NCBI RefSeq assembly: GCF_001007935.1
Contig: NZ_CP011451.1
Span: 1,922,001 to 1,986,000 of the forward strand
Length of the DNA: 64,000 bases
Direction of reading: 5' to 3'
DNA from: Nitrosomonas communis
GTDB taxonomy: Bacteria > Pseudomonadota > Gammaproteobacteria > Burkholderiales > Nitrosomonadaceae
Shown in pieces: positions 1-64,000 of the stretch (position 1 is its first letter; each line of letters begins with the position of its first letter). The notes beneath the pieces are model-generated. The model saw only the letters and a list, made by a program, of their open reading frames with translations, was not told the origin of the DNA and did no database searches. Position numbers and translations under genes: made by a program.

Positions 1-126
1 AGCAAATCTGCCAAGGTTAATGGTTTTACTCTTTTTGTGGTTGGTGAGGGGATAGAGAAAAAGTCTGACGATTTTGCTGCTGAAGTTATGGCGCAAGTTA
101 GTCAAACAAAAGAGAATAAAGCATAA
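1..126 (+). CDS. tsf: Elongation factor Ts, C-terminal end (partial)
   Basis: The window opens inside a reading frame whose last 41 codons read like the C-terminus of elongation factor Ts ([10 protein letters not shown] followed by [11 protein letters not shown]), ending in TAA at 124-126. EF-Ts recycles EF-Tu by nucleotide exchange in the cytoplasm. The 5' part lies outside the window. The position directly before pyrH and frr matches the standard rpsB-tsf-pyrH-frr order of proteobacteria, which supports the call. Confidence 0.9.
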
Positions 127-148
127 TAGCCATTTCTTACTTCAGCTT

Positions 149-865
149 ATGCCATCTGCTTATAAACGTATTCTGCTGAAACTTTCTGGGGAAGCCCTGA
201 TGGGCGACGATAAGTATGGGATTAATCGCAATGTGGTAGAGCATATCGTGGTTGAAATTGCAGAGGCATGCCAGTTCGGTGTTGAAGTGGCCATCGTGGT
301 AGGAGGGGGAAACATCTTTCGTGGCATGAAATCTGCCGGTGACGGCATGGATCGGGTAACCGCGGATTACATGGGTATGTTGGCTACCATAATGAATGCT
401 CTGGCCCTGCAGGATGCGATGCGCAGGAAAGGCTTAATATCACGAGTACAATCTGCATTACGAATTGATCAGGTGGTAGAACCCTATATACGCAATAAGG
501 CAATACGGTATTTAGAAGAGGGGAAAGTTGTAATATTTGCCGCGGGTACCGGTAACCCTTTTTTTACTACCGATACCGCTGCTGCGTTGCGGGGCATGGA
601 AATTAATGCTGATGTTGTACTTAAAGCGACTAAGGTAGATGGGATTTATTCTAGTGATCCCAAAATAAATTCCAACGCAACACGCTATCATCATTTATCT
701 TTTGACGAGGCAATTATTGAAAATCTGCAAGTCATGGACGCTACAGCTCTGACACTTTGTCGCGACCAGAAATTACCCATTAATGTTTTTAGTATCTTTA
801 AATCGGGCGCGCTTATGCGAATACTCATGGGGGAAGATGAAGGAACCCTGGTAAGTAATGGATGA
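149..865 (+). CDS. pyrH: UMP kinase
   Basis: UMP kinase phosphorylates UMP to UDP in pyrimidine nucleotide synthesis and belongs to the amino-acid-kinase fold rather than the NMP-kinase fold. The protein starts [17 protein letters not shown] and carries the glycine-rich [10 protein letters not shown] loop, the [15 protein letters not shown] segment and the [16 protein letters not shown] nucleotide-binding stretch. The open frame extends upstream to 74, but the ATG at 149 gives the usual family N-terminus and a 238-aa protein of normal length. The longer version would overlap tsf and add an unrelated 25-residue extension. It lies 22 bp after tsf and 21 bp before frr, probably in one transcript. 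Confidence 0.96.
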
Positions 866-886
866 TTCAAATTAGGACGATTAATT

Positions 887-1444
887 ATGATCGCTGATGT
901 AAAAAAATCTGCTGAGCAGAAAATGCAGAAGACTCTGGAAGCACTTAAAACTGATTTTAGTAAAGTCAGGAGCGGCCGTCCACATACTGGTCTATTAGAC
1001 CATGTTATGGTTGACTACTATGGAACCCCAACCCCTATTAATCAAGTGGCTAATATTAGCTTACCAGATGCGCGTACCATTGGTGTGGTGCCTTGGGATA
1101 AAAAAATGCTCAATGCTATTGAAAAAGCCATTCGTGAATCTGAATTAGGGGTGAATCCTATGACAGTGGGTGAAATGGTACGTGTACCCATGCCGCCGCT
1201 GACTGAAGAACGGCGTCGAGAACTTACTAAGATTGTTAAGAATGAGGCTGAAGCCGCCCGAGTAGCCATGCGTAATATTCGTCGAGATGCAAACGCTCAC
1301 ATGAAAGAATTACTCAAAGAAAAACAAATTTCTGAGGACGATGATCGGCGAGGTCAGGAGGAGATTCAGAAACTCATTGATCGCTATATCGCTGAAGTAG
1401 ATAAATCTTTGCAAGCCAAAGAAGCCGAATTGATGGCTGTGTAA
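887..1444 (+). CDS. frr: Ribosome recycling factor
   Basis: With EF-G, this factor splits the post-termination ribosome complex. The 185-aa protein shows the family landmarks: [19 protein letters not shown] near residue 25, [20 protein letters not shown], the [13 protein letters not shown] helix and a C-terminal coiled-coil helix ([15 protein letters not shown]). The length is exactly typical. The ATG at 887 follows an AGGA-like ribosome site. It sits between pyrH and uppS, only 3 bp before uppS, consistent with co-transcription. Confidence 0.97.
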
Positions 1445-1447
1445 GTT

Positions 1448-2245
1448 ATGCCTCAGAGCCTTAGCTCAACTGCCGAAATTTCAGGAAAAAGTATCATTCC
1501 CAGGCATATCGCCATCGTTATGGATGGTAATGGGCGTTGGGCAAAAAAGCGGTTTTTGCCAAGAGTTACTGGGCACAGAAAAGGTGTCGAAGCTGTAAGG
1601 AGTATCATTAAAGCGTGCATTGAACAGGGGGTAGAGTTTCTTACGCTCTTTGCTTTTAGTAGCGAAAACTGGCGCAGGCCTGAGGAAGAGGTCACATTTT
1701 TGTTACAGCTTTTTGTTAATACACTTGAGCATGAAGTGACCAAATTGAATGAAAATGGCATCTGCTTCAAGGTGATAGGTGATCTATCCAAATTTGATGC
1801 AAGAACTGTAACGTTCATTCGTCAGGGCGAAGAATTAACTGCTAATAATAACCGCTTGATATTTACGGTTGCAGCAAATTATGGAGGACGCTGGGATATC
1901 ATGCAGGCTATCCAGAAACTGATGATCCATTCACCAGGTTTAATGGAAAATTTTGAAGAAGCGGATCTTGCCAAGTATTTTGCGATGAGTTATGCACCTG
2001 ACCCAGATTTATTTATTCGGACTGGTGGGGAATGTCGTATCAGTAATTTCTTGCTGTGGCAATTAGCCTACGCAGAATTATATTTTACAGATACACTTTG
2101 GCCAGACTTCGATGCCCAGGCGCTTGATTTGGCGATAAAATCTTATCAGCAACGAGAGCGTAGGTTCGGTCGAATCAGTGAGCAATTGCAAAATATGCCT
2201 GTTGAAAAAGGAATGACCAAAATTGCTGCCAAGAAAAAATTTTAA
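1448..2245 (+). CDS. uppS: Isoprenyl (undecaprenyl) diphosphate synthase
   Basis: This cis-prenyltransferase condenses isopentenyl diphosphate units onto farnesyl diphosphate, giving the C55 carrier lipid for peptidoglycan and O-antigen. The signature HIAIVMDGNGRWAKKR is present, with the catalytic aspartate at residue 26, followed by TLFAFSSENWRRP and the C-terminal FIRTGGECRISNFLLWQ motif. The commonly seen glutamine after TGGE is cysteine here, a minor change. At 265 aa the protein is of normal length with a short basic tail. It starts 3 bp after frr and leads into cdsA. Confidence 0.95.
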   Translation: MPQSLSSTAEISGKSIIPRHIAIVMDGNGRWAKKRFLPRVTGHRKGVEAVRSIIKACIEQGVEFLTLFAFSSENWRRPEEEVTFLLQLFVNTLEHEVTKLNENGICFKVIGDLSKFDARTVTFIRQGEELTANNNRLIFTVAANYGGRWDIMQAIQKLMIHSPGLMENFEEADLAKYFAMSYAPDPDLFIRTGGECRISNFLLWQLAYAELYFTDTLWPDFDAQALDLAIKSYQQRERRFGRISEQLQNMPVEKGMTKIAAKKKF

Positions 2246-2283
2246 TTTCTTTATTTTTTATTTCAGCGGGATGTGACCCGCTC

Positions 2284-3114
2284 ATGCTGAAAACACGGAT
2301 CCTTACAGCTATTATTCTGATAGCTTTATTCATACCAGCTTTATTTTACTTGCCGGCAATATTTTGGGCGATGTTGCTTCTAGGGCTGACCATTGTTGCG
2401 TCTAGAGAATGGTGCAGACTGGCAAAGTTTACAACCCATCAAACTATACTTTATTTAATTTTGACAACCTTGCTGGGTGGAGAGTTACTGCTAATAATAA
2501 GTGAAGCAGTGACAATTAATCCAAACAATACTAGCATGATGTGGATTTATGTAGTGTCATGTATATTTTGGGGAGGCGTTGCCCCGATTTTATTATGGAA
2601 ATTTTACGCGGTTAAAAGCGTAAGCTTATTAATGTTAATGGGTTGGCTCATTCTTCTCCCAACTTGCCTGGCCTTATATCAATTGCGTGCTATCGATCCG
2701 TGGTTACTGCTTGGATCGATGGGTGTGGTCTGGGTATCAGACATCGCTGCCTATTTTGTCGGCCGCTCGTTTGGTAAACATAAACTCGCTCCTAACATTA
2801 GTCCTGGCAAAACTTGGGAAGGTGTAGCTGGCGCTTTAATAGTGGTTGTTTGTTATGCGTTGATATGGGGTCAATTTATAGGAAAAGGGGATAATATATT
2901 AATAATCAATTTGGTTTTATTGTCCCTGTTGCTAGCCGGATTAGGAATTATAGGTGATTTATTTGAATCGCTAATGAAGCGACAGGCCGGTGTTAAAGAC
3001 AGCGGTAACATTTTGCCTGGCCACGGCGGTATACTCGATCGAATTGATGCACTTACTTCAACTTTACCCATTGCAGTATTGGCATTTCTCATTTTTTATT
3101 CATTCGAACTATGA
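2284..3114 (+). CDS. cdsA: Phosphatidate cytidylyltransferase
   Basis: This enzyme makes CDP-diacylglycerol from phosphatidic acid and CTP at the inner membrane, the branch point for phospholipids. The 276-aa protein is strongly hydrophobic with about seven to eight membrane segments. It carries [32 protein letters not shown] and the C-terminal signature [19 protein letters not shown] leading to [14 protein letters not shown]. Its stop codon overlaps the dxr start as ATGA at 3111-3114, indicating translational coupling. Confidence 0.95.
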
Positions 3115-4298
3115 CAGTAATGCATCATCTGACTATACTTGGATCTACGGGGAGTATTGGTGAAAATACATTGGATGTAGTAGCGCGTCATTCCGACCGG
3201 TTCCACGTGGTTGCCCTTACTGCTAATAAAAATGTAAATAAAATTTTTACACAATGTCAGCGTTTCCACCCTAAATATGCAGTCATGCTAGATGCAGTCA
3301 GCGCTGAACAACTGGAAAAAAAATTAAGAGCAGCAGGTATTGATACGCAGGTATTGGCAGGCATTGAATCGCTGGAAAGAGTGGCTTCTTTAGCTGAGGT
3401 GGATGCTGTCATGGCGGCAATTGTTGGTGCTGCTGGCATCCGCCCGACAATAGCAGCTGCACGCTCGGGTAAGAAAGTTTTATTAGCTAATAAAGAAACG
3501 CTTGTGATGGCAGGTCGTATTTTTATGGATATAGTAAAGCAGTACCACGCCATCCTGTTGCCGATTGATAGTGAACATAATGCCATCTACCAGTCATTGC
3601 CAAGACATTTTAGTGGAGACCTTGCTTCATCAGGTGTTCGCCGTATCCTGCTAACAGCATCAGGAGGACCCTTTCGGCGGTTAACCTTGTCAAATCTAGA
3701 CCATGTCACACCTGAGCAAGCTTGCGCACATCCTAATTGGATCATGGGAAGAAAAATATCAGTAGATTCTGCCACAATGATGAATAAAGGGCTGGAAGTG
3801 ATCGAAGCACATTGGTTATTCGATGCAGCGTCAGATAAAATCCAGGTCGTCATTCATCCAGAAAGCGTCATTCATTCCATGGTCGAGTATATTGACGGTT
3901 CAGTTCTGGCGCAACTGGGAAATCCTGATATGCGCACGCCAATTGCGCATGCCCTCAGTTATCCTGAGCGAATGGAAAGCGGTGTCAAGTCATTGGATAT
4001 ATTCGAGATAGCACAATTAAATTTTGAAGCACCGGATTTTGCGCGTTTTCCTTGCTTGAGACTTGCCTATGAGGCATTGTCTGCAGGTGGCAATATGCCA
4101 GCAGTACTCAACGCTGCCAATGAAGTCGCTGTCGAGTCTTTTCTTGCTGGTCAAATGCCATTTACTGCGATACCAGTAATGATCGAGCAGGCTTTGCAGA
4201 TGATCAGTCGAACAGAGATTGCCTCATTGAATGATGTGCTGACAGCTGACTCTATAGCACGAGACGTTGCACGAGAATGGTTGGCGTGCCAAGCTTAA
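3111..4298 (+). CDS. dxr: 1-deoxy-D-xylulose 5-phosphate reductoisomerase
   Basis: This is the second enzyme of the MEP isoprenoid pathway; it converts DXP to 2-C-methyl-D-erythritol 4-phosphate using NADPH and a divalent metal. The sequence has the Rossmann start [17 protein letters not shown], the [12 protein letters not shown]-type segment (here [13 protein letters not shown]), the substrate and metal motif [13 protein letters not shown] and [19 protein letters not shown]. At 395 aa it is of standard length. The ATG at 3111 overlaps cdsA; an in-frame ATG at 3120 would also give a normal N-terminus. Grouping with uppS links precursor supply to carrier lipid synthesis. Confidence 0.96.
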
Positions 4299-4413
4299 GT
4301 TTAGCGTGGCTTTTATGTGAAAAATAGAAGCAATGAGTAATTGACGAGGTGTAGCACGTTCTTTCTTCCTAAGTATATTAAGAAACATATTATTGTCATC
4401 ATATTTAATTGAT

Positions 4414-5781
4414 ATGTCATTACTTTTTACAATTCTCTCTTTTATTGTTGCGCTTGGCGTATTAATCACTTTTCATGAGCTTGGTCACTATCTAGTTGCA
4501 CGCTGGAGTGGTGTTAAAGTATTGCGTTTCTCAATTGGTTTTGGCCAGCCATTGTTCAAAAAACGCTTAGGTAAAGATCAAACCGAATGGGTGATTGCAG
4601 CGCTTCCCTTAGGGGGATATGTCAAGATGCTGGATGAGCATGAGGGAGAGGTTTTGCCCCAAGAGTTGCCGCGTGCATTTAATCGCCAACCTGTCATAAA
4701 GCGTTTTGCTATTGTCGCTGCAGGGCCGATCGCTAATTTTCTGCTGGCAATTCTTCTCTATTGGCTTCTTTTTATATCTGGAGTGAGTGGGTTGAAGCCT
4801 ATACTGGGTCCCATAAAGCCATCGACACCCGCTGCCTTTTCAGCTTTTAAGGAAGGAGAAACCATTGTAAAGATTGAAAATGAGCCTGTGGTGACTTGGC
4901 AGGATGTGCGTTGGCTCGTATCAACCCATGTAATTGACCGTAATCCTGAAGTGATGGTGGAAACAGTTAATCCTCAGGGGGAAGTTTTTTGGCGGAAATT
5001 AGATTTAAGTAGTGTAGATACTGATGACGTGAATGCAAACTTCCTGGAAAAAATTGGTTTGGTAAATTATCCACCGAATATGGCGCCAATTATTGGTCAG
5101 GTAATTACTGGCGGAGCAGGGGATCGGGCAGGGTTGCACGTCGGAGATGAAATTCTTGCAGTAGACAATAAAGGCATTTCATATTGGGAAGAATTGGTTA
5201 AAGAAATCCGAGCCATGCCAGGGCAGTCGCTTACCTTGGAAGTTTTGCGTGATGGTAAGACAATAGATATTCCTATCACACCGGATAAAGCGGTCGATGG
5301 TAATGCAGAGATCGGGAAAATTGGAATTGCACCAAGGATTGATCAGGAAGCAATCACTAAGCTGTTGGTTAATGTAAGTTATCCTGCTGACACCGCATTG
5401 TTGAAAGCGTTGGATAAAACTTGGGAGATGACCTTTTTTACTCTTCGAATGCTGGGAAAAATGGTGATGGGAGAAGTTTCATGGAAAAATATGAGCGGTC
5501 CCATCACGATCGCAGATTATGCTGGGCAATCAGCAAAAATGGGGATAATTGCTTATCTTGGCTTCCTTGCTTTGATCAGTGTAAGCCTGGGGGTATTGAA
5601 TCTATTGCCTATTCCTGTATTGGATGGAGGGCATCTAATGTATTATGTGATTGAAATTTTTAAGGGTGCGCCATTATCTGAAAAAACTGTGGCTATTGGC
5701 CAGCAGATTGGAATGGTGATGTTATTTACCCTCATGGTTTTTGCAATTTACAATGATATTTATCGGCTTATTTCTGGTTAA
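4414..5781 (+). CDS. rseP: RIP metalloprotease RseP (site-2 protease)
   Basis: This inner-membrane zinc protease cleaves anti-sigma factor RseA after DegS and also clears signal peptides. The zinc site is HELGH at residues 21-25 in the first membrane helix. There are PDZ-like segments in the middle (for example [19 protein letters not shown]), and the third metal ligand motif [16 protein letters not shown] lies near the C-terminus. From the ATG at 4414 the protein is 455 aa. A TTG at 4393 would add seven residues, and neither start has a clear Shine-Dalgarno. A 115-bp gap separates it from dxr, and bamA follows after 2 bp. Confidence 0.93.
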
Positions 5782-5783
5782 GC

Positions 5784-8099
5784 ATGAAATTCAAGTGTCT
5801 CGTCATACTTTCTTGCTTGTTCTATTCGCTTGTTTGCGAAGCGATTGAACCATTCGTGGTAAAAGATATTCGTGTTGACGGGATACAGCGTACTGATGCA
5901 GGAACAGTCTTTAGTTATCTCCCCATAAAAGTGGGGGATGTTCTCGACGATACTAAAGCCGCTGCTGCAATAAAAACACTTTATGCAACTGGCTTTTTCC
6001 AGGATATAAAATTAAAAGCACAAGATGGATTATTGATTGTACAAATCCAGGAGCGCCCAGCTATTGCGCAAATTAATATTAACGGCGCTAAGGAATTTGA
6101 AAAAGACAAGTTGAAAGAAGGCTTAAAACAAGCGGGTTTATCTGAGTCGCGTATCTTTAGTCGCGCTTTGTTGGAGAAAGCCGAGCAAGAGTTGAAACGC
6201 CAATACATCAGTCGCGGCAAATATGCTGTTAAGATTACGACGACAACGACCCCATTGGAGCGTAATCGCGTAGGAATTAATTTTGATATTGAAGAAGGTA
6301 AAACGACCAGAATCCGTCATATCAATATTGTTGGTAATGAAGTTTTTAGTGATAGTGATTTGATAGGTTTGTTTGTGCTGAGAACACCGGGATTACTGAC
6401 CTGGTTCACAAAAGATGATCAATATTCGAAACAAAAATTATCTGCCGATCTGGAAACATTGCGATCGTATTATCTCGACCGTGGTTATCTAGAGTTCAAT
6501 ATTGATTCTACTCAGGTATCCATTACGCCTGATTTGAAGGATATTTACATCACTATTAATATCACGGAAGGGCCGCAATATACGGTTTCAGATATCAAGC
6601 TTGCTGGAAATTTATTGGTACCAGAACAAGAATTACGCAAATTGATTAAACTCAAGCCAGGAGGTGTTTTCAATCGGGAGAAATTAACAGAATCCATCAA
6701 ACTGATTACTGATCGATTGGGCGATGAGGGTTATGCCTTCGCCAATGTTAACGCTTCACCTGAGCTAGATAAGGACAGCAGGAAAACAGCGTTTACTTTT
6801 TATATCGATCCAGGACGCCGGGTTTATGTTAGGCGTATCAATATCAGCGGTAATGATCGGACCCGAGACGAAGTCATTCGCCGGGAATTTCGTCAAATGG
6901 AGGGAGCGTGGCATTCAACCAGCCAAATCAACCGTTCGAAGCAACGCGTCGACCGAACAGATTTTTTCTCGAATGTCGATGTGGAAACTCCCCCAGTGCC
7001 TGATGCGCCTGATCAGGTTGATATCAATGTCAGTGTGACTGAGAAACCTACCGGTTCGATCATGTTTGGGGCAGGTTACTCGGATTTGGAAGGGATCATT
7101 TTAAATGGCTCTGTTTCCCAGAATAACATTTTTGGCACAGGAAATTTTCTCAGCGTAAATGTTAATACCGGAAGTGTCAATAAGATATTTGCGGCATCTT
7201 TTACCAATCCTTATTGGACGATCAACGGTGTCAGCCTTGGTGTTGATATCTTCCGACGTTACCTGAACACCAACTCCTTGTCCAATGTAGGTGTTTTTAA
7301 TACGGATACATCTGGCGCGACGTTACGTTTCGGGATTCCGATCGCGGAAAACGATATCGTTTCTCTGGGGCTGGGTGCGGAACATACGAAAATTGATCTT
7401 AAAGCCAATAGCCCCCAGCGCTTTAGAGATTTTGTAGAACAGTTTGGAAGCTCGACCAATAATCTTCCGATTACCCTTAGTTGGGCGCGTGATAACCGTG
7501 ATAGTGCGATCTGGACTACCTCAGGGACGACGCATCGAGTATTTGGAGAAATTAGCCTGCCTTTTGCTGAGCTGGAATACTACAAGGCGAGCTATGAACA
7601 GAAATGGTTTGTTCCTATTACCAGAATATTCACCTTGATGCTGAATGGACAAGTAGGTGTTGGCGATGGTTATTCAGGTGAACCGCTGCCTTTCTTTAAA
7701 AATTTCTTTGCAGGCGGCTTTAATTCGGTGCGTGGTTACAATATTAATTCACTGGGCCCGCGCGACCCAATATTGGATGCCAATGGCAACCCAATACCTG
7801 GCAGAAGAGGAAGTGTTGTAGGAGCGAGTAAGCGTGTTGTTGGCAGCGCAGAAATTTTGTTTCCCGCTCCTTTTATGAAAGACTCAAAAAGTGTACGTTT
7901 GGCTGCTTTTATTGATGGTGGGAATGTTTTTAATGATTGGTCAGAACTGGATCTGAACTATTTGCGCTTTTCTACCGGGCTCGCTGTTACCTGGATTTCG
8001 CCAATGGGTCCGCTGAGGTTCAGTGTGGCACAACCATTAAATGACCAAAAGGGTGATGATATACAAAGATTCCAATTCCAGCTGGGGCAAACATTCTAA
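5784..8099 (+). CDS. bamA: Outer membrane protein assembly factor BamA
   Basis: BamA is the core of the BAM machine that folds beta-barrels into the outer membrane. The 771-aa protein has a cleavable signal peptide (cut likely after VCEA), five POTRA domains over roughly residues 25-425 (the first with [20 protein letters not shown]) and a C-terminal 16-strand barrel. The barrel contains the [20 protein letters not shown] region with the conserved VRGY-type lid motif. The protein ends in phenylalanine (QFQLGQTF), the normal barrel signal. It is 2 bp from rseP and 32 bp from skp, the standard envelope-biogenesis order. Confidence 0.97.
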
Positions 8100-8131
8100 C
8101 TCCAGGCTAGTTAGTTCAGCAGGAGGAGTAA

Positions 8132-8677
8132 TTGAGGCGTAAACTGTTACGATTACAGTGGTTGATCAGCTTGTTCATGCTGATTTTTCTGATGGGCGGG
8201 AGCTCAAATATCTGGGCGGGAGAGATCAAGATCGGGGTGGTGAATACCGAGAAAATCCTGCGGGTATCTGCACCAGCTATCGCAGCACAAAAAAAAATAG
8301 AAAAAGAATTTCTGGTGTATGATGAGCGCATCAAAAAAATGGCCGCTCAAATCAAAGAATTGCAGGAACATTTAGAGAAACATGATAAAAGTACCACAAT
8401 AGAAGAAAGGCAAACTAAGGAACGTGAGCTGGCGAACATCAGCCGACAATATCAACGGGCCCAGCAACAGATGCGGGAAGATTTAACTATGCGTCAAAAT
8501 GAGGAATATAGTTTGATCTTGGAACGCGTCAATAAAGTTATTAAAAAAATAGCAGAAAATGAGGGTTATGATTTGATCTTGCAGTTACAGGATTCAGTCT
8601 ATCGCAGCCAGCGTATCGATATTACGAATCATGTTATTAAGGCGCTTGCCGAGCAGGAGCAGGCAAGCGGAAAATAG
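8132..8677 (+). CDS. skp: Periplasmic chaperone Skp/OmpH
   Basis: Skp is a trimeric periplasmic chaperone that holds unfolded outer-membrane proteins for BamA. The product has an N-terminal signal segment (hydrophobic to about residue 29), the IKIGVVNTEKILR beta-strand start and a long, highly charged coiled-coil middle typical of the Skp tentacles. It is 181 aa. The start codon is TTG at 8132, supported by a very strong AGGAGGAG at 8121-8128, and no ATG gives a full signal peptide. The gene that normally follows, lpxD, is not here; a dispersed repeat comes next. Confidence 0.9.
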   Translation: MRRKLLRLQWLISLFMLIFLMGGSSNIWAGEIKIGVVNTEKILRVSAPAIAAQKKIEKEFLVYDERIKKMAAQIKELQEHLEKHDKSTTIEERQTKERELANISRQYQRAQQQMREDLTMRQNEEYSLILERVNKVIKKIAENEGYDLILQLQDSVYRSQRIDITNHVIKALAEQEQASGK

Positions 8678-8682
8678 GTATA

Positions 8683-8784
8683 ATTCCAGCTCTAAATCAA
8701 AACTGACTTTGTCGGCTTCACCTTGCCGTATGATTGATATTGTCTGCGGCTCGCCTTCGCGTCATTTTTATTTAGAAATGGAAT
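8683..8784 (+). repeat. Dispersed 102-bp inverted-repeat element, copy 1 (forward)
   Basis: The element begins ATTCCAGCTCTAAATCAAA and ends TTTATTTAGAAATGGAAT, so its ends are imperfect inverted repeats of about 18 bp. The core contains GTCGGCTTCACCTTGCCGTA and CTGCGGCTCGCCTTCGCGT. It carries no ORF and occupies the space between skp and fabZ. The same core and ends recur at many other intergenic sites in this window. Confidence 0.9.
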
Positions 8785-8879
8785 AACCTATTTTTCACTT
8801 ATACGCACTCTGGGGCAGTATTAAGCGGACTATTATACAAATAGCTCATTCACTATCCAGGCTAAAAAGGGAGATAAGA

Positions 8880-9323
8880 TTGAATGCCATGGACATTTAT
8901 GAAATTTTAAAGTATTTGCCTCATCGCTATCCTTTCATTTTGGTTGATCGAGTTGTATCTTATGAGCCAGGCGAAAAGATTATTGCCCTAAAAAATGTAT
9001 CGATCAATGAACCATATTTTATTGGACATTTTCCGCATTATCCCGTTATGCCAGGTGTTTTAATCGTCGAAGCTTTGGCGCAGGCAGCTGCATTATTAAC
9101 GCTCAAAACAGAGAATGCTGCAAAAAATGATGCACAAGTTTATTATTTTGTAGGGATTGATGGAGTACGTTTTAAAAAACCAGTCATGGCTGGTGACCAG
9201 CTTATGTTGAAAGTTGAAATTACTAGACAGATCAAAGGCGTTTGGAAATATTCAGCGCGAGCAGAGGTAGATGATCAGCTTGTGACTGAGGCAGAATTGA
9301 TGTGTACTGCTAGAAACATATAG
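8880..9323 (+). CDS. fabZ: 3-hydroxyacyl-[ACP] dehydratase FabZ
   Basis: FabZ dehydrates 3-hydroxyacyl-ACP in type II fatty acid synthesis and is the usual neighbour of the lipid A genes. The hot-dog-fold protein has [13 protein letters not shown] and the catalytic segment [20 protein letters not shown] with His50 and Glu64. The length of 147 aa is typical. The start is taken as TTG at 8880 because AGGGAG lies about 6 bp upstream; an in-frame ATG at 8889 is too far from it. In most proteobacteria this gene lies between lpxD and lpxA, but neither is present here. Confidence 0.94.
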
Positions 9324-9398
9324 AAGCTGCTTCACTTGTTTGCAAACTTCTTTTTTACTTCGGTGTTCTGCACTCATAGATAGCTTATTGACAAGCCA

Positions 9399-9986
9399 AT
9401 GCATGAGACTGATTGGATCGGTGGTGTGGATGAGGCTGGCAGAGGACCACTTGCTGGGCCAGTCTATGCTGCGTGTGTTATTTTGGGCTCAGATTGCACT
9501 ATTGAAGGGTTGGCTGATTCTAAAAAACTAAGCGAGAGAAAACGTACTTACCTTGCTGGTGTCATCAAGCATCGAGCGAGAGCATGGGCGGTCGCATCTG
9601 CTTCAGTTTCCGAAATCGATCGGCTAAATATTTTGCAAGCGAGTTTACTCGCCATGCAACGAGCCGTTGAAAAATTGCCACTGGTTCCCTCAATTGTTTT
9701 GGTTGATGGGAATCAATCGCCACGATTCAATTGCCCCACCAGGACGATCATTAAAGGTGATAGTTTAGTTGCTGAAATTTCAGCGGCCTCGATACTGGCT
9801 AAGACAGCACGTGATGCTGAAATGCAGCGATTACACATACATTTTCCGGTTTATGGTCTAAATCAGCATAAGGGATATCCCACAAAAGCTCACTTGGAAG
9901 CATTAAAGCATTATGGCATATCCAACATTCATCGCCGTAGCTTTGCTCCTGTACGTGCATTATTGACGGAGCCTGCTAGTTCCTGA
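9399..9986 (+). CDS. rnhB: Ribonuclease HII
   Basis: RNase HII nicks RNA in RNA-DNA hybrids, including single misincorporated ribonucleotides. The protein starts with the [18 protein letters not shown] active-site motif (Asp11 and Glu12) and has [29 protein letters not shown] and the ARDAEM segment with the last catalytic acid. At 195 aa it is normal. It follows fabZ after 75 bp; in related genomes lpxA and lpxB would lie between. Confidence 0.95.
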
Positions 9987-10012
9987 TTCTACTTTTCTAG
10001 CAAAGAACGCAC

Positions 10013-10465
10013 ATGAAGATTCCATTATTTTTGCATTTACTGGGTGTAGTCATTTGGGTGGGTGGGATGTTTTTTGCTTATATGGTGTTACGTCCAACAG
10101 CTGCTCAGTTGCTTGAACCTCCTTTGCGATTAAAGCTGTGGCATGGTGTTTTTAGCCGGTTTTTTCCATGGGTATTTTTATCAGTAGGGCTCATCCTGGC
10201 AAGCGGCCTTTATATGATCATGCAAATGGGAGGCTTTATGGCCGTACGTCTGTACATCCACCTCATGTTTGCGCTAGGTCTAGTGATGATGCTCATTTTT
10301 ATTTATGTGTTTTTCTCGACATTCAAGAAACTTAACTATCATATTACCAGAGAAGAATGGTCATCTGCAGGGATTGTACTAGGACAAATTCGCTTGTTAA
10401 TCGGAATTAATCTTATACTGGGAATGGTCACCATTACCGTTGCAGTTTTAGGTGGATCAACTTAG
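10013..10465 (+). CDS. Small CopD-like integral membrane protein
   Basis: This 150-aa protein has four predicted membrane helices, starting with FLHLLGVVIWVGGMFFAYMV. This resembles the N-terminus of the CopD/COG5615 group of predicted heme- or copper-associated membrane proteins, with His8 in the first helix and other histidines near membrane borders (WHGVF, YIHLM). The family is poorly defined experimentally, so the role is unknown. It lies 26 bp downstream of rnhB and could be co-transcribed. Confidence 0.6.
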   Translation: MKIPLFLHLLGVVIWVGGMFFAYMVLRPTAAQLLEPPLRLKLWHGVFSRFFPWVFLSVGLILASGLYMIMQMGGFMAVRLYIHLMFALGLVMMLIFIYVFFSTFKKLNYHITREEWSSAGIVLGQIRLLIGINLILGMVTITVAVLGGST

Positions 10466-10549
10466 CTTGACCGATCGTGAGGATGTACTAAAAACCTTTT
10501 TGTGTTTTTGTACTCCATTATTAAAGAGAATCAATATAGGTGAAAAAAG

Positions 10550-11035
10550 ATGCGTATAGAAAAGGATACCGTGGTATCGCTGCAATACTATAAATTGTCT
10601 AATTTAGACGGTGAGGTTATGGAAGAATCCACAACACCAGTCAGTTATCTGCATGGTGGTTATGGAGGAATGTTCCCGAGTGTAGAGGAGGCGCTACAAG
10701 GAAAGGAAGCAGGATATCAACTTTCCTTAGCAATGGAGCCGGAAGAAACTTTTGGGGAATATGACAGTGAATTGATTCACATAGAACCGCGCAGTGCTTT
10801 CCCAGATACTGTTGAGGTAGGGATGCAGTTCGAAGGCGGAGAAGAGAATTCCGATGATGTGATGATTTATACGGTTACCGATGTCACTGATGATATTGTT
10901 GTCGTTGATGGCAATCATCCGCTCGCTGGCATGGCTTTGCAATTTGAATGTACCGTAATGGAAGTGCGCGCTGCTACCCATGATGAGCTTTCACATGGTC
11001 ATGTGCATGGGCCGCATGGTCATCATGAACACTAA
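10550..11035 (+). CDS. slyD: FKBP-type peptidyl-prolyl isomerase, SlyD-like
   Basis: SlyD proteins are cytoplasmic prolyl isomerases with an inserted chaperone flap and a histidine-rich tail that binds nickel and other metals. The N-terminus (IEKDTVVSLQYYKLSNLDGE), the YLHGGYGGMFPSVEEALQGK segment and ETFGEYDSELIHIEPRSAFP fit the family. The tail HGHVHGPHGHHEH gives seven histidines in the last 13 residues. At 161 aa it is slightly shorter than E. coli SlyD. A metal-sensing or nickel-delivery role is inferred from the tail only. Confidence 0.9.
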   Translation: MRIEKDTVVSLQYYKLSNLDGEVMEESTTPVSYLHGGYGGMFPSVEEALQGKEAGYQLSLAMEPEETFGEYDSELIHIEPRSAFPDTVEVGMQFEGGEENSDDVMIYTVTDVTDDIVVVDGNHPLAGMALQFECTVMEVRAATHDELSHGHVHGPHGHHEH

Positions 11036-11049
11036 TAAACCCTAAAGGC

Positions 11050-11175
11050 TGTTGAAAAACTATCTTGTAGTCGCTGTGGTGTTAAGAACAGGCTCAAAAT
11101 TACTGATTTATCAGGTATAAACTTTTTTGCCTGTTTGTTCCTATCATCTATTGCTATAAATACGTTTTTCAACAG
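11050..11175. repeat. 126-bp element with 12-bp perfect terminal inverted repeats
   Basis: The segment starts CTGTTGAAAAAC and ends GTTTTTCAACAG, a perfect 12-bp inverted repeat enclosing about 100 bp with no ORF. The terminal sequence is of the kind seen at ends of some insertion sequences, so it could be a miniature non-autonomous element, or a large hairpin terminator after slyD. It directly abuts a copy of the 102-bp dispersed repeat. I see no second copy in this window. Confidence 0.6.
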
Positions 11176-11182
11176 ATTGCTA

Positions 11183-11284
11183 ATGCCATTTCCAAATCAA
11201 ACATGACACGAAGGCGAGCCGCAGACAGTATAATAATAGGGTAAGGTGAAGCCGACAAAATCAGGTTTGACTTAGAAATGGAAT
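11183..11284 (-). repeat. Dispersed 102-bp inverted-repeat element, copy 2 (reverse)
   Basis: The element runs from ATGCCATTTCCAAATCAAA to TTGACTTAGAAATGGAAT and matches the family in reverse orientation (GAAGGCGAGCCGCAGACAG then GGTGAAGCCGACAAA). It lies between the convergent genes slyD and mutS, next to the 126-bp inverted-repeat element. Confidence 0.9.
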
Positions 11285-11307
11285 AAAGACTTCTCAGGTC
11301 AAAACGC

Positions 11308-13896
11308 TCAATCTTTATTCAGCATCGATTTCAATGTATAGAGATGTTCCAGTGCTTCCTTTGGACTTAATTCATCTGGTAGAAGTTTACTCAAATGGCT
11401 AAAAATGGGATGAAATGTTTCAGAAAATTGTATAGTGGTATCGGTTGGTTCTGAAAATAAATCAAGTTGTGGGTTGTTGCTGATATTTTCCTGTTCTAGT
11501 TTAGTCAAGATTTTTTGAGCTGCCTTGATTACTGGAGCAGGTACACCTGCCAGCGCTGCCACATGCAGACCGTAGCTCTGACTGGCAGGTCCTTCATTAA
11601 CCGTATGCAGAAAGACAATGTGTTGTTTATGTTCAACAGCTCCCAGATGAACATTGGCCGCTTGTTCAAATTCTTCACCTAATCTGGTCAGTTCGAAATA
11701 ATGCGTCGCAAACAATGTATAACTCTGGTTCTTAGTCAGTAGATAACGGGCAATGGCAAAAGCCAGTGCCAAACCATCAAAGGTAGAGGTTCCCCGCCCA
11801 ATTTCATCGACCAGCACCAGGCTCTGGCTGGTAGCATTGCGGAGGATATTGGCCATTTCGGTCATTTCAACCATAAAGGTGGATCTTCCACCGGCCAGAT
11901 CATCCGATGCGCCAATGCGAGTAAAGATTTGATCAATCGGCCCAATACGTGCATGTGTTGCAGGTACAAAACTGCCGCAGTGAGCAAGTAACGCTATCAA
12001 GGCCGTTTGTCGCATATAAGTGGATTTTCCTCCCATATTGGGGCCTGTGATGATAAGCATTTGTCGCCTGCCAGTTTCACCTGCTCCAAGATGCGCATCA
12101 TTGCTAATATAATGATTGACCTGACTTTCTACCACAGGGTGGCGACCGGCTTGAATTTCTATGACCGCTTCCTCCGTGAAGACCGGGGTAGTATAGTTGA
12201 GTAGTTGAGCTCGCTCTGCGAAGGTACTCAGTACATCTATTTCTGCCACACTCTGCGCTATGTTTTGTAAATGGCTGGAATAGGCACTAAGTTTTACCAG
12301 CAAGGTCTCATATAAATATTTTTCTCTGGCAAGTGCTTGATCTCTGGCTGTCAGCGCTTTGTTTTCAAAAGCCTGTAGCTCAGGCGTGACATACCGTTCT
12401 GCATTTTTCAAAGTTTGTCTTCTACGGTAATCGGATGGAATTTTATTACTATGTACATGTGTGATCTCGATATAAAAACCATGTACCCGGTTATATTCCA
12501 CTTTGAGATTAGGGATGCCTGTGCGTGTTTTTTCGCGGGCTTCCAGTTGCAGCAGAAATTCGCCACAGTTATTTTGTAAGGCTCGTAATTCATCCAGTTC
12601 AGCATCGTAGCCATCAGCGATGACTCCTCCTTCGCGTAGCAGCGTACTCGGCTCGGGAAGTAATGCTTGCTGCAATAGCTCTACCAGAGAATTCTCCGGT
12701 ATCATGGCATGTGCTAACAGGGTGATGTGCTCACTGGCAATATTGGTTGTCATGGCTACAATTTCAGGCAAAGCGATCAGGCTATCCCGCAGGCCGGAAA
12801 GATCGCGCGGCCGAGCTGATTTGAGTGCAATGCGCGCAGCGATGCGTTCGATATCGGCAATACGCTTGAGATGTGCCCTGATGCTAATATATGGCACCGT
12901 TATCCCAGAAGTTTCCATCAGAGCAGAGACGCTGCCAAGCCGATACTGCAGAATCCGGTAATCTCGTAGTGGATGATGCAGCCAATGTCGTAACAGTCTG
13001 CTACCCATAGTCGTTGAGCATGTATCCAGTAACGACATCAAGGTAGGTGAAGTTTCTCCGCGTAAAGTCTCAGAAATTTCTAAATTACGGCGGGTAGCAG
13101 CATCCATACGGATGTAGGTTCCTTCACGTTCAACCTGGATTGTTTTGATATGTGTAACATCTGTTCCCTGGGTGAGGCGGACATATTCGAGCAGCGCTCC
13201 AGCAGCCTGCAGCGCAGCATGCAAATCATCGCAGCCAAAACCAGCAAGATCATGGGTGCCAAGTAGCTTAGTCAGGCTGCGAGTAGCACTGTTGTAGTCG
13301 AATTGCCAAGCAGGCAGTTGTTTGGTATGCTTTGATCCATCAAGTGTTAGCGACGCATCCAACGATTCAGGTAAAAGAATTTCGGCAGGCTGCAACCGCT
13401 CTAGCTCACTCATTAGATTATTTGGAGAAGTTTCCAGCATTCGCAGCTGGCCAGCAGCTAGATTGAGCCATGCCAAACCCAACGTTAATTTGTGGGAAGC
13501 TAACGCGAGCACGATACAGTCACGCTTATCTTCGAGCAAAGTGGCATCGGTCAGTGTGCCGGGTGTGATGATACGTATTACCTTACGTTCTACGGGTCCC
13601 TTGGTTGTAGTTGGGTCGCCGACTTGCTCGCAAATAGCAACCGACTCACCTAGTTTGACGAGTTTGGCCAGGTATTGATCAGCGGCATGATAAGGTACCC
13701 CGGCCATCTTGATGGGCTCACCTGCGGATGTGCCACGCTGTGTCAGTGTGATATCGAGCAACTTAACTGCTTTCTCAGCATCTTCAAAAAATAGCTCATA
13801 AAAATCTCCCATGCGGTAAAAGAGCAGCTTGTCAGTATGTTGCGCTTTGATGCGCAAGTACTGCTGCATCATGGGAGTATGATCTTTTAGTGCCAT
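11308..13896 (-). CDS. mutS: DNA mismatch repair protein MutS
   Basis: MutS recognises base mismatches and small loops and recruits MutL. The 862-aa protein has the N-terminal mismatch-binding motif ([17 protein letters not shown], containing the F-x-E wedge), connector and lever regions. The ATPase domain has Walker [15 protein letters not shown] and Walker [17 protein letters not shown], then [10 protein letters not shown]. Length and domain order are those of MutS1. The gene faces slyD and is followed (upstream on the + axis) by repeats. Confidence 0.97.
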
Positions 13897-14014
13897 AAAG
13901 TTGACGGAATATTAATCTGACAATATATTTTAGCAGATGAGGCTATTGCACGAGTTAAGCCAATGCGATAGAGGATTTGCTTTGCTAAGCATACGAAGAT
14001 GTACGCTAATGCGT

Positions 14015-14116
14015 ATTCCATGTCTAAATCAAAATTGACTTTGCAGCTTTACCTTGCCGTATTATGGATGTTGTCTGCGGCCGGCCTTCGCGTCATGTTT
14101 GATTTAGGCATGAAAC
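14015..14116 (+). repeat. Dispersed 102-bp inverted-repeat element, copy 3 (forward)
   Basis: It starts ATTCCATGTCTAAATCAAA and ends GATTTAGGCATGAAAC, so the right end is diverged. The core CAGCTTTACCTTGCCGTATT and CGCGTCATGTTTGATT match the family. It lies between the decarboxylase gene and mutS. Confidence 0.87.
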
Positions 14117-14120
14117 TAAA

Positions 14121-14250
14121 GGTGCCTCTGAAAATTCAAAGCTCTTAACAAGGCAAGGCGAAAACAAAAAATGTTGAAATAGCCTATAGCTGATAGGTAA
14201 TGAAACGTTTTTTGTCAACCACGTAAGGATATATGAATTTTAGAGGTGTC
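14121..14250. repeat. About 125-bp second inverted-repeat element
   Basis: The left end has CCTCTGAAAATTC (14125-14137) and the right end has GAATTTTAGAGG (14235-14246), inverted repeats differing by one inserted base. The interior contains no ORF. It abuts repeat copy 3 just as the 126-bp element abuts copy 2, and it has a similar length but unrelated ends. It may be a miniature transposable element; only one copy is visible here. Confidence 0.5.
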
Positions 14251-14406
14251 CTTAATACTGTATTGGATTGATTTAACCAGCTAATAGCTGACTGATTACT
14301 GGCTAAACTTATCGAAAGGAAATAGAAATTCAACAAGTCTAGCCAGGATGAAGCATATTCCTTACTGCATTGTGGTAATTATTATTGAATAATATATAAA
14401 GCCAAA

Positions 14407-15585
14407 CTACAAAACCATGACATCAGGTAACGGGAAGCCATTGAAATTGCTGGCGTAGGCTGTGGTATAGGCGCCGGCGTTAGGAATAAAGATGAAATCA
14501 CCTTCTTGGATATCTTCTGGCAATAGCTCGTCATGCATCAACACATCAACAGAATCACAGGTTGGACCGGCAATGGACCATGGCGTACTACTACCTGTGC
14601 GGTTAGTCAAAATCTCATAACGTAGCCCTTCACTAACTTCGATAATACCGCCAAATATACCTGCATCCCAATACATCCAGCGCTTGCCATTGCGTGTGGC
14701 CGTGCCCACAACTCTGCAAACAAAGCATGCAGAGTCCGATACGAGATACCGACCTGGCTCTGCCATGATGCGAATTTCTTCCGGAAGATCAGCGATTGCA
14801 GCATTGATGACATCTGCGATCACCTCGATAGAAGGAATTGGTTTAACATGACGTACAGGATAACCACCACCGATATTGAGTAAGCGAGGCCTTAACCCTG
14901 CCTGCCTCATGTCAGCGAAAACATTTCTCGCGCGTTCAATACCGACTCGCCAGTTTTGCGGATTACGGCATTGCGAACCTACATGAAAGGTGACACCCGC
15001 GAGATCAGCATTCAATGAGACCGCTTCGTTAATAATTGCTTTGATGTCGGCAAGGTGCGTGCCAAATTTTCCTGCCAGCGGCCAGTCACTGCCGATGTTG
15101 GGTGTATCGATGCGCAAATATAACTTTGCATCTGGCTTGACACTGACGATTTTACGCAGCTCTTCAACACTGTCCAGAACATACCATTCTACACCTTTAG
15201 ATGCGGCGTATTCCAGGTATTGACGTGATTTCATCGGGTTACTGTAGTATATTTCCGCTGCAGGAACACCCAGACTAATTAACAGATCCAGTTCGGCAAT
15301 GGACGCAATTTCAAATCCAGAACCTTCTTCTATTAGGGTTTTTAATACACGCGAATCCGGATTAGCTTTGGCTGCATAATGCGGATGAACACGTGGCATG
15401 GCAGCTTTAAAGCGGCGAATTTTATTACGGATAATATTGCTGTCGACCAACAAGAAAGGCCTGTTGTAACCTTTTTTGAGTGCGTCTTCAACGTGGGAAA
15501 GATCTAAACTAATCTCAGGATGGGTGTCAAAGATAACTTCATTTTCAGTTCTCTTTTGCACAGTGGCGGTACGTATTTTCATCAT
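14407..15585 (-). CDS. Group III (alanine-racemase-fold) ornithine/lysine decarboxylase
   Basis: This PLP enzyme probably decarboxylates ornithine to putrescine. The 392-aa length and motifs place it in the eukaryotic-type ornithine/lysine decarboxylase group: PHYAAKANPD with the PLP lysine at residue 73, GVTFHVGSQCRNPQNW, the glycine loop LNIGGGYPVRH, MAEPGRYLVSDSA and GPTCDSVDVLMHDE with the active-site Cys-Asp pair. Lysine or diaminopimelate specificity cannot be excluded; the short size argues against LysA. The ATG at 15585 is preceded by AGGAG. A short ORF with an even stronger ribosome site ends 19 bp upstream, suggesting translational control. Confidence 0.88.
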   Translation of the reverse strand: MMKIRTATVQKRTENEVIFDTHPEISLDLSHVEDALKKGYNRPFLLVDSNIIRNKIRRFKAAMPRVHPHYAAKANPDSRVLKTLIEEGSGFEIASIAELDLLISLGVPAAEIYYSNPMKSRQYLEYAASKGVEWYVLDSVEELRKIVSVKPDAKLYLRIDTPNIGSDWPLAGKFGTHLADIKAIINEAVSLNADLAGVTFHVGSQCRNPQNWRVGIERARNVFADMRQAGLRPRLLNIGGGYPVRHVKPIPSIEVIADVINAAIADLPEEIRIMAEPGRYLVSDSACFVCRVVGTATRNGKRWMYWDAGIFGGIIEVSEGLRYEILTNRTGSSTPWSIAGPTCDSVDVLMHDELLPEDIQEGDFIFIPNAGAYTTAYASNFNGFPLPDVMVL

Positions 15586-15604
15586 TAACTCCTATCAAAA
15601 GCCG

Positions 15605-15670
15605 CTACGTTTCTGGGATATGAATATGAACCAAATCAACCTTAGCAAAAGAATTCGCTTTACTTTTCAT
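15605..15670 (-). CDS. Candidate 21-residue leader peptide upstream of the decarboxylase
   Basis: On the - strand an ATG at 15668-15670 is preceded by a near-perfect AAGGAGGTCATC ribosome site and opens a 21-codon frame. It begins MKSKANSFAKVDLV, ends HIHIPET and stops at 15605-15607. It lies inside the transcript predicted from the TATAAT promoter at 15722-15727, and 19 bp remain before the decarboxylase ATG. The peptide has no signal or membrane features. Polyamine-enzyme genes in other bacteria (for example E. coli speF with its leader speFL) use such upstream ORFs; a similar role here is inference. Confidence 0.6.
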   Translation of the reverse strand: MKSKANSFAKVDLVHIHIPET

Positions 15671-15721
15671 GATGACCTCCTTATTGCTTCTTGGCGCTAA
15701 TAAAATGACTAAAGGGTAGGA

Positions 15722-15749
15722 ATTATAGGCTGGATTTCTGTGGAATCAA
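15722..15749 (-). promoter_or_regulatory. Predicted sigma-70 promoter of leader ORF and decarboxylase
   Basis: Reading the - strand, TTGATT (15749-15744) is followed by 16 bp and a perfect TATAAT (15727-15722). Transcription would begin near 15715, leaving about 45 nt before the leader ORF start. No other promoter-like pair of this quality is seen in the upstream interval. Confidence 0.6.
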
Positions 15750-16105
15750 GCATTTTTTTAATGTAGAAAAAAATGGTTTATTCTAAAAATAGATACATGA
15801 AATCATGAGGCTGTGGCATAAGTTATTTTTGCCTTTTAGGTCTTCAAATAGACTAAATTGTGTTTGAGACAATAAAAATAATTTATTGTTCAAGACAAAT
15901 CACCTTAAGTGGTAAATCGCATCAAATTTTGCTGTACTCAGCAGGTTGGCATCCAGCGGCTAAGAGGAGAGAAAGAGGAGATATAGGGTGGGATAGAGCA
16001 TTTGCAGATAAGAGATTTTAAGGAAATTTAGGCGAGAGGAGAGCGCTAGGCAACGAGGCAATATGCTAAGTTGCTGACATCTCTTTAAATTTTTCTGAAG
16101 GTTAT
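15750..16105. other. Gene-free AT-rich interval
   Basis: I find no credible coding frame or RNA gene here. The sequence contains the purine-rich stretch GAGGAGAGAAAGAGGAGATA near 15965 and AT-rich flanks, and it ends at a dispersed repeat. Confidence 0.5.
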
Positions 16106-16209
16106 AATTCCATTTCCAAATCAAAAATGACGCGTAGGGGAACCGTACACAGTATCAATAATACGGCAAGGTGAAGCCGACAAAGTTAGTTTTGATTTAG
16201 AAAGGGGAT
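16106..16209 (-). repeat. Dispersed repeat element, copy 4 (reverse)
   Basis: The ends are ATTCCATTTCCAAATCAAA and TTTTGATTTAGAAAGGGGAT. The core reads GGGGAACCGTACACAGTATC and CGGCAAGGTGAAGCCGACAAA, so one half is diverged from the usual GGCGAGCCGCAGACAG. It lies upstream of rdgC. Confidence 0.88.
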
Positions 16210-16460
16210 AGCTTGGCATACCATTAGTTGAACCAAAATCGGCAATCGCCTGTACAATTCTCCGCACATTTAGCGTACCCCAAAAGAGCGATGCTTATAA
16301 TTAGCTCTTTTGTACGAGCATCTTTAGGATTTCACTTCTACCGGGTGAAGCGCAAAGAACCGCGCAGCAATCAACGACACAATTCAAGAAAAATCGGCGA
16401 GAAACGAGCGAGCACTTAAAATCGTGATTCGTCTACAAATAGATTTATAGAGGTATCTTT

Positions 16461-17348
16461 ATGTGGTTTAAGAATTTACAAATTTATCGTATCACTGATT
16501 GGAAGCTTATGCCTGAAGAGCTGGAAGAGTTATTAGCCAGACGCACTCTGCAAGCCTGCTTAAGCATGGAAATGCAAAGCCTGGGCTGGATTCCACCAGG
16601 CATGGAAGAAACCCGCCTTGTGTATGCGCGAGGCCAGCAAATGCTGATTGCGCTCGGATCTGAAAAAAAATTGTTGCCTGCTTCCGTCGTGAATCAGCGT
16701 GCCAAGGAACGTGCTGTGGAAATGGAAGCGCAGCAGGGCTATCCAGTTGGCCGTAAACAGATGAAAGAAATCAAAGAAGCAGCCTTATACGAGCTACTAC
16801 CGCGCGCGTTTGTCGTGCGGCAAAAAAGCCATGCCTGGATTGATCCGGTAGACGGCTGGATTATTATTGATAGCTCGAATATTGCCAAGGCAGATACCTT
16901 TGCTGAAACTCTCCTGAAAACGATCCCCACGCTTCTACTCAAGCGCATCAAGACTAATTTGACTCCTGCTTCAGCCATGACCCGCTGGCTATCAGGCGAT
17001 GAGTTACCTCATGCGTTTACTATCGATAGCGATAGCGTTTTCCGTAGCAGAGAAGATAAAAAAGTCTCGGTCAGCTATCAGCGCCATCCACTCGATTCAG
17101 ATGAAATTACCAGACATGTCCGAGCAGGCAAAGAAGTTACCAAACAGGCAATGGTATGGGAAAACAACCTTTCCTTTGTGCTGGATGAAAACCTGCAAAT
17201 CAAGCGGCTCACCCTGCTCGATATCGAAAAAGAACCCGCTGAATCAGCGGAAGAGCAATTCGATAGCAATTTCTTCCTTATGACCGAACAATTGAAACAG
17301 TTATTACCTGATTTAATCGATGCATTAGGCGGGGAAGTGGTTGAGTGA
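16461..17348 (+). CDS. rdgC: Recombination-associated protein RdgC
   Basis: RdgC is a ring-shaped dimeric DNA-binding protein that modulates RecA filament function; it is found in beta- and gammaproteobacteria. The 295-aa protein starts MWFKNLQIYRIT, and has LQACLSMEMQSLGWIPP, LLPASVVNQRAKERAVEME and GYPVGRKQMKEIKEAALYEL, all family landmarks, and normal length. It stands alone between a dispersed repeat and an insertion-sequence remnant. A hairpin follows 54 bp after the stop. Confidence 0.93.
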   Translation: MWFKNLQIYRITDWKLMPEELEELLARRTLQACLSMEMQSLGWIPPGMEETRLVYARGQQMLIALGSEKKLLPASVVNQRAKERAVEMEAQQGYPVGRKQMKEIKEAALYELLPRAFVVRQKSHAWIDPVDGWIIIDSSNIAKADTFAETLLKTIPTLLLKRIKTNLTPASAMTRWLSGDELPHAFTIDSDSVFRSREDKKVSVSYQRHPLDSDEITRHVRAGKEVTKQAMVWENNLSFVLDENLQIKRLTLLDIEKEPAESAEEQFDSNFFLMTEQLKQLLPDLIDALGGEVVE

Positions 17349-17402
17349 CAAGCTGGTTGGAAATTTAAGTGGTAATTTTAATGCTAATACATTACCCCAT
17401 AA

Positions 17403-17424
17403 GGTCCGATTAATAAATCGGACC
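17403..17424 (+). terminator. Putative terminator hairpin after rdgC
   Basis: GGTCCGATT, a 4-nt loop AATA, then AATCGGACC form a perfect 9-bp stem. A second weak hairpin (CCAGTA and TACTGG) overlaps its end, followed by T-rich sequence. There is no immediate U run, so termination is plausible rather than certain. Confidence 0.45.
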
Positions 17425-17496
17425 AGTACCATTTTACTGGATTGCTTCTTATTTTTTAAATTTAGCTGTTATATAGAAACATGGATTCGAATTCGA

Positions 17497-18488
17497 AGTG
17501 CACTTCGGAAGGCTGATTGGTAGAATTTATCGACACCCCGAGGAATACCTCATGCGGAGTTCTGAATCCAAGTACTTTGCATGGTCAGTGATTGAGATTA
17601 TCGACTGCCCACTGCACTTGTTCTTCGGTAACACCAGTCAATCTCATCTTGGGGAAATACCGTTGTAGTAGCCCATTGCTGTTCTCATTCAATCCCTTCT
17701 CCCATGAATGATTGGGGGGTGCAAAGTCAAAGTAGATGTCTGCTTCCAATTCTTGAGCGATGATTTCATGTCCAGCAAGTTCTCTTCTTTTGTCGAATGT
17801 TACCGCGTAGCATTTGTGCTTGTGAGGGCGTAGCAGACTATTGATCTTTACTAATACTCCCTGCGCATGTTTCGCTGGCAATTGACCTTCCAGGATATAA
17901 CGCGATTTCCTTTTTGCCAAGGTAACCAGTACTCCTTGATGGTTCTTGCCGATCACCGTATCGCCTTCCCAATCTTCAATACGAGTTTTATGCTCGACGA
18001 TCTCGGGTCGTTCATCAATGCTGACTCGGTTGCGAATAGTGCCACATCGTTCTTGCCCACTTGCATGGCGCTTGCGTCGCGGTTTCTGGCAGCGTAGATG
18101 TCTTCACAAATCACCTCCTGCCAGTTTGTCGGCGTATAGGTGCTGATATAGTTTCGTGGCTGATTGACAATTCATTTTCCAGTTTAAGTCGGGCGGATGC
18201 CTGTTCAGGACTACTCATATCCTGTCGAATCATCTTCTCTACCTTATTCCAGTTTTCTCGGCTAAATCCCCTGCCCTGGGCTTTCTGCCTTGCACGTTTA
18301 TCTGGTAATTCCTGTACCCGCTTTGGACGCCAACCTCGCTATCCCCTCTTGCGCCTGAGTTCTCGTGAGAGGGTAGATTTGTTCACGCCTACTTCATTCG
18401 CTATCTCACTTTGCTTAAATCCTGCTTTTCGTAACCCATAAATCTGATAGCGTTACTCACAGGTAAGCTGATGATAGTGCGGATTAAA
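17497..18488 (-). pseudogene. IS30-family transposase, inactivated
   Basis: Translating the - strand gives the N-terminal helix-turn-helix region (YHQLTCE, a TAA stop at 18453-18455, then RYQIYGLRKAGFKQ), a middle region with KLAGGDL followed by TGA and RHLRCQK, and RNRVSIDERPEIVE then DWEGDTVIGKNHQG. The longest open piece (17585-17956, 123 aa) has the last DDE parts, FAPPNHSWEKGLNENSNGLL. It then meets a TGA at 17585-17587 where relatives read arginine, and beyond it the frame continues as VLGFRTPHEVF. At least three nonsense changes plus frame breaks mean that no active enzyme is made. Confidence 0.85.
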
Positions 18489-18502
18489 CTATGAAGTGCA
18501 AC
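17497..18502 (-). mobile_element. Decayed IS30-family insertion sequence
   Basis: The about 1-kb segment carries a broken IS30-type transposase on the - strand. Near both ends the octamer TGCACTTC appears in inverted orientation (within 17499-17506 and as its complement at 18493-18500), a possible remnant of terminal repeats. I cannot identify a target duplication. It separates rdgC from a GC-richer gene pair and may have taken part in that insertion. Confidence 0.65.
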
Positions 18503-18653
18503 GCTCGACCAGATCAATACTTGAGCGGGTGTCAAGTCAAGATCAGCTGTTTAAATGTTAACGAGCTCAGCTTTTTTATGTATAATCCATTGGTAAGTAA
18601 TTAATCTGTAAGTTAGAAATAGCAGTGTTGCCGACTATTATAGGAGCACGTGT

Positions 18654-19295
18654 ATGAAACTTCTTGCAGTTGCTTTCGCTACTTATCTTTTTGTAACACC
18701 CATTCTTGGCCTCTCTCAGACTACCCGTTATGATGCAGAGCGCGCATTGCCAGCAACGCCTGCACCAATCAAGAGCATTCTTGCTGTACGTCCCTTCACA
18801 CTTGAAACACCTTACCCATACACCTGGAGCAAGGAACGTTTCATGGTGTCTACGGGTGTTCTCATCGTTCTTGAGGTCGATCCCGCATACGTCGTTCCGC
18901 GCAACAAGCTGGAACCGGTGCTCTACGCGGGCAATGTTCCGGTGCAGCGACTGAACCACGGCAACGTCTCCGGTCGCGTCATAGGTATTGTGCCAGGCAG
19001 CATCGATCTCACCAACGCACTTATTTGGTTCGGTTCGCCGGATCTGCCGGAGCGCATCACGGCAAGTAGAGTCGAATCCGAGCGTGTACGTGCCGAAAGA
19101 GCCGGGATACGCCCATTCCCGGAAGCAAGGATTGCCAGTATTTCGCATCCACCGGTCGTTGCGAAGGATCTTGCTGCGCTGCTGCGCGATATTGGCGCCG
19201 AACTCATCCTTGAGTACTCCCCGCAGGAAAATGAACTTGCGGAGTCTTGGCGCCTACCCACAGCGAAGGTGCCGCCGAAGAACAAGTCCAATTAA
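18654..19295 (+). CDS. Secreted protein of unknown function
   Basis: The 213-aa product begins with a signal peptide (MKLLAVAFATYLFVTPILGLS) and is otherwise soluble. I do not recognise a family. The central part (FMVSTGVLIVLEVDPAYVVP, VLYAGNVPVQRLN, SGRVIGIVPG) suggests a beta-rich periplasmic domain. GC content is visibly higher than in the flanking genes, a feature shared with the next gene 48 bp downstream, so the two probably arrived together. AGGAG lies about 10 bp before the ATG. Confidence 0.65.
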   Translation: MKLLAVAFATYLFVTPILGLSQTTRYDAERALPATPAPIKSILAVRPFTLETPYPYTWSKERFMVSTGVLIVLEVDPAYVVPRNKLEPVLYAGNVPVQRLNHGNVSGRVIGIVPGSIDLTNALIWFGSPDLPERITASRVESERVRAERAGIRPFPEARIASISHPPVVAKDLAALLRDIGAELILEYSPQENELAESWRLPTAKVPPKNKSN

Positions 19296-19343
19296 CAACA
19301 AACGTCTTTCGGATATGAGCATTCGATATGGGGAGGTATAATT

Positions 19344-21458
19344 ATGAACAAGCACCTTTTGGGGCTTAAGGTCAAGTTCGTCGCCTTCAGCCTGCTGTTA
19401 CCGCTGTCCGGGGCAGCGGCGATCACGGAAACCGAACTCGCCGGCAATCCCCTTGCGCAATACCCATTCTTCGAATACGTGCGCGCGTTTAACGTCGACG
19501 CACCGGTGAACGTCGCGATCGATCCGACGCGCTTCCCCGCCATCGTCGGCGCCACCTGCGGCGTCTATGTCGTCAACCACCAGAACGCGTCCGACTGGGC
19601 TGCGAATCCCGCGCTCGTCGACGTGACACCCGGCGGAATGCAGACGCACACGTTCAGTGCAGGAACGATTCAGGCGAATACCATTGAAGTAGCCGCGGCC
19701 TCCACATTGAATGCCAACGCCGGAGAGGGCCTCGGCGTACCCTACGACATCGTGCTTGACTGCGATCAAAACGGATCTTTAAGCGATGGCGACTATATCG
19801 ACGGCCTAAGCGGCGAAGCCGGGTTCTACATGGTATCTGATACCACAATGGCAGGGCCGTATGCCGTTACCGAACTGGTTTATAACCTTGACTCCGCCGT
19901 CGCCGCGGACTTCGGCATTCCGGGCAACAAGCTCGGCGAAGACCTCTACTTTCCCACTAACATTGCCACAATGGGAAGACTGCCTCTCGTCATCATCAGC
20001 CGTGGTAACGGCCATAATTTCCGCTGGTACGACCATATTGGAAATCACCTTGCCTCCTATGGCTACGTGGTGATGAGCCATGATAACAATACGCAACCTG
20101 GTCCAGAGTTCGCCGCGACCACGACACTCGGCCACACCGACGCATTTATCGATCAGGTGGAAGCAGGCGCGATCGCTGACGGTGCGCTCGCCGGTCATAT
20201 TGACGCGCGGCGCATCGTATGGATCGGCCACAGTCGCGGCGCCGAAGGGGTGGCGATCGCCTACCACCGCCTCTTCGACGGTACCGCCACGCCGACTCAC
20301 TACGGCCGTAGTGACATCCGGCTGATCAGCAGCATGCTACCGACGGACTTCAACGGTAGTGAGGTCGCTAATCCGCACGACGCCAACTATCACTTGTGGA
20401 CGGCCTCTGGCGATGCGGACGTAGATGGCTCGGCAGGGAATGAGTGTAGCGATGACGGCGTCAATTTCCTTGAGCGGTGCCAAACCTTTCACTTGGTTGA
20501 CCGCGCCACAGGCTATAAGCAGTCGACGGTCGTGCAGGGAACTGGGCACGCCTGGTTTCATAACGGCGGCGACGCTTCCTCGTCTTCTTGGTTCACCGGC
20601 CCTTGCCCGATTGGTCAAACCAATACTCATCTCATCCTGCTGGGATATCTCCTACCGCTCGTTAAACACTACGTTGAGGGGAACATTCCCGCGCTCGATT
20701 TCTTGACGCGTCAGTACGAGTCTTTCCATCCAATCGGTGTGCCGACAGACGACCCGTGCATCGTCGTCACTCACGAATACAGAAACGGCGCAGCGGACGG
20801 CAATTTCATCATTGATGATTACCAAACGCAGCCCGAAATCAACGTAAGCAGTTCTGGTGCAGCGGTGGCGTTCGACGTCGAAAACTTAACCGAAGGTCGC
20901 CTTGACGACAACAATTTTGATTTCGACTGGGATGCGTCGGATCCTTTCAACGGCGCCACACAAGCTGGCGCCACCGATAGTCTCACCACGCGTTCCGACA
21001 ATAGCCGCGGCGTCGTGTTCGACTGGACGGACGCAGACCATTTCTACGAATGGCAAGTGCCCGCGGGTAGTAATGATTTCACGCGCTTCAAGTTTCTGTC
21101 GTTCCGCGGCGCACAGGGCACGCAGCACCCGAACACTGTGGCCGAGCTCGGCGACCTCACCTTCACCGTCACGTTACGCGACAGTGCAGGTGTAGTGAGC
21201 CACATCAACATCGGTGCTTATGGTGGCGGGCTCGAGGAGCCTTATCAGCGCGACGGGGGGTGGCATAACGAAATGGAAACCGTCCGCCTGCGCACGACGG
21301 ATTTCGCCAACAACGGTACTGGCATCAATCTCACTAACATTGTCGCGGTACGGTTTAATCTAGGCCCGTCATTCGGGTCGAGCAAAGGCCGCATTGTCAT
21401 CGACGATCTGATGCTCACCAATGATCAGCCGCCGAATTCGCTTGCGGCCATTGAATAA
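19344..21458 (+). CDS. Secreted alpha/beta hydrolase with C-terminal jelly-roll-like region
   Basis: The 704-aa protein has a signal peptide (cut near GAAA, residue 26) and an alpha/beta-hydrolase core around residues 175-450. LPLVIISRGNGHNFRWYDHI contributes the oxyanion region, IVWIGHSRGAEG has the nucleophile Ser297, Asp357 (ASGDADVDG) is a candidate acid, and His402 lies in QGTGHAWFHNGG. This resembles the PAF-acetylhydrolase/cutinase-like esterases. Residues about 480-695 form an acidic beta-rich region (VAFDVENLTEGRLDD to SSKGRIVIDDLML) like a carbohydrate-binding or sugar-lectin fold. Substrate is unknown. GC and codon use differ from the neighbours, suggesting transfer. Confidence 0.72.
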   Translation: MNKHLLGLKVKFVAFSLLLPLSGAAAITETELAGNPLAQYPFFEYVRAFNVDAPVNVAIDPTRFPAIVGATCGVYVVNHQNASDWAANPALVDVTPGGMQTHTFSAGTIQANTIEVAAASTLNANAGEGLGVPYDIVLDCDQNGSLSDGDYIDGLSGEAGFYMVSDTTMAGPYAVTELVYNLDSAVAADFGIPGNKLGEDLYFPTNIATMGRLPLVIISRGNGHNFRWYDHIGNHLASYGYVVMSHDNNTQPGPEFAATTTLGHTDAFIDQVEAGAIADGALAGHIDARRIVWIGHSRGAEGVAIAYHRLFDGTATPTHYGRSDIRLISSMLPTDFNGSEVANPHDANYHLWTASGDADVDGSAGNECSDDGVNFLERCQTFHLVDRATGYKQSTVVQGTGHAWFHNGGDASSSSWFTGPCPIGQTNTHLILLGYLLPLVKHYVEGNIPALDFLTRQYESFHPIGVPTDDPCIVVTHEYRNGAADGNFIIDDYQTQPEINVSSSGAAVAFDVENLTEGRLDDNNFDFDWDASDPFNGATQAGATDSLTTRSDNSRGVVFDWTDADHFYEWQVPAGSNDFTRFKFLSFRGAQGTQHPNTVAELGDLTFTVTLRDSAGVVSHINIGAYGGGLEEPYQRDGGWHNEMETVRLRTTDFANNGTGINLTNIVAVRFNLGPSFGSSKGRIVIDDLMLTNDQPPNSLAAIE

Positions 21459-21817
21459 GCTGGCGCAGACGCGGCTCTGGCTTGCTGGCAGCTCGGTAGT
21501 AGGCAGTCGTTTGCTTGTGCACTCTTTCGGCAGTGGAGGACTTGATCTGTCGCCCAGAAAGCTGAAGCTTTCTGTCGCTGGTGTAGCGTTCACTGTGGCG
21601 TAGATTCGACGCTGGCAACATAGAGCTACGTGGCGAGACTTGAGTATTATCTCACCAGGACTGAAGCTTAACGGTTGCTAAGAGCTTCCGATATGAACTG
21701 CTGTCGATTTAGTGCCAGTTGTTGAGAGAGTATCTGCATCATGCTTTAGTGCATGAAGGAGTGTAAATTTTATAGTAATGGAATGAATATTGCCTCAGGT
21801 GCCGGTGGTTTCATCTA

Positions 21818-21919
21818 ATTCCATTTCAAAATCAAAACTGACTTTGTTGGCTTCACCTTGCCATATTACTTATCCTGTCTGCGGCTCACCTTCGCGTCAT
21901 GTTTGATGTGGAATGGAAT
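21818..21919 (+). repeat. Dispersed 102-bp element, copy 5 (forward)
   Basis: The ends are ATTCCATTTCAAAATCAAA and GTTTGATGTGGAATGGAAT. The core GTTGGCTTCACCTTGCCATA and CTGCGGCTCACCTTCGCGT is close to the consensus. It lies in the 620-bp interval between the hydrolase and the next gene; nothing else is recognisable there. Confidence 0.9.
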
Positions 21920-22082
21920 TAAAAACGGGTACGTACGGCCAGCGAGAAATCGGAGTGTTTATCAATTGCACCCAATGACGATTAGGGTAATTGTTCGCAA
22001 GAACAAGAATTCTTGATTCTGTACTTATTCCCTACTGTGCTGAGTAATGATGCTGCCGCTATTGTGCATACCAGAACTCAGA

Positions 22083-22829
22083 TCATCGTGATGGCAATGG
22101 ATCAGATTTTAATGTGGCACATGCACCTTGTACGTATTCATAGCCAGGCATAGCAAATGGATATGTATTCCTTTGGAAATCCCATGCCCATAACGGAAAG
22201 CTTGACATGATTCCACCATTAACACCGGTACAACTGCCAAAGCCCACAAACGGTGTATTCTTTACCCGACACTGACAGCTCAACGGTTTATCCAAATTGG
22301 ATGAATTCGGGTTTTCAGTGCATGGAGCGGCATCGCAGATAGCCCAATATAAATCCCCGGTATAGTCTGATGTGTATTGATCACACGCTATGGGCTTGTA
22401 CTCCAAAAGACTGCACCATCCACGATAAGAATAAGTGGATACCCAATTATACTTGACATTATCCACTTCATACTGTCCATCCTTGATGGCTTTACATACA
22501 GGAGCTTGGTCTATATCACAAGGATACTCCTCGGTGCACTTGGCCAGCGTCAGGCGTTTGACCACAAGGTCTTGGATCTCGCTTGTTGCAATAATATGGG
22601 GCTCATTAACCCTTAAACAGTCGCAGTCAGCCTTGTCCCCATTCATTTTGCAGTCGGGGGATGCACTACAAAGAGCGTGCCATCCAGTACACACGACAAA
22701 TTCCTGAGGTACATCAATAAAATCAGAGGCGTTATTGTCCGTTCTTTCACTAACTTCTGCCAAACATATAGACCCATAACTTATTGCTATCCATACTATA
22801 CACGTGATCGCTAAGAATTGAAATCTCAT
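22083..22829 (-). CDS. Cysteine-rich secreted protein, unknown family
   Basis: This 248-aa protein starts with a signal peptide (MRFQFLAITCIVWIAISYGS, cut near CLAE). The mature part contains about 16 cysteines in clusters such as CSASPDC, DCDC, EYPCDIDQAPVC and SCQC, and many aromatic residues. The even number and spacing suggest a disulfide-stabilised extracellular domain. I recognise no family. The gene stands alone between a dispersed repeat and a FecR-like gene in the same orientation 211 bp away. Confidence 0.7.
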   Translation of the reverse strand: MRFQFLAITCIVWIAISYGSICLAEVSERTDNNASDFIDVPQEFVVCTGWHALCSASPDCKMNGDKADCDCLRVNEPHIIATSEIQDLVVKRLTLAKCTEEYPCDIDQAPVCKAIKDGQYEVDNVKYNWVSTYSYRGWCSLLEYKPIACDQYTSDYTGDLYWAICDAAPCTENPNSSNLDKPLSCQCRVKNTPFVGFGSCTGVNGGIMSSFPLWAWDFQRNTYPFAMPGYEYVQGACATLKSDPLPSR

Positions 22830-23040
22830 CTTTTTTCTTCCTAGTTGATTTATCTGATATCACGATGTAACTACAGAAAGGGTCACAGAATGGATCAATT
22901 CCAGATACAAGCACAGTTTTTTGAGTATTTTTGCAAATTAGCCCTTAATTCATATTGTAATTTTAATCTTGCGAATAGTTGGTAATATATAATTTAAGCA
23001 GCAAAATTAAACTTGTTATTCACATTGTTACTGCACGTGT

Positions 23041-23580
23041 TTACTGTAGTGAGCGCCAGGGTGCAATGTTTCGATCAGCCATTAGCCGATGTTGGCTGAT
23101 GCCATCATCATTAAAGTCGGCTTGTTCAAATGCATTGATTTGATATATTCCAGATGCAAGATGGATTTTGATATGCCCATCTGCAACCGCGACATGTTTA
23201 TTGCCATTTTCGCTCATATGGATGCTGCAGCGGGTGCCAGAGCCCCTGATGAGGGCATTGCCGACTTTTGCTTCAAGCTGATTAGGGGTATTTTTATCGA
23301 TGTCAAAATAAACCTTCCCCTTAAATAACTCAATTTGCAGAGGGTGCTCTAGTTTCACGGCTATAGAACTGCTCATATCCAACGCCATATCTATACCGGG
23401 TGCTATCGCAGTGGCCAATTGTTCTTCCTGTTTTGTTTCATAAAACCGGATGCTGGGCGGCTTACCAAAATACCATGTCATCAGACCGAGCATTAGGCAA
23501 CCACTCATAATTGCACAATGTACCAAAAAACGCCGCCAATTGAAAACAAATTTAAAGGGTTCTGGCTTAGGTTTTAGCAT
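23041..23580 (-). CDS. FecR-like membrane-anchored protein
   Basis: The 179-aa product has a short cytoplasmic N-terminus, one membrane helix (about residues 21-37) and a periplasmic domain resembling FecR. This includes PLQIELFKGKVYFDIDKN, NALIRGSGTRCSIHM in place of the usual V-x-GTxF-x-V and KHVAVADGHIKIH. FecR proteins transmit signals to ECF sigma factors, but no sigma factor or TonB receptor gene is adjacent and the N-terminal anti-sigma part is very short. It may be a stand-alone FecR-fold protein. Confidence 0.6.
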   Translation of the reverse strand: MLKPKPEPFKFVFNWRRFLVHCAIMSGCLMLGLMTWYFGKPPSIRFYETKQEEQLATAIAPGIDMALDMSSSIAVKLEHPLQIELFKGKVYFDIDKNTPNQLEAKVGNALIRGSGTRCSIHMSENGNKHVAVADGHIKIHLASGIYQINAFEQADFNDDGISQHRLMADRNIAPWRSLQ

Positions 23581-24179
23581 TTTGTTTATCGTAATATAAA
23601 ATATAAGTAAAAATTATATACTGTTATTAAATTTTTTAAAGCACGGAATTTAAAGCAAATTCTCGATAAGTAAGCAGGGTTATTGATGTTCGGGACTTCA
23701 ATTATTCACCTCCACTTTAAACATTTATCCTCCATCTTTGCGTCGCCCGAATGGCGGCACAAACTGAAAATGGAACGGATAAAACTGATATGACTTGCTG
23801 CTGGCACGGCAGTTATATCCACCTGCGCAAATCTCTCCTTCTATCAGGTAATTTTTGTTCATTTTCCCCATTTTTATTAACCGCTAACATTTCAGAAGAT
23901 TACCTAAATATATTGGGCAAGAAAATACGTGTAAGTACGTAATAAAAGATGAGTAAAAAAGATAGGATCAGATACTACTTTGAATTGCAAGTGTTGAATG
24001 ATTAGCGAGGAAGAGGCGCCTCGCACGAAACGGAATCTGCGTAACCGTGCGATTACCTCGGATTACCTTCTTGAGTAGGAAGCACAAATCCTGAATAAGG
24101 TTTGAGTGAAATGGCTCAAGGCGGTGAGTGTTGGTTCCTCCACTCAAAGAGAAAATCTAGAAACGACTGGTTGGGGTCT
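23581..24179. other. Interval without recognisable gene
   Basis: No credible complete gene is seen. The interval holds one copy of a 34-bp repeat (23738-23771) and degenerate sequence leading into an IS630-type remnant. Confidence 0.5.
23738..23771. repeat. 34-bp direct repeat, copy A
   Basis: TGCGTCGCCCGAATGGCGGC followed by ACAAACTGA matches a segment at 25810-25842 with about four differences in the 29-bp core. On the - strand both are followed by GGAGG and an ATG within about 15 bp. The pair flanks a 2-kb segment. Confidence 0.5.
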
Positions 24180-24519
24180 TCGACAGCTTATTGCTGCAGC
24201 ATGTCAACAACAATTGCATGCAGATTTTCATCAACGAGATAACCAGCTGTTACCCTGGTAATAATACCGTTATCATTCTTGATAGTGCCGGCTGGCATGA
24301 AAGCAAGAGCTTCATTTGCCTAAGAATATCCGTTTGCTATGCCTGTCACCGTACTCACCTGAATTAAATCCGCAGGAACGCCTTTGGGATGAACTGCGTG
24401 AAAAATACCTTCGTAACCACGTACTTGACAGCATCTATATGCTTGAGAATCATGTGCTTAATGCATTAGGTGATCTTGAAAATGCCCCGGCTTTAATCAA
24501 TAGTATTACTGGATAGAAT
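24180..24519 (+). pseudogene. IS630-family transposase remnant
   Basis: One frame gives HVNNNCMQIFINEITSCYP followed by VIILDSAGWHESKSF, the middle of the IS630 DDE domain. A frame shift near 24315 leads into HLPKNIRLLCLSPYSPELNP, then ERLWDELREKYLRNHVLDS and a normal C-terminus ending at 24516. The N-terminal half is missing or unrecognisable. The element cannot be active. Confidence 0.8.
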
Positions 24520-24671
24520 TGGATTATTAATGCAATTTTTAGTGCAAATTAGAATGAGGCTTTCCAGCGGTGTTCACGTTAAACAAGCTTGCCGGATGAA
24601 CATTTACTAACGTGATGTTTTACACGCTAAGTCCGAAATCAAAGATCTTATAATTTTAAAAGAACTATGTT

Positions 24672-25505
24672 TCACTCTTGCGACGGGCTTCTCAATAACA
24701 GCTCATGGATTTCTGCACGCAGAGCAACCACCTCTTGTTGTAAGGCGGCAATTTTTTTGGAGCCGGCGACTTCGGCTTCATCATTCTCCGCATCTCGGCC
24801 GATGAAAAAAGTCGCCAGCGTCGCTGTCATGTAGCCGAAGACAGTAAAAGCATATAACGCCAGAAACACGCACAGCAAACGGCCTTCGAAGGTTTGAGGC
24901 CAATACTGTGAACCCATCGTGGTCATGATCATTGCCGTCCACCACAGCGACTCGCCATAACTGTTCAAACCGCCGGGGACTTCATTTTCAAAGGCATACA
25001 TGCCGGCGGCCCCAGCGAAGGTGACAAGTAATGTCAGCGCAATGATATAGCCGAAGCCGCGGCGCCGCAGGCTTTCACCCAACGCACGCATGCCCCGGTT
25101 CAGTGACGTGACGATGCGTAATAAACGCAGGCCTCTTCCTACACGTACCAACCGGAGCAGCCTAACCACGCGAACAATGCGAAAGATGCGTAAGGCCGGT
25201 ATCAGCAACGCAATAGTCGTCAACCAATTGCTTTTAAGGTAAACCAGTTTATGAGGTGCTAGCATCAATTCCACGACAAAATCGAGAATGAAGATGCCCC
25301 AAATAATCGTACCGATAATTTCGAAGGCAGGACTTTCACCCCAGATCAATTCTCTGGCCAACAGCGCCAGCCAAATAAAGGCAAGTATCAGCATGGGTAT
25401 TTCCAGCCAGTCTGCCAGACGCTGAAGTAACTCGTACCGTTCCCGATTCAGAGCATCTTGGCCAGGAGCTGTTTCGATTTTCTTATCGCTGTGGACTTCG
25501 TGCAT
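24672..25505 (-). CDS. Voltage-sensor-type ion channel with unusual selectivity filter
   Basis: The 277-aa protein has the six-helix plan of a voltage-gated channel: S1 (about 34-53), S2 (62-82), S3 (93-103), S4, S5 (151-171), pore and S6 (208-234). A cytoplasmic tail, predicted to be coiled-coil, reads KKIAALQQEVVALRAEIHEL. S4 has arginines at 106, 109, 112, 115, 118, 121, 124, 127 and 130, nine at strict three-residue spacing. The pore loop reads MTTMGSQYWP where K+ channels have TVGYG, so potassium selectivity should not be assumed. The gene stands alone. Confidence 0.83.
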   Translation of the reverse strand: MHEVHSDKKIETAPGQDALNRERYELLQRLADWLEIPMLILAFIWLALLARELIWGESPAFEIIGTIIWGIFILDFVVELMLAPHKLVYLKSNWLTTIALLIPALRIFRIVRVVRLLRLVRVGRGLRLLRIVTSLNRGMRALGESLRRRGFGYIIALTLLVTFAGAAGMYAFENEVPGGLNSYGESLWWTAMIMTTMGSQYWPQTFEGRLLCVFLALYAFTVFGYMTATLATFFIGRDAENDEAEVAGSKKIAALQQEVVALRAEIHELLLRSPSQE

Positions 25506-25809
25506 AAAGACAATGCCTTACTTTATGTGCTTATGTTGAATTTATTAACAATTATGGCTCTTGAATGGATAACCGTTTTTTATAAGAATTTTTATTTATC
25601 AGAATTGTAAAAATTACTCACATTAGTTGAATTTGTGATTAGTAAAGTTCATCTGAATAAATAAAGCAAGTGCTGTTTTCTCCTTGTGCATTTATATTCT
25701 TCTTAGTGAATTTTGGCATTCAGCATATACTTAATTCAATATAAGCATATTGTTAAAGATTATAAATACTAAAATTTTATGCTCTACTTTAGCCATTCAC
25801 TTTCCCTCC

Positions 25810-25842
25810 TTGCATCGCCTGAACGGCGACACAAACTGAGAA
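25810..25842. repeat. 34-bp direct repeat, copy B
   Basis: TTGCATCGCCTGAACGGCGA followed by CACAAACTGA is the partner of the segment at 23738-23771, in the same orientation. Downstream on the - strand GGAGGGAAAGTGAATG looks like a translation start, but the following frame has only about 21 codons. Confidence 0.5.
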
Positions 25843-26330
25843 GAAAACAAGTGTCCTGACATAGCATGCTGCTGACGGGCTATTAAATCTGAAACCTTGT
25901 GTCACTGCGCTACCAGGCCTCCGATCAGGCGGTGCTTGTTGTGCCACGGTGTCACGACATTGATAGAGAAAGCGCCTTCCGCAACCAGGTTCAATAACTG
26001 AACCGGTGTTCATGCTGCCGGATATATCTTCCTTCATGATTTCGGTACAGAGAATTTTTGCTGCCACAGATTGTTCACATCTCACCAGCGCTTCAGGTTG
26101 TGAAATACGGGGAGATAATTCCTGGCGCCATGCGTATGGGTAGAGTATTTCCTCTGCATTCAGTTGTGTTCCGGTTGGCAATAGTACTCGCGCTTGTGAC
26201 TAGCGTAATAAGCTTTGCGCCATGAATAATGCCATATCGCAGCGTGCTTCTTGGCCGATAGTCGCATCTTTGACAGCAGCGGCAATACCAGCCATGCCTG
26301 TTTGAAACAGCCACCGAACAACAACTGGAT
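25843..26330 (-). pseudogene. Degenerate coding region, family not identified
   Basis: On the - strand a protein-like frame reads GIAAAVKDATIGQEARCDMA, MALFMAQSLLR, an amber stop, then SQARVLLPTGTQLNAEEILY and a further 110 codons of less convincing sequence. The composition of the first part resembles a real protein, whereas the end runs into repeat sequence. I cannot name the family. The region is bounded by a half copy of the dispersed repeat at 26334-26396, suggesting deletion or recombination here. Confidence 0.3.
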
Positions 26331-26333
26331 GGG

Positions 26334-26396
26334 CTTGTGTATGATGGATACTGTCTGCGGCTCGCCTTCTCGTCATATTTGATTTAGAAATGGAAT
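26334..26396 (+). repeat. Half copy of the dispersed element (copy 6)
   Basis: Only the right half is present: GTATGATGGATACTGTCTGC, GGCTCGCCTTCTCGTCAT and the right terminal repeat GATTTAGAAATGGAATTA. The left terminal repeat and first core block are missing and replaced by degenerate coding sequence, so this copy was cut by a rearrangement. Confidence 0.85.
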
Positions 26397-27384
26397 TAGA
26401 AACTGAAAAGAAGATTTCCTGAAGGAAAAGACGTAATACTCTGCTGCTTGCGGCGGGGAGAGGCGATTAATTACTGTCGTAATTGAAGCGATCAATTAAT
26501 GATCAAGCTTTTAGGCTTAATAGTCTTATTGCCGATGGATAACTATCCTTCCTGTTCATGAGCTAAATACTTTTATCTGGCAGGCTTTTAGCGTTATTTC
26601 CTTATTATTTCAAATGCATATCAATGATAATTGTATGCATTTGCATTATTGCCAGCCTCTCTGTTATTCCCTAGCATGATTACCTAAATAAGTTGAAGTA
26701 GCTTAATTGATGGCTGCTTGGCATTAAAAATCAAATTGTTCTATTAGACAGTATTGATAGACCTAAGTATTAACAGGTTGTAATGCAACAAATTTATTTA
26801 TTTTTGGTGTTCACGTTGCTAAGCGATTTACTACGTTTGCGCAATTGCTTGAAATGAACTTATTGCCAAGGATGGGTTTCATTTTAGCGGTACAGCAAAG
26901 GCTAGTCAGCGGTTGGGGGTAGCATTTTGTGAGTAACCAAAGGATCAAAGAAAGGCAGAATGTTTGTTAGTTCTAACTGGCGTTATCAGTAGACGAATGG
27001 ATGAAATTGAGGAGTATGAAATGACGATATTAAATCTGAAGTTGAAGTTTGAAATACATAACAAGACAACTGCTTGCATATCATAAAAATAGTCAAGATG
27101 AATATTATTCAATCTTGGGAATCCTTCGAAATTTAAAAATCAAAGTGACTGAATTACTTCTGCATTACGAGGGGTAATTTAAATTGATTCATGAGGTAAT
27201 TTCTTTCAAACAATAGGGCTGTGATGTTACTTCATGAGTTCTTTGATCGTAGCAACCGCTGCTAGTAGCAACCTCTATTGACATATATTAAAGGAAGAGT
27301 GAGATGAGCTTAAAAAATAGCTTTTCCTAACATGGTGCAAAAGGTTGTTCAACTAGTATTTATTTAAAATAAAAGGAGAAGACA
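26397..27384. other. 1-kb AT-rich interval without recognisable gene
   Basis: No credible ORF over about 25 codons with a ribosome site was found, and no RNA gene was recognised. A good ribosome site (AAAGGAGAAG) lies just before the next ATG at 27385, so the interval probably contains the promoter of that gene, but I cannot assign one with confidence. Confidence 0.45.
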
Positions 27385-28848
27385 ATGGGTACAACAACTG
27401 GAAATGATGCTCGTTCAACTTGGTTTGCGCAGCAACAAGCTGCTGGTACACAAGCTGCTGGTACTGAAGCAGGGGCTGCAGCTGCTGCAGCTCATGGTGG
27501 TGGTAAAGGAGCCGCTGCAGCTAATGCTAATGGAAACAATGCCGAAGCTAATGCTAATGGAACCAATGGAAACAATGGAACCAATGCCGAAGCTAATGCT
27601 AATGGAAACAATGCCGAAGCTAATGCTAATGGAAACAATGCCAAAGCTAATGCTAATGGAAACGATGGAAACAATGCCGAAGCTAATGCTAATGGGACCA
27701 ATGGAACCAATGGAACCAATGGAACCAATGGAACCAATGGAAACAATGGAACCAATGCCGAAGCTAATGCTAATGGAACCAATGGAAACAATGGAACTAA
27801 TGCCGAAGCTAATGCTAATGGAAACAATGGAACTAATGCCGAAGCTAATGCTAATGGAACCAATGGAACCAATGGAACCAATGGAAACAATGGAACCAAT
27901 GCCGAAGCTAATGCTGAAGGAAACACCAACGCAGCTAATGGTAATGGACCAAACATTTTAGACTTGCTCGGTATGAGCCAAGGTGGTCATGGCCGTCGTC
28001 ATGATGGTAAAGACCAAGATGGTAAAGACCAAGATGGTGAAGGCCAAGGTAACCAGGGCGATATGAGCCAAGGTGGTGATCGTGATCATCATGGTGCTAA
28101 TGGAAACGATAGAGGCATGAGACCTGATGGTGGTGAAGGCCAAGATGGTCATCATCATGGCGGAAAAGGCCAAGGTGGTGAAGGCCAAGAAGGTGGTCAG
28201 GGCGGCGGTATGGGCCAGGATTGTGAAGGCCAAGGCGATCATCACCATGGCGGAAAAGGCCAAGGTGGAAATGACCAAGGTGGTAGAGACCGGGATGGTA
28301 AAGGCCAGGACGGAAATGACCAAGGTGGTAGAGACCGGGATGGTGCAGGCCGGGACGGAAATGACCAAGGTGGTAGAGACCGCGATGGTAAAGGTCAGGA
28401 CGGAAATGACCAAGGTGGTAGAGACCGGGATGGTAAAGGCCAGGACGGAAATGACCAGGGTGGTAGAGACCGGGATGGTAAAGGCCGGGACGGAAATGAC
28501 CAAGGTGGTAGAGACCGCGATGGTAAAGACCACGGTAGCAATGACCATGGTGGTAAACATAAAAATGTTGACGCACGTCCAGATCACCCTTGCCAAGGTG
28601 AAGAGGGAGCAGATAATTTTGTTTTCCATGATCTGGGGAACTGGACAATTGAAAACTTTAATGGAGAGGAAGGTGATACGCTGGACCTCAGTGGATTTGG
28701 TTTAACTCGTGATGAGGTAGCTGGTCATATCACAAATATCAAAATTGAGGCTGATACCATAATCGTTAACTTTGGCGACGATGTATCGATTAAACTGGTA
28801 GGCCAAGCGCCCACCTGGGATAACGTAATTACCGCTGAGCCAGCTTGA
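27385..28848 (+). CDS. Repetitive Asn/Gly- and Asp/Gly-rich protein with RTX-type C-terminus
   Basis: The 487-aa protein has four parts: an Ala/Gly/Gln-rich head (1-44), a low-complexity Asn-Gly-Thr/AEANA block (about 45-185) and a charged Gly-Asp-Gln-His block (about 195-400) with six 15-residue repeats GNDQGGRDRDGKGQD. A folded-looking tail (about 408-487) reads GADNFVFHDLGNWTIENFN and LDLSGFGLTRDEVAGHI, then IIVNFGDDVSIKLVG. The tail resembles the C-terminal region of RTX and peptidase-M10-type proteins secreted by type I systems. There is no N-terminal signal peptide, which agrees. The central block has 15 N-G-T sequons. No exporter gene is adjacent. A surface or matrix role is inference. 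Confidence 0.75.
   Translation: MGTTTGNDARSTWFAQQQAAGTQAAGTEAGAAAAAAHGGGKGAAAANANGNNAEANANGTNGNNGTNAEANANGNNAEANANGNNAKANANGNDGNNAEANANGTNGTNGTNGTNGTNGNNGTNAEANANGTNGNNGTNAEANANGNNGTNAEANANGTNGTNGTNGNNGTNAEANAEGNTNAANGNGPNILDLLGMSQGGHGRRHDGKDQDGKDQDGEGQGNQGDMSQGGDRDHHGANGNDRGMRPDGGEGQDGHHHGGKGQGGEGQEGGQGGGMGQDCEGQGDHHHGGKGQGGNDQGGRDRDGKGQDGNDQGGRDRDGAGRDGNDQGGRDRDGKGQDGNDQGGRDRDGKGQDGNDQGGRDRDGKGRDGNDQGGRDRDGKDHGSNDHGGKHKNVDARPDHPCQGEEGADNFVFHDLGNWTIENFNGEEGDTLDLSGFGLTRDEVAGHITNIKIEADTIIVNFGDDVSIKLVGQAPTWDNVITAEPA
27517..27938 (+). repeat. Low-complexity tandem array encoding NGT/NGN and AEANA units
   Basis: Units of AATGGAACC and AATGGAAAC alternate with GCCGAAGCTAATGCT. The AEANA peptide occurs eight times plus one AKANA variant. 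Codon use is almost constant, so the array probably changes length by slippage or unequal recombination. Confidence 0.9.
28267..28536 (+). repeat. Six tandem 45-bp repeats within the RTX-like gene
   Basis: Copies begin at 28267, 28312, 28357, 28402, 28447 and 28492, each starting GGAAATGACCAAGGTGGTAG (copy 5 has one G for A). The reading frame is preserved throughout, giving a 15-aa unit. Variation is limited to the last residues (KGQD, AGRD, KGRD, KDHG). Confidence 0.93.
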
Positions 28849-28904
28849 TAGCGTATCAGTAGAAGGGGAAGCCTGACTTCCTCTTCACTTGTTAGTGCTG
28901 TAAA

Positions 28905-28949
28905 ATTTGGGGCTTAAGTAACTATACCTTAGTTACTTAAGCCCCAAAT
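28905..28949. terminator. Perfect 19-bp stem hairpin after the RTX-like gene
   Basis: ATTTGGGGCTTAAGTAACT, a 7-nt loop ATACCTT, then AGTTACTTAAGCCCCAAAT form a perfect 19-bp stem, 56 bp after the stop codon. It would end transcription of the repetitive gene and shield it from the convergent IS3 element. The 3' side is pyrimidine-rich (CTTATCTATCTCT) rather than a U run. Confidence 0.65.
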
Positions 28950-29259
28950 CTTATCTATCTCTATATATCCATTCTTTATAACAAGAAAGTCAGACCAGCT
29001 GATTATTTTCTCCGCATATTTTAATTCGTGGTGTCGATAGCTGAAATTGTATGCAATCGCATTATTGCTAGCTTATTTGCTATCGGTAGGTGTCAACATA
29101 CTTTTCGCCTGAATACATTATTTAAGCAACCTTTTCCATCGTGGTTTTTGGTTGCGTATTACCGGGATTAAGCCTGACTGTTGATTCGTGTGACCAGTTT
29201 CGGGTTTCGCCTGACCAACGTTCCGGATGCTTCTTTTTCGCTTCCTCATAGAGACGTTT

Positions 29260-30210
29260 TCACTGTTCAAGAAGAGTCACATCATCACCATGATGGCGCT
29301 GTGTTGGTGTCACATATTTTATGCCGCCATGGCGATGACAGTGGTTATACCAGTCAACAAAATGCAGCACCCATTGGCGTGCCTCGTCAAGACTTTCAAA
29401 AGGTTTGGATGGATAAGCAGGTGTATATTTCAAAGTTTTGAATAATGCCTCTGAATACGGATTATCGTTACTCACCGAAGGGCGGCTGAATGATGGAACA
29501 ACACCCAGCTTCTGCATTGTTACCAGCATGGTGGCCCCTTTCATCGGGCTGCCATTATCTGAATGTAATACCACCTTCTGGTGGATGGGTAATACTTCAG
29601 TCAACCGGGTTTTTCGCAAAACATCAGCAGCTCGTTCCGATGATTCATTCTCATAGACTTCCCAGCCTACAATTTTACGACTATAGATATCCATGAACAG
29701 ATACAGGTAAAAGAATACGCCTTTGAGCGTACTGGCCAGATAGGTAATGTCCCATGACCACACCTGATTGGGTCCATCTGCCATATAGGTTGTCGGTTTC
29801 TTTGTCGTGCCTGGATTGGCCGTACGGCCTCGGCGATGCAATTGGCCAGCATTACGTAAAATGCGGTAGAAACTGCTTTCTGACGCCAGATAAATAGCTT
29901 TGTCTGCTAGGGCAGGGACAATCTGTTTAGGTGTCTGGCTGCAGAATTCTTTACTGTTACAAACGTCGAGGATATGCTTTCTTTCCTGCTCACTGAGTTT
30001 ATTGGCAGGCGTTTTCTCGACTATCTGCCGACGATCTTCCAGGCCAATGTGATGCCAGTATTGCAGCGTGCGGCTGCTGATGCCGATCACCTCACAGGCC
30101 AATCGTTGCCGTACACCTTGATTCACTGCTTCTGTTATTAATTGTATGGCCATCTGACGATCCTGCGCGCAGATCAATCTTCCTCGCTCACCCCCCAGAT
30201 GGCTTCGCAC
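29260..30210 (-). CDS. IS3-family transposase OrfB (DDE catalytic part)
   Basis: OrfB contains the integrase core of the element: an HTH_21-like start, then SWDITYLASTLKGVFFYLYL with the first catalytic Asp, VVLHSDNGSPMKGATM with the second, and NDNPYSEALFKTLKY with the catalytic Glu, followed by WYNHCHRHGGIKYVTPTQRH. The frame is open for 316 codons. It is almost certainly made as an OrfAB fusion by -1 frameshifting at AAAAAAG (30216-30210), since its own GTG at 30210 lacks a good ribosome site. Confidence 0.92.
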   Translation of the reverse strand: MRSHLGGERGRLICAQDRQMAIQLITEAVNQGVRQRLACEVIGISSRTLQYWHHIGLEDRRQIVEKTPANKLSEQERKHILDVCNSKEFCSQTPKQIVPALADKAIYLASESSFYRILRNAGQLHRRGRTANPGTTKKPTTYMADGPNQVWSWDITYLASTLKGVFFYLYLFMDIYSRKIVGWEVYENESSERAADVLRKTRLTEVLPIHQKVVLHSDNGSPMKGATMLVTMQKLGVVPSFSRPSVSNDNPYSEALFKTLKYTPAYPSKPFESLDEARQWVLHFVDWYNHCHRHGGIKYVTPTQRHHGDDVTLLEQ

Positions 30211-30677
30211 TTTTTTGACAGCACCAGCAGCGCGGCTGTTTCTGCCAGTGCTTTTTCTTTGCGTCTGAGTTCAGCTTCCAGACGCTTTATCTGCTTCCGC
30301 TCTTCCTGACGATAGCGATTCTTTTCTTTCTCAGCCTGGGCATGGCGTTGATACCCTGACAGTGCTGCCGTTTTCCATTGATCAATCTGTTCTGAGTACA
30401 AGCCTTTACTGCGGCAATATTCACTCAGTTGTGCGCTATTCAAACCAGCTGTTTCTATTACAACCGCCAGCTTATCTTCTGCTGTCCAGTCATCTGCTTT
30501 ACTGTTATCTCCCGGCACTGCGATCCCCCTATTCCTGTATTCTTTTCTCCATTTATACAGCGTAACATCAGATACGCCTGTTTCTTTACACAATTGGGGA
30601 ACAGATACCGCATTGGGTGGCATCATCTTCTTGATGACTGATTCCTTAAATTCTTTTGAATAACTCTTTTGCTTCAT
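30174..30677 (-). CDS. IS3-family transposase OrfA (DNA-binding part)
   Basis: OrfA is 167 aa with an N-terminal helix-turn-helix (YSKEFKESVIKKM, VPQLCKETGVSDVTLYKWRK) that binds the element ends, and a C-terminal leucine-heptad coiled coil (IKRLEAELRRKEKALAETAA) for multimerisation. It overlaps orfB by 37 bp, and the A6G slippery run lies in the overlap. The length is longer than the 90-100 aa of many IS3 OrfA proteins, as in the IS150 type. Confidence 0.9.
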   Translation of the reverse strand: MKQKSYSKEFKESVIKKMMPPNAVSVPQLCKETGVSDVTLYKWRKEYRNRGIAVPGDNSKADDWTAEDKLAVVIETAGLNSAQLSEYCRSKGLYSEQIDQWKTAALSGYQRHAQAEKEKNRYRQEERKQIKRLEAELRRKEKALAETAALLVLSKKCEAIWGVSEED

Positions 30678-30737
30678 GTCCTCTCACTTCGCCCTTCAAG
30701 TTTTTAGGTTTCAACTGCGGTGAAAGGTATCCTGACA

Positions 30738-31131
30738 CATAGGGCTATGCCATACCTTAATCATGTAATCAGGCTCGCATGAATCAACTTATTGCTTTTG
30801 CATGGTCTTAGGGATTAAGCAGAATTTAATTCAAATATTAAATTATGTTGACCCAAAAATTTAGAGAGGCAAGCGAATGCGCTCAGAAGTCAATCATCTT
30901 TTTTGAAGATACGTTGATGAGTTTTCATGTATGAGTACAAACTCTTGTATAACTGAATAAATAAAATTGAGTGGATCGTTTCAATCAATTCTTTACCATT
31001 GGCGGAGTTTGTAAAACTGCCAAGAAGCAACCTCGATCTTCGACCAGCTTAACCTAAATAGCGCTTTTGTAAACATGATGCTGGGAAACCTCTTTGGTTG
31101 AATATTCATCAATAGTTCGGAGGAAAGCCTT
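30738..31131. other. Gene-free interval
   Basis: No ORF with a credible ribosome site and no RNA gene was recognised. The end contains TTCGGAGGAAAG, the ribosome site of the following alcohol dehydrogenase frame. Confidence 0.5.
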
Positions 31132-32154
31132 GTGACTAAAATTCATGGCTGGGCCACACACGGTCCCAAGCAGAAACTTAAGCAGTTTACTTATGATGCA
31201 GGGCCCCTCGGATCGGAAGAGGTGGAAGTTGCCGTCGAATATTGTGGTATTTGCTATTCCGATGTTGCGATGATCAATGATGAGTGGGGTTGGTCGCATT
31301 ATCCGTTTATTCCAGGGCATGAGGTAGTTGGACGAATCGTAGCTTTGGGCGATTACAGTAAGGGCAAGGGCTTGCGAACCGATCAACGCGTCGGCGTTGG
31401 CTGGAACGCCGGCAGTTGCATGCATTGTCACGAATGCATGACTGGTAACAATAACCTCTGTCCCAAAGTCGAGCCCACAATAGTCGGACGCCACGGTGGA
31501 TTCGCGGACCGTGTTCGTGCGCATTGGGCCTAGACTGTTCCGCTGCCAGATAGACTCGACATATCGTCTGCAGGGCCGCTGTTATGCGGCGGTGTCACCG
31601 TATTTTCGCCATTGGTAACCTGTGGCATCAAATCAACTGACCACGTCGGTGTACTCGGTGTCGGCGGTCTGGGTCATATGGCCCTCAAATTTGCCAGAGC
31701 TTGGGGCTGCGAAGTGACGGCATTTACTACTCATCAATCCAAAGCTGATGAGGCGCGAGGTTTCGGCGCTCACCATGTGGTGCTGAGCCACGATAGAGAA
31801 GCTTTGGAGAAAATCTCCAGCTCGCTTGATTTGCTGATTATGACCGCTAACGCGCCACAGGATTGGCAAGCGCTGTTAAAAACATTGAAACCCAGAGGTC
31901 GCTTGCATATCCTGGGCGTGGTGACTGAGCCGATACCGATTATAGCCATCGATCTGATTTTAGGGCATAAGTGTATTTCAGGATCACCGGTAGGCAGTCC
32001 CACCATGATCGCTACGATGATGGAATTTGCCGCACGAACCGGTATTGCACCGCAAGTGGAGCATTTTCCGATGAGTCAGGTCAACCAAGCACTGGAATAT
32101 CTCCGCTCAGGCAAAGCGCGTTACCGTGTCGTGCTGGATGCGGATTTTGCCTGA
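31132..32154 (+). pseudogene. Zinc alcohol dehydrogenase interrupted by one in-frame amber codon
   Basis: The 340-codon frame encodes a YahK/cinnamyl-type medium-chain alcohol dehydrogenase. It has the catalytic zinc ligands CGICYSDVA and GHEVVGRIVALG, four structural-zinc cysteines in CMHCHECMTGNNNLCPK, the Rossmann motif GVLGVGGLGHMALKFA and a normal C-terminus (KARYRVVLDADF). A single TAG at 31531-31533, between RAHWA and TVPLPDRLD, splits it; both halves stay in the same frame and are otherwise undamaged. It starts with GTG at 31132 after GGAGGAAAG. Unless the amber codon is suppressed or is a sequencing error, no full enzyme is made. Pyruvate decarboxylase lies 242 bp downstream, so the pair would form an ethanol pathway. 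Confidence 0.85.
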
Positions 32155-32175
32155 GTAAAGGAATAATTTGGAATA

Positions 32176-32278
32176 ATTCCATTTTCCAATCAAACATGAC
32201 GCGAAGGCGAGCTGCAGACAGCATCCATCATACGGCAAAGTGAAGCTGACAAAGTCCGTTTTGATTTAGCAATGAAAT
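32176..32278 (-). repeat. Dispersed element, copy 7 (reverse)
   Basis: The ends are ATTCCATTTTCCAATCAAA and TTTTGATTTAGCAATGAAAT. The core GCGAAGGCGAGCTGCAGACA and CGGCAAAGTGAAGCTGACAA matches the family in reverse. It lies between the alcohol dehydrogenase and decarboxylase genes. Confidence 0.9.
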
Positions 32279-32396
32279 AAGGAGTTGAGTATTTCGCCTC
32301 TGCAACGAAGGTATGTGGTTTGGATAGGGGATTATCCTTCAAGCAGGATATGAAGCATAACGGTTACCAATCGTAAAAAAAATAGGAGAAGACGGG

Positions 32397-34046
32397 ATGG
32401 CAATAACAGTTATTGAATATGTGCTTGGGCGTCTTCAAGATCTTGGGATAACGGATATTTTCGGGATACCCGGTGATTTTTCTTTCCCTATTAACGACGC
32501 GATCTGCAACGATCAAAATATGCGTTGGATTGGTTGCTGCAACGAACTGAATGCGGCTTATGCTGCGGATGGCTACGCACGCATCAGGGGATTCGGAGCT
32601 CTTTGCACAACCTATGGTGTAGGCGAGCTGAGCGCTCTCTGCGGCATCGCCGGTTCCTACGCCGAGAACTTGCCGGTGTTTCACCTGGTCGGTATTCCGG
32701 GACAGGCAATGATGGAGTCGAGAGGAAAAGTGCACCACACTCTGGGTAATGGGGAATTCGATTTATTCTACAAGATGTCAGAGCCCGTCGCCTGTGCCCG
32801 TGCCATCATGACGCCGGAAAACTGCGCAAGCGAGACTGAGCGACTGATTGCCGCTGCTTGTTATAATCGTCAGCCAGTATACATGGCATTTCCACTTGAC
32901 TATGCGACCATGCAAGTATTAGGCAGGGCTGAACCTATTCCAGCCCCTCTGAGCGATCCTACATCATTATCAGCTGCGGTCGACGCAATGCTCGCCATGT
33001 TATCCAGAGCTCATACCGCTGTCATTATGCCCGGAAATATCACTTCACGCCTTGGGCTAAAGGACCAAGTCATGGCGCTTATCAATTCGTCAGGGTTGCC
33101 TTGTGCCACCATCGCCTCGGATAAGACCGATGTCGACGAAACACATCCGAATTTTATCGGCATATGGTCCGGTCGAATGGGCATTCCCGATGCGGCGCAA
33201 ACCTTTGTCGAAGGTGCGGACTGTGTATTAGGTCTCGGCGCTTATATGACTGATTTCTTCTTTGGAAAAATTGACCGCGCTAAAACCATCAACATTGAGC
33301 TGCATGCAGTCAGGGTGGGTCAGGCCGTTTTTCGTAATATTCAGCTCGCTGACGCCCTCGCAGAACTGACCCGGCGTCTACCCAAACGCACAGATGTCAA
33401 AGGACCCAAGCCTGTAGGCCTGGGTGAGCCGGAAGGTAAAGGTAATGACCCGATAACAGCTCATGCGTTATATCCACGCTGGGAGAGATTCCTGAAACCA
33501 AGTGATATCCTGATTCAGGAAACAGGCTCCAGCGCTTTTCCGATGTTTTGCGCCCGCATGCCCAAGGGTTCTGTGTTTCATAACCAATTACTATGGGCTG
33601 CGATTGGCTGGGCAACGCCTGCTGCCTTTGGTGCGGCAATCGCCGACCCAAAACGGCGGCTGGTGCTTATCACTGGTGAGGGTGCCCATCAAATGACTGT
33701 CCAGGAAATCGGCCAGTTTGGACGGTACGGACTGAAACCGATCATCTTTGTGTTGAATAACAACGGCTATCTTATTGAGCGAGTGCTCTGCAAGCATCCC
33801 GATATGGAATACAATGACATTACCCAATGGAATTACCACCAGCTTCCGGCCGCTCTGGGTTGCAGCGACTGGTTCACGACGCGGGTGACGACCTGCGGTG
33901 AGCTCGATGCAGCTCTCGCACGAGCTGAAAGTTCGGGAACAGGTGTTTATATTGAAATCGTCACTAAGAAGTACGATACTCATCCAACGATGAAGCATAT
34001 TCATGAGGTTGTCGCAGGTAACGTACGGATCAATTGGGATAGATAA
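32397..34046 (+). CDS. pdc: Pyruvate decarboxylase (TPP-dependent)
   Basis: This enzyme class converts pyruvate to acetaldehyde and CO2; indolepyruvate decarboxylases are close relatives. The key residues sit at the positions known from Zymomonas PDC: Asp27 (GIPGDF), Glu50 (CCNELNAAYAADGYAR), His113-His114 (GKVHHTLGNG), and later a Glu at 461 in NNNGYLIER. The diphosphate and Mg2+ motif is GEGAHQMTVQEIGQFGRYG followed by NNNGY. At 549 aa the length fits. With the neighbouring alcohol dehydrogenase this would make ethanol from pyruvate, unexpected in a chemolithotroph, but the dehydrogenase is interrupted here. Confidence 0.87.
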   Translation: MAITVIEYVLGRLQDLGITDIFGIPGDFSFPINDAICNDQNMRWIGCCNELNAAYAADGYARIRGFGALCTTYGVGELSALCGIAGSYAENLPVFHLVGIPGQAMMESRGKVHHTLGNGEFDLFYKMSEPVACARAIMTPENCASETERLIAAACYNRQPVYMAFPLDYATMQVLGRAEPIPAPLSDPTSLSAAVDAMLAMLSRAHTAVIMPGNITSRLGLKDQVMALINSSGLPCATIASDKTDVDETHPNFIGIWSGRMGIPDAAQTFVEGADCVLGLGAYMTDFFFGKIDRAKTINIELHAVRVGQAVFRNIQLADALAELTRRLPKRTDVKGPKPVGLGEPEGKGNDPITAHALYPRWERFLKPSDILIQETGSSAFPMFCARMPKGSVFHNQLLWAAIGWATPAAFGAAIADPKRRLVLITGEGAHQMTVQEIGQFGRYGLKPIIFVLNNNGYLIERVLCKHPDMEYNDITQWNYHQLPAALGCSDWFTTRVTTCGELDAALARAESSGTGVYIEIVTKKYDTHPTMKHIHEVVAGNVRINWDR

Positions 34047-34197
34047 AATTTAATGATTTGCGGCGTATAACAGATACCTGGTTAATCCAGTTCTGCCTGT
34101 CTTAATTCCCGTTTGAAGATGTTCCCTATTTACTCATAAGAACTGATTTCAATCAGGTAACAATGTCGTTGCATGAGGTGATTTTTTCTTGCTTAGA

Positions 34198-34303
34198 ATA
34201 CCTTTATTTCTAAACCAAGCCTGATGTTATCCGCTTTTCCTGACCGTATGATTGCTACTGTCTGCGGCTCGCCTTCGCGTCATGTTTGCTTGAGAAATGG
34301 AAT
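34198..34303 (+). repeat. Dispersed element, copy 8 (forward, diverged left end)
   Basis: The left end is degenerate (ATACCTTTATTTCTAAACCA). The core CTGCGGCTCGCCTTCGCGTC and the right end GAGAAATGGAATAC are well preserved. It lies between the convergent pdc gene and the next gene. Confidence 0.85.
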
Positions 34304-34313
34304 ACGAGGGTTT

Positions 34314-36104
34314 TCATGGTGCCGGCCTGCGGGCTTCGCGGAACCAGCTGCGATATTGCTCCATTTTTGCGCGCTGTGCCGCGGGTGCCTGGCGGCGACA
34401 GGTGGAATACTCTTCTGTTCCTGGCTGTGCGCCCCAACGTATTTCAGGGCAATCGTTGGGGTTATAAGCCATTTCATAGGCTGACTTCCGTGCTAGCACC
34501 TCAGCTATGGAAAGCTCCCATGGGCTACCGTCAGTGCGTGTATAGCGTATGCTGTGTTCATGGATGCGCCTTACGTGGTATTGCTCGATTCCGGCCTTGG
34601 CTTCTTCGGGACTCTGGTTTTTCAGTACGAACAATTCTGGGTAGCGTACGATCTTCTCAGGTAGGCCGTTTAACACATTGATGGCAATGATCAGGCGCAT
34701 ATCGCGGGACGGGGTGGAGTAATCTTCCCACGGGCCGATGGTCTGGAAGATTGCCGTGCCACTAGGCATGAGAATGGTGCTGCCGGAGTATTTGCGAAAA
34801 TAGGCTTCACCATTGTCTACCGAAGTCACGCGCGTTTCGATTTGTTCTATCAACGCATCCAGTGTGGCTTCGTAAATTTGCTTGGGTTCAAGGCCTGCAG
34901 GGCTGATGAGCTTGGTTACCTTGGCATAGAAATTGTCTGCAGAGAGTTGATCTTGCTCCAAGGAGAAAGGGGCAAAATCAGGGTTCTCGATCAATTCGTC
35001 ATTCGAGAGTAGCCGTAACCCGCCTGAGGATGTTGGCAGCAAAGGACGAAAAGCTTTAAAGCCTGGTCCGGCGCTTTCATTATTTGTGAACAGCATCGTA
35101 CCCTCCCAGACCCGTTTGCGCGCAACCGAGTTATCTGGTTGAGCATCGACGGCTAGTAAAAGGCCGGGGCGTCCTTCTATTTGCGGAACCCATTCAACCA
35201 GCACCAGCACATGACCGTAGGGATCAGCATAGACTGTGCCCGGCCAGAGTCTCTCCCGGCTGAGAGTGATGGGATACAGATCCGTCGACTCGCTCTCTAA
35301 TCCTGTCCGTAATGAACCTGAATGAACGGTATTGACTAACTGCCTGCTGATTTTTATGAAACCGGTCTGTGAGCTGATGCCGTGGGTAAATTCGGTGATG
35401 ACGGTAGCTGTACCACATTGAGGTGGCGCCTTGGCTGAGCCACGCCCGCAAGCGCGGAAAGAGATGGGCAAACCAACCTTCCAGGCAAAATAAGCCCGCA
35501 AGGTATAGGGGAGATCGGCACAATCGGGGGTAAGTGGCAAGTGATGATCCTCATTGAGGCCAAGATAATTGTGCAGGAAGTTGCGCTCATTGTTGCGCAG
35601 CACAGGTTCCAAAGAACGGAAATGAAGGTTTTCCTCAGGTGGCGCGCTAAACAATGCTTCGATCCAGGCAGAATAAAAAGCTTCCGTGGCAAGGTTCCAT
35701 GTTTTAGCTCTCCGCTCTTTTTTCTGAGCTCCTGATTCGCCAATGATGAGTGCATGACAAGCGATTAGTTTTCCATTCCGGCTCGCCTCTACTCGATAAT
35801 GGCCTTCGTTGACACCTGCCAATTCAGCCACAAGGCTCCAAGGTGGGCCCCCTCGACGGTGTGAACGTAACGGCATGCGCTGATCTTGATGGTCGATCAG
35901 CGTGAGTTCCGACACGAGCCCATCCGTGGACACAGCCATGAGCTTGATCTGCTCATCGACTTTAGGATTGAGAGGAGAGATCCAGATATGCGTCTCGCCA
36001 GTTTGTTGGCATGAATTATCCCCAGCTTGCACCACAGAAATGCCGCAGAATGCGAGTGAGCACACGCAGAAAAAGTGAGCAAGCTTGATGGAAAATTCCA
36101 ACAC
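34314..36104 (-). CDS. Periplasmic protein with putative transglutaminase/NlpC-like cysteine hydrolase core
   Basis: I take GTG at 36104 as start because AAGG lies 8 bp upstream and it places a clean signal peptide first (LEFSIKLAHFFCVCSLAFCG, cut near VVQA); the frame itself extends to 36239. The resulting 596-aa protein has an Ig-like N-terminal segment. A region PLTPDCADLPYTLRAYFAWK looks like the Cys-helix of papain-fold hydrolases, followed by DPYGHVLVLVEW, which could supply the histidine. No family is recognised with certainty and the catalytic assignment is inference. It is flanked by dispersed repeats on both sides. Confidence 0.55.
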   Translation of the reverse strand: MLEFSIKLAHFFCVCSLAFCGISVVQAGDNSCQQTGETHIWISPLNPKVDEQIKLMAVSTDGLVSELTLIDHQDQRMPLRSHRRGGPPWSLVAELAGVNEGHYRVEASRNGKLIACHALIIGESGAQKKERRAKTWNLATEAFYSAWIEALFSAPPEENLHFRSLEPVLRNNERNFLHNYLGLNEDHHLPLTPDCADLPYTLRAYFAWKVGLPISFRACGRGSAKAPPQCGTATVITEFTHGISSQTGFIKISRQLVNTVHSGSLRTGLESESTDLYPITLSRERLWPGTVYADPYGHVLVLVEWVPQIEGRPGLLLAVDAQPDNSVARKRVWEGTMLFTNNESAGPGFKAFRPLLPTSSGGLRLLSNDELIENPDFAPFSLEQDQLSADNFYAKVTKLISPAGLEPKQIYEATLDALIEQIETRVTSVDNGEAYFRKYSGSTILMPSGTAIFQTIGPWEDYSTPSRDMRLIIAINVLNGLPEKIVRYPELFVLKNQSPEEAKAGIEQYHVRRIHEHSIRYTRTDGSPWELSIAEVLARKSAYEMAYNPNDCPEIRWGAQPGTEEYSTCRRQAPAAQRAKMEQYRSWFREARRPAP

Positions 36105-36299
36105 ATAGCCTTGATGACATTTTACCGCACAGCGCCGATTAACTGATCGGTATAAACAAATACTGCTTAACTTCAGAGTGATGAAAAGGAAGTCTGGTCG
36201 TTCTCCCAAAATTGATCTAAAAAGGCTTAATATATTCACGCATCTACTCCGAGGTTGATCAGGTCCGTAAATAAATTGAATTGCTGGTGTTTTTCTTTT

Positions 36300-36402
36300 T
36301 TATCATTTTTAAATCAAAACTAACTTTGTCGGCTTCACTTTGCCGTATTATTGATACTGTCGGCGCTCACCTCTGCGTCATGTTTGATTTGGAAATGAAA
36401 TT
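36300..36402 (+). repeat. Dispersed element, copy 9 (forward)
   Basis: The left end is weak (TATCATTTTTAAATCAAAAC). The core GTCGGCTTCACTTTGCCGTA and GCGTCATGTTTGATTTGG is clear, and the right end is GGAAATGAAATTA. It lies between divergently transcribed genes. Confidence 0.85.
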
Positions 36403-36493
36403 ACGTAGTGTAATGAAAGTATAAGCTCTCATTAACCATTATTTCCGGGATTTTATTTCCTTCACCTTTGTCTGATTTTTTATTGGGCTATTA

Positions 36494-36516
36494 GCTGCTT
36501 TGATACTCAAAGCAGC
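36494..36516. promoter_or_regulatory. 10-bp perfect inverted repeat upstream of treS
   Basis: GCTGCTTTGA, TAC, TCAAAGCAGC forms a perfect 10-bp palindrome about 250 bp before the trehalose operon. It could be an operator or a small terminator; no U run follows. The rest of the 365-bp interval upstream of treS shows no gene. Confidence 0.35.
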
Positions 36517-36767
36517 AACTTCTCTGGATAATACGCAATTATGGGTCTCAGCGCCTGATGTAGGCAAAATTTAATAAAAAGGCTCTAAATAAAAACACGC
36601 AGTATGCGTGTACAAAAAAATTTCAATAAGCGCCCAAGCTAATGGGCTCATGGCTGGCGGTAATAAATTGAGCAAAAGCTAGCTATTTTAGCCAGTTGCC
36701 TGCAAAAATAATCGCTAGCAGGAGACTGCGGGCCTTATACGCCAATTAACTGATAATAGGAAGGATT

Positions 36768-39700
36768 ATGCCTGGCGAAGAGGATGCTTTTTGGTACAAA
36801 GATGCCATTATTTATCAATTACACGTGCGTGCTTTTAGTGATAGTAATGGCGATGGCATTGGTGATTTCGCCGGATTGACTTCCAGGTTGGATTACTTGA
36901 AGGAACTGGGGGTCAATACACTGTGGTTGCTGCCATTTTATCCTTCTCCTCTGCGCGATGATGGTTATGATATTTCGGACTATCGTGGTATTCATTCCAA
37001 TTACGGTACATTGGCTGACTTTCGAACCTTTCTGCAAGAAGCGCATAAACGCGATCTCAGAGTCATTATCGAATTGGTTATCAATCATACTTCCGATCAG
37101 CATCCCTGGTTCCAGGCGGCGCGTGTAGCCCAGCCCGGTTCTGCCAAGCGTAATTATTATGTGTGGAGCGATACCGTCAAAAAATACGAAGGAACGCGCA
37201 TCATTTTTACCGATACAGAAAAATCAAATTGGGCATGGGATGAAGTGGCACAAGCTTATTATTGGCATCGCTTCTTTTCACACCAACCGGATCTCAATTT
37301 TGATAATCCGCGGGTAGCTAAGGCAGTACTGCGTGCTATGCGCTTTTGGTTTGATTTGGGAGTGGATGGTATGCGACTGGATGCCATACCCTATCTGTGC
37401 GAGCGCGATGGCACCAATAATGAAAATCTTCCTGAAACTCATGCCATCATCAAATATTTACGTGCTGAGCTGGATCAGCATTATGCTAATCGCATTTTTC
37501 TTGCCGAGGCTAATCAATGGCCGGAAGATGTGCGTGAATATTTTGGCGATGGGGATGAATGTCACATGGCTTTTCATTTTCCCTTGATGCCACGTATTTT
37601 TATGGCAGTAGCCCAGGAAGATCGCCATCCCATCATCGAAATACTGGGACAAACACCCGAAATTCCAGAGAATTGCCAATGGGCGGTATTTCTGCGTAAT
37701 CACGATGAATTGACCTTGGAAATGGTCACCGACCGTGAACGTGATTATATGTATCTCACTTATGCTTCCGATCCGCTCGCGCGGCTTAATTTAGGTATCC
37801 GGCGACGCTTGGCGCCGCTGATGGAAGGTAGCCGCCACAAGATCGAGCTGTTATACAGCCTGCTCATGTCCCTGCCAGGCTCCCCTATTATTTATTACGG
37901 TGATGAAATTGGCATGGGCGATAATATTTATCTGGGCGATCGTAATGGTGTACGCACTCCGATGCAATGGAGTCCCGACCGCAATGCAGGATTTTCGCGC
38001 GCCGATCCGCAGCGGCTTTATCTACCGCCCATCATGGATCCGATTTATGGTTATGAAACCATCAACGTGGAAGCGCAAAGCCGCAATACCTATTCGTTAC
38101 TCAACTGGATGAGACATTTAATTGCCACGCGTAAATCAATCAAATCCTTTGGCCGTGGCAGTATTAAATTTTTACATCCGGGTAATCGCAAGATACTTGC
38201 CTATCTGCGCGAATATCAAGACGAAAGTATTTTATGTGTGGCTAATCTTGCCAATAGCGCTCAGCCGGTAGAGCTGAATCTCGCAGCATACAAAGGCCGT
38301 GTACCAGTGGAGCTAATGGGGCGTACTGCTTTTCCTGCCATTGGTGAACTGCCTTATTTATTGAGCTTACCCAGTTACAGTTTTTACTGGTTCCGTTTGT
38401 CCGTGGATGTGGATGCGCCTGTCTGGCACGTGGACAAGTTGCCGCGTGAATTGTTGCCTGTACTGGTTTTGCCTGAAGGTTTGTTGAGTGCATTGATGCT
38501 GAAGTCTGAAGGAAAAGTAAGTGATGTGCTTGCCCGCAAAACGCGCACTCAATTGGAAACACAAGTGTTACCACAGTTCCTCATTGCTCAGCGCTGGTTT
38601 AACGGACTAGGTCAACCCATTACTCAACTGGAATTAAACTTGAATCAAGTCTGGAAGATCAATGATGGTAAAGAATGGCTACCACTTTTAATCAAGCTGC
38701 AATTCGATGAAGGGATAGCACAAACTTATTTTCTTCCGCTGGGTCTACTGCTCGGAAAAGCTGCGGATCAGCAATACCACGACTTGTCACCTTGGATGCT
38801 CGCCAAGGCCAGGCAGCACGCGCGAGAAGGTATGCTCTATGACGCGCTAGGTGAAGATGTTTTTTGCCATTTCCTGCTGAATGCTATCGTAACAGAGATG
38901 CGTCTGCCTTTTGCCTCGGGTGAGATGGTGTGTTCCAGGGCATCCGCTTTTCCGGAATTGCCAGAAACTATTGATGTGATTCATCTGGCAGAAGAGCAGA
39001 GTAATACTTCCATTATTTATGGCGACCAAGCTATACTCAAGGTTTATCGGCGTGTACAAGAAGGTATCAACCCAGAGCTGGAAATGGGGCAATTTCTGAC
39101 CGAAATTTCGCCATGCGCGAGCGTAGCACCGTTGGCAGGCAGTCTAACCTATCAAAGTGGAGATTCTGTTACTGCTATTGCAGTATTGCACCGCTATGTA
39201 GCAAATCGGGGTACTTTTGGCCACTACACGCAAGACTATTTAGGCCGCTACTTCAAATTATGTGTAGATGAACCTGATCGCGCTCAAGAACCTGATGTGC
39301 ATGCAGTCCATATGGTACAAATGAACATCATAGGTCAGCGTACAGCTGAATTACATCAGGCATTGGCGAACACTACCGGCAATGCTGCCTTCGATCCAGA
39401 GCGCCAGACTGCCAGTGAAATGTCGGCACTGATAGCCCAGTTAGAGAAGAATTTTATCTCCGTTTTCAATAAACTGGAACAAGTATTAATGCAGCTACCT
39501 GAGCAGTCATACCGGATTTGTGAACGCTTGCTCAGCTTGCGCTCGAAAATGCTTAATCGTATTATAAATTCACTGTCTGATGAATTTGCTTGGCACAAAA
39601 TCCGCATACATGGGAATTACCACCTTGATCAGGTTTTAATCAGCCATAATGATTTTGTGATTATCGATTTCGAAGGTGATCCTAACCAGCCTTTAGAAAT

Positions 39701-40061
39701 ACGACGCACCAAACAATCACCTCTCAAGGATGTTGCTGGCATATTCTGTTCTATTAGGGCTACGGCACGCCTGGCGTTGAATCGGCATTTTGTGGAACGT
39801 GCGGATCATCGGGACTTGTTGGAGAGTTATGCACGTCAGTGGGAACATCTTGCCATTGATGCTTTTATGTCTGGGTACCAGCCATCCATTGCCGGCTGCT
39901 GTGCTTACCCGACCGATCCGATTCAAGCACAAAAACTGCTCGAATTGTTCCTGCTGGAAAAAATTTTGGATGAACTGAGTCTGGCTCTAGATGAATGGTC
40001 CAGCGGGTTGGAATCCGTGATGTTGCTTTTGCTCGACTTAATTGAACAAACCGCACTATGA
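36768..40061 (+). CDS. treS: Trehalose synthase-maltokinase fusion (TreS-Mak)
   Basis: The 1097-aa protein joins two enzymes. Residues 1 to about 550 are a GH13 maltose/trehalose isomerase: WYKDAIIYQLHVRAF, SDSNGDGIGDFAGLTSRLDY, GVDGMRLDAIPYL with nucleophile Asp205, LAEANQ with Glu247, and LRNHDELTLEM. The remainder resembles maltokinase (Pep2), with a kinase-like C-terminus containing IHGNYHLDQVLISHNDFVII followed by DFEGDP. Together they interconvert trehalose and maltose and phosphorylate maltose. It heads a four-gene operon with glgC, treZ and malQ-treY. No GlgE, the usual user of maltose 1-phosphate, is present in this window. Confidence 0.93.
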   Translation: MPGEEDAFWYKDAIIYQLHVRAFSDSNGDGIGDFAGLTSRLDYLKELGVNTLWLLPFYPSPLRDDGYDISDYRGIHSNYGTLADFRTFLQEAHKRDLRVIIELVINHTSDQHPWFQAARVAQPGSAKRNYYVWSDTVKKYEGTRIIFTDTEKSNWAWDEVAQAYYWHRFFSHQPDLNFDNPRVAKAVLRAMRFWFDLGVDGMRLDAIPYLCERDGTNNENLPETHAIIKYLRAELDQHYANRIFLAEANQWPEDVREYFGDGDECHMAFHFPLMPRIFMAVAQEDRHPIIEILGQTPEIPENCQWAVFLRNHDELTLEMVTDRERDYMYLTYASDPLARLNLGIRRRLAPLMEGSRHKIELLYSLLMSLPGSPIIYYGDEIGMGDNIYLGDRNGVRTPMQWSPDRNAGFSRADPQRLYLPPIMDPIYGYETINVEAQSRNTYSLLNWMRHLIATRKSIKSFGRGSIKFLHPGNRKILAYLREYQDESILCVANLANSAQPVELNLAAYKGRVPVELMGRTAFPAIGELPYLLSLPSYSFYWFRLSVDVDAPVWHVDKLPRELLPVLVLPEGLLSALMLKSEGKVSDVLARKTRTQLETQVLPQFLIAQRWFNGLGQPITQLELNLNQVWKINDGKEWLPLLIKLQFDEGIAQTYFLPLGLLLGKAADQQYHDLSPWMLAKARQHAREGMLYDALGEDVFCHFLLNAIVTEMRLPFASGEMVCSRASAFPELPETIDVIHLAEEQSNTSIIYGDQAILKVYRRVQEGINPELEMGQFLTEISPCASVAPLAGSLTYQSGDSVTAIAVLHRYVANRGTFGHYTQDYLGRYFKLCVDEPDRAQEPDVHAVHMVQMNIIGQRTAELHQALANTTGNAAFDPERQTASEMSALIAQLEKNFISVFNKLEQVLMQLPEQSYRICERLLSLRSKMLNRIINSLSDEFAWHKIRIHGNYHLDQVLISHNDFVIIDFEGDPNQPLEIRRTKQSPLKDVAGIFCSIRATARLALNRHFVERADHRDLLESYARQWEHLAIDAFMSGYQPSIAGCCAYPTDPIQAQKLLELFLLEKILDELSLALDEWSSGLESVMLLLLDLIEQTAL

Positions 40062-40077
40062 CCTGGGGAGAATAAGC

Positions 40078-41307
40078 ATGCCTAATCGGAGAATACTTGC
40101 GATGGTGATGGCTGGTGGTGAAGGTAAACGCCTTTATCCACTTACTTGCGAACGTTCCAAACCTTCGGTTCCCTTTGGAGGACGCTACCGTATTGTTGAT
40201 TTTGTTTTGTCTAACTTTGTGAATTCCCACATTTTTGCGATCTATTTGCTCGTGCAGTACAAATCGCAGTCGCTAATTGAGCACATTCGCCGGTCTTGGG
40301 GATTAGCACCTATTTTTCCGGAACAGTTCGTGACTGTGGTGCCGCCACAAATGCGCGAAGGACCAGAGTGGTTTCAGGGAACAGCTGATGCGGTGTATCA
40401 GAACCTTAATCTGATTCGACAGCATGCGCCGGATCTCGTGGCAGTATTTGGAGCTGATCACATTTATCGCATGGATGTGCAGCAGATGGTAAAGTTTCAC
40501 CTGGAAAATAATGCCGATGTCACCGTAGCCGCATTGCCAGTGCATATCACGCAAGCCAGTTCTTTTGGTGTGATTGAGTGTTGTGAGGATGGGCGTATTC
40601 ATCAGTTCCATGAAAAACCAAAACATCCCCCGACCATGCCGAGAAACCCTGCCCGCGCTTATGCTTCTATGGGTAATTATCTGTTCAGTACCGAGGTATT
40701 GTACGCCGCGTTGGAGGAAGGAAAACGTCGTGGCGAGAAAGATTTCGGTAAACACCTGTTGCCGCGCTTGTGCCAGAGTCATCGTGTATTTGCCTATAAT
40801 TTCGCCGACAATCGCATACCGGGTGTGCGCGATTACGAGGAGGAGTCCTATTGGAGAGATGTTGGTACAATTGATGCCTATTTTCTGGCCCATCAGGATT
40901 TGCTGGGGCTTGAGCCAAAATTCAATCTGTTTAATCCGCACTGGCGGGTTGCTTCCAGTGAATATCAAGGGCCTTCAGCCAAGTTCATGCGTGCCGAAAT
41001 CGAGAACAGCATCATCGATGATGGCAGCTTCATAAAGGGCGCGAAAGTTCGCAACTCGATCATACGCCGCGAGGTATTAATAGAAGAAGGAGTTGAGATC
41101 GATGAGTGCATTATCATGGATTATGCCATTATACGTCGAGGAGCACGCCTTAAACGTGCCATTATAGATCGTTATAATCTGATTGGAGCGGATAGTCGAA
41201 TCGGCTATGACCGACAAGAAGATGCGAAGTATTTCACCGTTACTGACTCAGGAATTGTGATCGTACCGAAAGGAAAATACGACCACTCTATCGGTCGTTA
41301 CCTGTAG
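40078..41307 (+). CDS. glgC: Glucose-1-phosphate adenylyltransferase
   Basis: GlgC makes ADP-glucose, the glucosyl donor for glycogen and for GlgM-type maltosyl phosphate synthesis. The protein has the pyrophosphorylase motif VMAGGEGKRLYPLTCERSKP, PSVPFGGRYRIVDFVLSN, WFQGTADAVYQNL, FGADHIYRMD and a C-terminal left-handed beta-helix. The ATG at 40078 is chosen because GGGGAG precedes it and it gives the normal N-terminus (409 aa); the longer frame from 40042 overlaps treS. It is 16 bp after treS and 9 bp before treZ. No glycogen synthase or branching enzyme gene is in the window. Confidence 0.95.
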   Translation: MPNRRILAMVMAGGEGKRLYPLTCERSKPSVPFGGRYRIVDFVLSNFVNSHIFAIYLLVQYKSQSLIEHIRRSWGLAPIFPEQFVTVVPPQMREGPEWFQGTADAVYQNLNLIRQHAPDLVAVFGADHIYRMDVQQMVKFHLENNADVTVAALPVHITQASSFGVIECCEDGRIHQFHEKPKHPPTMPRNPARAYASMGNYLFSTEVLYAALEEGKRRGEKDFGKHLLPRLCQSHRVFAYNFADNRIPGVRDYEEESYWRDVGTIDAYFLAHQDLLGLEPKFNLFNPHWRVASSEYQGPSAKFMRAEIENSIIDDGSFIKGAKVRNSIIRREVLIEEGVEIDECIIMDYAIIRRGARLKRAIIDRYNLIGADSRIGYDRQEDAKYFTVTDSGIVIVPKGKYDHSIGRYL

Positions 41308-41316
41308 GGAGCAAGC

Positions 41317-43176
41317 ATGAAACGACAACACTGCATGCCTTTCGGTGCTGAATTTACTCAAGAAGGTAAGGTACGCTTTCGTCTATGGGCACCCGCAGCA
41401 CGTCAGCTCATGCTGTTTATTGATGATCGAGCGCCGGTGTCCTTGCAAGCACAAGGGAATGGATGGTATGAGTGGATAAGCGAGCATGCGCATGCGGGCA
41501 GCCGTTATTATTATCAAATTGATAATGGATTATATGTACCTGATCCCGCGTCACGCTATAATCCTGATGATGTACATGGAGCAAGCCAGATAATTGATCC
41601 CGCTGCTTTCGAGTGGCAAGATGAGATGTGGTCTGGCCGGCCTTGGCAAGAGGCCGTGATTTATGAAATTCATGTCGGTACTTTTACACCAGAGGGTACT
41701 TTTGCAGCGCTCGAGCAAAAACTTGACTATCTGGCGGATCTGGGCGTGACCGCCATCGAATTAATGCCCGTTGCTGATTTTCCTGGTCAATGCAATTGGG
41801 GTTATGACGGTACCTTACTGTTCGCACCGGATAAGGTATATGGCACGCCTGACGATCTCAAACGCCTGATCCAGAGCGCTCATCGCCGCCATTTGATGGT
41901 GCTGCTCGATGTCGTTTACAATCACTTCGGGCCGGAGGGCAATTATTTGCATGTGTATGCGCCTCAATTTTTCACCGTGCGGCATCATACGCCCTGGGGG
42001 GCAGCCATTAACTATGATAGTGAAGGTTGCCGTGTTGTGCGCGATTTCTACATTCACAATGTGCTGTATTGGTTGGAGGAATACCATTTTGATGGTCTGC
42101 GCCTCGATGCAGTGCACACGATTGCCGATGACAGTCAACCCGATATTCTGGAAGAGCTGGCACAGACGGTACGCGCAACATTCAGTGCACGCGCAACATT
42201 CGGTGCAAAGCGTCATATCCATCTCATTTTGGAAAATGATCACAATGCCGCTCATTACCTTACACGTAGACCGAATGGACAAGCTATCCACTATGATGCG
42301 CAATGGAATGACGATGTGCATCATGCCTACCATGTGCTGTTGACGCATGAGCACGATGGATATTATGCCGATTATGCAGACGCACCTATCCGTCATTTGG
42401 GACGCTGCCTGACAGAAGGGTTTGCCTATCAAGGCGAAATTTCTGCGTATCGCCATGGTGAATCACGGGGTGAACCCAGCGTATACCTGCCTCCCTCGGC
42501 CTTTGTTGCCTTTCTACAAAATCATGATCAGATTGGTAATCGTGCGTTCGGCGAACGCCTGGCCACACTGGCTGCACCTGAAGCATTACGTGCTGCTACA
42601 ATCCTGTTCCTGTTGTCGCCCTCGGTACCTTTATTGTTCATGGGTGAGGAATGGGGCGCACGAGAGCCTTTTCTCTTTTTTTGTGGATTCAGCGGGGAAC
42701 TGGCTCAAGCAGTGACCATTGGACGACGCAAGGAATTTACCCGTTTTGAACGTTTTCACGATTTGGTTGCGTGTGAAGCGATCCCCGATCCGTGCGCAGC
42801 ATCCACCTTTGAGCGGGCAAAACTGAATTGGCAGGCACAGCATCATCCACCGCACCATGAATGGCTTGCCTTATATCAAGAACTGCTGGCTTTGCGGCAA
42901 CGCGTCATTGTTCCGCGCTTAAGCCTCTTGCGTGGTGGTGGGTTTGAGGTGTTGACATCACACGCACTGCGTGCCAATTGGCAGCTTGACGATGAGACAG
43001 GGATCTCAGTATATGCCAATTTGGGAGCAACGCCTGCTCGCTTGACTGCCTCGCCACAAGGCAAATTATTTTACGGTAGCAGGGCAGATGTTGATGGCCA
43101 GCTGTCGTCTGGCAACCTCTCTGCATTTACCGTAGGCTGGTATTTAAAGGAAAGTGATAGGGAAGACTATGGATGA
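41317..43176 (+). CDS. treZ: Malto-oligosyltrehalose trehalohydrolase
   Basis: TreZ releases trehalose from maltooligosyl trehalose made by TreY. The 619-aa GH13 protein starts with an N-terminal CBM48-like domain (MPFGAEFTQEGKVRFRLWAP), followed by VIYEIHVGTFTPEGTFAALE, DVVYNHFGPEGNYL, FDGLRLDAVHTI with the nucleophile Asp, and FLQNHDQIGNRAFGERL. The WGAREPFLFF segment near 42655 is typical of TreZ. Its end overlaps the next gene by 8 bp, so translation is likely coupled. Confidence 0.95.
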   Translation: MKRQHCMPFGAEFTQEGKVRFRLWAPAARQLMLFIDDRAPVSLQAQGNGWYEWISEHAHAGSRYYYQIDNGLYVPDPASRYNPDDVHGASQIIDPAAFEWQDEMWSGRPWQEAVIYEIHVGTFTPEGTFAALEQKLDYLADLGVTAIELMPVADFPGQCNWGYDGTLLFAPDKVYGTPDDLKRLIQSAHRRHLMVLLDVVYNHFGPEGNYLHVYAPQFFTVRHHTPWGAAINYDSEGCRVVRDFYIHNVLYWLEEYHFDGLRLDAVHTIADDSQPDILEELAQTVRATFSARATFGAKRHIHLILENDHNAAHYLTRRPNGQAIHYDAQWNDDVHHAYHVLLTHEHDGYYADYADAPIRHLGRCLTEGFAYQGEISAYRHGESRGEPSVYLPPSAFVAFLQNHDQIGNRAFGERLATLAAPEALRAATILFLLSPSVPLLFMGEEWGAREPFLFFCGFSGELAQAVTIGRRKEFTRFERFHDLVACEAIPDPCAASTFERAKLNWQAQHHPPHHEWLALYQELLALRQRVIVPRLSLLRGGGFEVLTSHALRANWQLDDETGISVYANLGATPARLTASPQGKLFYGSRADVDGQLSSGNLSAFTVGWYLKESDREDYG

Positions 43177-46100
43177 GCTTGAAAAAGAATCTGAATTACT
43201 GGCCCATTTAAGCGAGCTAGCCGGAATCTTGCCTGCCTATACCGATAATTGGCAGAAACGCCATATCACTACTCCTGCCACTCAGCGTATGCTACTGACT
43301 GCCATGGGATTTGATGTCTCCACGCCGGAAAAAATTATTACAGCCATTGAAGAGCGTGAGTTACGTCCTTGGCGGCGCGCACTTGAACCCGTATCAGTGC
43401 TACGAGACCAACCGCCTTGGGTGCGTTTGGTCGTACAAGATGCCTGTGCTGGAGTAGAGTGGGGGTGGCGCCTGGAGCGCGAGGATGGTCGTAATCAGCA
43501 TGGTCAGTTCCGTCCCCAAACGCTAGCAAAAATTGAAACCAAAAATATTGAAGGGGTTGGTTATACGGCCTGGCGGTTAGTGTTACCTGAACATCTTCCT
43601 CCAGGTTATCACCGCTTAAGCCTATCATATGCAGAAAAGCAATTGGGAGAACAATTACTGATTGTGCCTCCTGCTACGTGTTATCAGCCTGAGGCAATTG
43701 CCAATTCTGGCCGCATCTGGGGACCAGCGGTACAATTGTATACAATACGATCCGAGCGTAACTGGGGAATAGGTGACTTTACGGATCTACGGTTATTGCT
43801 GGAGCAATGGGCTGCACAAGGTGCGGATGTGATCGGCATTAACCCGCTGCACGCCTTGTTTCCGCATAATCCAGAACATGCCAGTCCCTATAGCCCATCC
43901 AGTCGTTTATTCGTTAATATTCTTTATCTTGATGTAGAGGCTATTGCTGATTTTCACGAATGCGAGGCAGCACGTGCTTTAGTCCATACTCCTGAATTTC
44001 AGATACGGCTGGAAGGATTACGCGCAACCGATCTGGTCGATTACACTGGTGTTGCTGCACTCAAGCTCCCCATGCTGGAAATGTTGTACCATTATTTCTG
44101 TGAGCAGCATTTAGCGAACGGTAGTGAGCGTGCCACCGCATTTCGAGCCTTCCAAGCGCGTGAGGGGGATAGACTATACCGCCATACCCTGTTTGAGGCA
44201 TTGCAAGAGCATTTCCATAACCAAGATCCCGCTATATGGGGTTGGCCGGTATGGCCGGAACCCTATCGCTATGCGGAATCGGCAGAGGTGCGTGAATTTG
44301 AAAGTCAAAATCGGGAGCGCATCGAGTTTTTCACCTACCTGCAATGGCAAGCTGATTTACAACTGGGTGCCGCAGGAGCGCGCTCGCTTGAATTGGAGCT
44401 TGGAGTAGGCCTCTATCTTGATCTTGCGATCTCCGTGGACAATGGTGGAGCAGAGGCCTGGTTCAATCAAACACTTTATGCCATTGGTGTAGGGGTTGGC
44501 GCGCCGCCGGAACTCCACAATCAACTCGGCCAGGACTGGGGGCTGCCGCCCTTTGTACCAGATCGGTTGCGTGAGGCAGCTTATGCACCTTTCATTGCGA
44601 CATTGCAGCATAACATGCGGCATGCCGGCGCTTTACGCCTTGATCATGTCATGGGATTAATGCGCCAATACTGGGTGCCTGCTGGGGTTCCCCCCACCGA
44701 AGGGGCGTATGTACGCTATCCTTTTGCCGATTTGCTCGGCATTCTGGCGCTGGAAAGTCAGCGTAACCAATGTTTGGTTGTCGGCGAAGATCTCGGCACC
44801 GTCCCGGAAGAAGTGCGTACTGCCTTATCGCCTATGAATGTGCTCTCCTACCGATTACTGCTACTGGAAAAAGAAGCGGATGGTAGTTTCGTCGCACCCA
44901 TGAATTATCCCGCGCAAGCACTTGCGGCAGTTTCCACGCATGATTTACCCACCCTGCCGGGCTTTTGGCAGGGGCGGGATATCATCCAACGCACCCAATT
45001 ACAGCTGTTCAGTTCTGAAGAAGCTCGTCGCAGCGCAGTGGTTACACGCGCCCAGGAACGTGCTTATCTTTTCCTGATGCTGGAAGAAGCCGGATTGTTA
45101 CCAGAAGACGCGACAGTTAATCCGCTGTCACTTTCTATTGCGACACCGGAATTTATCCAGGCGGTCTATACCTATCTAGCTCAAGGTCCAGCCAGGATAA
45201 TGATGGTACAGCTCGAAGATATCCTGGAGGTGTTGGACCAAATCAATATTCCTTCTACTACTACGCAACATCCCAATTGGCGACGTAAATTACCTCTTCA
45301 ACTTGAAGCCTGGGGGGCTGACCGCAGGGTGCTCGCGCTGGCTGCAGCAATGCGGCAGGAACGCCCTCATATCCGTCCTGCCCCGATATTGAAACGGCGC
45401 TTACGTATTCCGCTTGCGACTTACCGTCTTCAGCTCAACCGTAATTTCACCTTTTCCCAAGCGGCGCAACTGGTGCCCTATCTCGCAATGCTGGGCATCA
45501 GTCATGTCTATTGTTCTCCTTATCTCAAAGCACGCCCCGGCAGTAGCCATGGCTACGATATCGTGGATCACAACGCACTGAATCCGGAAATTGGCACCAA
45601 GGAAGAATTTGAAGCTTTTTGTACCGCTTTGCATGCGCATGGCATGAGGCAAGTCCTCGATCTGGTGCCTAATCACATGGGGATAATGGGGTCGGACAAC
45701 CAATGGTGGCTGGATGTGCTGGAAAGTGGTCCGGCCTCGTTCTATGCCTCTTTTTTTGATATCGACTGGCAACCCCTCAAAGAAGAACTACGCGGCAAGG
45801 TGCTATTGCCTATTCTGGGACGCTCATATGGCGATACGCTAGAAAGTGGTGAAATAAAACTTAGCTTTGACGAGGAATGTGGTAGCTTCAGCGTGTGGTA
45901 TTACCAGCACCGCCTGCCTGTCGCTCCGCGTGAATATCCCCGGCTGTTGCGGCATCGCCTGCCCTTGCTCGAAGCGCAATTACGGCCAGATAGCCTGGAT
46001 TTGCAGGAAATCGCCAGCCTGATTACGGCTTTCGACAATTTGCCACCACAGGAGGCTACGACACCCGATAAGATCCTAGAACGACACCGCGACCAGGAGT

Positions 46101-48304
46101 TGTTCAAACGTCGACTGGCAACATTGGTCAGTATCTCTACGCCTATCAAGCAGATGGTACTGGATACGGTCAACGACTACAATGGTAATATGGGCGATTT
46201 CGAATCATTTACACTCTTGCATGAATTGCTCGAAGCACAGCCATGGCGTCTTGCTAACTGGCGTGTTGCTTCCGATGAAATCAACTATCGCCGTTTTTTT
46301 GACATCAATGACCTGGCTGGCTTACGTATGGAAGACAGTTATGTGTTTGATGCAACCCATCAGTTAGCGCTGGAATTGATTGCCGATGGCAAGGTGGATG
46401 GCTTGCGCATTGATCATCCAGATGGATTATATGATCCACTGCAGTATTTTCAGCGATTGCAGGACCATGTCGCTCTGCGATCGTTAGCAGTTGAAGGTGA
46501 AAAAGCCGTTTATATCGTAGTCGAAAAAATTCTGGCTGATCATGAACCATTGCGTGAAGATTGGGCTATTCATGGTACTACCGGCTATGACTTTTGCAAT
46601 CTGGTCAACGGGCTGTTTGTAGATCTCCGAGCTAAAACAATGCTGGAGCGCGCTTACCGTCTGTTTACTCATACATGGCCTGATTTCGAAAAACTCGTCT
46701 ACCGCAGCAAGCATAAGATCATGACACATGCTATGGCGAGTGAATTGAACGTCATGGCAGGACAATTGAGCCGTATTTGCGAATTACGCCCCCATACACG
46801 TGATTTTACCACTAACAGCCTGCGCAATGCCCTTGCTGAAGTGATCGCCCGACTTCCGGTCTATCGGACGTATGTGCGCGACGGGCAGGCTACAATGTTG
46901 GACCGCCGCTATGTGGAATGGGCGGTAGCGCAAGCGAAGAAATTCACACAAGTGCTGGATACCAGTATTTTTGATTTTCTCAGCTCCGTTCTCCTGCTGG
47001 ATGCAGCGACTGACAAAGACCCATCTTATGTCGCTGCTATTACTGCATTTGCCATGAAGTTTCAGCAGCTTTCCAGCCCGGTGATGGCAAAAGGATATGA
47101 AGATACTGCATTCTATCTATACCATCGCCTGGTTTCGCTTAATGAGGTAGGCGGTGATCCACGTATTTTCGGTCATTCTGTCAAGGCATTTCATGCTGAG
47201 AACGCTAAAAGGCTGGAACGTTGGCCTTATTCCATGCTCAATACTTCCACCCATGATAACAAGCGTAGCGAAGATGTGCGTGCCCGCATCAATGTATTAT
47301 CAGAAATACCAAGTCAATGGCTGGAGCAAGTGCGGCGATGGCAGCATCTCAACAAAAGCAAAAAGCTGCTGATCGATCGTGAGGAGATTCCGAGTGCTAA
47401 TGATGAATATTTGCTTTACCAAACATTGATTGGGATTTGGCCATTTGGAGAGTTGACTGAAGCTGAGCACGAAACTTTGCTAGCACGCATTGAAGCTTAT
47501 ATGCTCAAGGCAGTGCGTGAAGCAAAAGAGTATACTAGCTGGATTAATCCTAATACGTCTTATGAGGATGGCCTATCAGCTTTTATCAGGAAGATAATGG
47601 ATCTGTCGAAAAAAAATACTTTCCTGGCTGATTTTCTTCCTTTCCAGCAGCGTGTGGCTTACTGGGGGATGTTTAATTCACTCTCGCAAACCCTGCTCAA
47701 ATTGACTTCACCAGGGGTGCCAGACATTTATCAGGGTAATGAGTTATGGGATTTAAGTCTGGTCGATCCAGACAATCGCCGACCTGTGGATTACGTCCAA
47801 CGCCAACATCTGCTAAAAGAACTGGAAGCCTTTGAGACTGTGCCTCAAGATGCACTGGCCAAGCAAGTCCGACAGTTGCTTGATCACATTACGGATGGTC
47901 GTGCTAAGTTATTTTTAACCTGGCGATTGCTGCATAGCCGCAAACAATGGCCATGTGTTTTCCAGAATGGTGCATATATACCCCTCACAACGACAGGGTC
48001 GCGCAAGGATCACCTGTGCGCTTTTGCTCGCCATGCCGATGACATTATGCTGATAGTGGTGGCTCCACGCTGGTTTTCCCGACTCATGCCTACAGCATCT
48101 GAACAGGTTCCTCTGAGCAATACTATGTGGAGTGCAACAACAGTGGAAGTGCCCATTCTTACCGCCGGAGCGCAGGGTGTGAATGTATTGACTGGGGAAA
48201 CCGTGACAGTGGCTCAAACAAATGGCCTACCCGAGCTATTCGCTTCTGCGTTATTCACATCATTTCCGGTGGCGCTATTACAATTTCGGCCTCCAGAAGA
48301 TTGA
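43169..48304 (+). CDS. malQ-treY: 4-alpha-glucanotransferase-maltooligosyl trehalose synthase fusion (MalQ-TreY)
   Basis: At 1711 aa this protein combines two enzymes. Residues 1 to about 720 are a GH77 amylomaltase: LYTIRSERNWGIGDFTDLR, ALRLDHVMGLMRQYWVP, VVGEDLGTVPEEVR and VSTHDLPTLPGFWQG. From about residue 745 a TreY follows: IPLATYRLQLNRNFTFSQAA, YCSPYLKARPGSSHGYDIVD, VDGLRIDHPDGLYDP, STHDNKRSEDVRARI and SPGVPDIYQGNELWDL. TreY converts the reducing end of an alpha-glucan to trehalose; MalQ would remodel short chains to feed it. The ATG at 43169 is chosen over GTG 43154 for its AGGGAAG site. Confidence 0.94.
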   Translation: MDELEKESELLAHLSELAGILPAYTDNWQKRHITTPATQRMLLTAMGFDVSTPEKIITAIEERELRPWRRALEPVSVLRDQPPWVRLVVQDACAGVEWGWRLEREDGRNQHGQFRPQTLAKIETKNIEGVGYTAWRLVLPEHLPPGYHRLSLSYAEKQLGEQLLIVPPATCYQPEAIANSGRIWGPAVQLYTIRSERNWGIGDFTDLRLLLEQWAAQGADVIGINPLHALFPHNPEHASPYSPSSRLFVNILYLDVEAIADFHECEAARALVHTPEFQIRLEGLRATDLVDYTGVAALKLPMLEMLYHYFCEQHLANGSERATAFRAFQAREGDRLYRHTLFEALQEHFHNQDPAIWGWPVWPEPYRYAESAEVREFESQNRERIEFFTYLQWQADLQLGAAGARSLELELGVGLYLDLAISVDNGGAEAWFNQTLYAIGVGVGAPPELHNQLGQDWGLPPFVPDRLREAAYAPFIATLQHNMRHAGALRLDHVMGLMRQYWVPAGVPPTEGAYVRYPFADLLGILALESQRNQCLVVGEDLGTVPEEVRTALSPMNVLSYRLLLLEKEADGSFVAPMNYPAQALAAVSTHDLPTLPGFWQGRDIIQRTQLQLFSSEEARRSAVVTRAQERAYLFLMLEEAGLLPEDATVNPLSLSIATPEFIQAVYTYLAQGPARIMMVQLEDILEVLDQINIPSTTTQHPNWRRKLPLQLEAWGADRRVLALAAAMRQERPHIRPAPILKRRLRIPLATYRLQLNRNFTFSQAAQLVPYLAMLGISHVYCSPYLKARPGSSHGYDIVDHNALNPEIGTKEEFEAFCTALHAHGMRQVLDLVPNHMGIMGSDNQWWLDVLESGPASFYASFFDIDWQPLKEELRGKVLLPILGRSYGDTLESGEIKLSFDEECGSFSVWYYQHRLPVAPREYPRLLRHRLPLLEAQLRPDSLDLQEIASLITAFDNLPPQEATTPDKILERHRDQELFKRRLATLVSISTPIKQMVLDTVNDYNGNMGDFESFTLLHELLEAQPWRLANWRVASDEINYRRFFDINDLAGLRMEDSYVFDATHQLALELIADGKVDGLRIDHPDGLYDPLQYFQRLQDHVALRSLAVEGEKAVYIVVEKILADHEPLREDWAIHGTTGYDFCNLVNGLFVDLRAKTMLERAYRLFTHTWPDFEKLVYRSKHKIMTHAMASELNVMAGQLSRICELRPHTRDFTTNSLRNALAEVIARLPVYRTYVRDGQATMLDRRYVEWAVAQAKKFTQVLDTSIFDFLSSVLLLDAATDKDPSYVAAITAFAMKFQQLSSPVMAKGYEDTAFYLYHRLVSLNEVGGDPRIFGHSVKAFHAENAKRLERWPYSMLNTSTHDNKRSEDVRARINVLSEIPSQWLEQVRRWQHLNKSKKLLIDREEIPSANDEYLLYQTLIGIWPFGELTEAEHETLLARIEAYMLKAVREAKEYTSWINPNTSYEDGLSAFIRKIMDLSKKNTFLADFLPFQQRVAYWGMFNSLSQTLLKLTSPGVPDIYQGNELWDLSLVDPDNRRPVDYVQRQHLLKELEAFETVPQDALAKQVRQLLDHITDGRAKLFLTWRLLHSRKQWPCVFQNGAYIPLTTTGSRKDHLCAFARHADDIMLIVVAPRWFSRLMPTASEQVPLSNTMWSATTVEVPILTAGAQGVNVLTGETVTVAQTNGLPELFASALFTSFPVALLQFRPPED

Positions 48305-48454
48305 ATAAAGGCTTCCCAATTTTATACCATCTGTCTCGTAAAGCTTCCGCTAATTATGCGATTTCCTTGGCTGATATTGCTGGATTCTTTATTTCTATCA
48401 ATTTCTTTGAATTTTACGACAAACCCATTAAGTGCAAACAAACTTTATTTTCTC

Positions 48455-48484
48455 TTGACATATTAATACGACCGGTCATATTAT
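48455..48484 (+). promoter_or_regulatory. Promoter and operator of the TetR gene
   Basis: TTGACA (48455-48460) and TATTAT (48479-48484) are 18 bp apart. The palindrome GACCGGTC (48470-48477), within the wider ATACGACCGGTCATAT, lies in the spacer. The same core recurs at 49111-49118 before the next gene. A repressor bound here would block its own promoter. The start codon lies only 6 bp after the -10 box, so the mRNA may be leaderless. Confidence 0.7.
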
Positions 48485-48490
48485 AAATAT

Positions 48491-49087
48491 ATGCGTAAAG
48501 TGACGAAAAAAGAGCTCAAGCGAGAAAATTTGTTAAATCAGGGGGTAGCCATGCTCATGGGGCATGGCTATCATGGCACGGGGTTACAAGAAATCCTTGA
48601 TGCGGCAAATATTCCTAAAGGTTCTTTTTATAATTACTTTGGCAGCAAAGAAAATTTTGGTGCGGAAGTCATTCAGCATTATGTTGAGCCCTTTATTGCG
48701 CAATTAGCGGCACATTTACAACAATCCGAGATTGACGCGTTGAGCGAGATACGGCGTTATTTTGATGAACTCATCATAGAACTTGAAAAAAATGAGTTTA
48801 AAGGCGGTTGTCTACTGGGTAATTTGATGGGGGAAATAGGCGATACCAGTGAAATTTGCCGGAAATCTCTTCAGTCTGCCGTTGGACGTTATCGTGATTT
48901 ATTGCAATCTGGGCTGGCTAAAGCGCAGCAGCAAGGCACGGTAAGATCAGACAAATCGGCTGAAGAGATGGCGGATTTACTTATAAATACTTGGCAGGGA
49001 GCTTTACTGAGGATGAAAATAGAAAAATCATCTGCTCCAGTTAAGCAATGCTGCAAAGATCTGTTGGAAGGTTTTTTCAAACCATAA
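48491..49087 (+). CDS. TetR/AcrR-family repressor
   Basis: The 198-aa protein has an N-terminal helix-turn-helix (GYHGTGLQEILDAANIPKGS, followed by FYNYFGSKENFGAEV), typical of TetR proteins. The ligand-binding C-terminal half contains NEFKGGCLLGNLMGEIGD, as in regulators of the NemR/AcuR type, where a cysteine near this position can sense electrophiles. Ligand is unknown. The GACCGGTC palindrome in its own promoter and before the following genes suggests autoregulation and control of the DUF4242-TPR pair. There is no ribosome site before the ATG. Confidence 0.88.
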   Translation: MRKVTKKELKRENLLNQGVAMLMGHGYHGTGLQEILDAANIPKGSFYNYFGSKENFGAEVIQHYVEPFIAQLAAHLQQSEIDALSEIRRYFDELIIELEKNEFKGGCLLGNLMGEIGDTSEICRKSLQSAVGRYRDLLQSGLAKAQQQGTVRSDKSAEEMADLLINTWQGALLRMKIEKSSAPVKQCCKDLLEGFFKP

Positions 49088-49110
49088 TTTTTTTTGTGAC
49101 AAAATAAGAC

Positions 49111-49118
49111 GACCGGTC
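49111..49118 (+). promoter_or_regulatory. Second GACCGGTC operator, before the DUF4242 gene
   Basis: The segment AAGACGACCGGTCATATATT shares CGACCGGTCATAT with the site in front of the TetR gene. It follows TTGTGA (a poor -35) and precedes TATATT, so it again lies in a promoter spacer. The stop of the TetR gene is 24 bp upstream. Confidence 0.7.
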
Positions 49119-49152
49119 ATATATTAAATATTTATTTTATAGGAGATAAAAA

Positions 49153-49428
49153 ATGCCGAAATATATTATCGAACGTGACATTCCTGGCGCTGGCGCTCTT
49201 ACGCCACAGGAACTTCAGGCTATTTCTCAGAAATCCTGCAGCATTCTGAACAAGATGGGCCCACAAATTCAATGGCTGGAAAGCTACGTAACGGACAATA
49301 AAGTCTATTGCATCTACATCGCGCCTGACGAAGCTACCATCAGAGCACATGCTGATCAGGGCGAGTTTCCCGCGAACCGTATTTCTCGAATCAAAGCCGT
49401 GATTGATCCGACCACTGCCGAGAATTAA
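49153..49428 (+). CDS. DUF4242 family protein
   Basis: This 91-aa protein (MPKYIIERDIPGAGALTPQE, then CIYIAPDEATIRAHADQGEF) belongs to the DUF4242 group, ferredoxin-like small proteins of which one Streptomyces member (SCO4226) binds nickel. Its biochemical role is not established. The AGGAGAT ribosome site is 8 bp from the ATG. It is likely co-transcribed with the TPR gene 39 bp downstream, under control of the TetR-type operator. Confidence 0.8.
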   Translation: MPKYIIERDIPGAGALTPQELQAISQKSCSILNKMGPQIQWLESYVTDNKVYCIYIAPDEATIRAHADQGEFPANRISRIKAVIDPTTAEN

Positions 49429-49467
49429 TTCCAAAGAGCACAGAAAAAACTTATTAAGGAGGAGATC

Positions 49468-51234
49468 ATGTTCATGCAACGCCATGCCATCAATCTAATA
49501 ATAATGGGTCTGACCTTAACCGCTGTCGGTGTCTCTGGTGCATTCGCAGAGGCTGGCGAAGCGGTTTCGGCCACAAACCGTGCAGCTGCCATAAAATCTA
49601 GCGCGGGTCACAAGCATGATGTGCAATCCGGCATGATGGCTAAGTCAGGTCCGGATGATCAGCGTGCGCCAAGCTTGCTGAATCTGGGTTCTCACACATT
49701 TCCGGTGAGTACGCGCAATAAATTAGCGCAACAGTACATTGACCAGGGACTTAATCTTGCCTATGGATTCAACCATGCGGAAGCACATCGCGCCTTCCAG
49801 AAAGCGGCGCAGCTCGATCCCGCGCTCGCCATGGCTTATTGGGGCCAGGCACTGGTGCTGGGTCCCAATATCAATGCGCCGATGAATCCAAAAGATGAAG
49901 CACCGGCGCTGGAACTCATCCAGAAGGCTGTAGCAAGCAAGGCAGCAGCATCAGCGCGGGAACGGGCGCTTATCGAAGCGCTCGAAAAACGCTATACAGG
50001 AAAGCCTGAGCAGCGAGCAGCAAATGACAAAGCCTATGCGGATGCGATGCGGGAAGTGCATCAACGTTTTTCGGACGATGATGATATTGCAACGCTTTAT
50101 ATCGAATCGATGATGAACATCCATCCATGGGATTATTGGATGCGTGATGGTTATTCACAAAAAGGGATGACTGTAATCGTTACACTCACTGAGGAAGTGA
50201 TACGGCGCAATCCGCAGCATCCAGGTGCGCTGCATATGTATATCCACCTCATCGAGCCGACAAGTACGCCGGAACGGGCAGAAAAGGCGGCCGATACGCT
50301 GCTGACGCTGATGCCCGCCGCGGGGCACATGATACATATGTCTTCACACATCTATCTGCGCGTGGGCCGGTATGCCGATGCGATGAAAAGCAATCAACTG
50401 GCCATCGCTGCGGATGAGAATTATATCGCGCAGAGTCGCGCGCAGGGAATTTATCCGATGGTCTATTATCCGCATAACATCCATTTCCTGTCGTTTGCTG
50501 CAACGATGGATGGGCAAAGCAGAATTGCGATCGAATCGGCCCGGGAAGCAGCTAGCAGAATAGACGATGCTATACTAAAAGATTTGCCACTGACAGCACT
50601 ATTCCGTATGCAACCATACTGGGCACTGGCAAGATTCGGACGCTGGCAGGAGATCCTTGCCGAGCCTGCGCCGCCATCCACTAACGCATTTTTGAAAGGA
50701 AGCTGGCATTATGTACGCGGTCTCGCATTTGTCGCCACAGGACAATTGCAACAAGCCGGGCAAGAGCTGGAGACGCTGCGCGAGATTATGCATGATCCAT
50801 CGCTGGATGGCCCGCTGCTATCGAAAAATACCCCGCGCACCATCTTGCGCGCTGCACCCGAAGTGCTCGCCGGTGAAATTGCCGCTGCGCGCGGTCAATT
50901 CGATCAAGCCATCGCGCACCTTGAACGGGCGGTACATTTTGAAGATGCCCTGGTGTACACGGAACCATTGGAATTCCATTTTCCGCCAAGGCTGGCGCTG
51001 GGTGCTGTTTTACTGGAATCAGGGCGTCCGGACGAGGCGGAAACAGTGTATTGGGATGACCTGAGGAGAAATCGCAACAATGGCTGGGCACTTTACGGAC
51101 TGATGCAGGCGCTGTGCGCGCAGAAGAAAGACGATCAGGCAGCGCTCATCGAAACACGTTTCAAAAAGGCTTGGGCACGTGCCGATGTGGAGCTCAGCGC
51201 ATCCCGCTTCGGACGTCAGGCGGTAACGAGGTAA
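49468..51234 (+). CDS. Exported TPR-repeat protein
   Basis: The 588-aa product has a signal peptide (hydrophobic residues 8-25, cut after AFAEA or nearby) and several tetratricopeptide-like repeats, for example GFNHAEAHRAFQKAAQLDPA then LAMAYWGQALVLG, and later RGQFDQAIAHLERAVHFED. Such proteins bind partners rather than catalyse. Two conserved histidine-rich stretches (NPQHPGALHMYIHLIE and AAGHMIHMSSHIYLRVG) are unusual for a plain TPR scaffold and suggest metal binding. It has a strong AAGGAGGAGATC ribosome site. The operon partner is DUF4242. Confidence 0.8.
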   Translation: MFMQRHAINLIIMGLTLTAVGVSGAFAEAGEAVSATNRAAAIKSSAGHKHDVQSGMMAKSGPDDQRAPSLLNLGSHTFPVSTRNKLAQQYIDQGLNLAYGFNHAEAHRAFQKAAQLDPALAMAYWGQALVLGPNINAPMNPKDEAPALELIQKAVASKAAASARERALIEALEKRYTGKPEQRAANDKAYADAMREVHQRFSDDDDIATLYIESMMNIHPWDYWMRDGYSQKGMTVIVTLTEEVIRRNPQHPGALHMYIHLIEPTSTPERAEKAADTLLTLMPAAGHMIHMSSHIYLRVGRYADAMKSNQLAIAADENYIAQSRAQGIYPMVYYPHNIHFLSFAATMDGQSRIAIESAREAASRIDDAILKDLPLTALFRMQPYWALARFGRWQEILAEPAPPSTNAFLKGSWHYVRGLAFVATGQLQQAGQELETLREIMHDPSLDGPLLSKNTPRTILRAAPEVLAGEIAAARGQFDQAIAHLERAVHFEDALVYTEPLEFHFPPRLALGAVLLESGRPDEAETVYWDDLRRNRNNGWALYGLMQALCAQKKDDQAALIETRFKKAWARADVELSASRFGRQAVTR

Positions 51235-51475
51235 AACCTATGCACATTTCCAATCCTTTTACCTTGTAGCGCCTCCTTTTGGGGTAGCTAATTAATTTTG
51301 CCTTCATCAGATCTGACCAGATTATCTCTAAATTAGTTATTCCAACAAAACGCTTTCTCAACCGCAAAACTGCGAATTAAGCAGTTGCTAACCACTAGCC
51401 AATTGAAACTGTTTCCAAAACGGGTCCACAAAAGCGCCCGAAGGAGTTTCGGTTAAGCAACCGTTCAGCGGGGTA

Positions 51476-51578
51476 ATTTCATTTATCAATCAAACCTGAA
51501 TTTGTCAGCTTCTCTTTGCCGTATTATTTGTACTGTCTGAGGCTCGCCTTCGCGTCATGTCTGATTTAGAAATGGAAT
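51476..51578 (+). repeat. Dispersed element, copy 10 (forward)
   Basis: The ends are ATTTCATTTATCAATCAAAC and CTGATTTAGAAATGGAAT, and the core contains CTTTGCCGTATTATTTGTAC and AGGCTCGCCTTCGCGTCATG. It lies between the convergent TPR and UDG-family genes. The remaining 240 bp after the TPR gene show nothing recognisable. Confidence 0.9.
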
Positions 51579-51619
51579 AAGCTATCACGAAGCCGGAGTC
51601 AGTTTTCTTAATGAAAGAG

Positions 51620-52207
51620 TTAACCGTCACGTTTGAGTACCTCTGCTACCCGGGCTTGAAGAACAGGAATAAGTTCCTGCTCGAACCACGGATTGCGCTT
51701 GAACCACAGATTGTTGCGTGGACTTGGATGAGGCAGGGGAACAATATCAGGCCAGTCTTTCCGCCATGCGCGAACAGTCTCGGTTAACGATGCACCTGTA
51801 TTTGGCAGGTGATAAGCCTGTGCATATTGTCCTAATACCAGCGTCAGTTTGAGGTTTTGTAAGTGTGACAGCAATGCTGCTCGCCACTTTAACGCACATT
51901 CGGGCCGGGGAGGTAGATCGCCTGATTTACCTGTGCCAGGAAAGCAGAAACCCATAGGCAGGATAGCTACCTGCCTGACATCATAAAATATCTCGCGCGA
52001 GACACCCAACCAAGCACGTAATCGATCACCGCTTGGATCATTGAACGGAATACCTGTTTCATGAACCTTCCTGCCTGGCGCTTGGCTTGCCAGCAGAATA
52101 CGGGCTGACTCATGTATCTGGAAAACCGGACGTGGACCGAGCGGTAAGTGTTCGGCGCAAAGAGTGCAGGCATGCGCTTCATTAATCAGTGATATAAGGG
52201 AAGTCAT
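51620..52207 (-). CDS. Uracil-DNA glycosylase superfamily protein
   Basis: The 195-aa protein has the UDG-fold motifs ILLASQAPGRKVHETGIPFN with DPSGDRLRAWLG, LVLGQYAQAY and the final VPLPHPSPRNNLWFKRNPWF. Four cysteines (CTLC near the N-terminus, and CFPGTGKSGDLPPRPEC) could hold a [4Fe-4S] cluster as in family 4/5 enzymes. Uracil removal is plausible, but the substrate specificity of this subgroup is not known to me. The gene is monocistronic. Confidence 0.8.
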   Translation of the reverse strand: MTSLISLINEAHACTLCAEHLPLGPRPVFQIHESARILLASQAPGRKVHETGIPFNDPSGDRLRAWLGVSREIFYDVRQVAILPMGFCFPGTGKSGDLPPRPECALKWRAALLSHLQNLKLTLVLGQYAQAYHLPNTGASLTETVRAWRKDWPDIVPLPHPSPRNNLWFKRNPWFEQELIPVLQARVAEVLKRDG

Positions 52208-52443
52208 GCAATATGAGCTAGGAATAATGGAGCTATCACCGTTTTTTCTATTATTATAAAATATTGCCCATACGCAAAATTGCTCAAGTGAATGAACAAA
52301 AAAGTATAGCTGGGCTCACAGTCCTGATGCTTTCGTCCAGCCGCGATAGACCCACAGCACAAAATACTCAGCATATTATTTTGCTAAAGAGAAAAGATGA
52401 TCAGTTTTATCGAATAAAGATGATGATACATGTCCAACTTCTA

Positions 52444-52544
52444 ATTCCATTTCTAAATCAGAAGCGACTTGGTCGGCTTCACTTTGCCGTATGATGGATA
52501 CTATCTGCGGTTCGCTTTGCATCATGTTTGATTTATAAATGGAT
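52444..52544 (+). repeat. Dispersed element, copy 11 (forward)
   Basis: It starts ATTCCATTTCTAAATCAGAA and ends GATTTATAAATGGAT. The core GGTCGGCTTCACTTTGCCGT and CTGCGGTTCGCTTTGCATCA has a short deletion in the second block. It lies in the 420-bp interval between the UDG-family gene and the lipoprotein; no other feature is seen. Confidence 0.88.
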
Positions 52545-52627
52545 AATGATTTAACAATATGCGCGTAAAAATTTTTTTATCAAATAGAGTCTAACTATTA
52601 GAATCTAATTCTGTGCAGGAATTCATA

Positions 52628-52807
52628 ATGAAGCAAAAGCAGATATTGAGAGCGGTTATTCCCCTGTTGCTACTGCCGTTGTTATCCGGTTGCTGGACTT
52701 TGGTCGCGGCGGGCGCGGGTGCTTATGGGGGATATAAAATGAAAGAGAATGGCTATACTTTACAAAACCCGATTACTAAAGAAAAGGGTAAGAAATCAAG
52801 TCAATAA
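52628..52807 (+). CDS. Small lipoprotein
   Basis: The 59-aa product has a lipoprotein signal (AVIPLLLLPLLSGC) with the lipobox LSGC. The short mature part has VAAGAGAYGGYKMKENGY and a basic tail, similar to small glycine-zipper or osmotically induced lipoproteins. The ATG at 52628 gives the proper signal; five upstream codons in frame are ignored. The next gene, on the same strand, follows after 51 bp. Confidence 0.7.
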   Translation: MKQKQILRAVIPLLLLPLLSGCWTLVAAGAGAYGGYKMKENGYTLQNPITKEKGKKSSQ

Positions 52808-52858
52808 GATATTAGATCTTGCCACGGTCAAGCAGATCGCGATTAGGTGGGCGCATTC

Positions 52859-53977
52859 ATGAAACGGTGCAGTTCTATCATCCTCGACGGCATAAGAAAT
52901 TTTCACCCGTCCTATTTTGCCATGGTGATGGCGACCGGCATCGTGTCGATTGCATTTGAAGCGATGGCTTTTACCGGTATTGCGAGAGCACTGTTTGCAC
53001 TGAATCTGGTTTTTTATCTGATTTTGTGCACTATTCTAACCATACGTATAGTGCTTTTCCTACCAGATGTGCTGACAGATCTCAGGACTTTACGGCGTGC
53101 CGTGCCTTTTTTAACGTTTGTGGTTGGCACCAATACCATCGGTATGCAGCTTGTTACCTTTCATCAAGCGACAGAATTAGCCATGTGGTTATGGTTGGTC
53201 GCACTGATTGGTTGGGTCGTATGCCTCTATTTCATTCTTCTTGGTTTTATCCTGATGCGAGGGAAACCGTTGCATGAAATCGTAAATGGCGCAACCTTAC
53301 TGATTGTCGTCAGCACAGTATCAGTATCCCTGCTAGGCGTTCGTCTTCTGGAGGCAGCGGGTAGCCATGCGGGCTATGCTTATTTTATGGCAGGGAGTGT
53401 CTGGGTACTGGCGTTTGTCTTTTATTTGATGATTGTGACGTTGCTAATTTACCGATTGTTTTTCCAACGATTTGAACCTGCCGAATGGGACGCCCCTTAC
53501 TGGATTTGCATGGGAGCCACAGCCATCATTACCCTGGGAGGCGCCGAGTTTGTCTTGCGCATGCCAGGCTTATCAGCCTGGCAAGGCATCTGGTTGGTTA
53601 TTTTGTGGATCACGGTGTTTGCCTGGATGATCGGAACAATGTGGATTCCTTATCTACTGGTCATGGATATCCTGAAATTCACTCGTGTGAACATCGCAGA
53701 TTCAGCACCGCTATGGATAAAAACTTTTCCATGGGCCAGACTCGCATTTGGCGGACAATGTCACGTCTACGATCCCCCCTGCTGGAGCAGAGTTTTTCCC
53801 ATGGGGATGTATACCGCCAGCACCCTCTCTCTGGTAAAAGTGACCAGCTTTGGCTCATTGGCGATTATTTCGCAATACTGGGGCTGGTTTGCACTGCTCA
53901 TCTGGTCGCTGACATTGATAGGCATGCTGCGTACTGTTTTCGCTGCCATTAACCTTGTGACGATTTCTACACGTTGA
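52859..53977 (+). CDS. TehA/SLAC1-family C4-dicarboxylate or anion transporter
   Basis: The 372-aa integral membrane protein has about ten membrane helices and the family start FHPSYFAMVMATGIVSIAFE. It is related to TehA/Mae1 and SLAC1 proteins, which pass dicarboxylates, sulfite or other anions; the substrate cannot be told from sequence. The ATG at 52859 is chosen over GTG 52847 because AGGTGG lies 8-9 bp upstream. A sequence motif (FPWARLAFGGQCHVYDPPCW) near the C-terminus carries two cysteines. Confidence 0.8.
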   Translation: MKRCSSIILDGIRNFHPSYFAMVMATGIVSIAFEAMAFTGIARALFALNLVFYLILCTILTIRIVLFLPDVLTDLRTLRRAVPFLTFVVGTNTIGMQLVTFHQATELAMWLWLVALIGWVVCLYFILLGFILMRGKPLHEIVNGATLLIVVSTVSVSLLGVRLLEAAGSHAGYAYFMAGSVWVLAFVFYLMIVTLLIYRLFFQRFEPAEWDAPYWICMGATAIITLGGAEFVLRMPGLSAWQGIWLVILWITVFAWMIGTMWIPYLLVMDILKFTRVNIADSAPLWIKTFPWARLAFGGQCHVYDPPCWSRVFPMGMYTASTLSLVKVTSFGSLAIISQYWGWFALLIWSLTLIGMLRTVFAAINLVTISTR

Positions 53978-54049
53978 GATGAATTCATGTAATCTAATAG
54001 TTTGGCTTGCAGATGAGCAGAGTATTTTCGTCATTATTGCATTCCGCTA

Positions 54050-54149
54050 ACTCCATTTCTAAATCAAACCTGACATTATCAGCTTCCCATTGTCCTATTA
54101 TTTATATTATTACGGCTCGTTTTCACGTCATGTTTATTTAGCATCGGGA
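54050..54149 (+). repeat. Dispersed element, copy 12 (forward, degenerate)
   Basis: The left end is CTCCATTTCTAAATCAAACC. The core is diverged (CAGCTTCCCATTGTCCTATT, CGGCTCGTTTTCACGTCATG), and the right end GTTTATTTAGCATCGGG is barely recognisable. It is the oldest-looking copy. The rest of the 432-bp interval before the next gene has no clear gene. Confidence 0.78.
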
Positions 54150-54409
54150 GAGTGCAATAAGTGAACGCATTGCACCGGCTATGTTTCACTCGGCGCACTA
54201 GCAATGGTGTGCTGCACGGGCTCCACAAGCAGAACCCAGGTAGAACAAAAAGCCAGATTTTCTAATCAAATTAATTGATTAAGGCATAGCAATATTTTTA
54301 TGCCAAACCTCATCATGTCTACTCGAATTCATGTGTTACCACAGAGCGTTTTACGTTTTTTTGTTGTAACTATGGCCACGATGGTTGATGCTGATAAGGA
54401 GGAGAAATC

Positions 54410-55945
54410 ATGAAATTCCACACTTTTTGCTTTGTATTCACGGCAATGCTTGTATCAGCGCCTGCATTGAGCGGCTCAAACAATTATTCAAATAGCGGCA
54501 ATCAGCTTCCTACGTCACTTGAGCAGAAGGTCAAGAGCTTCCGGGCCGACCTTGAGGCGAGAGGGTATCAGGTTGCTCAGGGAAACTGGCATCTGTTTAC
54601 GATCGAAGACTGCAAGTTCCCACTGGAAACGATCGGAATCTGTATGGGGAATAATCCTGCAGCCCCTTACGTCATCCTCACTCTTCCGCTCTGGCCGGAT
54701 GAATTCGTGGACGATACAATGAAAGACTTGCTCGGGCCGACCCAGGGTGACACCTGGTGGACCTATCGCCTTGACGAACGGGAAGCACTGGTGGTGCTGG
54801 CGCAGCTCCCACCACCCGGGAGGTATTTTTCATTAGAGACCTATGTCTTTACGCGCGAAGGGGAAATCAATACTAACGATGAGATCTATCAGTCCGTGCA
54901 AGCTGATCCCTTCATGCAGAGCATCCTCTTCAAGAAGTCGCCAAATCCGTCCCGCTTGCTGACGTTCGCGAGTGTGGGCGATAACAACAACAACGTCGTT
55001 ATTGAGCAACAGTCCGGAGCGGCCTTTGATCAGCAGCGTTTCTTCATTATCACGCCCGATAAGGTAATGAAGCGCAAGCTAACTCAGGCACTCTTGCGGG
55101 CGGGTTTGCCGGATCGCAACCAGGTGTTCACTGAACCCGTCTCGCCTGATCTCGCCCGGCTAGGGCTTGGCGCTGGAGCGGACGACCTGATGATTATTGT
55201 CCGTTACACGCATCCGGAGGACGAGGTGGCCGGTGACCAATGGCGCCAGCAACTTCCGCTCGCTGTGTTCCGGGTGAGGGACCCCGACACAGCACGTGCG
55301 ACTGAGCCCTTCCCATTCCCTGTGCGGGACGAGCGAACCGCTCAATCCGAGCTGGAGCAGGAAGGCGATGCCAAAGATCTGGTCGCTGCGGTCAAGCAGC
55401 TCTGGGGGCAGCCCAATGCCAAGGTTGGGGGATTTAAAAGTCTGCTGCTTAAGGTGGATCTCCTCGGCGAGCACTGCCTTCCCCGTTCCATGAACTGCCT
55501 CGGCGACAATTCGGACGCCGATTACCAGATCAGCCCGACGGCGCGCATTGACTCGGGCGAGGTACTCGCCGTCGTAGGCACTCTCGGCACGGCCACCGGC
55601 AATGCCACATACGTGAGCCTGTCGCCCAATTGGATACCGCCCCTCGAAGGCGTCTTGGACGTGTTGGATGTCGATCTTGAGGGAAGTGCATCCGCCTTTG
55701 CTGGAATGGTTAACCACACCGAAAAGCTCTACGTCCACTACTTCCGGCGCGATTGTACGGATCTGCCGAATTGCCACGAAATTACCAGGGACATGATACC
55801 CCAAGACGGCGAACTCAAGCTCATCCAGCGGAACTATGTTGTTCCGGGATCGACCCGGGGCCCGGCCCCCACGTTGCTTGTGAACCCATCGCTGATCATT
55901 CTTGACAGAGCTTCACGACCGAAGAGCCACGCAGATAAAAAATAG
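54410..55945 (+). CDS. Large secreted protein of unknown function
   Basis: The 511-aa product has a signal peptide (MKFHTFCFVFTAMLVSAPAL, cut near LSG) and no membrane helices. The first half (CKFPLETIGICMGNNPAAPY, LPLWPDEFVDDTMKDLLGPT, VLAQLPPPGRYFSLETYVFT) looks like a lectin- or beta-sandwich-type domain. Later segments contain DCTDLPNCHEITRDMI. I recognise no family. GC is higher than in neighbours, as in the 18.6-21.5 kb pair. A very strong ribosome site, AAGGAGGAGAAATC, precedes the ATG. Confidence 0.7.
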   Translation: MKFHTFCFVFTAMLVSAPALSGSNNYSNSGNQLPTSLEQKVKSFRADLEARGYQVAQGNWHLFTIEDCKFPLETIGICMGNNPAAPYVILTLPLWPDEFVDDTMKDLLGPTQGDTWWTYRLDEREALVVLAQLPPPGRYFSLETYVFTREGEINTNDEIYQSVQADPFMQSILFKKSPNPSRLLTFASVGDNNNNVVIEQQSGAAFDQQRFFIITPDKVMKRKLTQALLRAGLPDRNQVFTEPVSPDLARLGLGAGADDLMIIVRYTHPEDEVAGDQWRQQLPLAVFRVRDPDTARATEPFPFPVRDERTAQSELEQEGDAKDLVAAVKQLWGQPNAKVGGFKSLLLKVDLLGEHCLPRSMNCLGDNSDADYQISPTARIDSGEVLAVVGTLGTATGNATYVSLSPNWIPPLEGVLDVLDVDLEGSASAFAGMVNHTEKLYVHYFRRDCTDLPNCHEITRDMIPQDGELKLIQRNYVVPGSTRGPAPTLLVNPSLIILDRASRPKSHADKK

Positions 55946-56076
55946 CGCAAAGACGCTGACTCATTTCTGTCGTTCCGGCGAGGTTTTTTCTCACTGATCA
56001 GGTGATGAGTTTTGGTCAGTACTTGCGAGACGCTCCGTAAGTGAGCAGGAAGGAAGGGGATAGTGTTGAGGAGCGA

Positions 56077-56523
56077 CTACTCCTGGTTGCCTGGGCTTGC
56101 ACGTTCCCACCATTCTTTCTCACCCGGCACTATCACGAAGAGGGGATGCGGGTCGGGCCTAACAACACCCAGGAACTGCTTCAACCAGGTCGGATCGCGC
56201 GCTTCGAGTTTTTCCTTGAGATGCAGCCATTCGATATTGAGCTGACCCTCGCTCACGGGAATCTGTTCTACTGGGCCGAAATGGCCAATGAGTTGGGCGT
56301 TGAAGCGGTAGCCCCGCCTGTCGGCTTCCGCATGAACTTCCCGAAGATAAGCCGCAATAGCTGCCGCCGGGCTTGGGGTAGCCCTGAAACGGGCCAGCTG
56401 CGGATGATGCTGATATCCTCCTGTTGTACGTCCGAGCCCTGCTTGAGCAAGCAGGGCCTTGCGCCACAGCGCGACCAGCCCACGTGCGTCCAGATACGAT
56501 GGATGAAGCGTCCACAATCTCAC
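56077..56523 (-). CDS. Pyrimidine-dimer DNA glycosylase family protein
   Basis: The 148-aa protein begins with [20 protein letters not shown] and KALLAQ, then HHPQLARFR, the landmarks of the Pyr_excise family related to T4 endonuclease V, which cleaves the glycosyl bond at UV-made pyrimidine dimers. It starts with GTG at 56523, whose codon overlaps the stop of the restriction-gene remnant upstream, so its expression may depend on transcripts crossing that scar. Confidence 0.82.
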
Positions 56524-56811
56524 ACGATTGCTCCAATCGCAATCTCATTTGCCAGCATTTCGGCCTGCTTGAGCACGGTCTCAGTTGCCAGTTTCTGCAT
56601 GTCCGGCGGGTAGCCATATTGGCGCAATGTGCGCTTGACGATCACTTTCAGCTTAGCCTTTACGCTCTTTAACCGTCCAATCGATAGATGCGTTGATCTT
56701 GACTCTTTCGAATAACACAATCGCCAGTTCGCGCAACTTGTTCGCCGCTTTCCAGAGCTGCTTTTCGATGAGTTCTTGTTGGCTGATTTTTTGATATTTC
56801 TTGCTGGCCAT
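56524..56811 (-). pseudogene. Scar joining hsdM start to hsdR end (type I restriction-modification remnant)
   Basis: From the ATG at 56811 the frame reads [20 protein letters not shown] then KAANKL, like the N-terminus of a type I methyltransferase subunit HsdM. It then switches to [20 protein letters not shown], which belongs to the C-terminal part of HsdR. A small deletion shifts the frame, and the HsdR tail continues as [20 protein letters not shown], then [12 protein letters not shown]. Nearly all of hsdM, any hsdS and most of hsdR have been deleted. No functional product is expected. Confidence 0.75.
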
Positions 56812-57066
56812 GCTGTTTTTTAATACTGGGCGGATATCTTTTGAGTGATTTAAGAAACTAACGGACATGGCGACATTAACACTCCAATTAATGGAGGCCA
56901 ACGTGCCCTGTTCGCCCCTCATCCCGACCCTTTCCCAGCGGGAGAGGGTGAGTTATGATATGTCGCTACGCAAGTTCTACGATATTTTCTTATGTTTTAA
57001 AGAATAGAGCCAGTTATGCTGCTATCTTACCAAACGCTTTTAAAACCGTAAAAACAGGATAACTTT

Positions 57067-60000
57067 TTACCCCAAACTGAATACATCCTTAAGCTCTGCA
57101 TTGCTTAGCGTGCCAATCCATTTCTCTCCGATACCCACAGTCAAATCAGCCAGACTGCGCTTGGATTGAATCATGTCGTTGATGCGTTCTTCGAAGGTGG
57201 CGCGGGTGATGAGGCGATGCACTTGCACATTCTGAAGCTGGCCGATACGGTAGGCCCGATCGGTTGCCTGCGCCTCAACCGCGGGATTCCACCAGAGATC
57301 AAAGTGAATGACATTGGCGGCTGCTGTCAGGTTGAGGCCAGTACCGCCTGCCTTTAACGATAGCAGAAAAACGCGTTCGGTGCGGTCATGCTGGAAGCGC
57401 TCGACCATGCTATCACGCATTTTTCGCGTAACGCCGCCGTGCAGGAATTGGGGCTCGCGCCCGAAGCGAGCTTTGATCCATGCCGTCAGCAATTCTCCTG
57501 TTTCGCGAAATTGCGTAAATACCAGTACTTTTTCATGAGCGGCATAAATAGATTCGAGCAGATCAAGAAACAGTTCTGCTTTACCGGATAAGCTTGCCTC
57601 GCTATTTCCCGTTTTAAGATATTGTACCGGGTGATTGCAGATTTGCTTCAAGGCCAGGATCATCTGCAGAATCAATCCCTCACGTTTGAACGTGTCAGAT
57701 TCGCCATTGATCACCTGCAAGGCTTCACGCACCACGGTTTCATACAATGCCGCCTGTTTCCTGGTTAGCTCACAGTATTGATTCTGTTCGATCTTGTCTG
57801 GTAAGTCGCTGATAATGCTTTTATCCGATTTGAGCCGTCGCAGCAGAAAAGGGCTGGTGACGCGCTTGAAACGCCGCACTACCTGGTGATCATGATGGCT
57901 CTGGATCGGGACGGCAAACTCTTTGGTGAAATGGGTAAGGTTACCCAGAAAGCCGCGATTGGCAAAATCCATGATGCTCCAGTATTCGGCCAGCCGGTTT
58001 TCAACCGGCGTGCCGGTCAAGGCAACAAAGCTAGCAGCAGGAATGGATTTAACGGCTTTAGTTTGTGCAGCAGCCGCATTTTTGATGTTTTGAGCTTCAT
58101 CGATAATGACGAGGCGCCAGGAAAGTTTCTTGAGCTTGGCTTGATCCGTGCGTACCATGCCGTAGGTGGTCAACAGCACATCTGTCCGTTCATTTGCCAG
58201 TAAGCGTTCTGTGCCATGGAAAATGTCTACTGTCAGAGTCGGAGCAAACCGCGCGATTTCTTTGGTCCAGTTGGTAAGCAGGCTGGTCGGTACTATGACC
58301 AGCACCTTTGCTTCATGCAGGCTTCCTTCTTCTTTGAGTTTCAGCAAAGTGGTGATCATCTGCAGCGTCTTGCCCAAGCCCATATCATCAGCGATGACAC
58401 TGCCAAACCCGGCACGAATATTGCGATACAACCAGGCATAGCCGCGTTCCTGATACGGTCGCAGGGTAGCATTGAGCGTAGTGGGTAGCGGTACATTACC
58501 CACTTCAGTCAACTCGCGAATGATGTCTCGTGCTTTTTCATCCAGGGTGATGGGCGTACCGAGATATTCCTTGCTCAAGGCAATACGCAAGCGTTCTGCC
58601 GGAGTAGTGGAGGGTGGTTTTTCCAGTTGCAAGCGTAACTTCTCAATATCAGCAGGATCAAGATAGACATACTCACCCTTGAAGCGCACGATGCCTTGGG
58701 CATTCTGGACCAATTCCTCAAATTCGGCCCGGGTGAGCTGGTTATTGCCAATTGCCACCATCCAGTTAAAACCTAAAATATCGCTTGCATTGAGAAAACC
58801 TGTGCTGCCTGTGTTTTTACCAGATAACTTCATTGATAAGCGTGGACGCAGGATGTGATCGAGCGCTTTGGGCAATAATGCGCGTATGCCAAGCAGCCGG
58901 ATAATCGGCAGTGTATCGAACAGAAAAGCAGGCAGGGCTTCAGGAGTTAATGCGATCGGGGTAATAGCACCAGCACTGATATAGTGATTGAGGGGTGGAA
59001 AAAATTCTGCCAGCAATGACACTGTTTGCAACACACTGTATCGATTTGCCTGCCATGCTTTATCCGTTAGCAAGCGTGCAAATGGTACAGGCTCCTGCAA
59101 TGAAGCATTCCGTGCCACCACGCCTAGCGACAAGCTGAATCCGACACCGTCATCTTCGAGCTGCAACACCGGCATATAAGTTTGCTGGCCAATATGAAAG
59201 CGCGACAACCACAACTGCACCCCGGCACCGATTTCCCCTTCACCGGGACCATCAACCCGAGTGCTGCCGTGGCCGAAAAACAGGCCAAGCGGTTTGTTGC
59301 CATATAGTTTCTCATGGCGAACATCGCTCCAATAACGTATAAACTCACCTAAAAATAAACTACATAATGCCATGGCTTGCACTTCGGCAGAGAGATTGGT
59401 TTCTTTCTTGCCGCTACAGTAAGCCAGCAATCCTGCTGGCAGTAGTGCTGCCAGTTGATTGATCAAAGCGTTCACCGTCCCATCCAGCATCGCTGGTAGC
59501 CAGCGCAGGCCTACTTCCGATTTGCCTGCTTGGAACACTTGGGGTAAGACTGCGCCTTGCGCCAGCAGATGCAGGCTAGCCATGCGAGCATGATACATAG
59601 CGACTACTTCCGGCTGGAGATCGGGTAAATCAGCTTCGGCAAGCTGCTGCAGCGTGGCTGCCCATTCCTTCCAGTGCGCTTGCAGCGTTAATCCGGCAAC
59701 GGTGGGCTGGTACGTCTGATCAAGCATCACATGGGGTTTGTCTGCGGGGGTGATGACTGCCGAGCGGATGTTACTACTATTACTGCTTGTGGTAGCGGTT
59801 TTAAGTGCAAGGCGGGCCTGCTTGATTACTCGCTTCATCACTTTTTCGTAAGTCAACCGAAAATCGCCCGGTTGAAAGAAAGTTGGATTCGCAGGCAATA
59901 CACTCACCAGGGAAGCAGCGAGATCGGGCAAAAGGGAATAATCAAGTGCGCTAGAGTCATCCAGGTCAGACATATTCTGCACCAAGGTTTCATGATGATG

Positions 60001-60579
60001 CGGCTGACCCAGCAGATCCTCTACCGTCGGCAAAGTCGCCTTGGCTTCCCGTTCGATTGAAATGTGACGCGCTGCCAGTTCCTGAGTAAGGTCGATTCCC
60101 TTTAAAGAAAATACTATAAAGGGATTACCATCGATTTCCCGACTGATCAGATAAATAACGGCAGCCAGGTGTTTACATGGCACTGCCCAATCCGGACAGG
60201 AGCAGGACATGGCAAGATCTGTCCAGCGTGTTGGGAAAATAGCTACTTTGAGTGTTTTGGCATGCTTCAGCACCGCGGGGTCAAGCTTGCGATTGAGCAT
60301 TTTCGAGATAATGACCTGATCGAGCGCTACTGCGTCAAGCAAAGCCTTGGTCTGCTGCGAAGGCATGGGAGGTACTTTAATTGTGACGTCATAAGGGCGT
60401 GGACGGGAGCCTTTTACTCTGGCATAAATATTTCCATGCTGAATCTCGATTTTTGCTACTGCCCCTTTGTTGGCATAACTACGTCCGCGTGGTAGGCGAT
60501 TGTCATAGTCGATTTGCGAGAGTGAGTTAAGCCACTGTGCTCCCCACCAGGTTTGTCCATAGCCTCTGTGTGCTGCCAT
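57067..60579 (-). CDS. SWIM zinc-finger SNF2-family helicase
   Basis: The 1170-aa protein begins with a SWIM domain, CSCPDWAVPCKH (Cys126, Cys128, Cys135, His137), then a long middle region. The C-terminal half is an SNF2-type ATPase: IADDMGLGKTLQMI (Walker A), VIIDEAQNIKN (DEAQ box), ALTGTPVENRLAEYWSIMDF, VLVFTQFRETGELL and TDRAYRIGQLQNVQVHRLI. Bacterial members (RapA/HepA relatives) remodel protein-nucleic acid complexes, but the exact job of SWIM-SNF2 proteins is not settled. The gene stands alone, 255 bp from the restriction scar. Confidence 0.9.
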   Translation of the reverse strand: MAAHRGYGQTWWGAQWLNSLSQIDYDNRLPRGRSYANKGAVAKIEIQHGNIYARVKGSRPRPYDVTIKVPPMPSQQTKALLDAVALDQVIISKMLNRKLDPAVLKHAKTLKVAIFPTRWTDLAMSCSCPDWAVPCKHLAAVIYLISREIDGNPFIVFSLKGIDLTQELAARHISIEREAKATLPTVEDLLGQPHHHETLVQNMSDLDDSSALDYSLLPDLAASLVSVLPANPTFFQPGDFRLTYEKVMKRVIKQARLALKTATTSSNSSNIRSAVITPADKPHVMLDQTYQPTVAGLTLQAHWKEWAATLQQLAEADLPDLQPEVVAMYHARMASLHLLAQGAVLPQVFQAGKSEVGLRWLPAMLDGTVNALINQLAALLPAGLLAYCSGKKETNLSAEVQAMALCSLFLGEFIRYWSDVRHEKLYGNKPLGLFFGHGSTRVDGPGEGEIGAGVQLWLSRFHIGQQTYMPVLQLEDDGVGFSLSLGVVARNASLQEPVPFARLLTDKAWQANRYSVLQTVSLLAEFFPPLNHYISAGAITPIALTPEALPAFLFDTLPIIRLLGIRALLPKALDHILRPRLSMKLSGKNTGSTGFLNASDILGFNWMVAIGNNQLTRAEFEELVQNAQGIVRFKGEYVYLDPADIEKLRLQLEKPPSTTPAERLRIALSKEYLGTPITLDEKARDIIRELTEVGNVPLPTTLNATLRPYQERGYAWLYRNIRAGFGSVIADDMGLGKTLQMITTLLKLKEEGSLHEAKVLVIVPTSLLTNWTKEIARFAPTLTVDIFHGTERLLANERTDVLLTTYGMVRTDQAKLKKLSWRLVIIDEAQNIKNAAAAQTKAVKSIPAASFVALTGTPVENRLAEYWSIMDFANRGFLGNLTHFTKEFAVPIQSHHDHQVVRRFKRVTSPFLLRRLKSDKSIISDLPDKIEQNQYCELTRKQAALYETVVREALQVINGESDTFKREGLILQMILALKQICNHPVQYLKTGNSEASLSGKAELFLDLLESIYAAHEKVLVFTQFRETGELLTAWIKARFGREPQFLHGGVTRKMRDSMVERFQHDRTERVFLLSLKAGGTGLNLTAAANVIHFDLWWNPAVEAQATDRAYRIGQLQNVQVHRLITRATFEERINDMIQSKRSLADLTVGIGEKWIGTLSNAELKDVFSLG

Positions 60580-60671
60580 TACGTAATGATTTCAGCAAAT
60601 AGAATGATAAAAGTAATAGTGATTAAGTGGGCGTAGCAAAGCAACGTAATCGCCCTTGTCATTTTTATACA

Positions 60672-61193
60672 TTATGGCAAGGGTTTCACTACTTCGCATC
60701 GTTCGCCGATCCAGCGGCCCTGGGTATCGGCTTTAGCATAGAGCGGCGCGCCTCGCACAACGCTATCGAATTCTGTTCGCCCACTGAAACTTTCCGGAGT
60801 TATAAACATTCCTTCCGCGTAACCATTACCTTTAAATTGCGAGTTATCACACATCAGTTCCATCTGATAGCGATTGCCTGTTCGGCTGGCATTTGTAACT
60901 GTACAGCCAGATTGGTTTTCATACAAATAGGTGGGCACCTCTTGCTTTGCCATTTCCGGTGTAATACAGACATTGGAAGTAGCCGCACCATTGCGGATTT
61001 GCGGTATCTCTAATCCATACTGCCTGGCCAAGTTAGTCAACTGCTGCATTTGCTCCGAGGGAATATGGGGCACTAATGCCAACAAATCAGACTTGGTCGT
61101 TACCTCCCATAATCCCGGTCGAATGATATTCTCCGCCCAGCTGGAAGTCGATAGAACGCCTGACAATAAGATAAATAAAACAATCTTGTGCAT
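60672..61193 (-). CDS. DUF3617 family periplasmic protein
   Basis: The 173-aa protein has a signal peptide (cut after SSWAE or nearby) and the family pattern IIRPGLWEVTTKSDLLALVP, NVCITPEMAKQEVP, SGCTVTNASRTGNRYQMELM and a C-terminal WIGERCEVVKP. Such proteins have three or four conserved cysteines and an unknown role. Gaps of about 92 and 178 bp separate it from the neighbouring same-strand genes. Confidence 0.8.
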   Translation of the reverse strand: MHKIVLFILLSGVLSTSSWAENIIRPGLWEVTTKSDLLALVPHIPSEQMQQLTNLARQYGLEIPQIRNGAATSNVCITPEMAKQEVPTYLYENQSGCTVTNASRTGNRYQMELMCDNSQFKGNGYAEGMFITPESFSGRTEFDSVVRGAPLYAKADTQGRWIGERCEVVKPLP

Positions 61194-61371
61194 AGTGATT
61201 CCTCAAACTACTTCAGCTATTATGAAATATTCGGACTGATCTATTCTGAGCAGTTCATCAATTGAACCAATCACTGCTCAGAATATGATAACAAGGTACT
61301 ACTTTTATCCCAATTTTCCATTCTTTTTATTTCTTTTCCTGCGGTTATAAAAATATAGCTGAAGATTCTCC

Positions 61372-62721
61372 CTATTGACCATCTGGTACTGACTCCAGCC
61401 AAGTGCAATGCTCGGCGACCCCTGGGTCAATATCACTTTGATCAATTCCTTTAGCGATAAGACCGATCACTCTTGGATCATTGTCGTATTCAGTATGAGC
61501 GGCCAAGGGATTAGCAAACTGTCCCACAAAAATATCTGTAATACTGGTCACGTTCAGAATGGCATTAGTCAATGTTGGACAAAGACGTGAATCCAAGTAC
61601 TCATCGATAAAATTAGGAGGAAGCGCATAGCTGAATAAATCGTTGGGATCACTAAAGGCGATAAGATGAGTTTTACTGAAGAGTTTTTCTGCTGCATGGG
61701 TAGCATTCGGACCACAGATATCGGCAATTCGAGCAGTAACTCCTGGTTTGAGCTGCCCCATTTGCAAGAGGGGTAATTGGTTGGAAAGCATAAAAACAGT
61801 AAATTCCTTTTGTTGTAAGAGGTGTTTTTTTTCCAAGAAATTGCTCATTGTATTTGTTTGAGAAGGAGCTGCGGCTGGTTTCTCGGGAATTTGCACATTT
61901 TCGGCATGAATCGCCTCTAATTTAGTTATATCGCTGAAGATATTTGCTATCCATTGCAATGCATCCACAGTAATTCGACTGCCAAGACTGTGAGATATAA
62001 AGACAAATTCATCATCAATCCGATTCATTCTGTTGGGGGCGCTTGCATCACAGAATTGCGCCGTCTTGATCTGAAGTGATTCCCACATTTCACTCATGAG
62101 CCAGCAAAGCGATTGGCTAACAGAAACATTCATCTGTTGCCGTGAGGTACCATTGAACATCATCACATCCGGGATAGTATCATTGAGAAATACTTTCAAA
62201 GTATTATTAATATGTGTTCGCCGAAAGGAATACTGACCGGAGTTATCAAAATTAATGGTTTGCTTTTCTTTTGCTATAATTGGCTCCCATGTGAGTTCTG
62301 CGAAAATAATCTCTCTGTTTTCATTGGCATTCATGTAACGTGTCAAGCGGAGCAATCCAAGGTCCTGGCTTGGAAACATCGGGTGGGTGATGGTAATCTC
62401 TTTGATCGTTTCCTGAACACGATTGAGAGAGAGAGCCTGCGCCAGGTTTTCGGCCAGGCGGGTAGAGTAGCCTGGTTGAGGAGAGCCGATACCATGTACG
62501 ACAAGTACTTTGAGCACAGGGTAGTTACCCTTATTGTTCGCTTGCGCCAATTGTTCCTGCCGCCTTAGCTTTTTTTCCAATCCCTCAAACGGGCGACCGC
62601 CTATATAGCACTTTCGGATATCTTCTTTCTCGCTTTGCATATTTAGTATCGCCTCAGTGACTCCTTTGGCTAGGTTGTCACAGCCTGAAGCAAGCATTGC
62701 GAGGCAGAAAAGGCAGATCAT
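61372..62721 (-). CDS. Lipoprotein with alpha/beta-hydrolase (lipase-like) fold
   Basis: Starting at the ATG at 62721, preceded by AAAGGT, the 449-aa product has a lipoprotein signal with lipobox LASGC (Cys14). The hydrolase core shows VLVVHGIGSPQPGYSTRLAE and VFISHSLGSRITVDALQ with the nucleophile Ser; the catalytic Asp and His cannot be assigned surely. The open frame extends to 62838 but would then overlap transaldolase by 7 bp and lose the lipobox position. The substrate is unknown. A tight 110-bp gap follows the tal gene, so it may be co-transcribed. Confidence 0.68.
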   Translation of the reverse strand: MICLFCLAMLASGCDNLAKGVTEAILNMQSEKEDIRKCYIGGRPFEGLEKKLRRQEQLAQANNKGNYPVLKVLVVHGIGSPQPGYSTRLAENLAQALSLNRVQETIKEITITHPMFPSQDLGLLRLTRYMNANENREIIFAELTWEPIIAKEKQTINFDNSGQYSFRRTHINNTLKVFLNDTIPDVMMFNGTSRQQMNVSVSQSLCWLMSEMWESLQIKTAQFCDASAPNRMNRIDDEFVFISHSLGSRITVDALQWIANIFSDITKLEAIHAENVQIPEKPAAAPSQTNTMSNFLEKKHLLQQKEFTVFMLSNQLPLLQMGQLKPGVTARIADICGPNATHAAEKLFSKTHLIAFSDPNDLFSYALPPNFIDEYLDSRLCPTLTNAILNVTSITDIFVGQFANPLAAHTEYDNDPRVIGLIAKGIDQSDIDPGVAEHCTWLESVPDGQ

Positions 62722-62831
62722 TATAATGACCTTTGGAAGCTGAACAAATCGAGATATCTTTATATTATTCGTAAATAAATTAACGAAAAAGAAATTGAAT
62801 ATCCTCACCAATTTGCTTTGTAAAATACAGA

Positions 62832-63935
62832 TTACCATTGCTTGATTCGTTCCAGCAATTTATCGAAAGGGACAGCAAATTTTTGTACGCCTTCCGCTTC
62901 CAATTGTTCGCCGACTGCTTCCAGGTCAATACCAATTTGATGAAGTTTCTCTAGCAAGCTACGAGTTTCATCTAATTCCTGCTCGATACGCACTGCTGGT
63001 TGGCCATGATCACGATAAGCGTTCAGTGTTTCTAGTGGCATCGTGTTAATTGTATCTCTGGCAATTAAAGGTTCGATGTATTTAGTATCGCTGTATGCGG
63101 GATCTTTAGTTCCGGTACTCGCCCATAGCAGCTGCTGGGTGCGTGCACCATGGCTCGATAAGGATTGCCAGCGATTATCTTTAATCCATTGCTGATAGTA
63201 CTGATAGGCAAGGCGTGCGCAAGCGATGGCAGCTTTACCTCGTAAACCGCTCACAGATTTGTCGCCAGTAATCTGGACAAGCTCATCCAGACGTTTATCC
63301 ACCAATACATCAATGCGACTCAAGAAAAAACTAGCAACAGAAGTAATATGATCAACAGGCTTATGCTGAGCCACACGGGTGTCCAATCCTGCCAAAAATG
63401 CATCGACTACCTGCTGATAACGTTCCAGACTGAACAAGATCGTTACATTAATGTTGATACCCGCAGCAAGCAAATGCGTGATGGCAGGTAATCCCGCCTG
63501 GGTTGCCGGTACCTTGATCAGGACATTAGGCCGGTTAAGTGCAGCCCATAACCGCTCAGCCTCGTTGATGGTTTGTTGCGTATCATAAGCAACATGGGGT
63601 GAAACTTCCAGGCTGACAAAACCGTCGCGGCCATTTGATTTATCGTAAAGTGGTCGAAACAGATCGGCAGTCTGAGCGACATCTTCCAAGGCAAGTGCTT
63701 CATAAATTTCTTTGGGGGGCATGCCACGGTGCGTAAGCGAAGTAATGGCTTCATCGTAGTCATGGTGTTCGTTAATCGCCTTTTCAAAAATGGCCGGATT
63801 GGACGTTATCCCTGCCAAGCCATCTTCCTCTATCATTCTAGCAATTTCACCATTTTTCAGCATATTACGTTGAATATAGTCGAGCCAGATGCTCTGGCCA
63901 AGTGCTTTGATCTGAAGCAATGGATTAACATTCAT
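62832..63935 (-). CDS. tal: Transaldolase
   Basis: Transaldolase transfers dihydroxyacetone units between sugar phosphates in the pentose phosphate pathway. The 367-aa protein matches the longer Tal2 type: IWLDYIQRNMLKNGEIARMI, DGLAGITSNPAIFEKAI, VSLEVSPHVAYDTQQTI, NVLIKVPATQAGLPAI with the Schiff-base Lys141, and TSVASFFLSRIDVLVDKRL. The start ATG follows TTAGGAGGTAGG. The end of another gene seems to lie just upstream at the window border. Confidence 0.95.
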   Translation of the reverse strand: MNVNPLLQIKALGQSIWLDYIQRNMLKNGEIARMIEEDGLAGITSNPAIFEKAINEHHDYDEAITSLTHRGMPPKEIYEALALEDVAQTADLFRPLYDKSNGRDGFVSLEVSPHVAYDTQQTINEAERLWAALNRPNVLIKVPATQAGLPAITHLLAAGININVTILFSLERYQQVVDAFLAGLDTRVAQHKPVDHITSVASFFLSRIDVLVDKRLDELVQITGDKSVSGLRGKAAIACARLAYQYYQQWIKDNRWQSLSSHGARTQQLLWASTGTKDPAYSDTKYIEPLIARDTINTMPLETLNAYRDHGQPAVRIEQELDETRSLLEKLHQIGIDLEAVGEQLEAEGVQKFAVPFDKLLERIKQW

Positions 63936-63951
63936 AACCTACCTCCTAATT

Positions 63952-64000
63952 TTAGTTCATGGCATTAATGTCAGGTTCCTGGGATTGGTAGCCAGCCACT
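63952..64000 (-). CDS. C-terminal end of a gene entering from the window edge (partial)
   Basis: On the - strand the last 15 codons of an open frame read VAGYQSQEPDINAMN and end in TAA at 63954-63952, just before the transaldolase ribosome site. The fragment is too short to identify. Its position suggests co-transcription with tal. Confidence 0.4.
   Translation of the reverse strand, partial: VAGYQSQEPDINAMN

Follow-up and report, generated by a model that had tools for sequence, protein, structure and literature searches.

A conserved 21-codon leader upstream of the ornithine decarboxylase gene of Nitrosomonas communis and its relatives: a candidate regulatory nascent peptide

The ornithine/lysine decarboxylase gene (here called the ODC gene) of Nitrosomonas communis is preceded by a short open reading frame that is real and under strong protein-level selection. 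From comparison of sequences we consider it probable, at roughly 0.6, that this leader encodes a cis-acting regulatory nascent peptide, one that would slow RF1-dependent release at its own UAG stop codon and thereby gate the ODC start. That the leader is translated, that termination is slowed, which way ODC expression responds and which ligand acts are all matters that we infer. Ornithine or a polyamine, as substrate or product in the pathway, would most likely be the signal, judging from the nature of the target gene and by analogy, ODC being the enzyme that makes the polyamine putrescine.

The window, that is, the whole stretch of 64,000 nucleotides that was analysed, belongs to a genome consisting of a single contig of 4.07 Mb, and the features of the leader and its target are collected in Table 1. 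A preliminary description of this DNA had reported a 21-codon ORF with a strong ribosome site 19 bp before the decarboxylase, and our coordinates and the site TAAGGAGGTCATC agree with it; the 19 nt from the leader stop to the ODC ATG (15585) contain AGGAG. The same description had placed a consensus promoter upstream. The site lies 51 nt before the leader ATG and fits the consensus at 10 of 12 positions, and TATAAT is found 33-58 nt 5' of the leader ATG in 79 of the 80 related loci introduced below, but a promoter scan returned 6 such sites where shuffled sequence gave 4.9 on average, and the promoter-like site by itself is not above chance. Terminator-like sites were listed elsewhere in positions 14800-17400, with none between the promoter and the ODC start. 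The DNA pattern of the leader's C-terminus occurs a single time in its own genome, and no Pfam family was matched by the leader peptide.

Table 1. Features of the leader and the ODC gene, in positions of the window
Feature	Position	Strand	Remarks
Promoter-like site TTGATT-16-TATAAT of the leader-ODC transcript	15722..15749	-	10/12 matches; predicted
Leader ribosome site TAAGGAGGTCATC	15671..15683	-	Directly 5' of the leader ATG
Leader ORF	15605..15670	-	21 codons + UAG (ATG 15670-15668, stop TAG 15607-15605); encodes MKSKANSFAKVDLVHIHIPET
Conserved C-terminal segment H-I-P-E-T, last codons ACG-UAG	15605..15622	-	Residue and codon conservation
Shine-Dalgarno AGGAG of the ODC gene	15589..15593	-	11 nt past the leader stop
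Ornithine/lysine decarboxylase gene, 392 codons	14407..15585	-	Pfam and PDB comparison

The decarboxylase carries PF02784 and PF00278 (Pfam; ornithine/DAP/arginine decarboxylase family), and its nearest solved relatives are the lysine/ornithine decarboxylase 2plj and human ODC. Since its NCBIfam matches all fall under the curated cut-offs, with lysA as the top match, the name ODC rests on the PDB comparison. The nearest named ODCs among the best 80 of 113 relatives are those of Nitrosomonas sp. Nm34 (99%) and N. communis Nm44 (96%). The unit lies between mutS, downstream on the same strand (11308-13896), and the divergent rdgC (16461-17348), neither of which, to our knowledge, concerns polyamines.

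A scan of one genome per species yielded 113 relatives of the ODC, of which the best 80 were kept; their loci come mostly from Nitrosomonas, Nitrosospira and Nitrosovibrio, and seven are labelled only above family rank. The leader was sought in each as the last ACN-TAG before the ODC with an in-frame ATG, lengths of 17-27 codons being preferred and "none" being a possible outcome. In all 80 of these best 80 of 113 loci the leader ORF is exactly 21 codons long and ends P-[E/V]-T-UAG. Pro19 and Thr21 are invariant (80/80), H17 is present in 78 and I18 in 73, while position 20 is Glu in 50 and Val in 30; nearer the start, S3 is found in 54 and N6 in 57 of the 64 distinct leader ORFs. The sequence GGAGGTCATC stands directly 5' of the leader ATG in 69 of the 80 loci. 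Among the eleven others, three show a variant of the site, and eight (L100, L108, L109, L111-L115) have lost the site and have a largely different N-terminus, with the C-terminal IP[EV]T kept.

Merging of identical ORF DNAs left the 64 distinct sequences that were used for entropy and pN/pS. Mean entropy is 1.16 at third codon positions versus 0.56 and 0.78 at the other two. Across distance bins, pN/pS in the leader frame is 0.16-0.38, and 0.87-1.43 in the shifted frames; for 30 disjoint closest pairs the leader gives 0.26 (105.5 differences at 396 synonymous sites, 97.5 at 1404 nonsynonymous sites), and the shifted frames give 1.31 and 1.07. In the same 30 pairs, pN/pS is 0.39 in codons 2-11 versus 0.13 in codons 12-21. 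The excess of synonymous change and the low value in codons 12-21 indicate that the frame is protein-coding and that constraint is strongest at its end. Conservation is thus anchored at the proposed arrest point, as it is in arrest leader peptides, with a low C-terminal pN/pS and an ending that is kept while length varies between 13 and 24 codons in the wider sample considered below. The preliminary description had suggested a regulatory leader peptide and had left room for a frame that is unconserved in relatives and changes as readily at nonsynonymous as at synonymous sites. Comparison of the upstream regions gives the reverse picture, with the peptide conserved at all 80 of the best 80 of 113 ODC loci, 21 codons in every case and a pN/pS of 0.26, and conservation and selection on the frame support the suggestion well. 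An ORF arising by chance was considered separately and is ruled out by the fixed length, the codon-wise pattern of substitution and the family-wide conservation.

Constraint extends below the level of amino acids at the very end of the leader. The stop is TAG in all 80 leaders, whereas the ODC genes of the same loci end in TAA (44), TAG (19) or TGA (17), one of these ODC stops being unreliable because locus L116 breaks off after 44 codons; among 197 large ORFs without overlap, taken from 400 kb of this genome, 31 have TAG as their stop, and in 6 of the 31 it is TAGC. The codon for Thr21 is ACG in 76 and ACA in 4 of the 80 leaders. Six threonine columns of the ODC that are kept in at least 79 of 80 sequences have all four codons mixed in each, with none above 51%. 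The base after the leader TAG is C in 70 loci, T in 9 and A in 1. There is an exception to UAG in a genome of another genus of the family (G278), where the leader ends ACG-TAA, and outside the family ACC replaces ACG in 6 of 23 leaders and C follows TAG in only 11 of 23; these stop- and last-codon counts are not phylogenetically independent. UAG is read by RF1 alone, and the termination context includes both the P-site codon and the base that follows the stop. A finished protein would not need a fixed UAG and a fixed ACG, so the constraint on the stop and last codons points to involvement of the terminating ribosome as well as the peptide.

The spacing of the two genes is compact. An in-frame ODC ATG occurs 16-30 nt past the UAG in all 80 loci (the ODC start was read as the next ATG, which is in the ODC frame in 79; L073 has its in-frame ATG at 22 nt), and the core of the Shine-Dalgarno sequence begins 7-13 nt past the UAG in 77 of 80. 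By toeprint geometry, roughly ten nt downstream are covered when UAG occupies the A site, and thus a ribosome halted at the leader stop would overlie or abut the ODC ribosome site. The leader frame stands in the three possible phases to the ODC frame in 48, 17 and 15 of the 80 loci, and with no fixed phase between them stop-codon readthrough into the ODC was rejected. Pairing between the leader start and the ODC start was compared with that obtained when partners are swapped between species: the native mean is -7.86 and the swapped mean -7.52 kcal/mol, the native value being reached in 60 of 2000 permutations, a figure that relatedness inflates. L040 and L041 have almost no such complementarity. 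In the N. europaea group (L043, L045, L046 and L055), the leader start region (TCATGAGA...) is complementary to the ODC start region (...TCTCATGA) over 9-11 pairs, with duplex energies of -12.0 to -15.8 kcal/mol, and other clades are without such pairing.

Taken as a mechanism, the leader ORF would be the first cistron of the ODC mRNA, and its very strong ribosome site would load ribosomes onto it. When the Thr codon ACG occupies the P site and UAG the A site, the nascent D-L-V-N/H-I-H-I-P-E/V-T would slow release by RF1, and the held ribosome would lie over or directly against the ODC Shine-Dalgarno sequence 7-13 nt downstream, such that its dwell time would set the frequency of ODC initiation. 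Ornithine or a polyamine would most likely be what changes that dwell time and so provides feedback; that either of them holds the ribosome and lowers ODC is a tentative proposal, and we would sooner doubt it than rely on it. The concentration of peptide selection at the C-terminus, the constraint on UAG and the last codon and the compact geometry speak for arrest; no conserved fold was found.

The distribution of the leader across the order was surveyed with an HMM of 31 distinct peptides run on 399 genomes, in 68 of which an ODC was found at E up to 1e-100; the DNA 5' of the ODC was read in 44 fetched stretches and at the HMM loci. Among these 68 genomes, 36 have the leader, 30 are without its ending (scored as absent by eye, from ORF lists and sequences) and 2 are unreadable, G157 being masked and G065 ending at a contig edge. 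The carriers comprise 13 of 13 genomes in the family itself and 23 in nine other families. With 30 of 68 ODC-bearing genomes lacking the ending, the device must be dispensable. Twenty-four HMM matches have an E of 0.03 or less, and 23 of them are followed directly by the ODC, the exception being G123 (L139); when all 30 HMM loci were fetched the ODC was present at 24 and absent at six weak ones. The possibility that the same leader stands before other genes was rejected on the strength of those 23 of 24.

Outside the family, where the search pattern required the Pro and Thr and left the stop codon free, the 23 leaders are 13-24 codons long when the start with a ribosome site is taken (one alternative start gives 28), and the stop is TAG in all 23. 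Their endings read D-L-x-N-[LVI]-H-I-P-V-T in most, LDLPET or LDIPVT in family f11 and QH[IT]PVT in f51, and M-T-S and R5 are recurrent at their N-termini. Leaders of family f37 have 21, 21, 20, 19, 16 and 13 codons and keep the ending; the motif is thus anchored to the stop.

The start of the leader can also be found apart from its end. In family f22, five of the six ODC loci (L152, L153, L155, L156 and L157) keep AAGGAGGTCATCATGAC and a start of the form MT[GR]xR[NK]Y without the ending, two of them stopping after 7 codons and three running for 37-38 codons without the motif. The sixth, L154 (G057), has no such leader, its promoter, a GGGGAGG site and the ODC start being close together, and the leader appears to have been lost altogether. 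Two f9 loci and the f18 locus L166, which has one change in the site, keep only the leader start, while another f18 locus, L160, has a seemingly degenerate copy, WHLSVT followed by CGT at the stop position. Exact copies of the 15-mer AGGAGGTCATCATGA occur in 15 of 18 genomes, once in each and always at the ODC leader. The start region is therefore retained even where the peptide ending is gone; either it is a relic or strong ribosome loading is useful in itself, and in f22 the start region may have a use of its own. The arrest model does not account for the genomes of f22, f9 and f18 in which the strong ribosome site and the first codons have been kept and the HIPVT ending has not.

The main rivals to arrest are translational coupling without sensing and a small protein that acts in trans. 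Under coupling, a heavily loaded leader would deliver or clear ribosomes for the ODC by termination and re-initiation, with no sensing by the peptide. The very strong leader ribosome site suits this, as do the short distance from UAG to the ODC ATG (16-30 nt at all 80 loci), the ability of the leader and ODC starts to pair in some clades and the survival of ribosome site and start in some genomes without the peptide ending. A coupling device could have any C-terminus, however, and it is in codons 12-21 that constraint is highest; some species also lack the pairing of starts, which overall improves only slightly on that of swapped partners (the 60 of 2000 permutations above). We regard coupling without sensing as unlikely. 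The small-protein alternative, in which the 21-residue product is, for example, an ODC-binding regulator whose gene simply leads the operon, we hold to be quite unlikely. It would account for the selection on amino acids and the fixed length, for the partial conservation of the first codons (S3, N6, and the M-T-S and R5 that recur outside the family) and for the company of the ODC at every locus with the ending (the 23 of 24 HMM matches above). Against it, the N-terminus shrinks to leave 16 and 13 codons within one family while the end stays intact, and synonymous-level constraint on the last and stop codons is needless for a finished protein. Arrest and a functional small protein are nonetheless not separable from sequence alone.

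Two further explanations would place the regulation in the RNA. A riboswitch or protein site overlapping the ORF, with the peptide a by-product, would suit the conservation of AGGAGGTCATCATGA and of the ACGUAG end at the nucleotide level, but the substitution pattern is codon-wise and the search for structure, by Rfam, RNAalifold and subclade folds, gave nothing consistent. Rfam returned no match at gathering score in window positions 10000-20000, and at permissive E-values it returned weak, unrelated matches only, both in the leader region (E up to 10) and in 10 of the 44 upstream stretches (E up to 1). RNAalifold on 62 leaders gave no conserved structure; single leader sequences fold no better than shuffles (mean z of +1.02, with a home-made shuffler), and the folds of five subclades disagree, with 0, 1, 0, 4 and 5 pairs showing double changes. 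An RNA element is in our judgement very improbable. Attenuation of the classical type, in which regulatory codons report on tRNA charging, is barely credible: the leader is indeed a short ORF before an amino-acid-related gene, but it has no run of one codon kind and no pathway-related codon fixed by position, no terminator-like site stands between promoter and ODC start, and only 16-30 nt separate the two ORFs. The repeated regulatory codons and terminator hairpin of a trp-type attenuator were thus not found, while the short ORF with a conserved peptide before a candidate regulated gene, by which arrest leaders are recognized, was.

That nascent peptides can act in the way proposed is clear from the precedents SpeFL, TnaC and MAGDIS. 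SpeFL is a sensor of L-ornithine that inhibits RF1-mediated release (PMC8429421), and the Salmonella SpeFL/ORF34 system is described as exerting control through Rho and RNA structures (PMC6386406). Like the present leader, SpeFL stands 5' of an ornithine decarboxylase gene, and the E. coli copy also ends in TAG, but in E. coli K-12 it has 34 residues and lies 257 nt before speF, compared with 21 residues and 19 nt here, and E. coli SpeF belongs to PF01276 (the OKR_DC_1 family), unlike the PF02784/PF00278 decarboxylase of the window. The preliminary description had already judged the peptide unlike SpeFL; consistent with this, BLASTP of SpeFL without its first Met against the window peptide gave no alignment at E up to 100, a comparison of two short peptides that has low power at such length. 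TnaC is a 24-residue leader on which termination is arrested at the stop codon under the control of a small molecule (PMC8429421). It differs in using UGA and RF2, in responding to tryptophan, in having Pro24 as its last residue, where the present leader has its Pro third from the end and UAG, and in controlling transcription via Rho.

The odc1 uORF of the alpha-proteobacteria encodes a conserved 11-residue peptide before genes annotated as ornithine decarboxylase, with a UUG start two nt before the main UUG start, inside a conserved hairpin with a pseudoknot (PMC8632094). Both are short, conserved peptides of fixed length before ODC genes, but ours is a separate AUG ORF of 21 codons, 16-30 nt before the ODC ATG, with no conserved fold found. 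The speF element RF00518 is likewise a conserved 5' leader of alpha-proteobacterial COG0019 ODC genes (PMC1273637); it is a large folded RNA, whereas Rfam scans of the window at 10000-20000, of the leader region and of 10 of the 44 upstream stretches give no match to it here. In a sample of 369 genomes from the class to which Nitrosomonas and its order belong, only one ODC outside the order was found at E 1e-100. A simple pattern applied to 30 regions upstream of alpha-proteobacterial ODC genes, with full 1500-nt flanks assumed, found no odc1-type UUG uORF and no HIPVT-like ending, a weak negative given that the script also missed odc1 itself, which is known from the alpha-proteobacteria; 5 of the 30 regions contain, in one frame or another, a string that ends in T-stop and has Pro shortly ahead of it, in one case an APVT directly after another stop.

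Nearest in logic is the MAGDIS uORF of animal AMD1, where ribosomes pause at the stop under high spermidine and block downstream initiation (PMC13025110). It too serves a gene of the polyamine pathway, by the same logic as that proposed here and with a compatible geometry, but it is a eukaryotic hexapeptide that acts on scanning ribosomes before a different enzyme, there is no shared sequence, and the pause is only a proposed one in our case. That a nascent-peptide uORF works in a beta-proteobacterium is shown by CruR (DUF2946) of Bordetella (PMC9426467), although CruR is longer, has a copper sensor of the CXXC kind and combines a RAPP elongation arrest with termination that depends on Rho. 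We have filed the present leader as a putative new family within the regulatory nascent peptides, a member of neither SpeFL nor odc1. Whether it further constitutes a beta-proteobacterial family of polyamine-sensing termination-arrest leaders, in which the ribosome at UAG would mask the ODC start and the identity of the last sense codon and stop codon would be part of the sensor, as a counterpart of MAGDIS in logic that evolved apart from SpeFL and the odc1 uORF, is speculative, and the odds may lie against it.

The open-access literature gave us no description of this leader or of such a control point in ammonia oxidisers. If the proposal is true, leader peptides would have been recruited to bacterial ODC genes more than once (SpeFL, odc1 and the present leader), and the layout would be about the simplest possible, no RNA switch or terminator having been found between sensor and target. 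The leader would then offer a small system for the effects of polyamines or ornithine on RF1 termination, would allow one to ask why the stop and last sense codon stay fixed beyond the amino acids, and would mark a point at which ammonia-oxidising bacteria control their nitrogen metabolism.

A separate observation concerns decarboxylase genes outside the window. A cluster of partial decarboxylase matches lies at G000:C1:1842414-1847030 (L002, L003, L004 and L007), covering query residues 33-231 with an internal TAG, 232-391, 162-227 and 233-391. The cluster looks like two tandem decarboxylase genes, each split into two ORFs.
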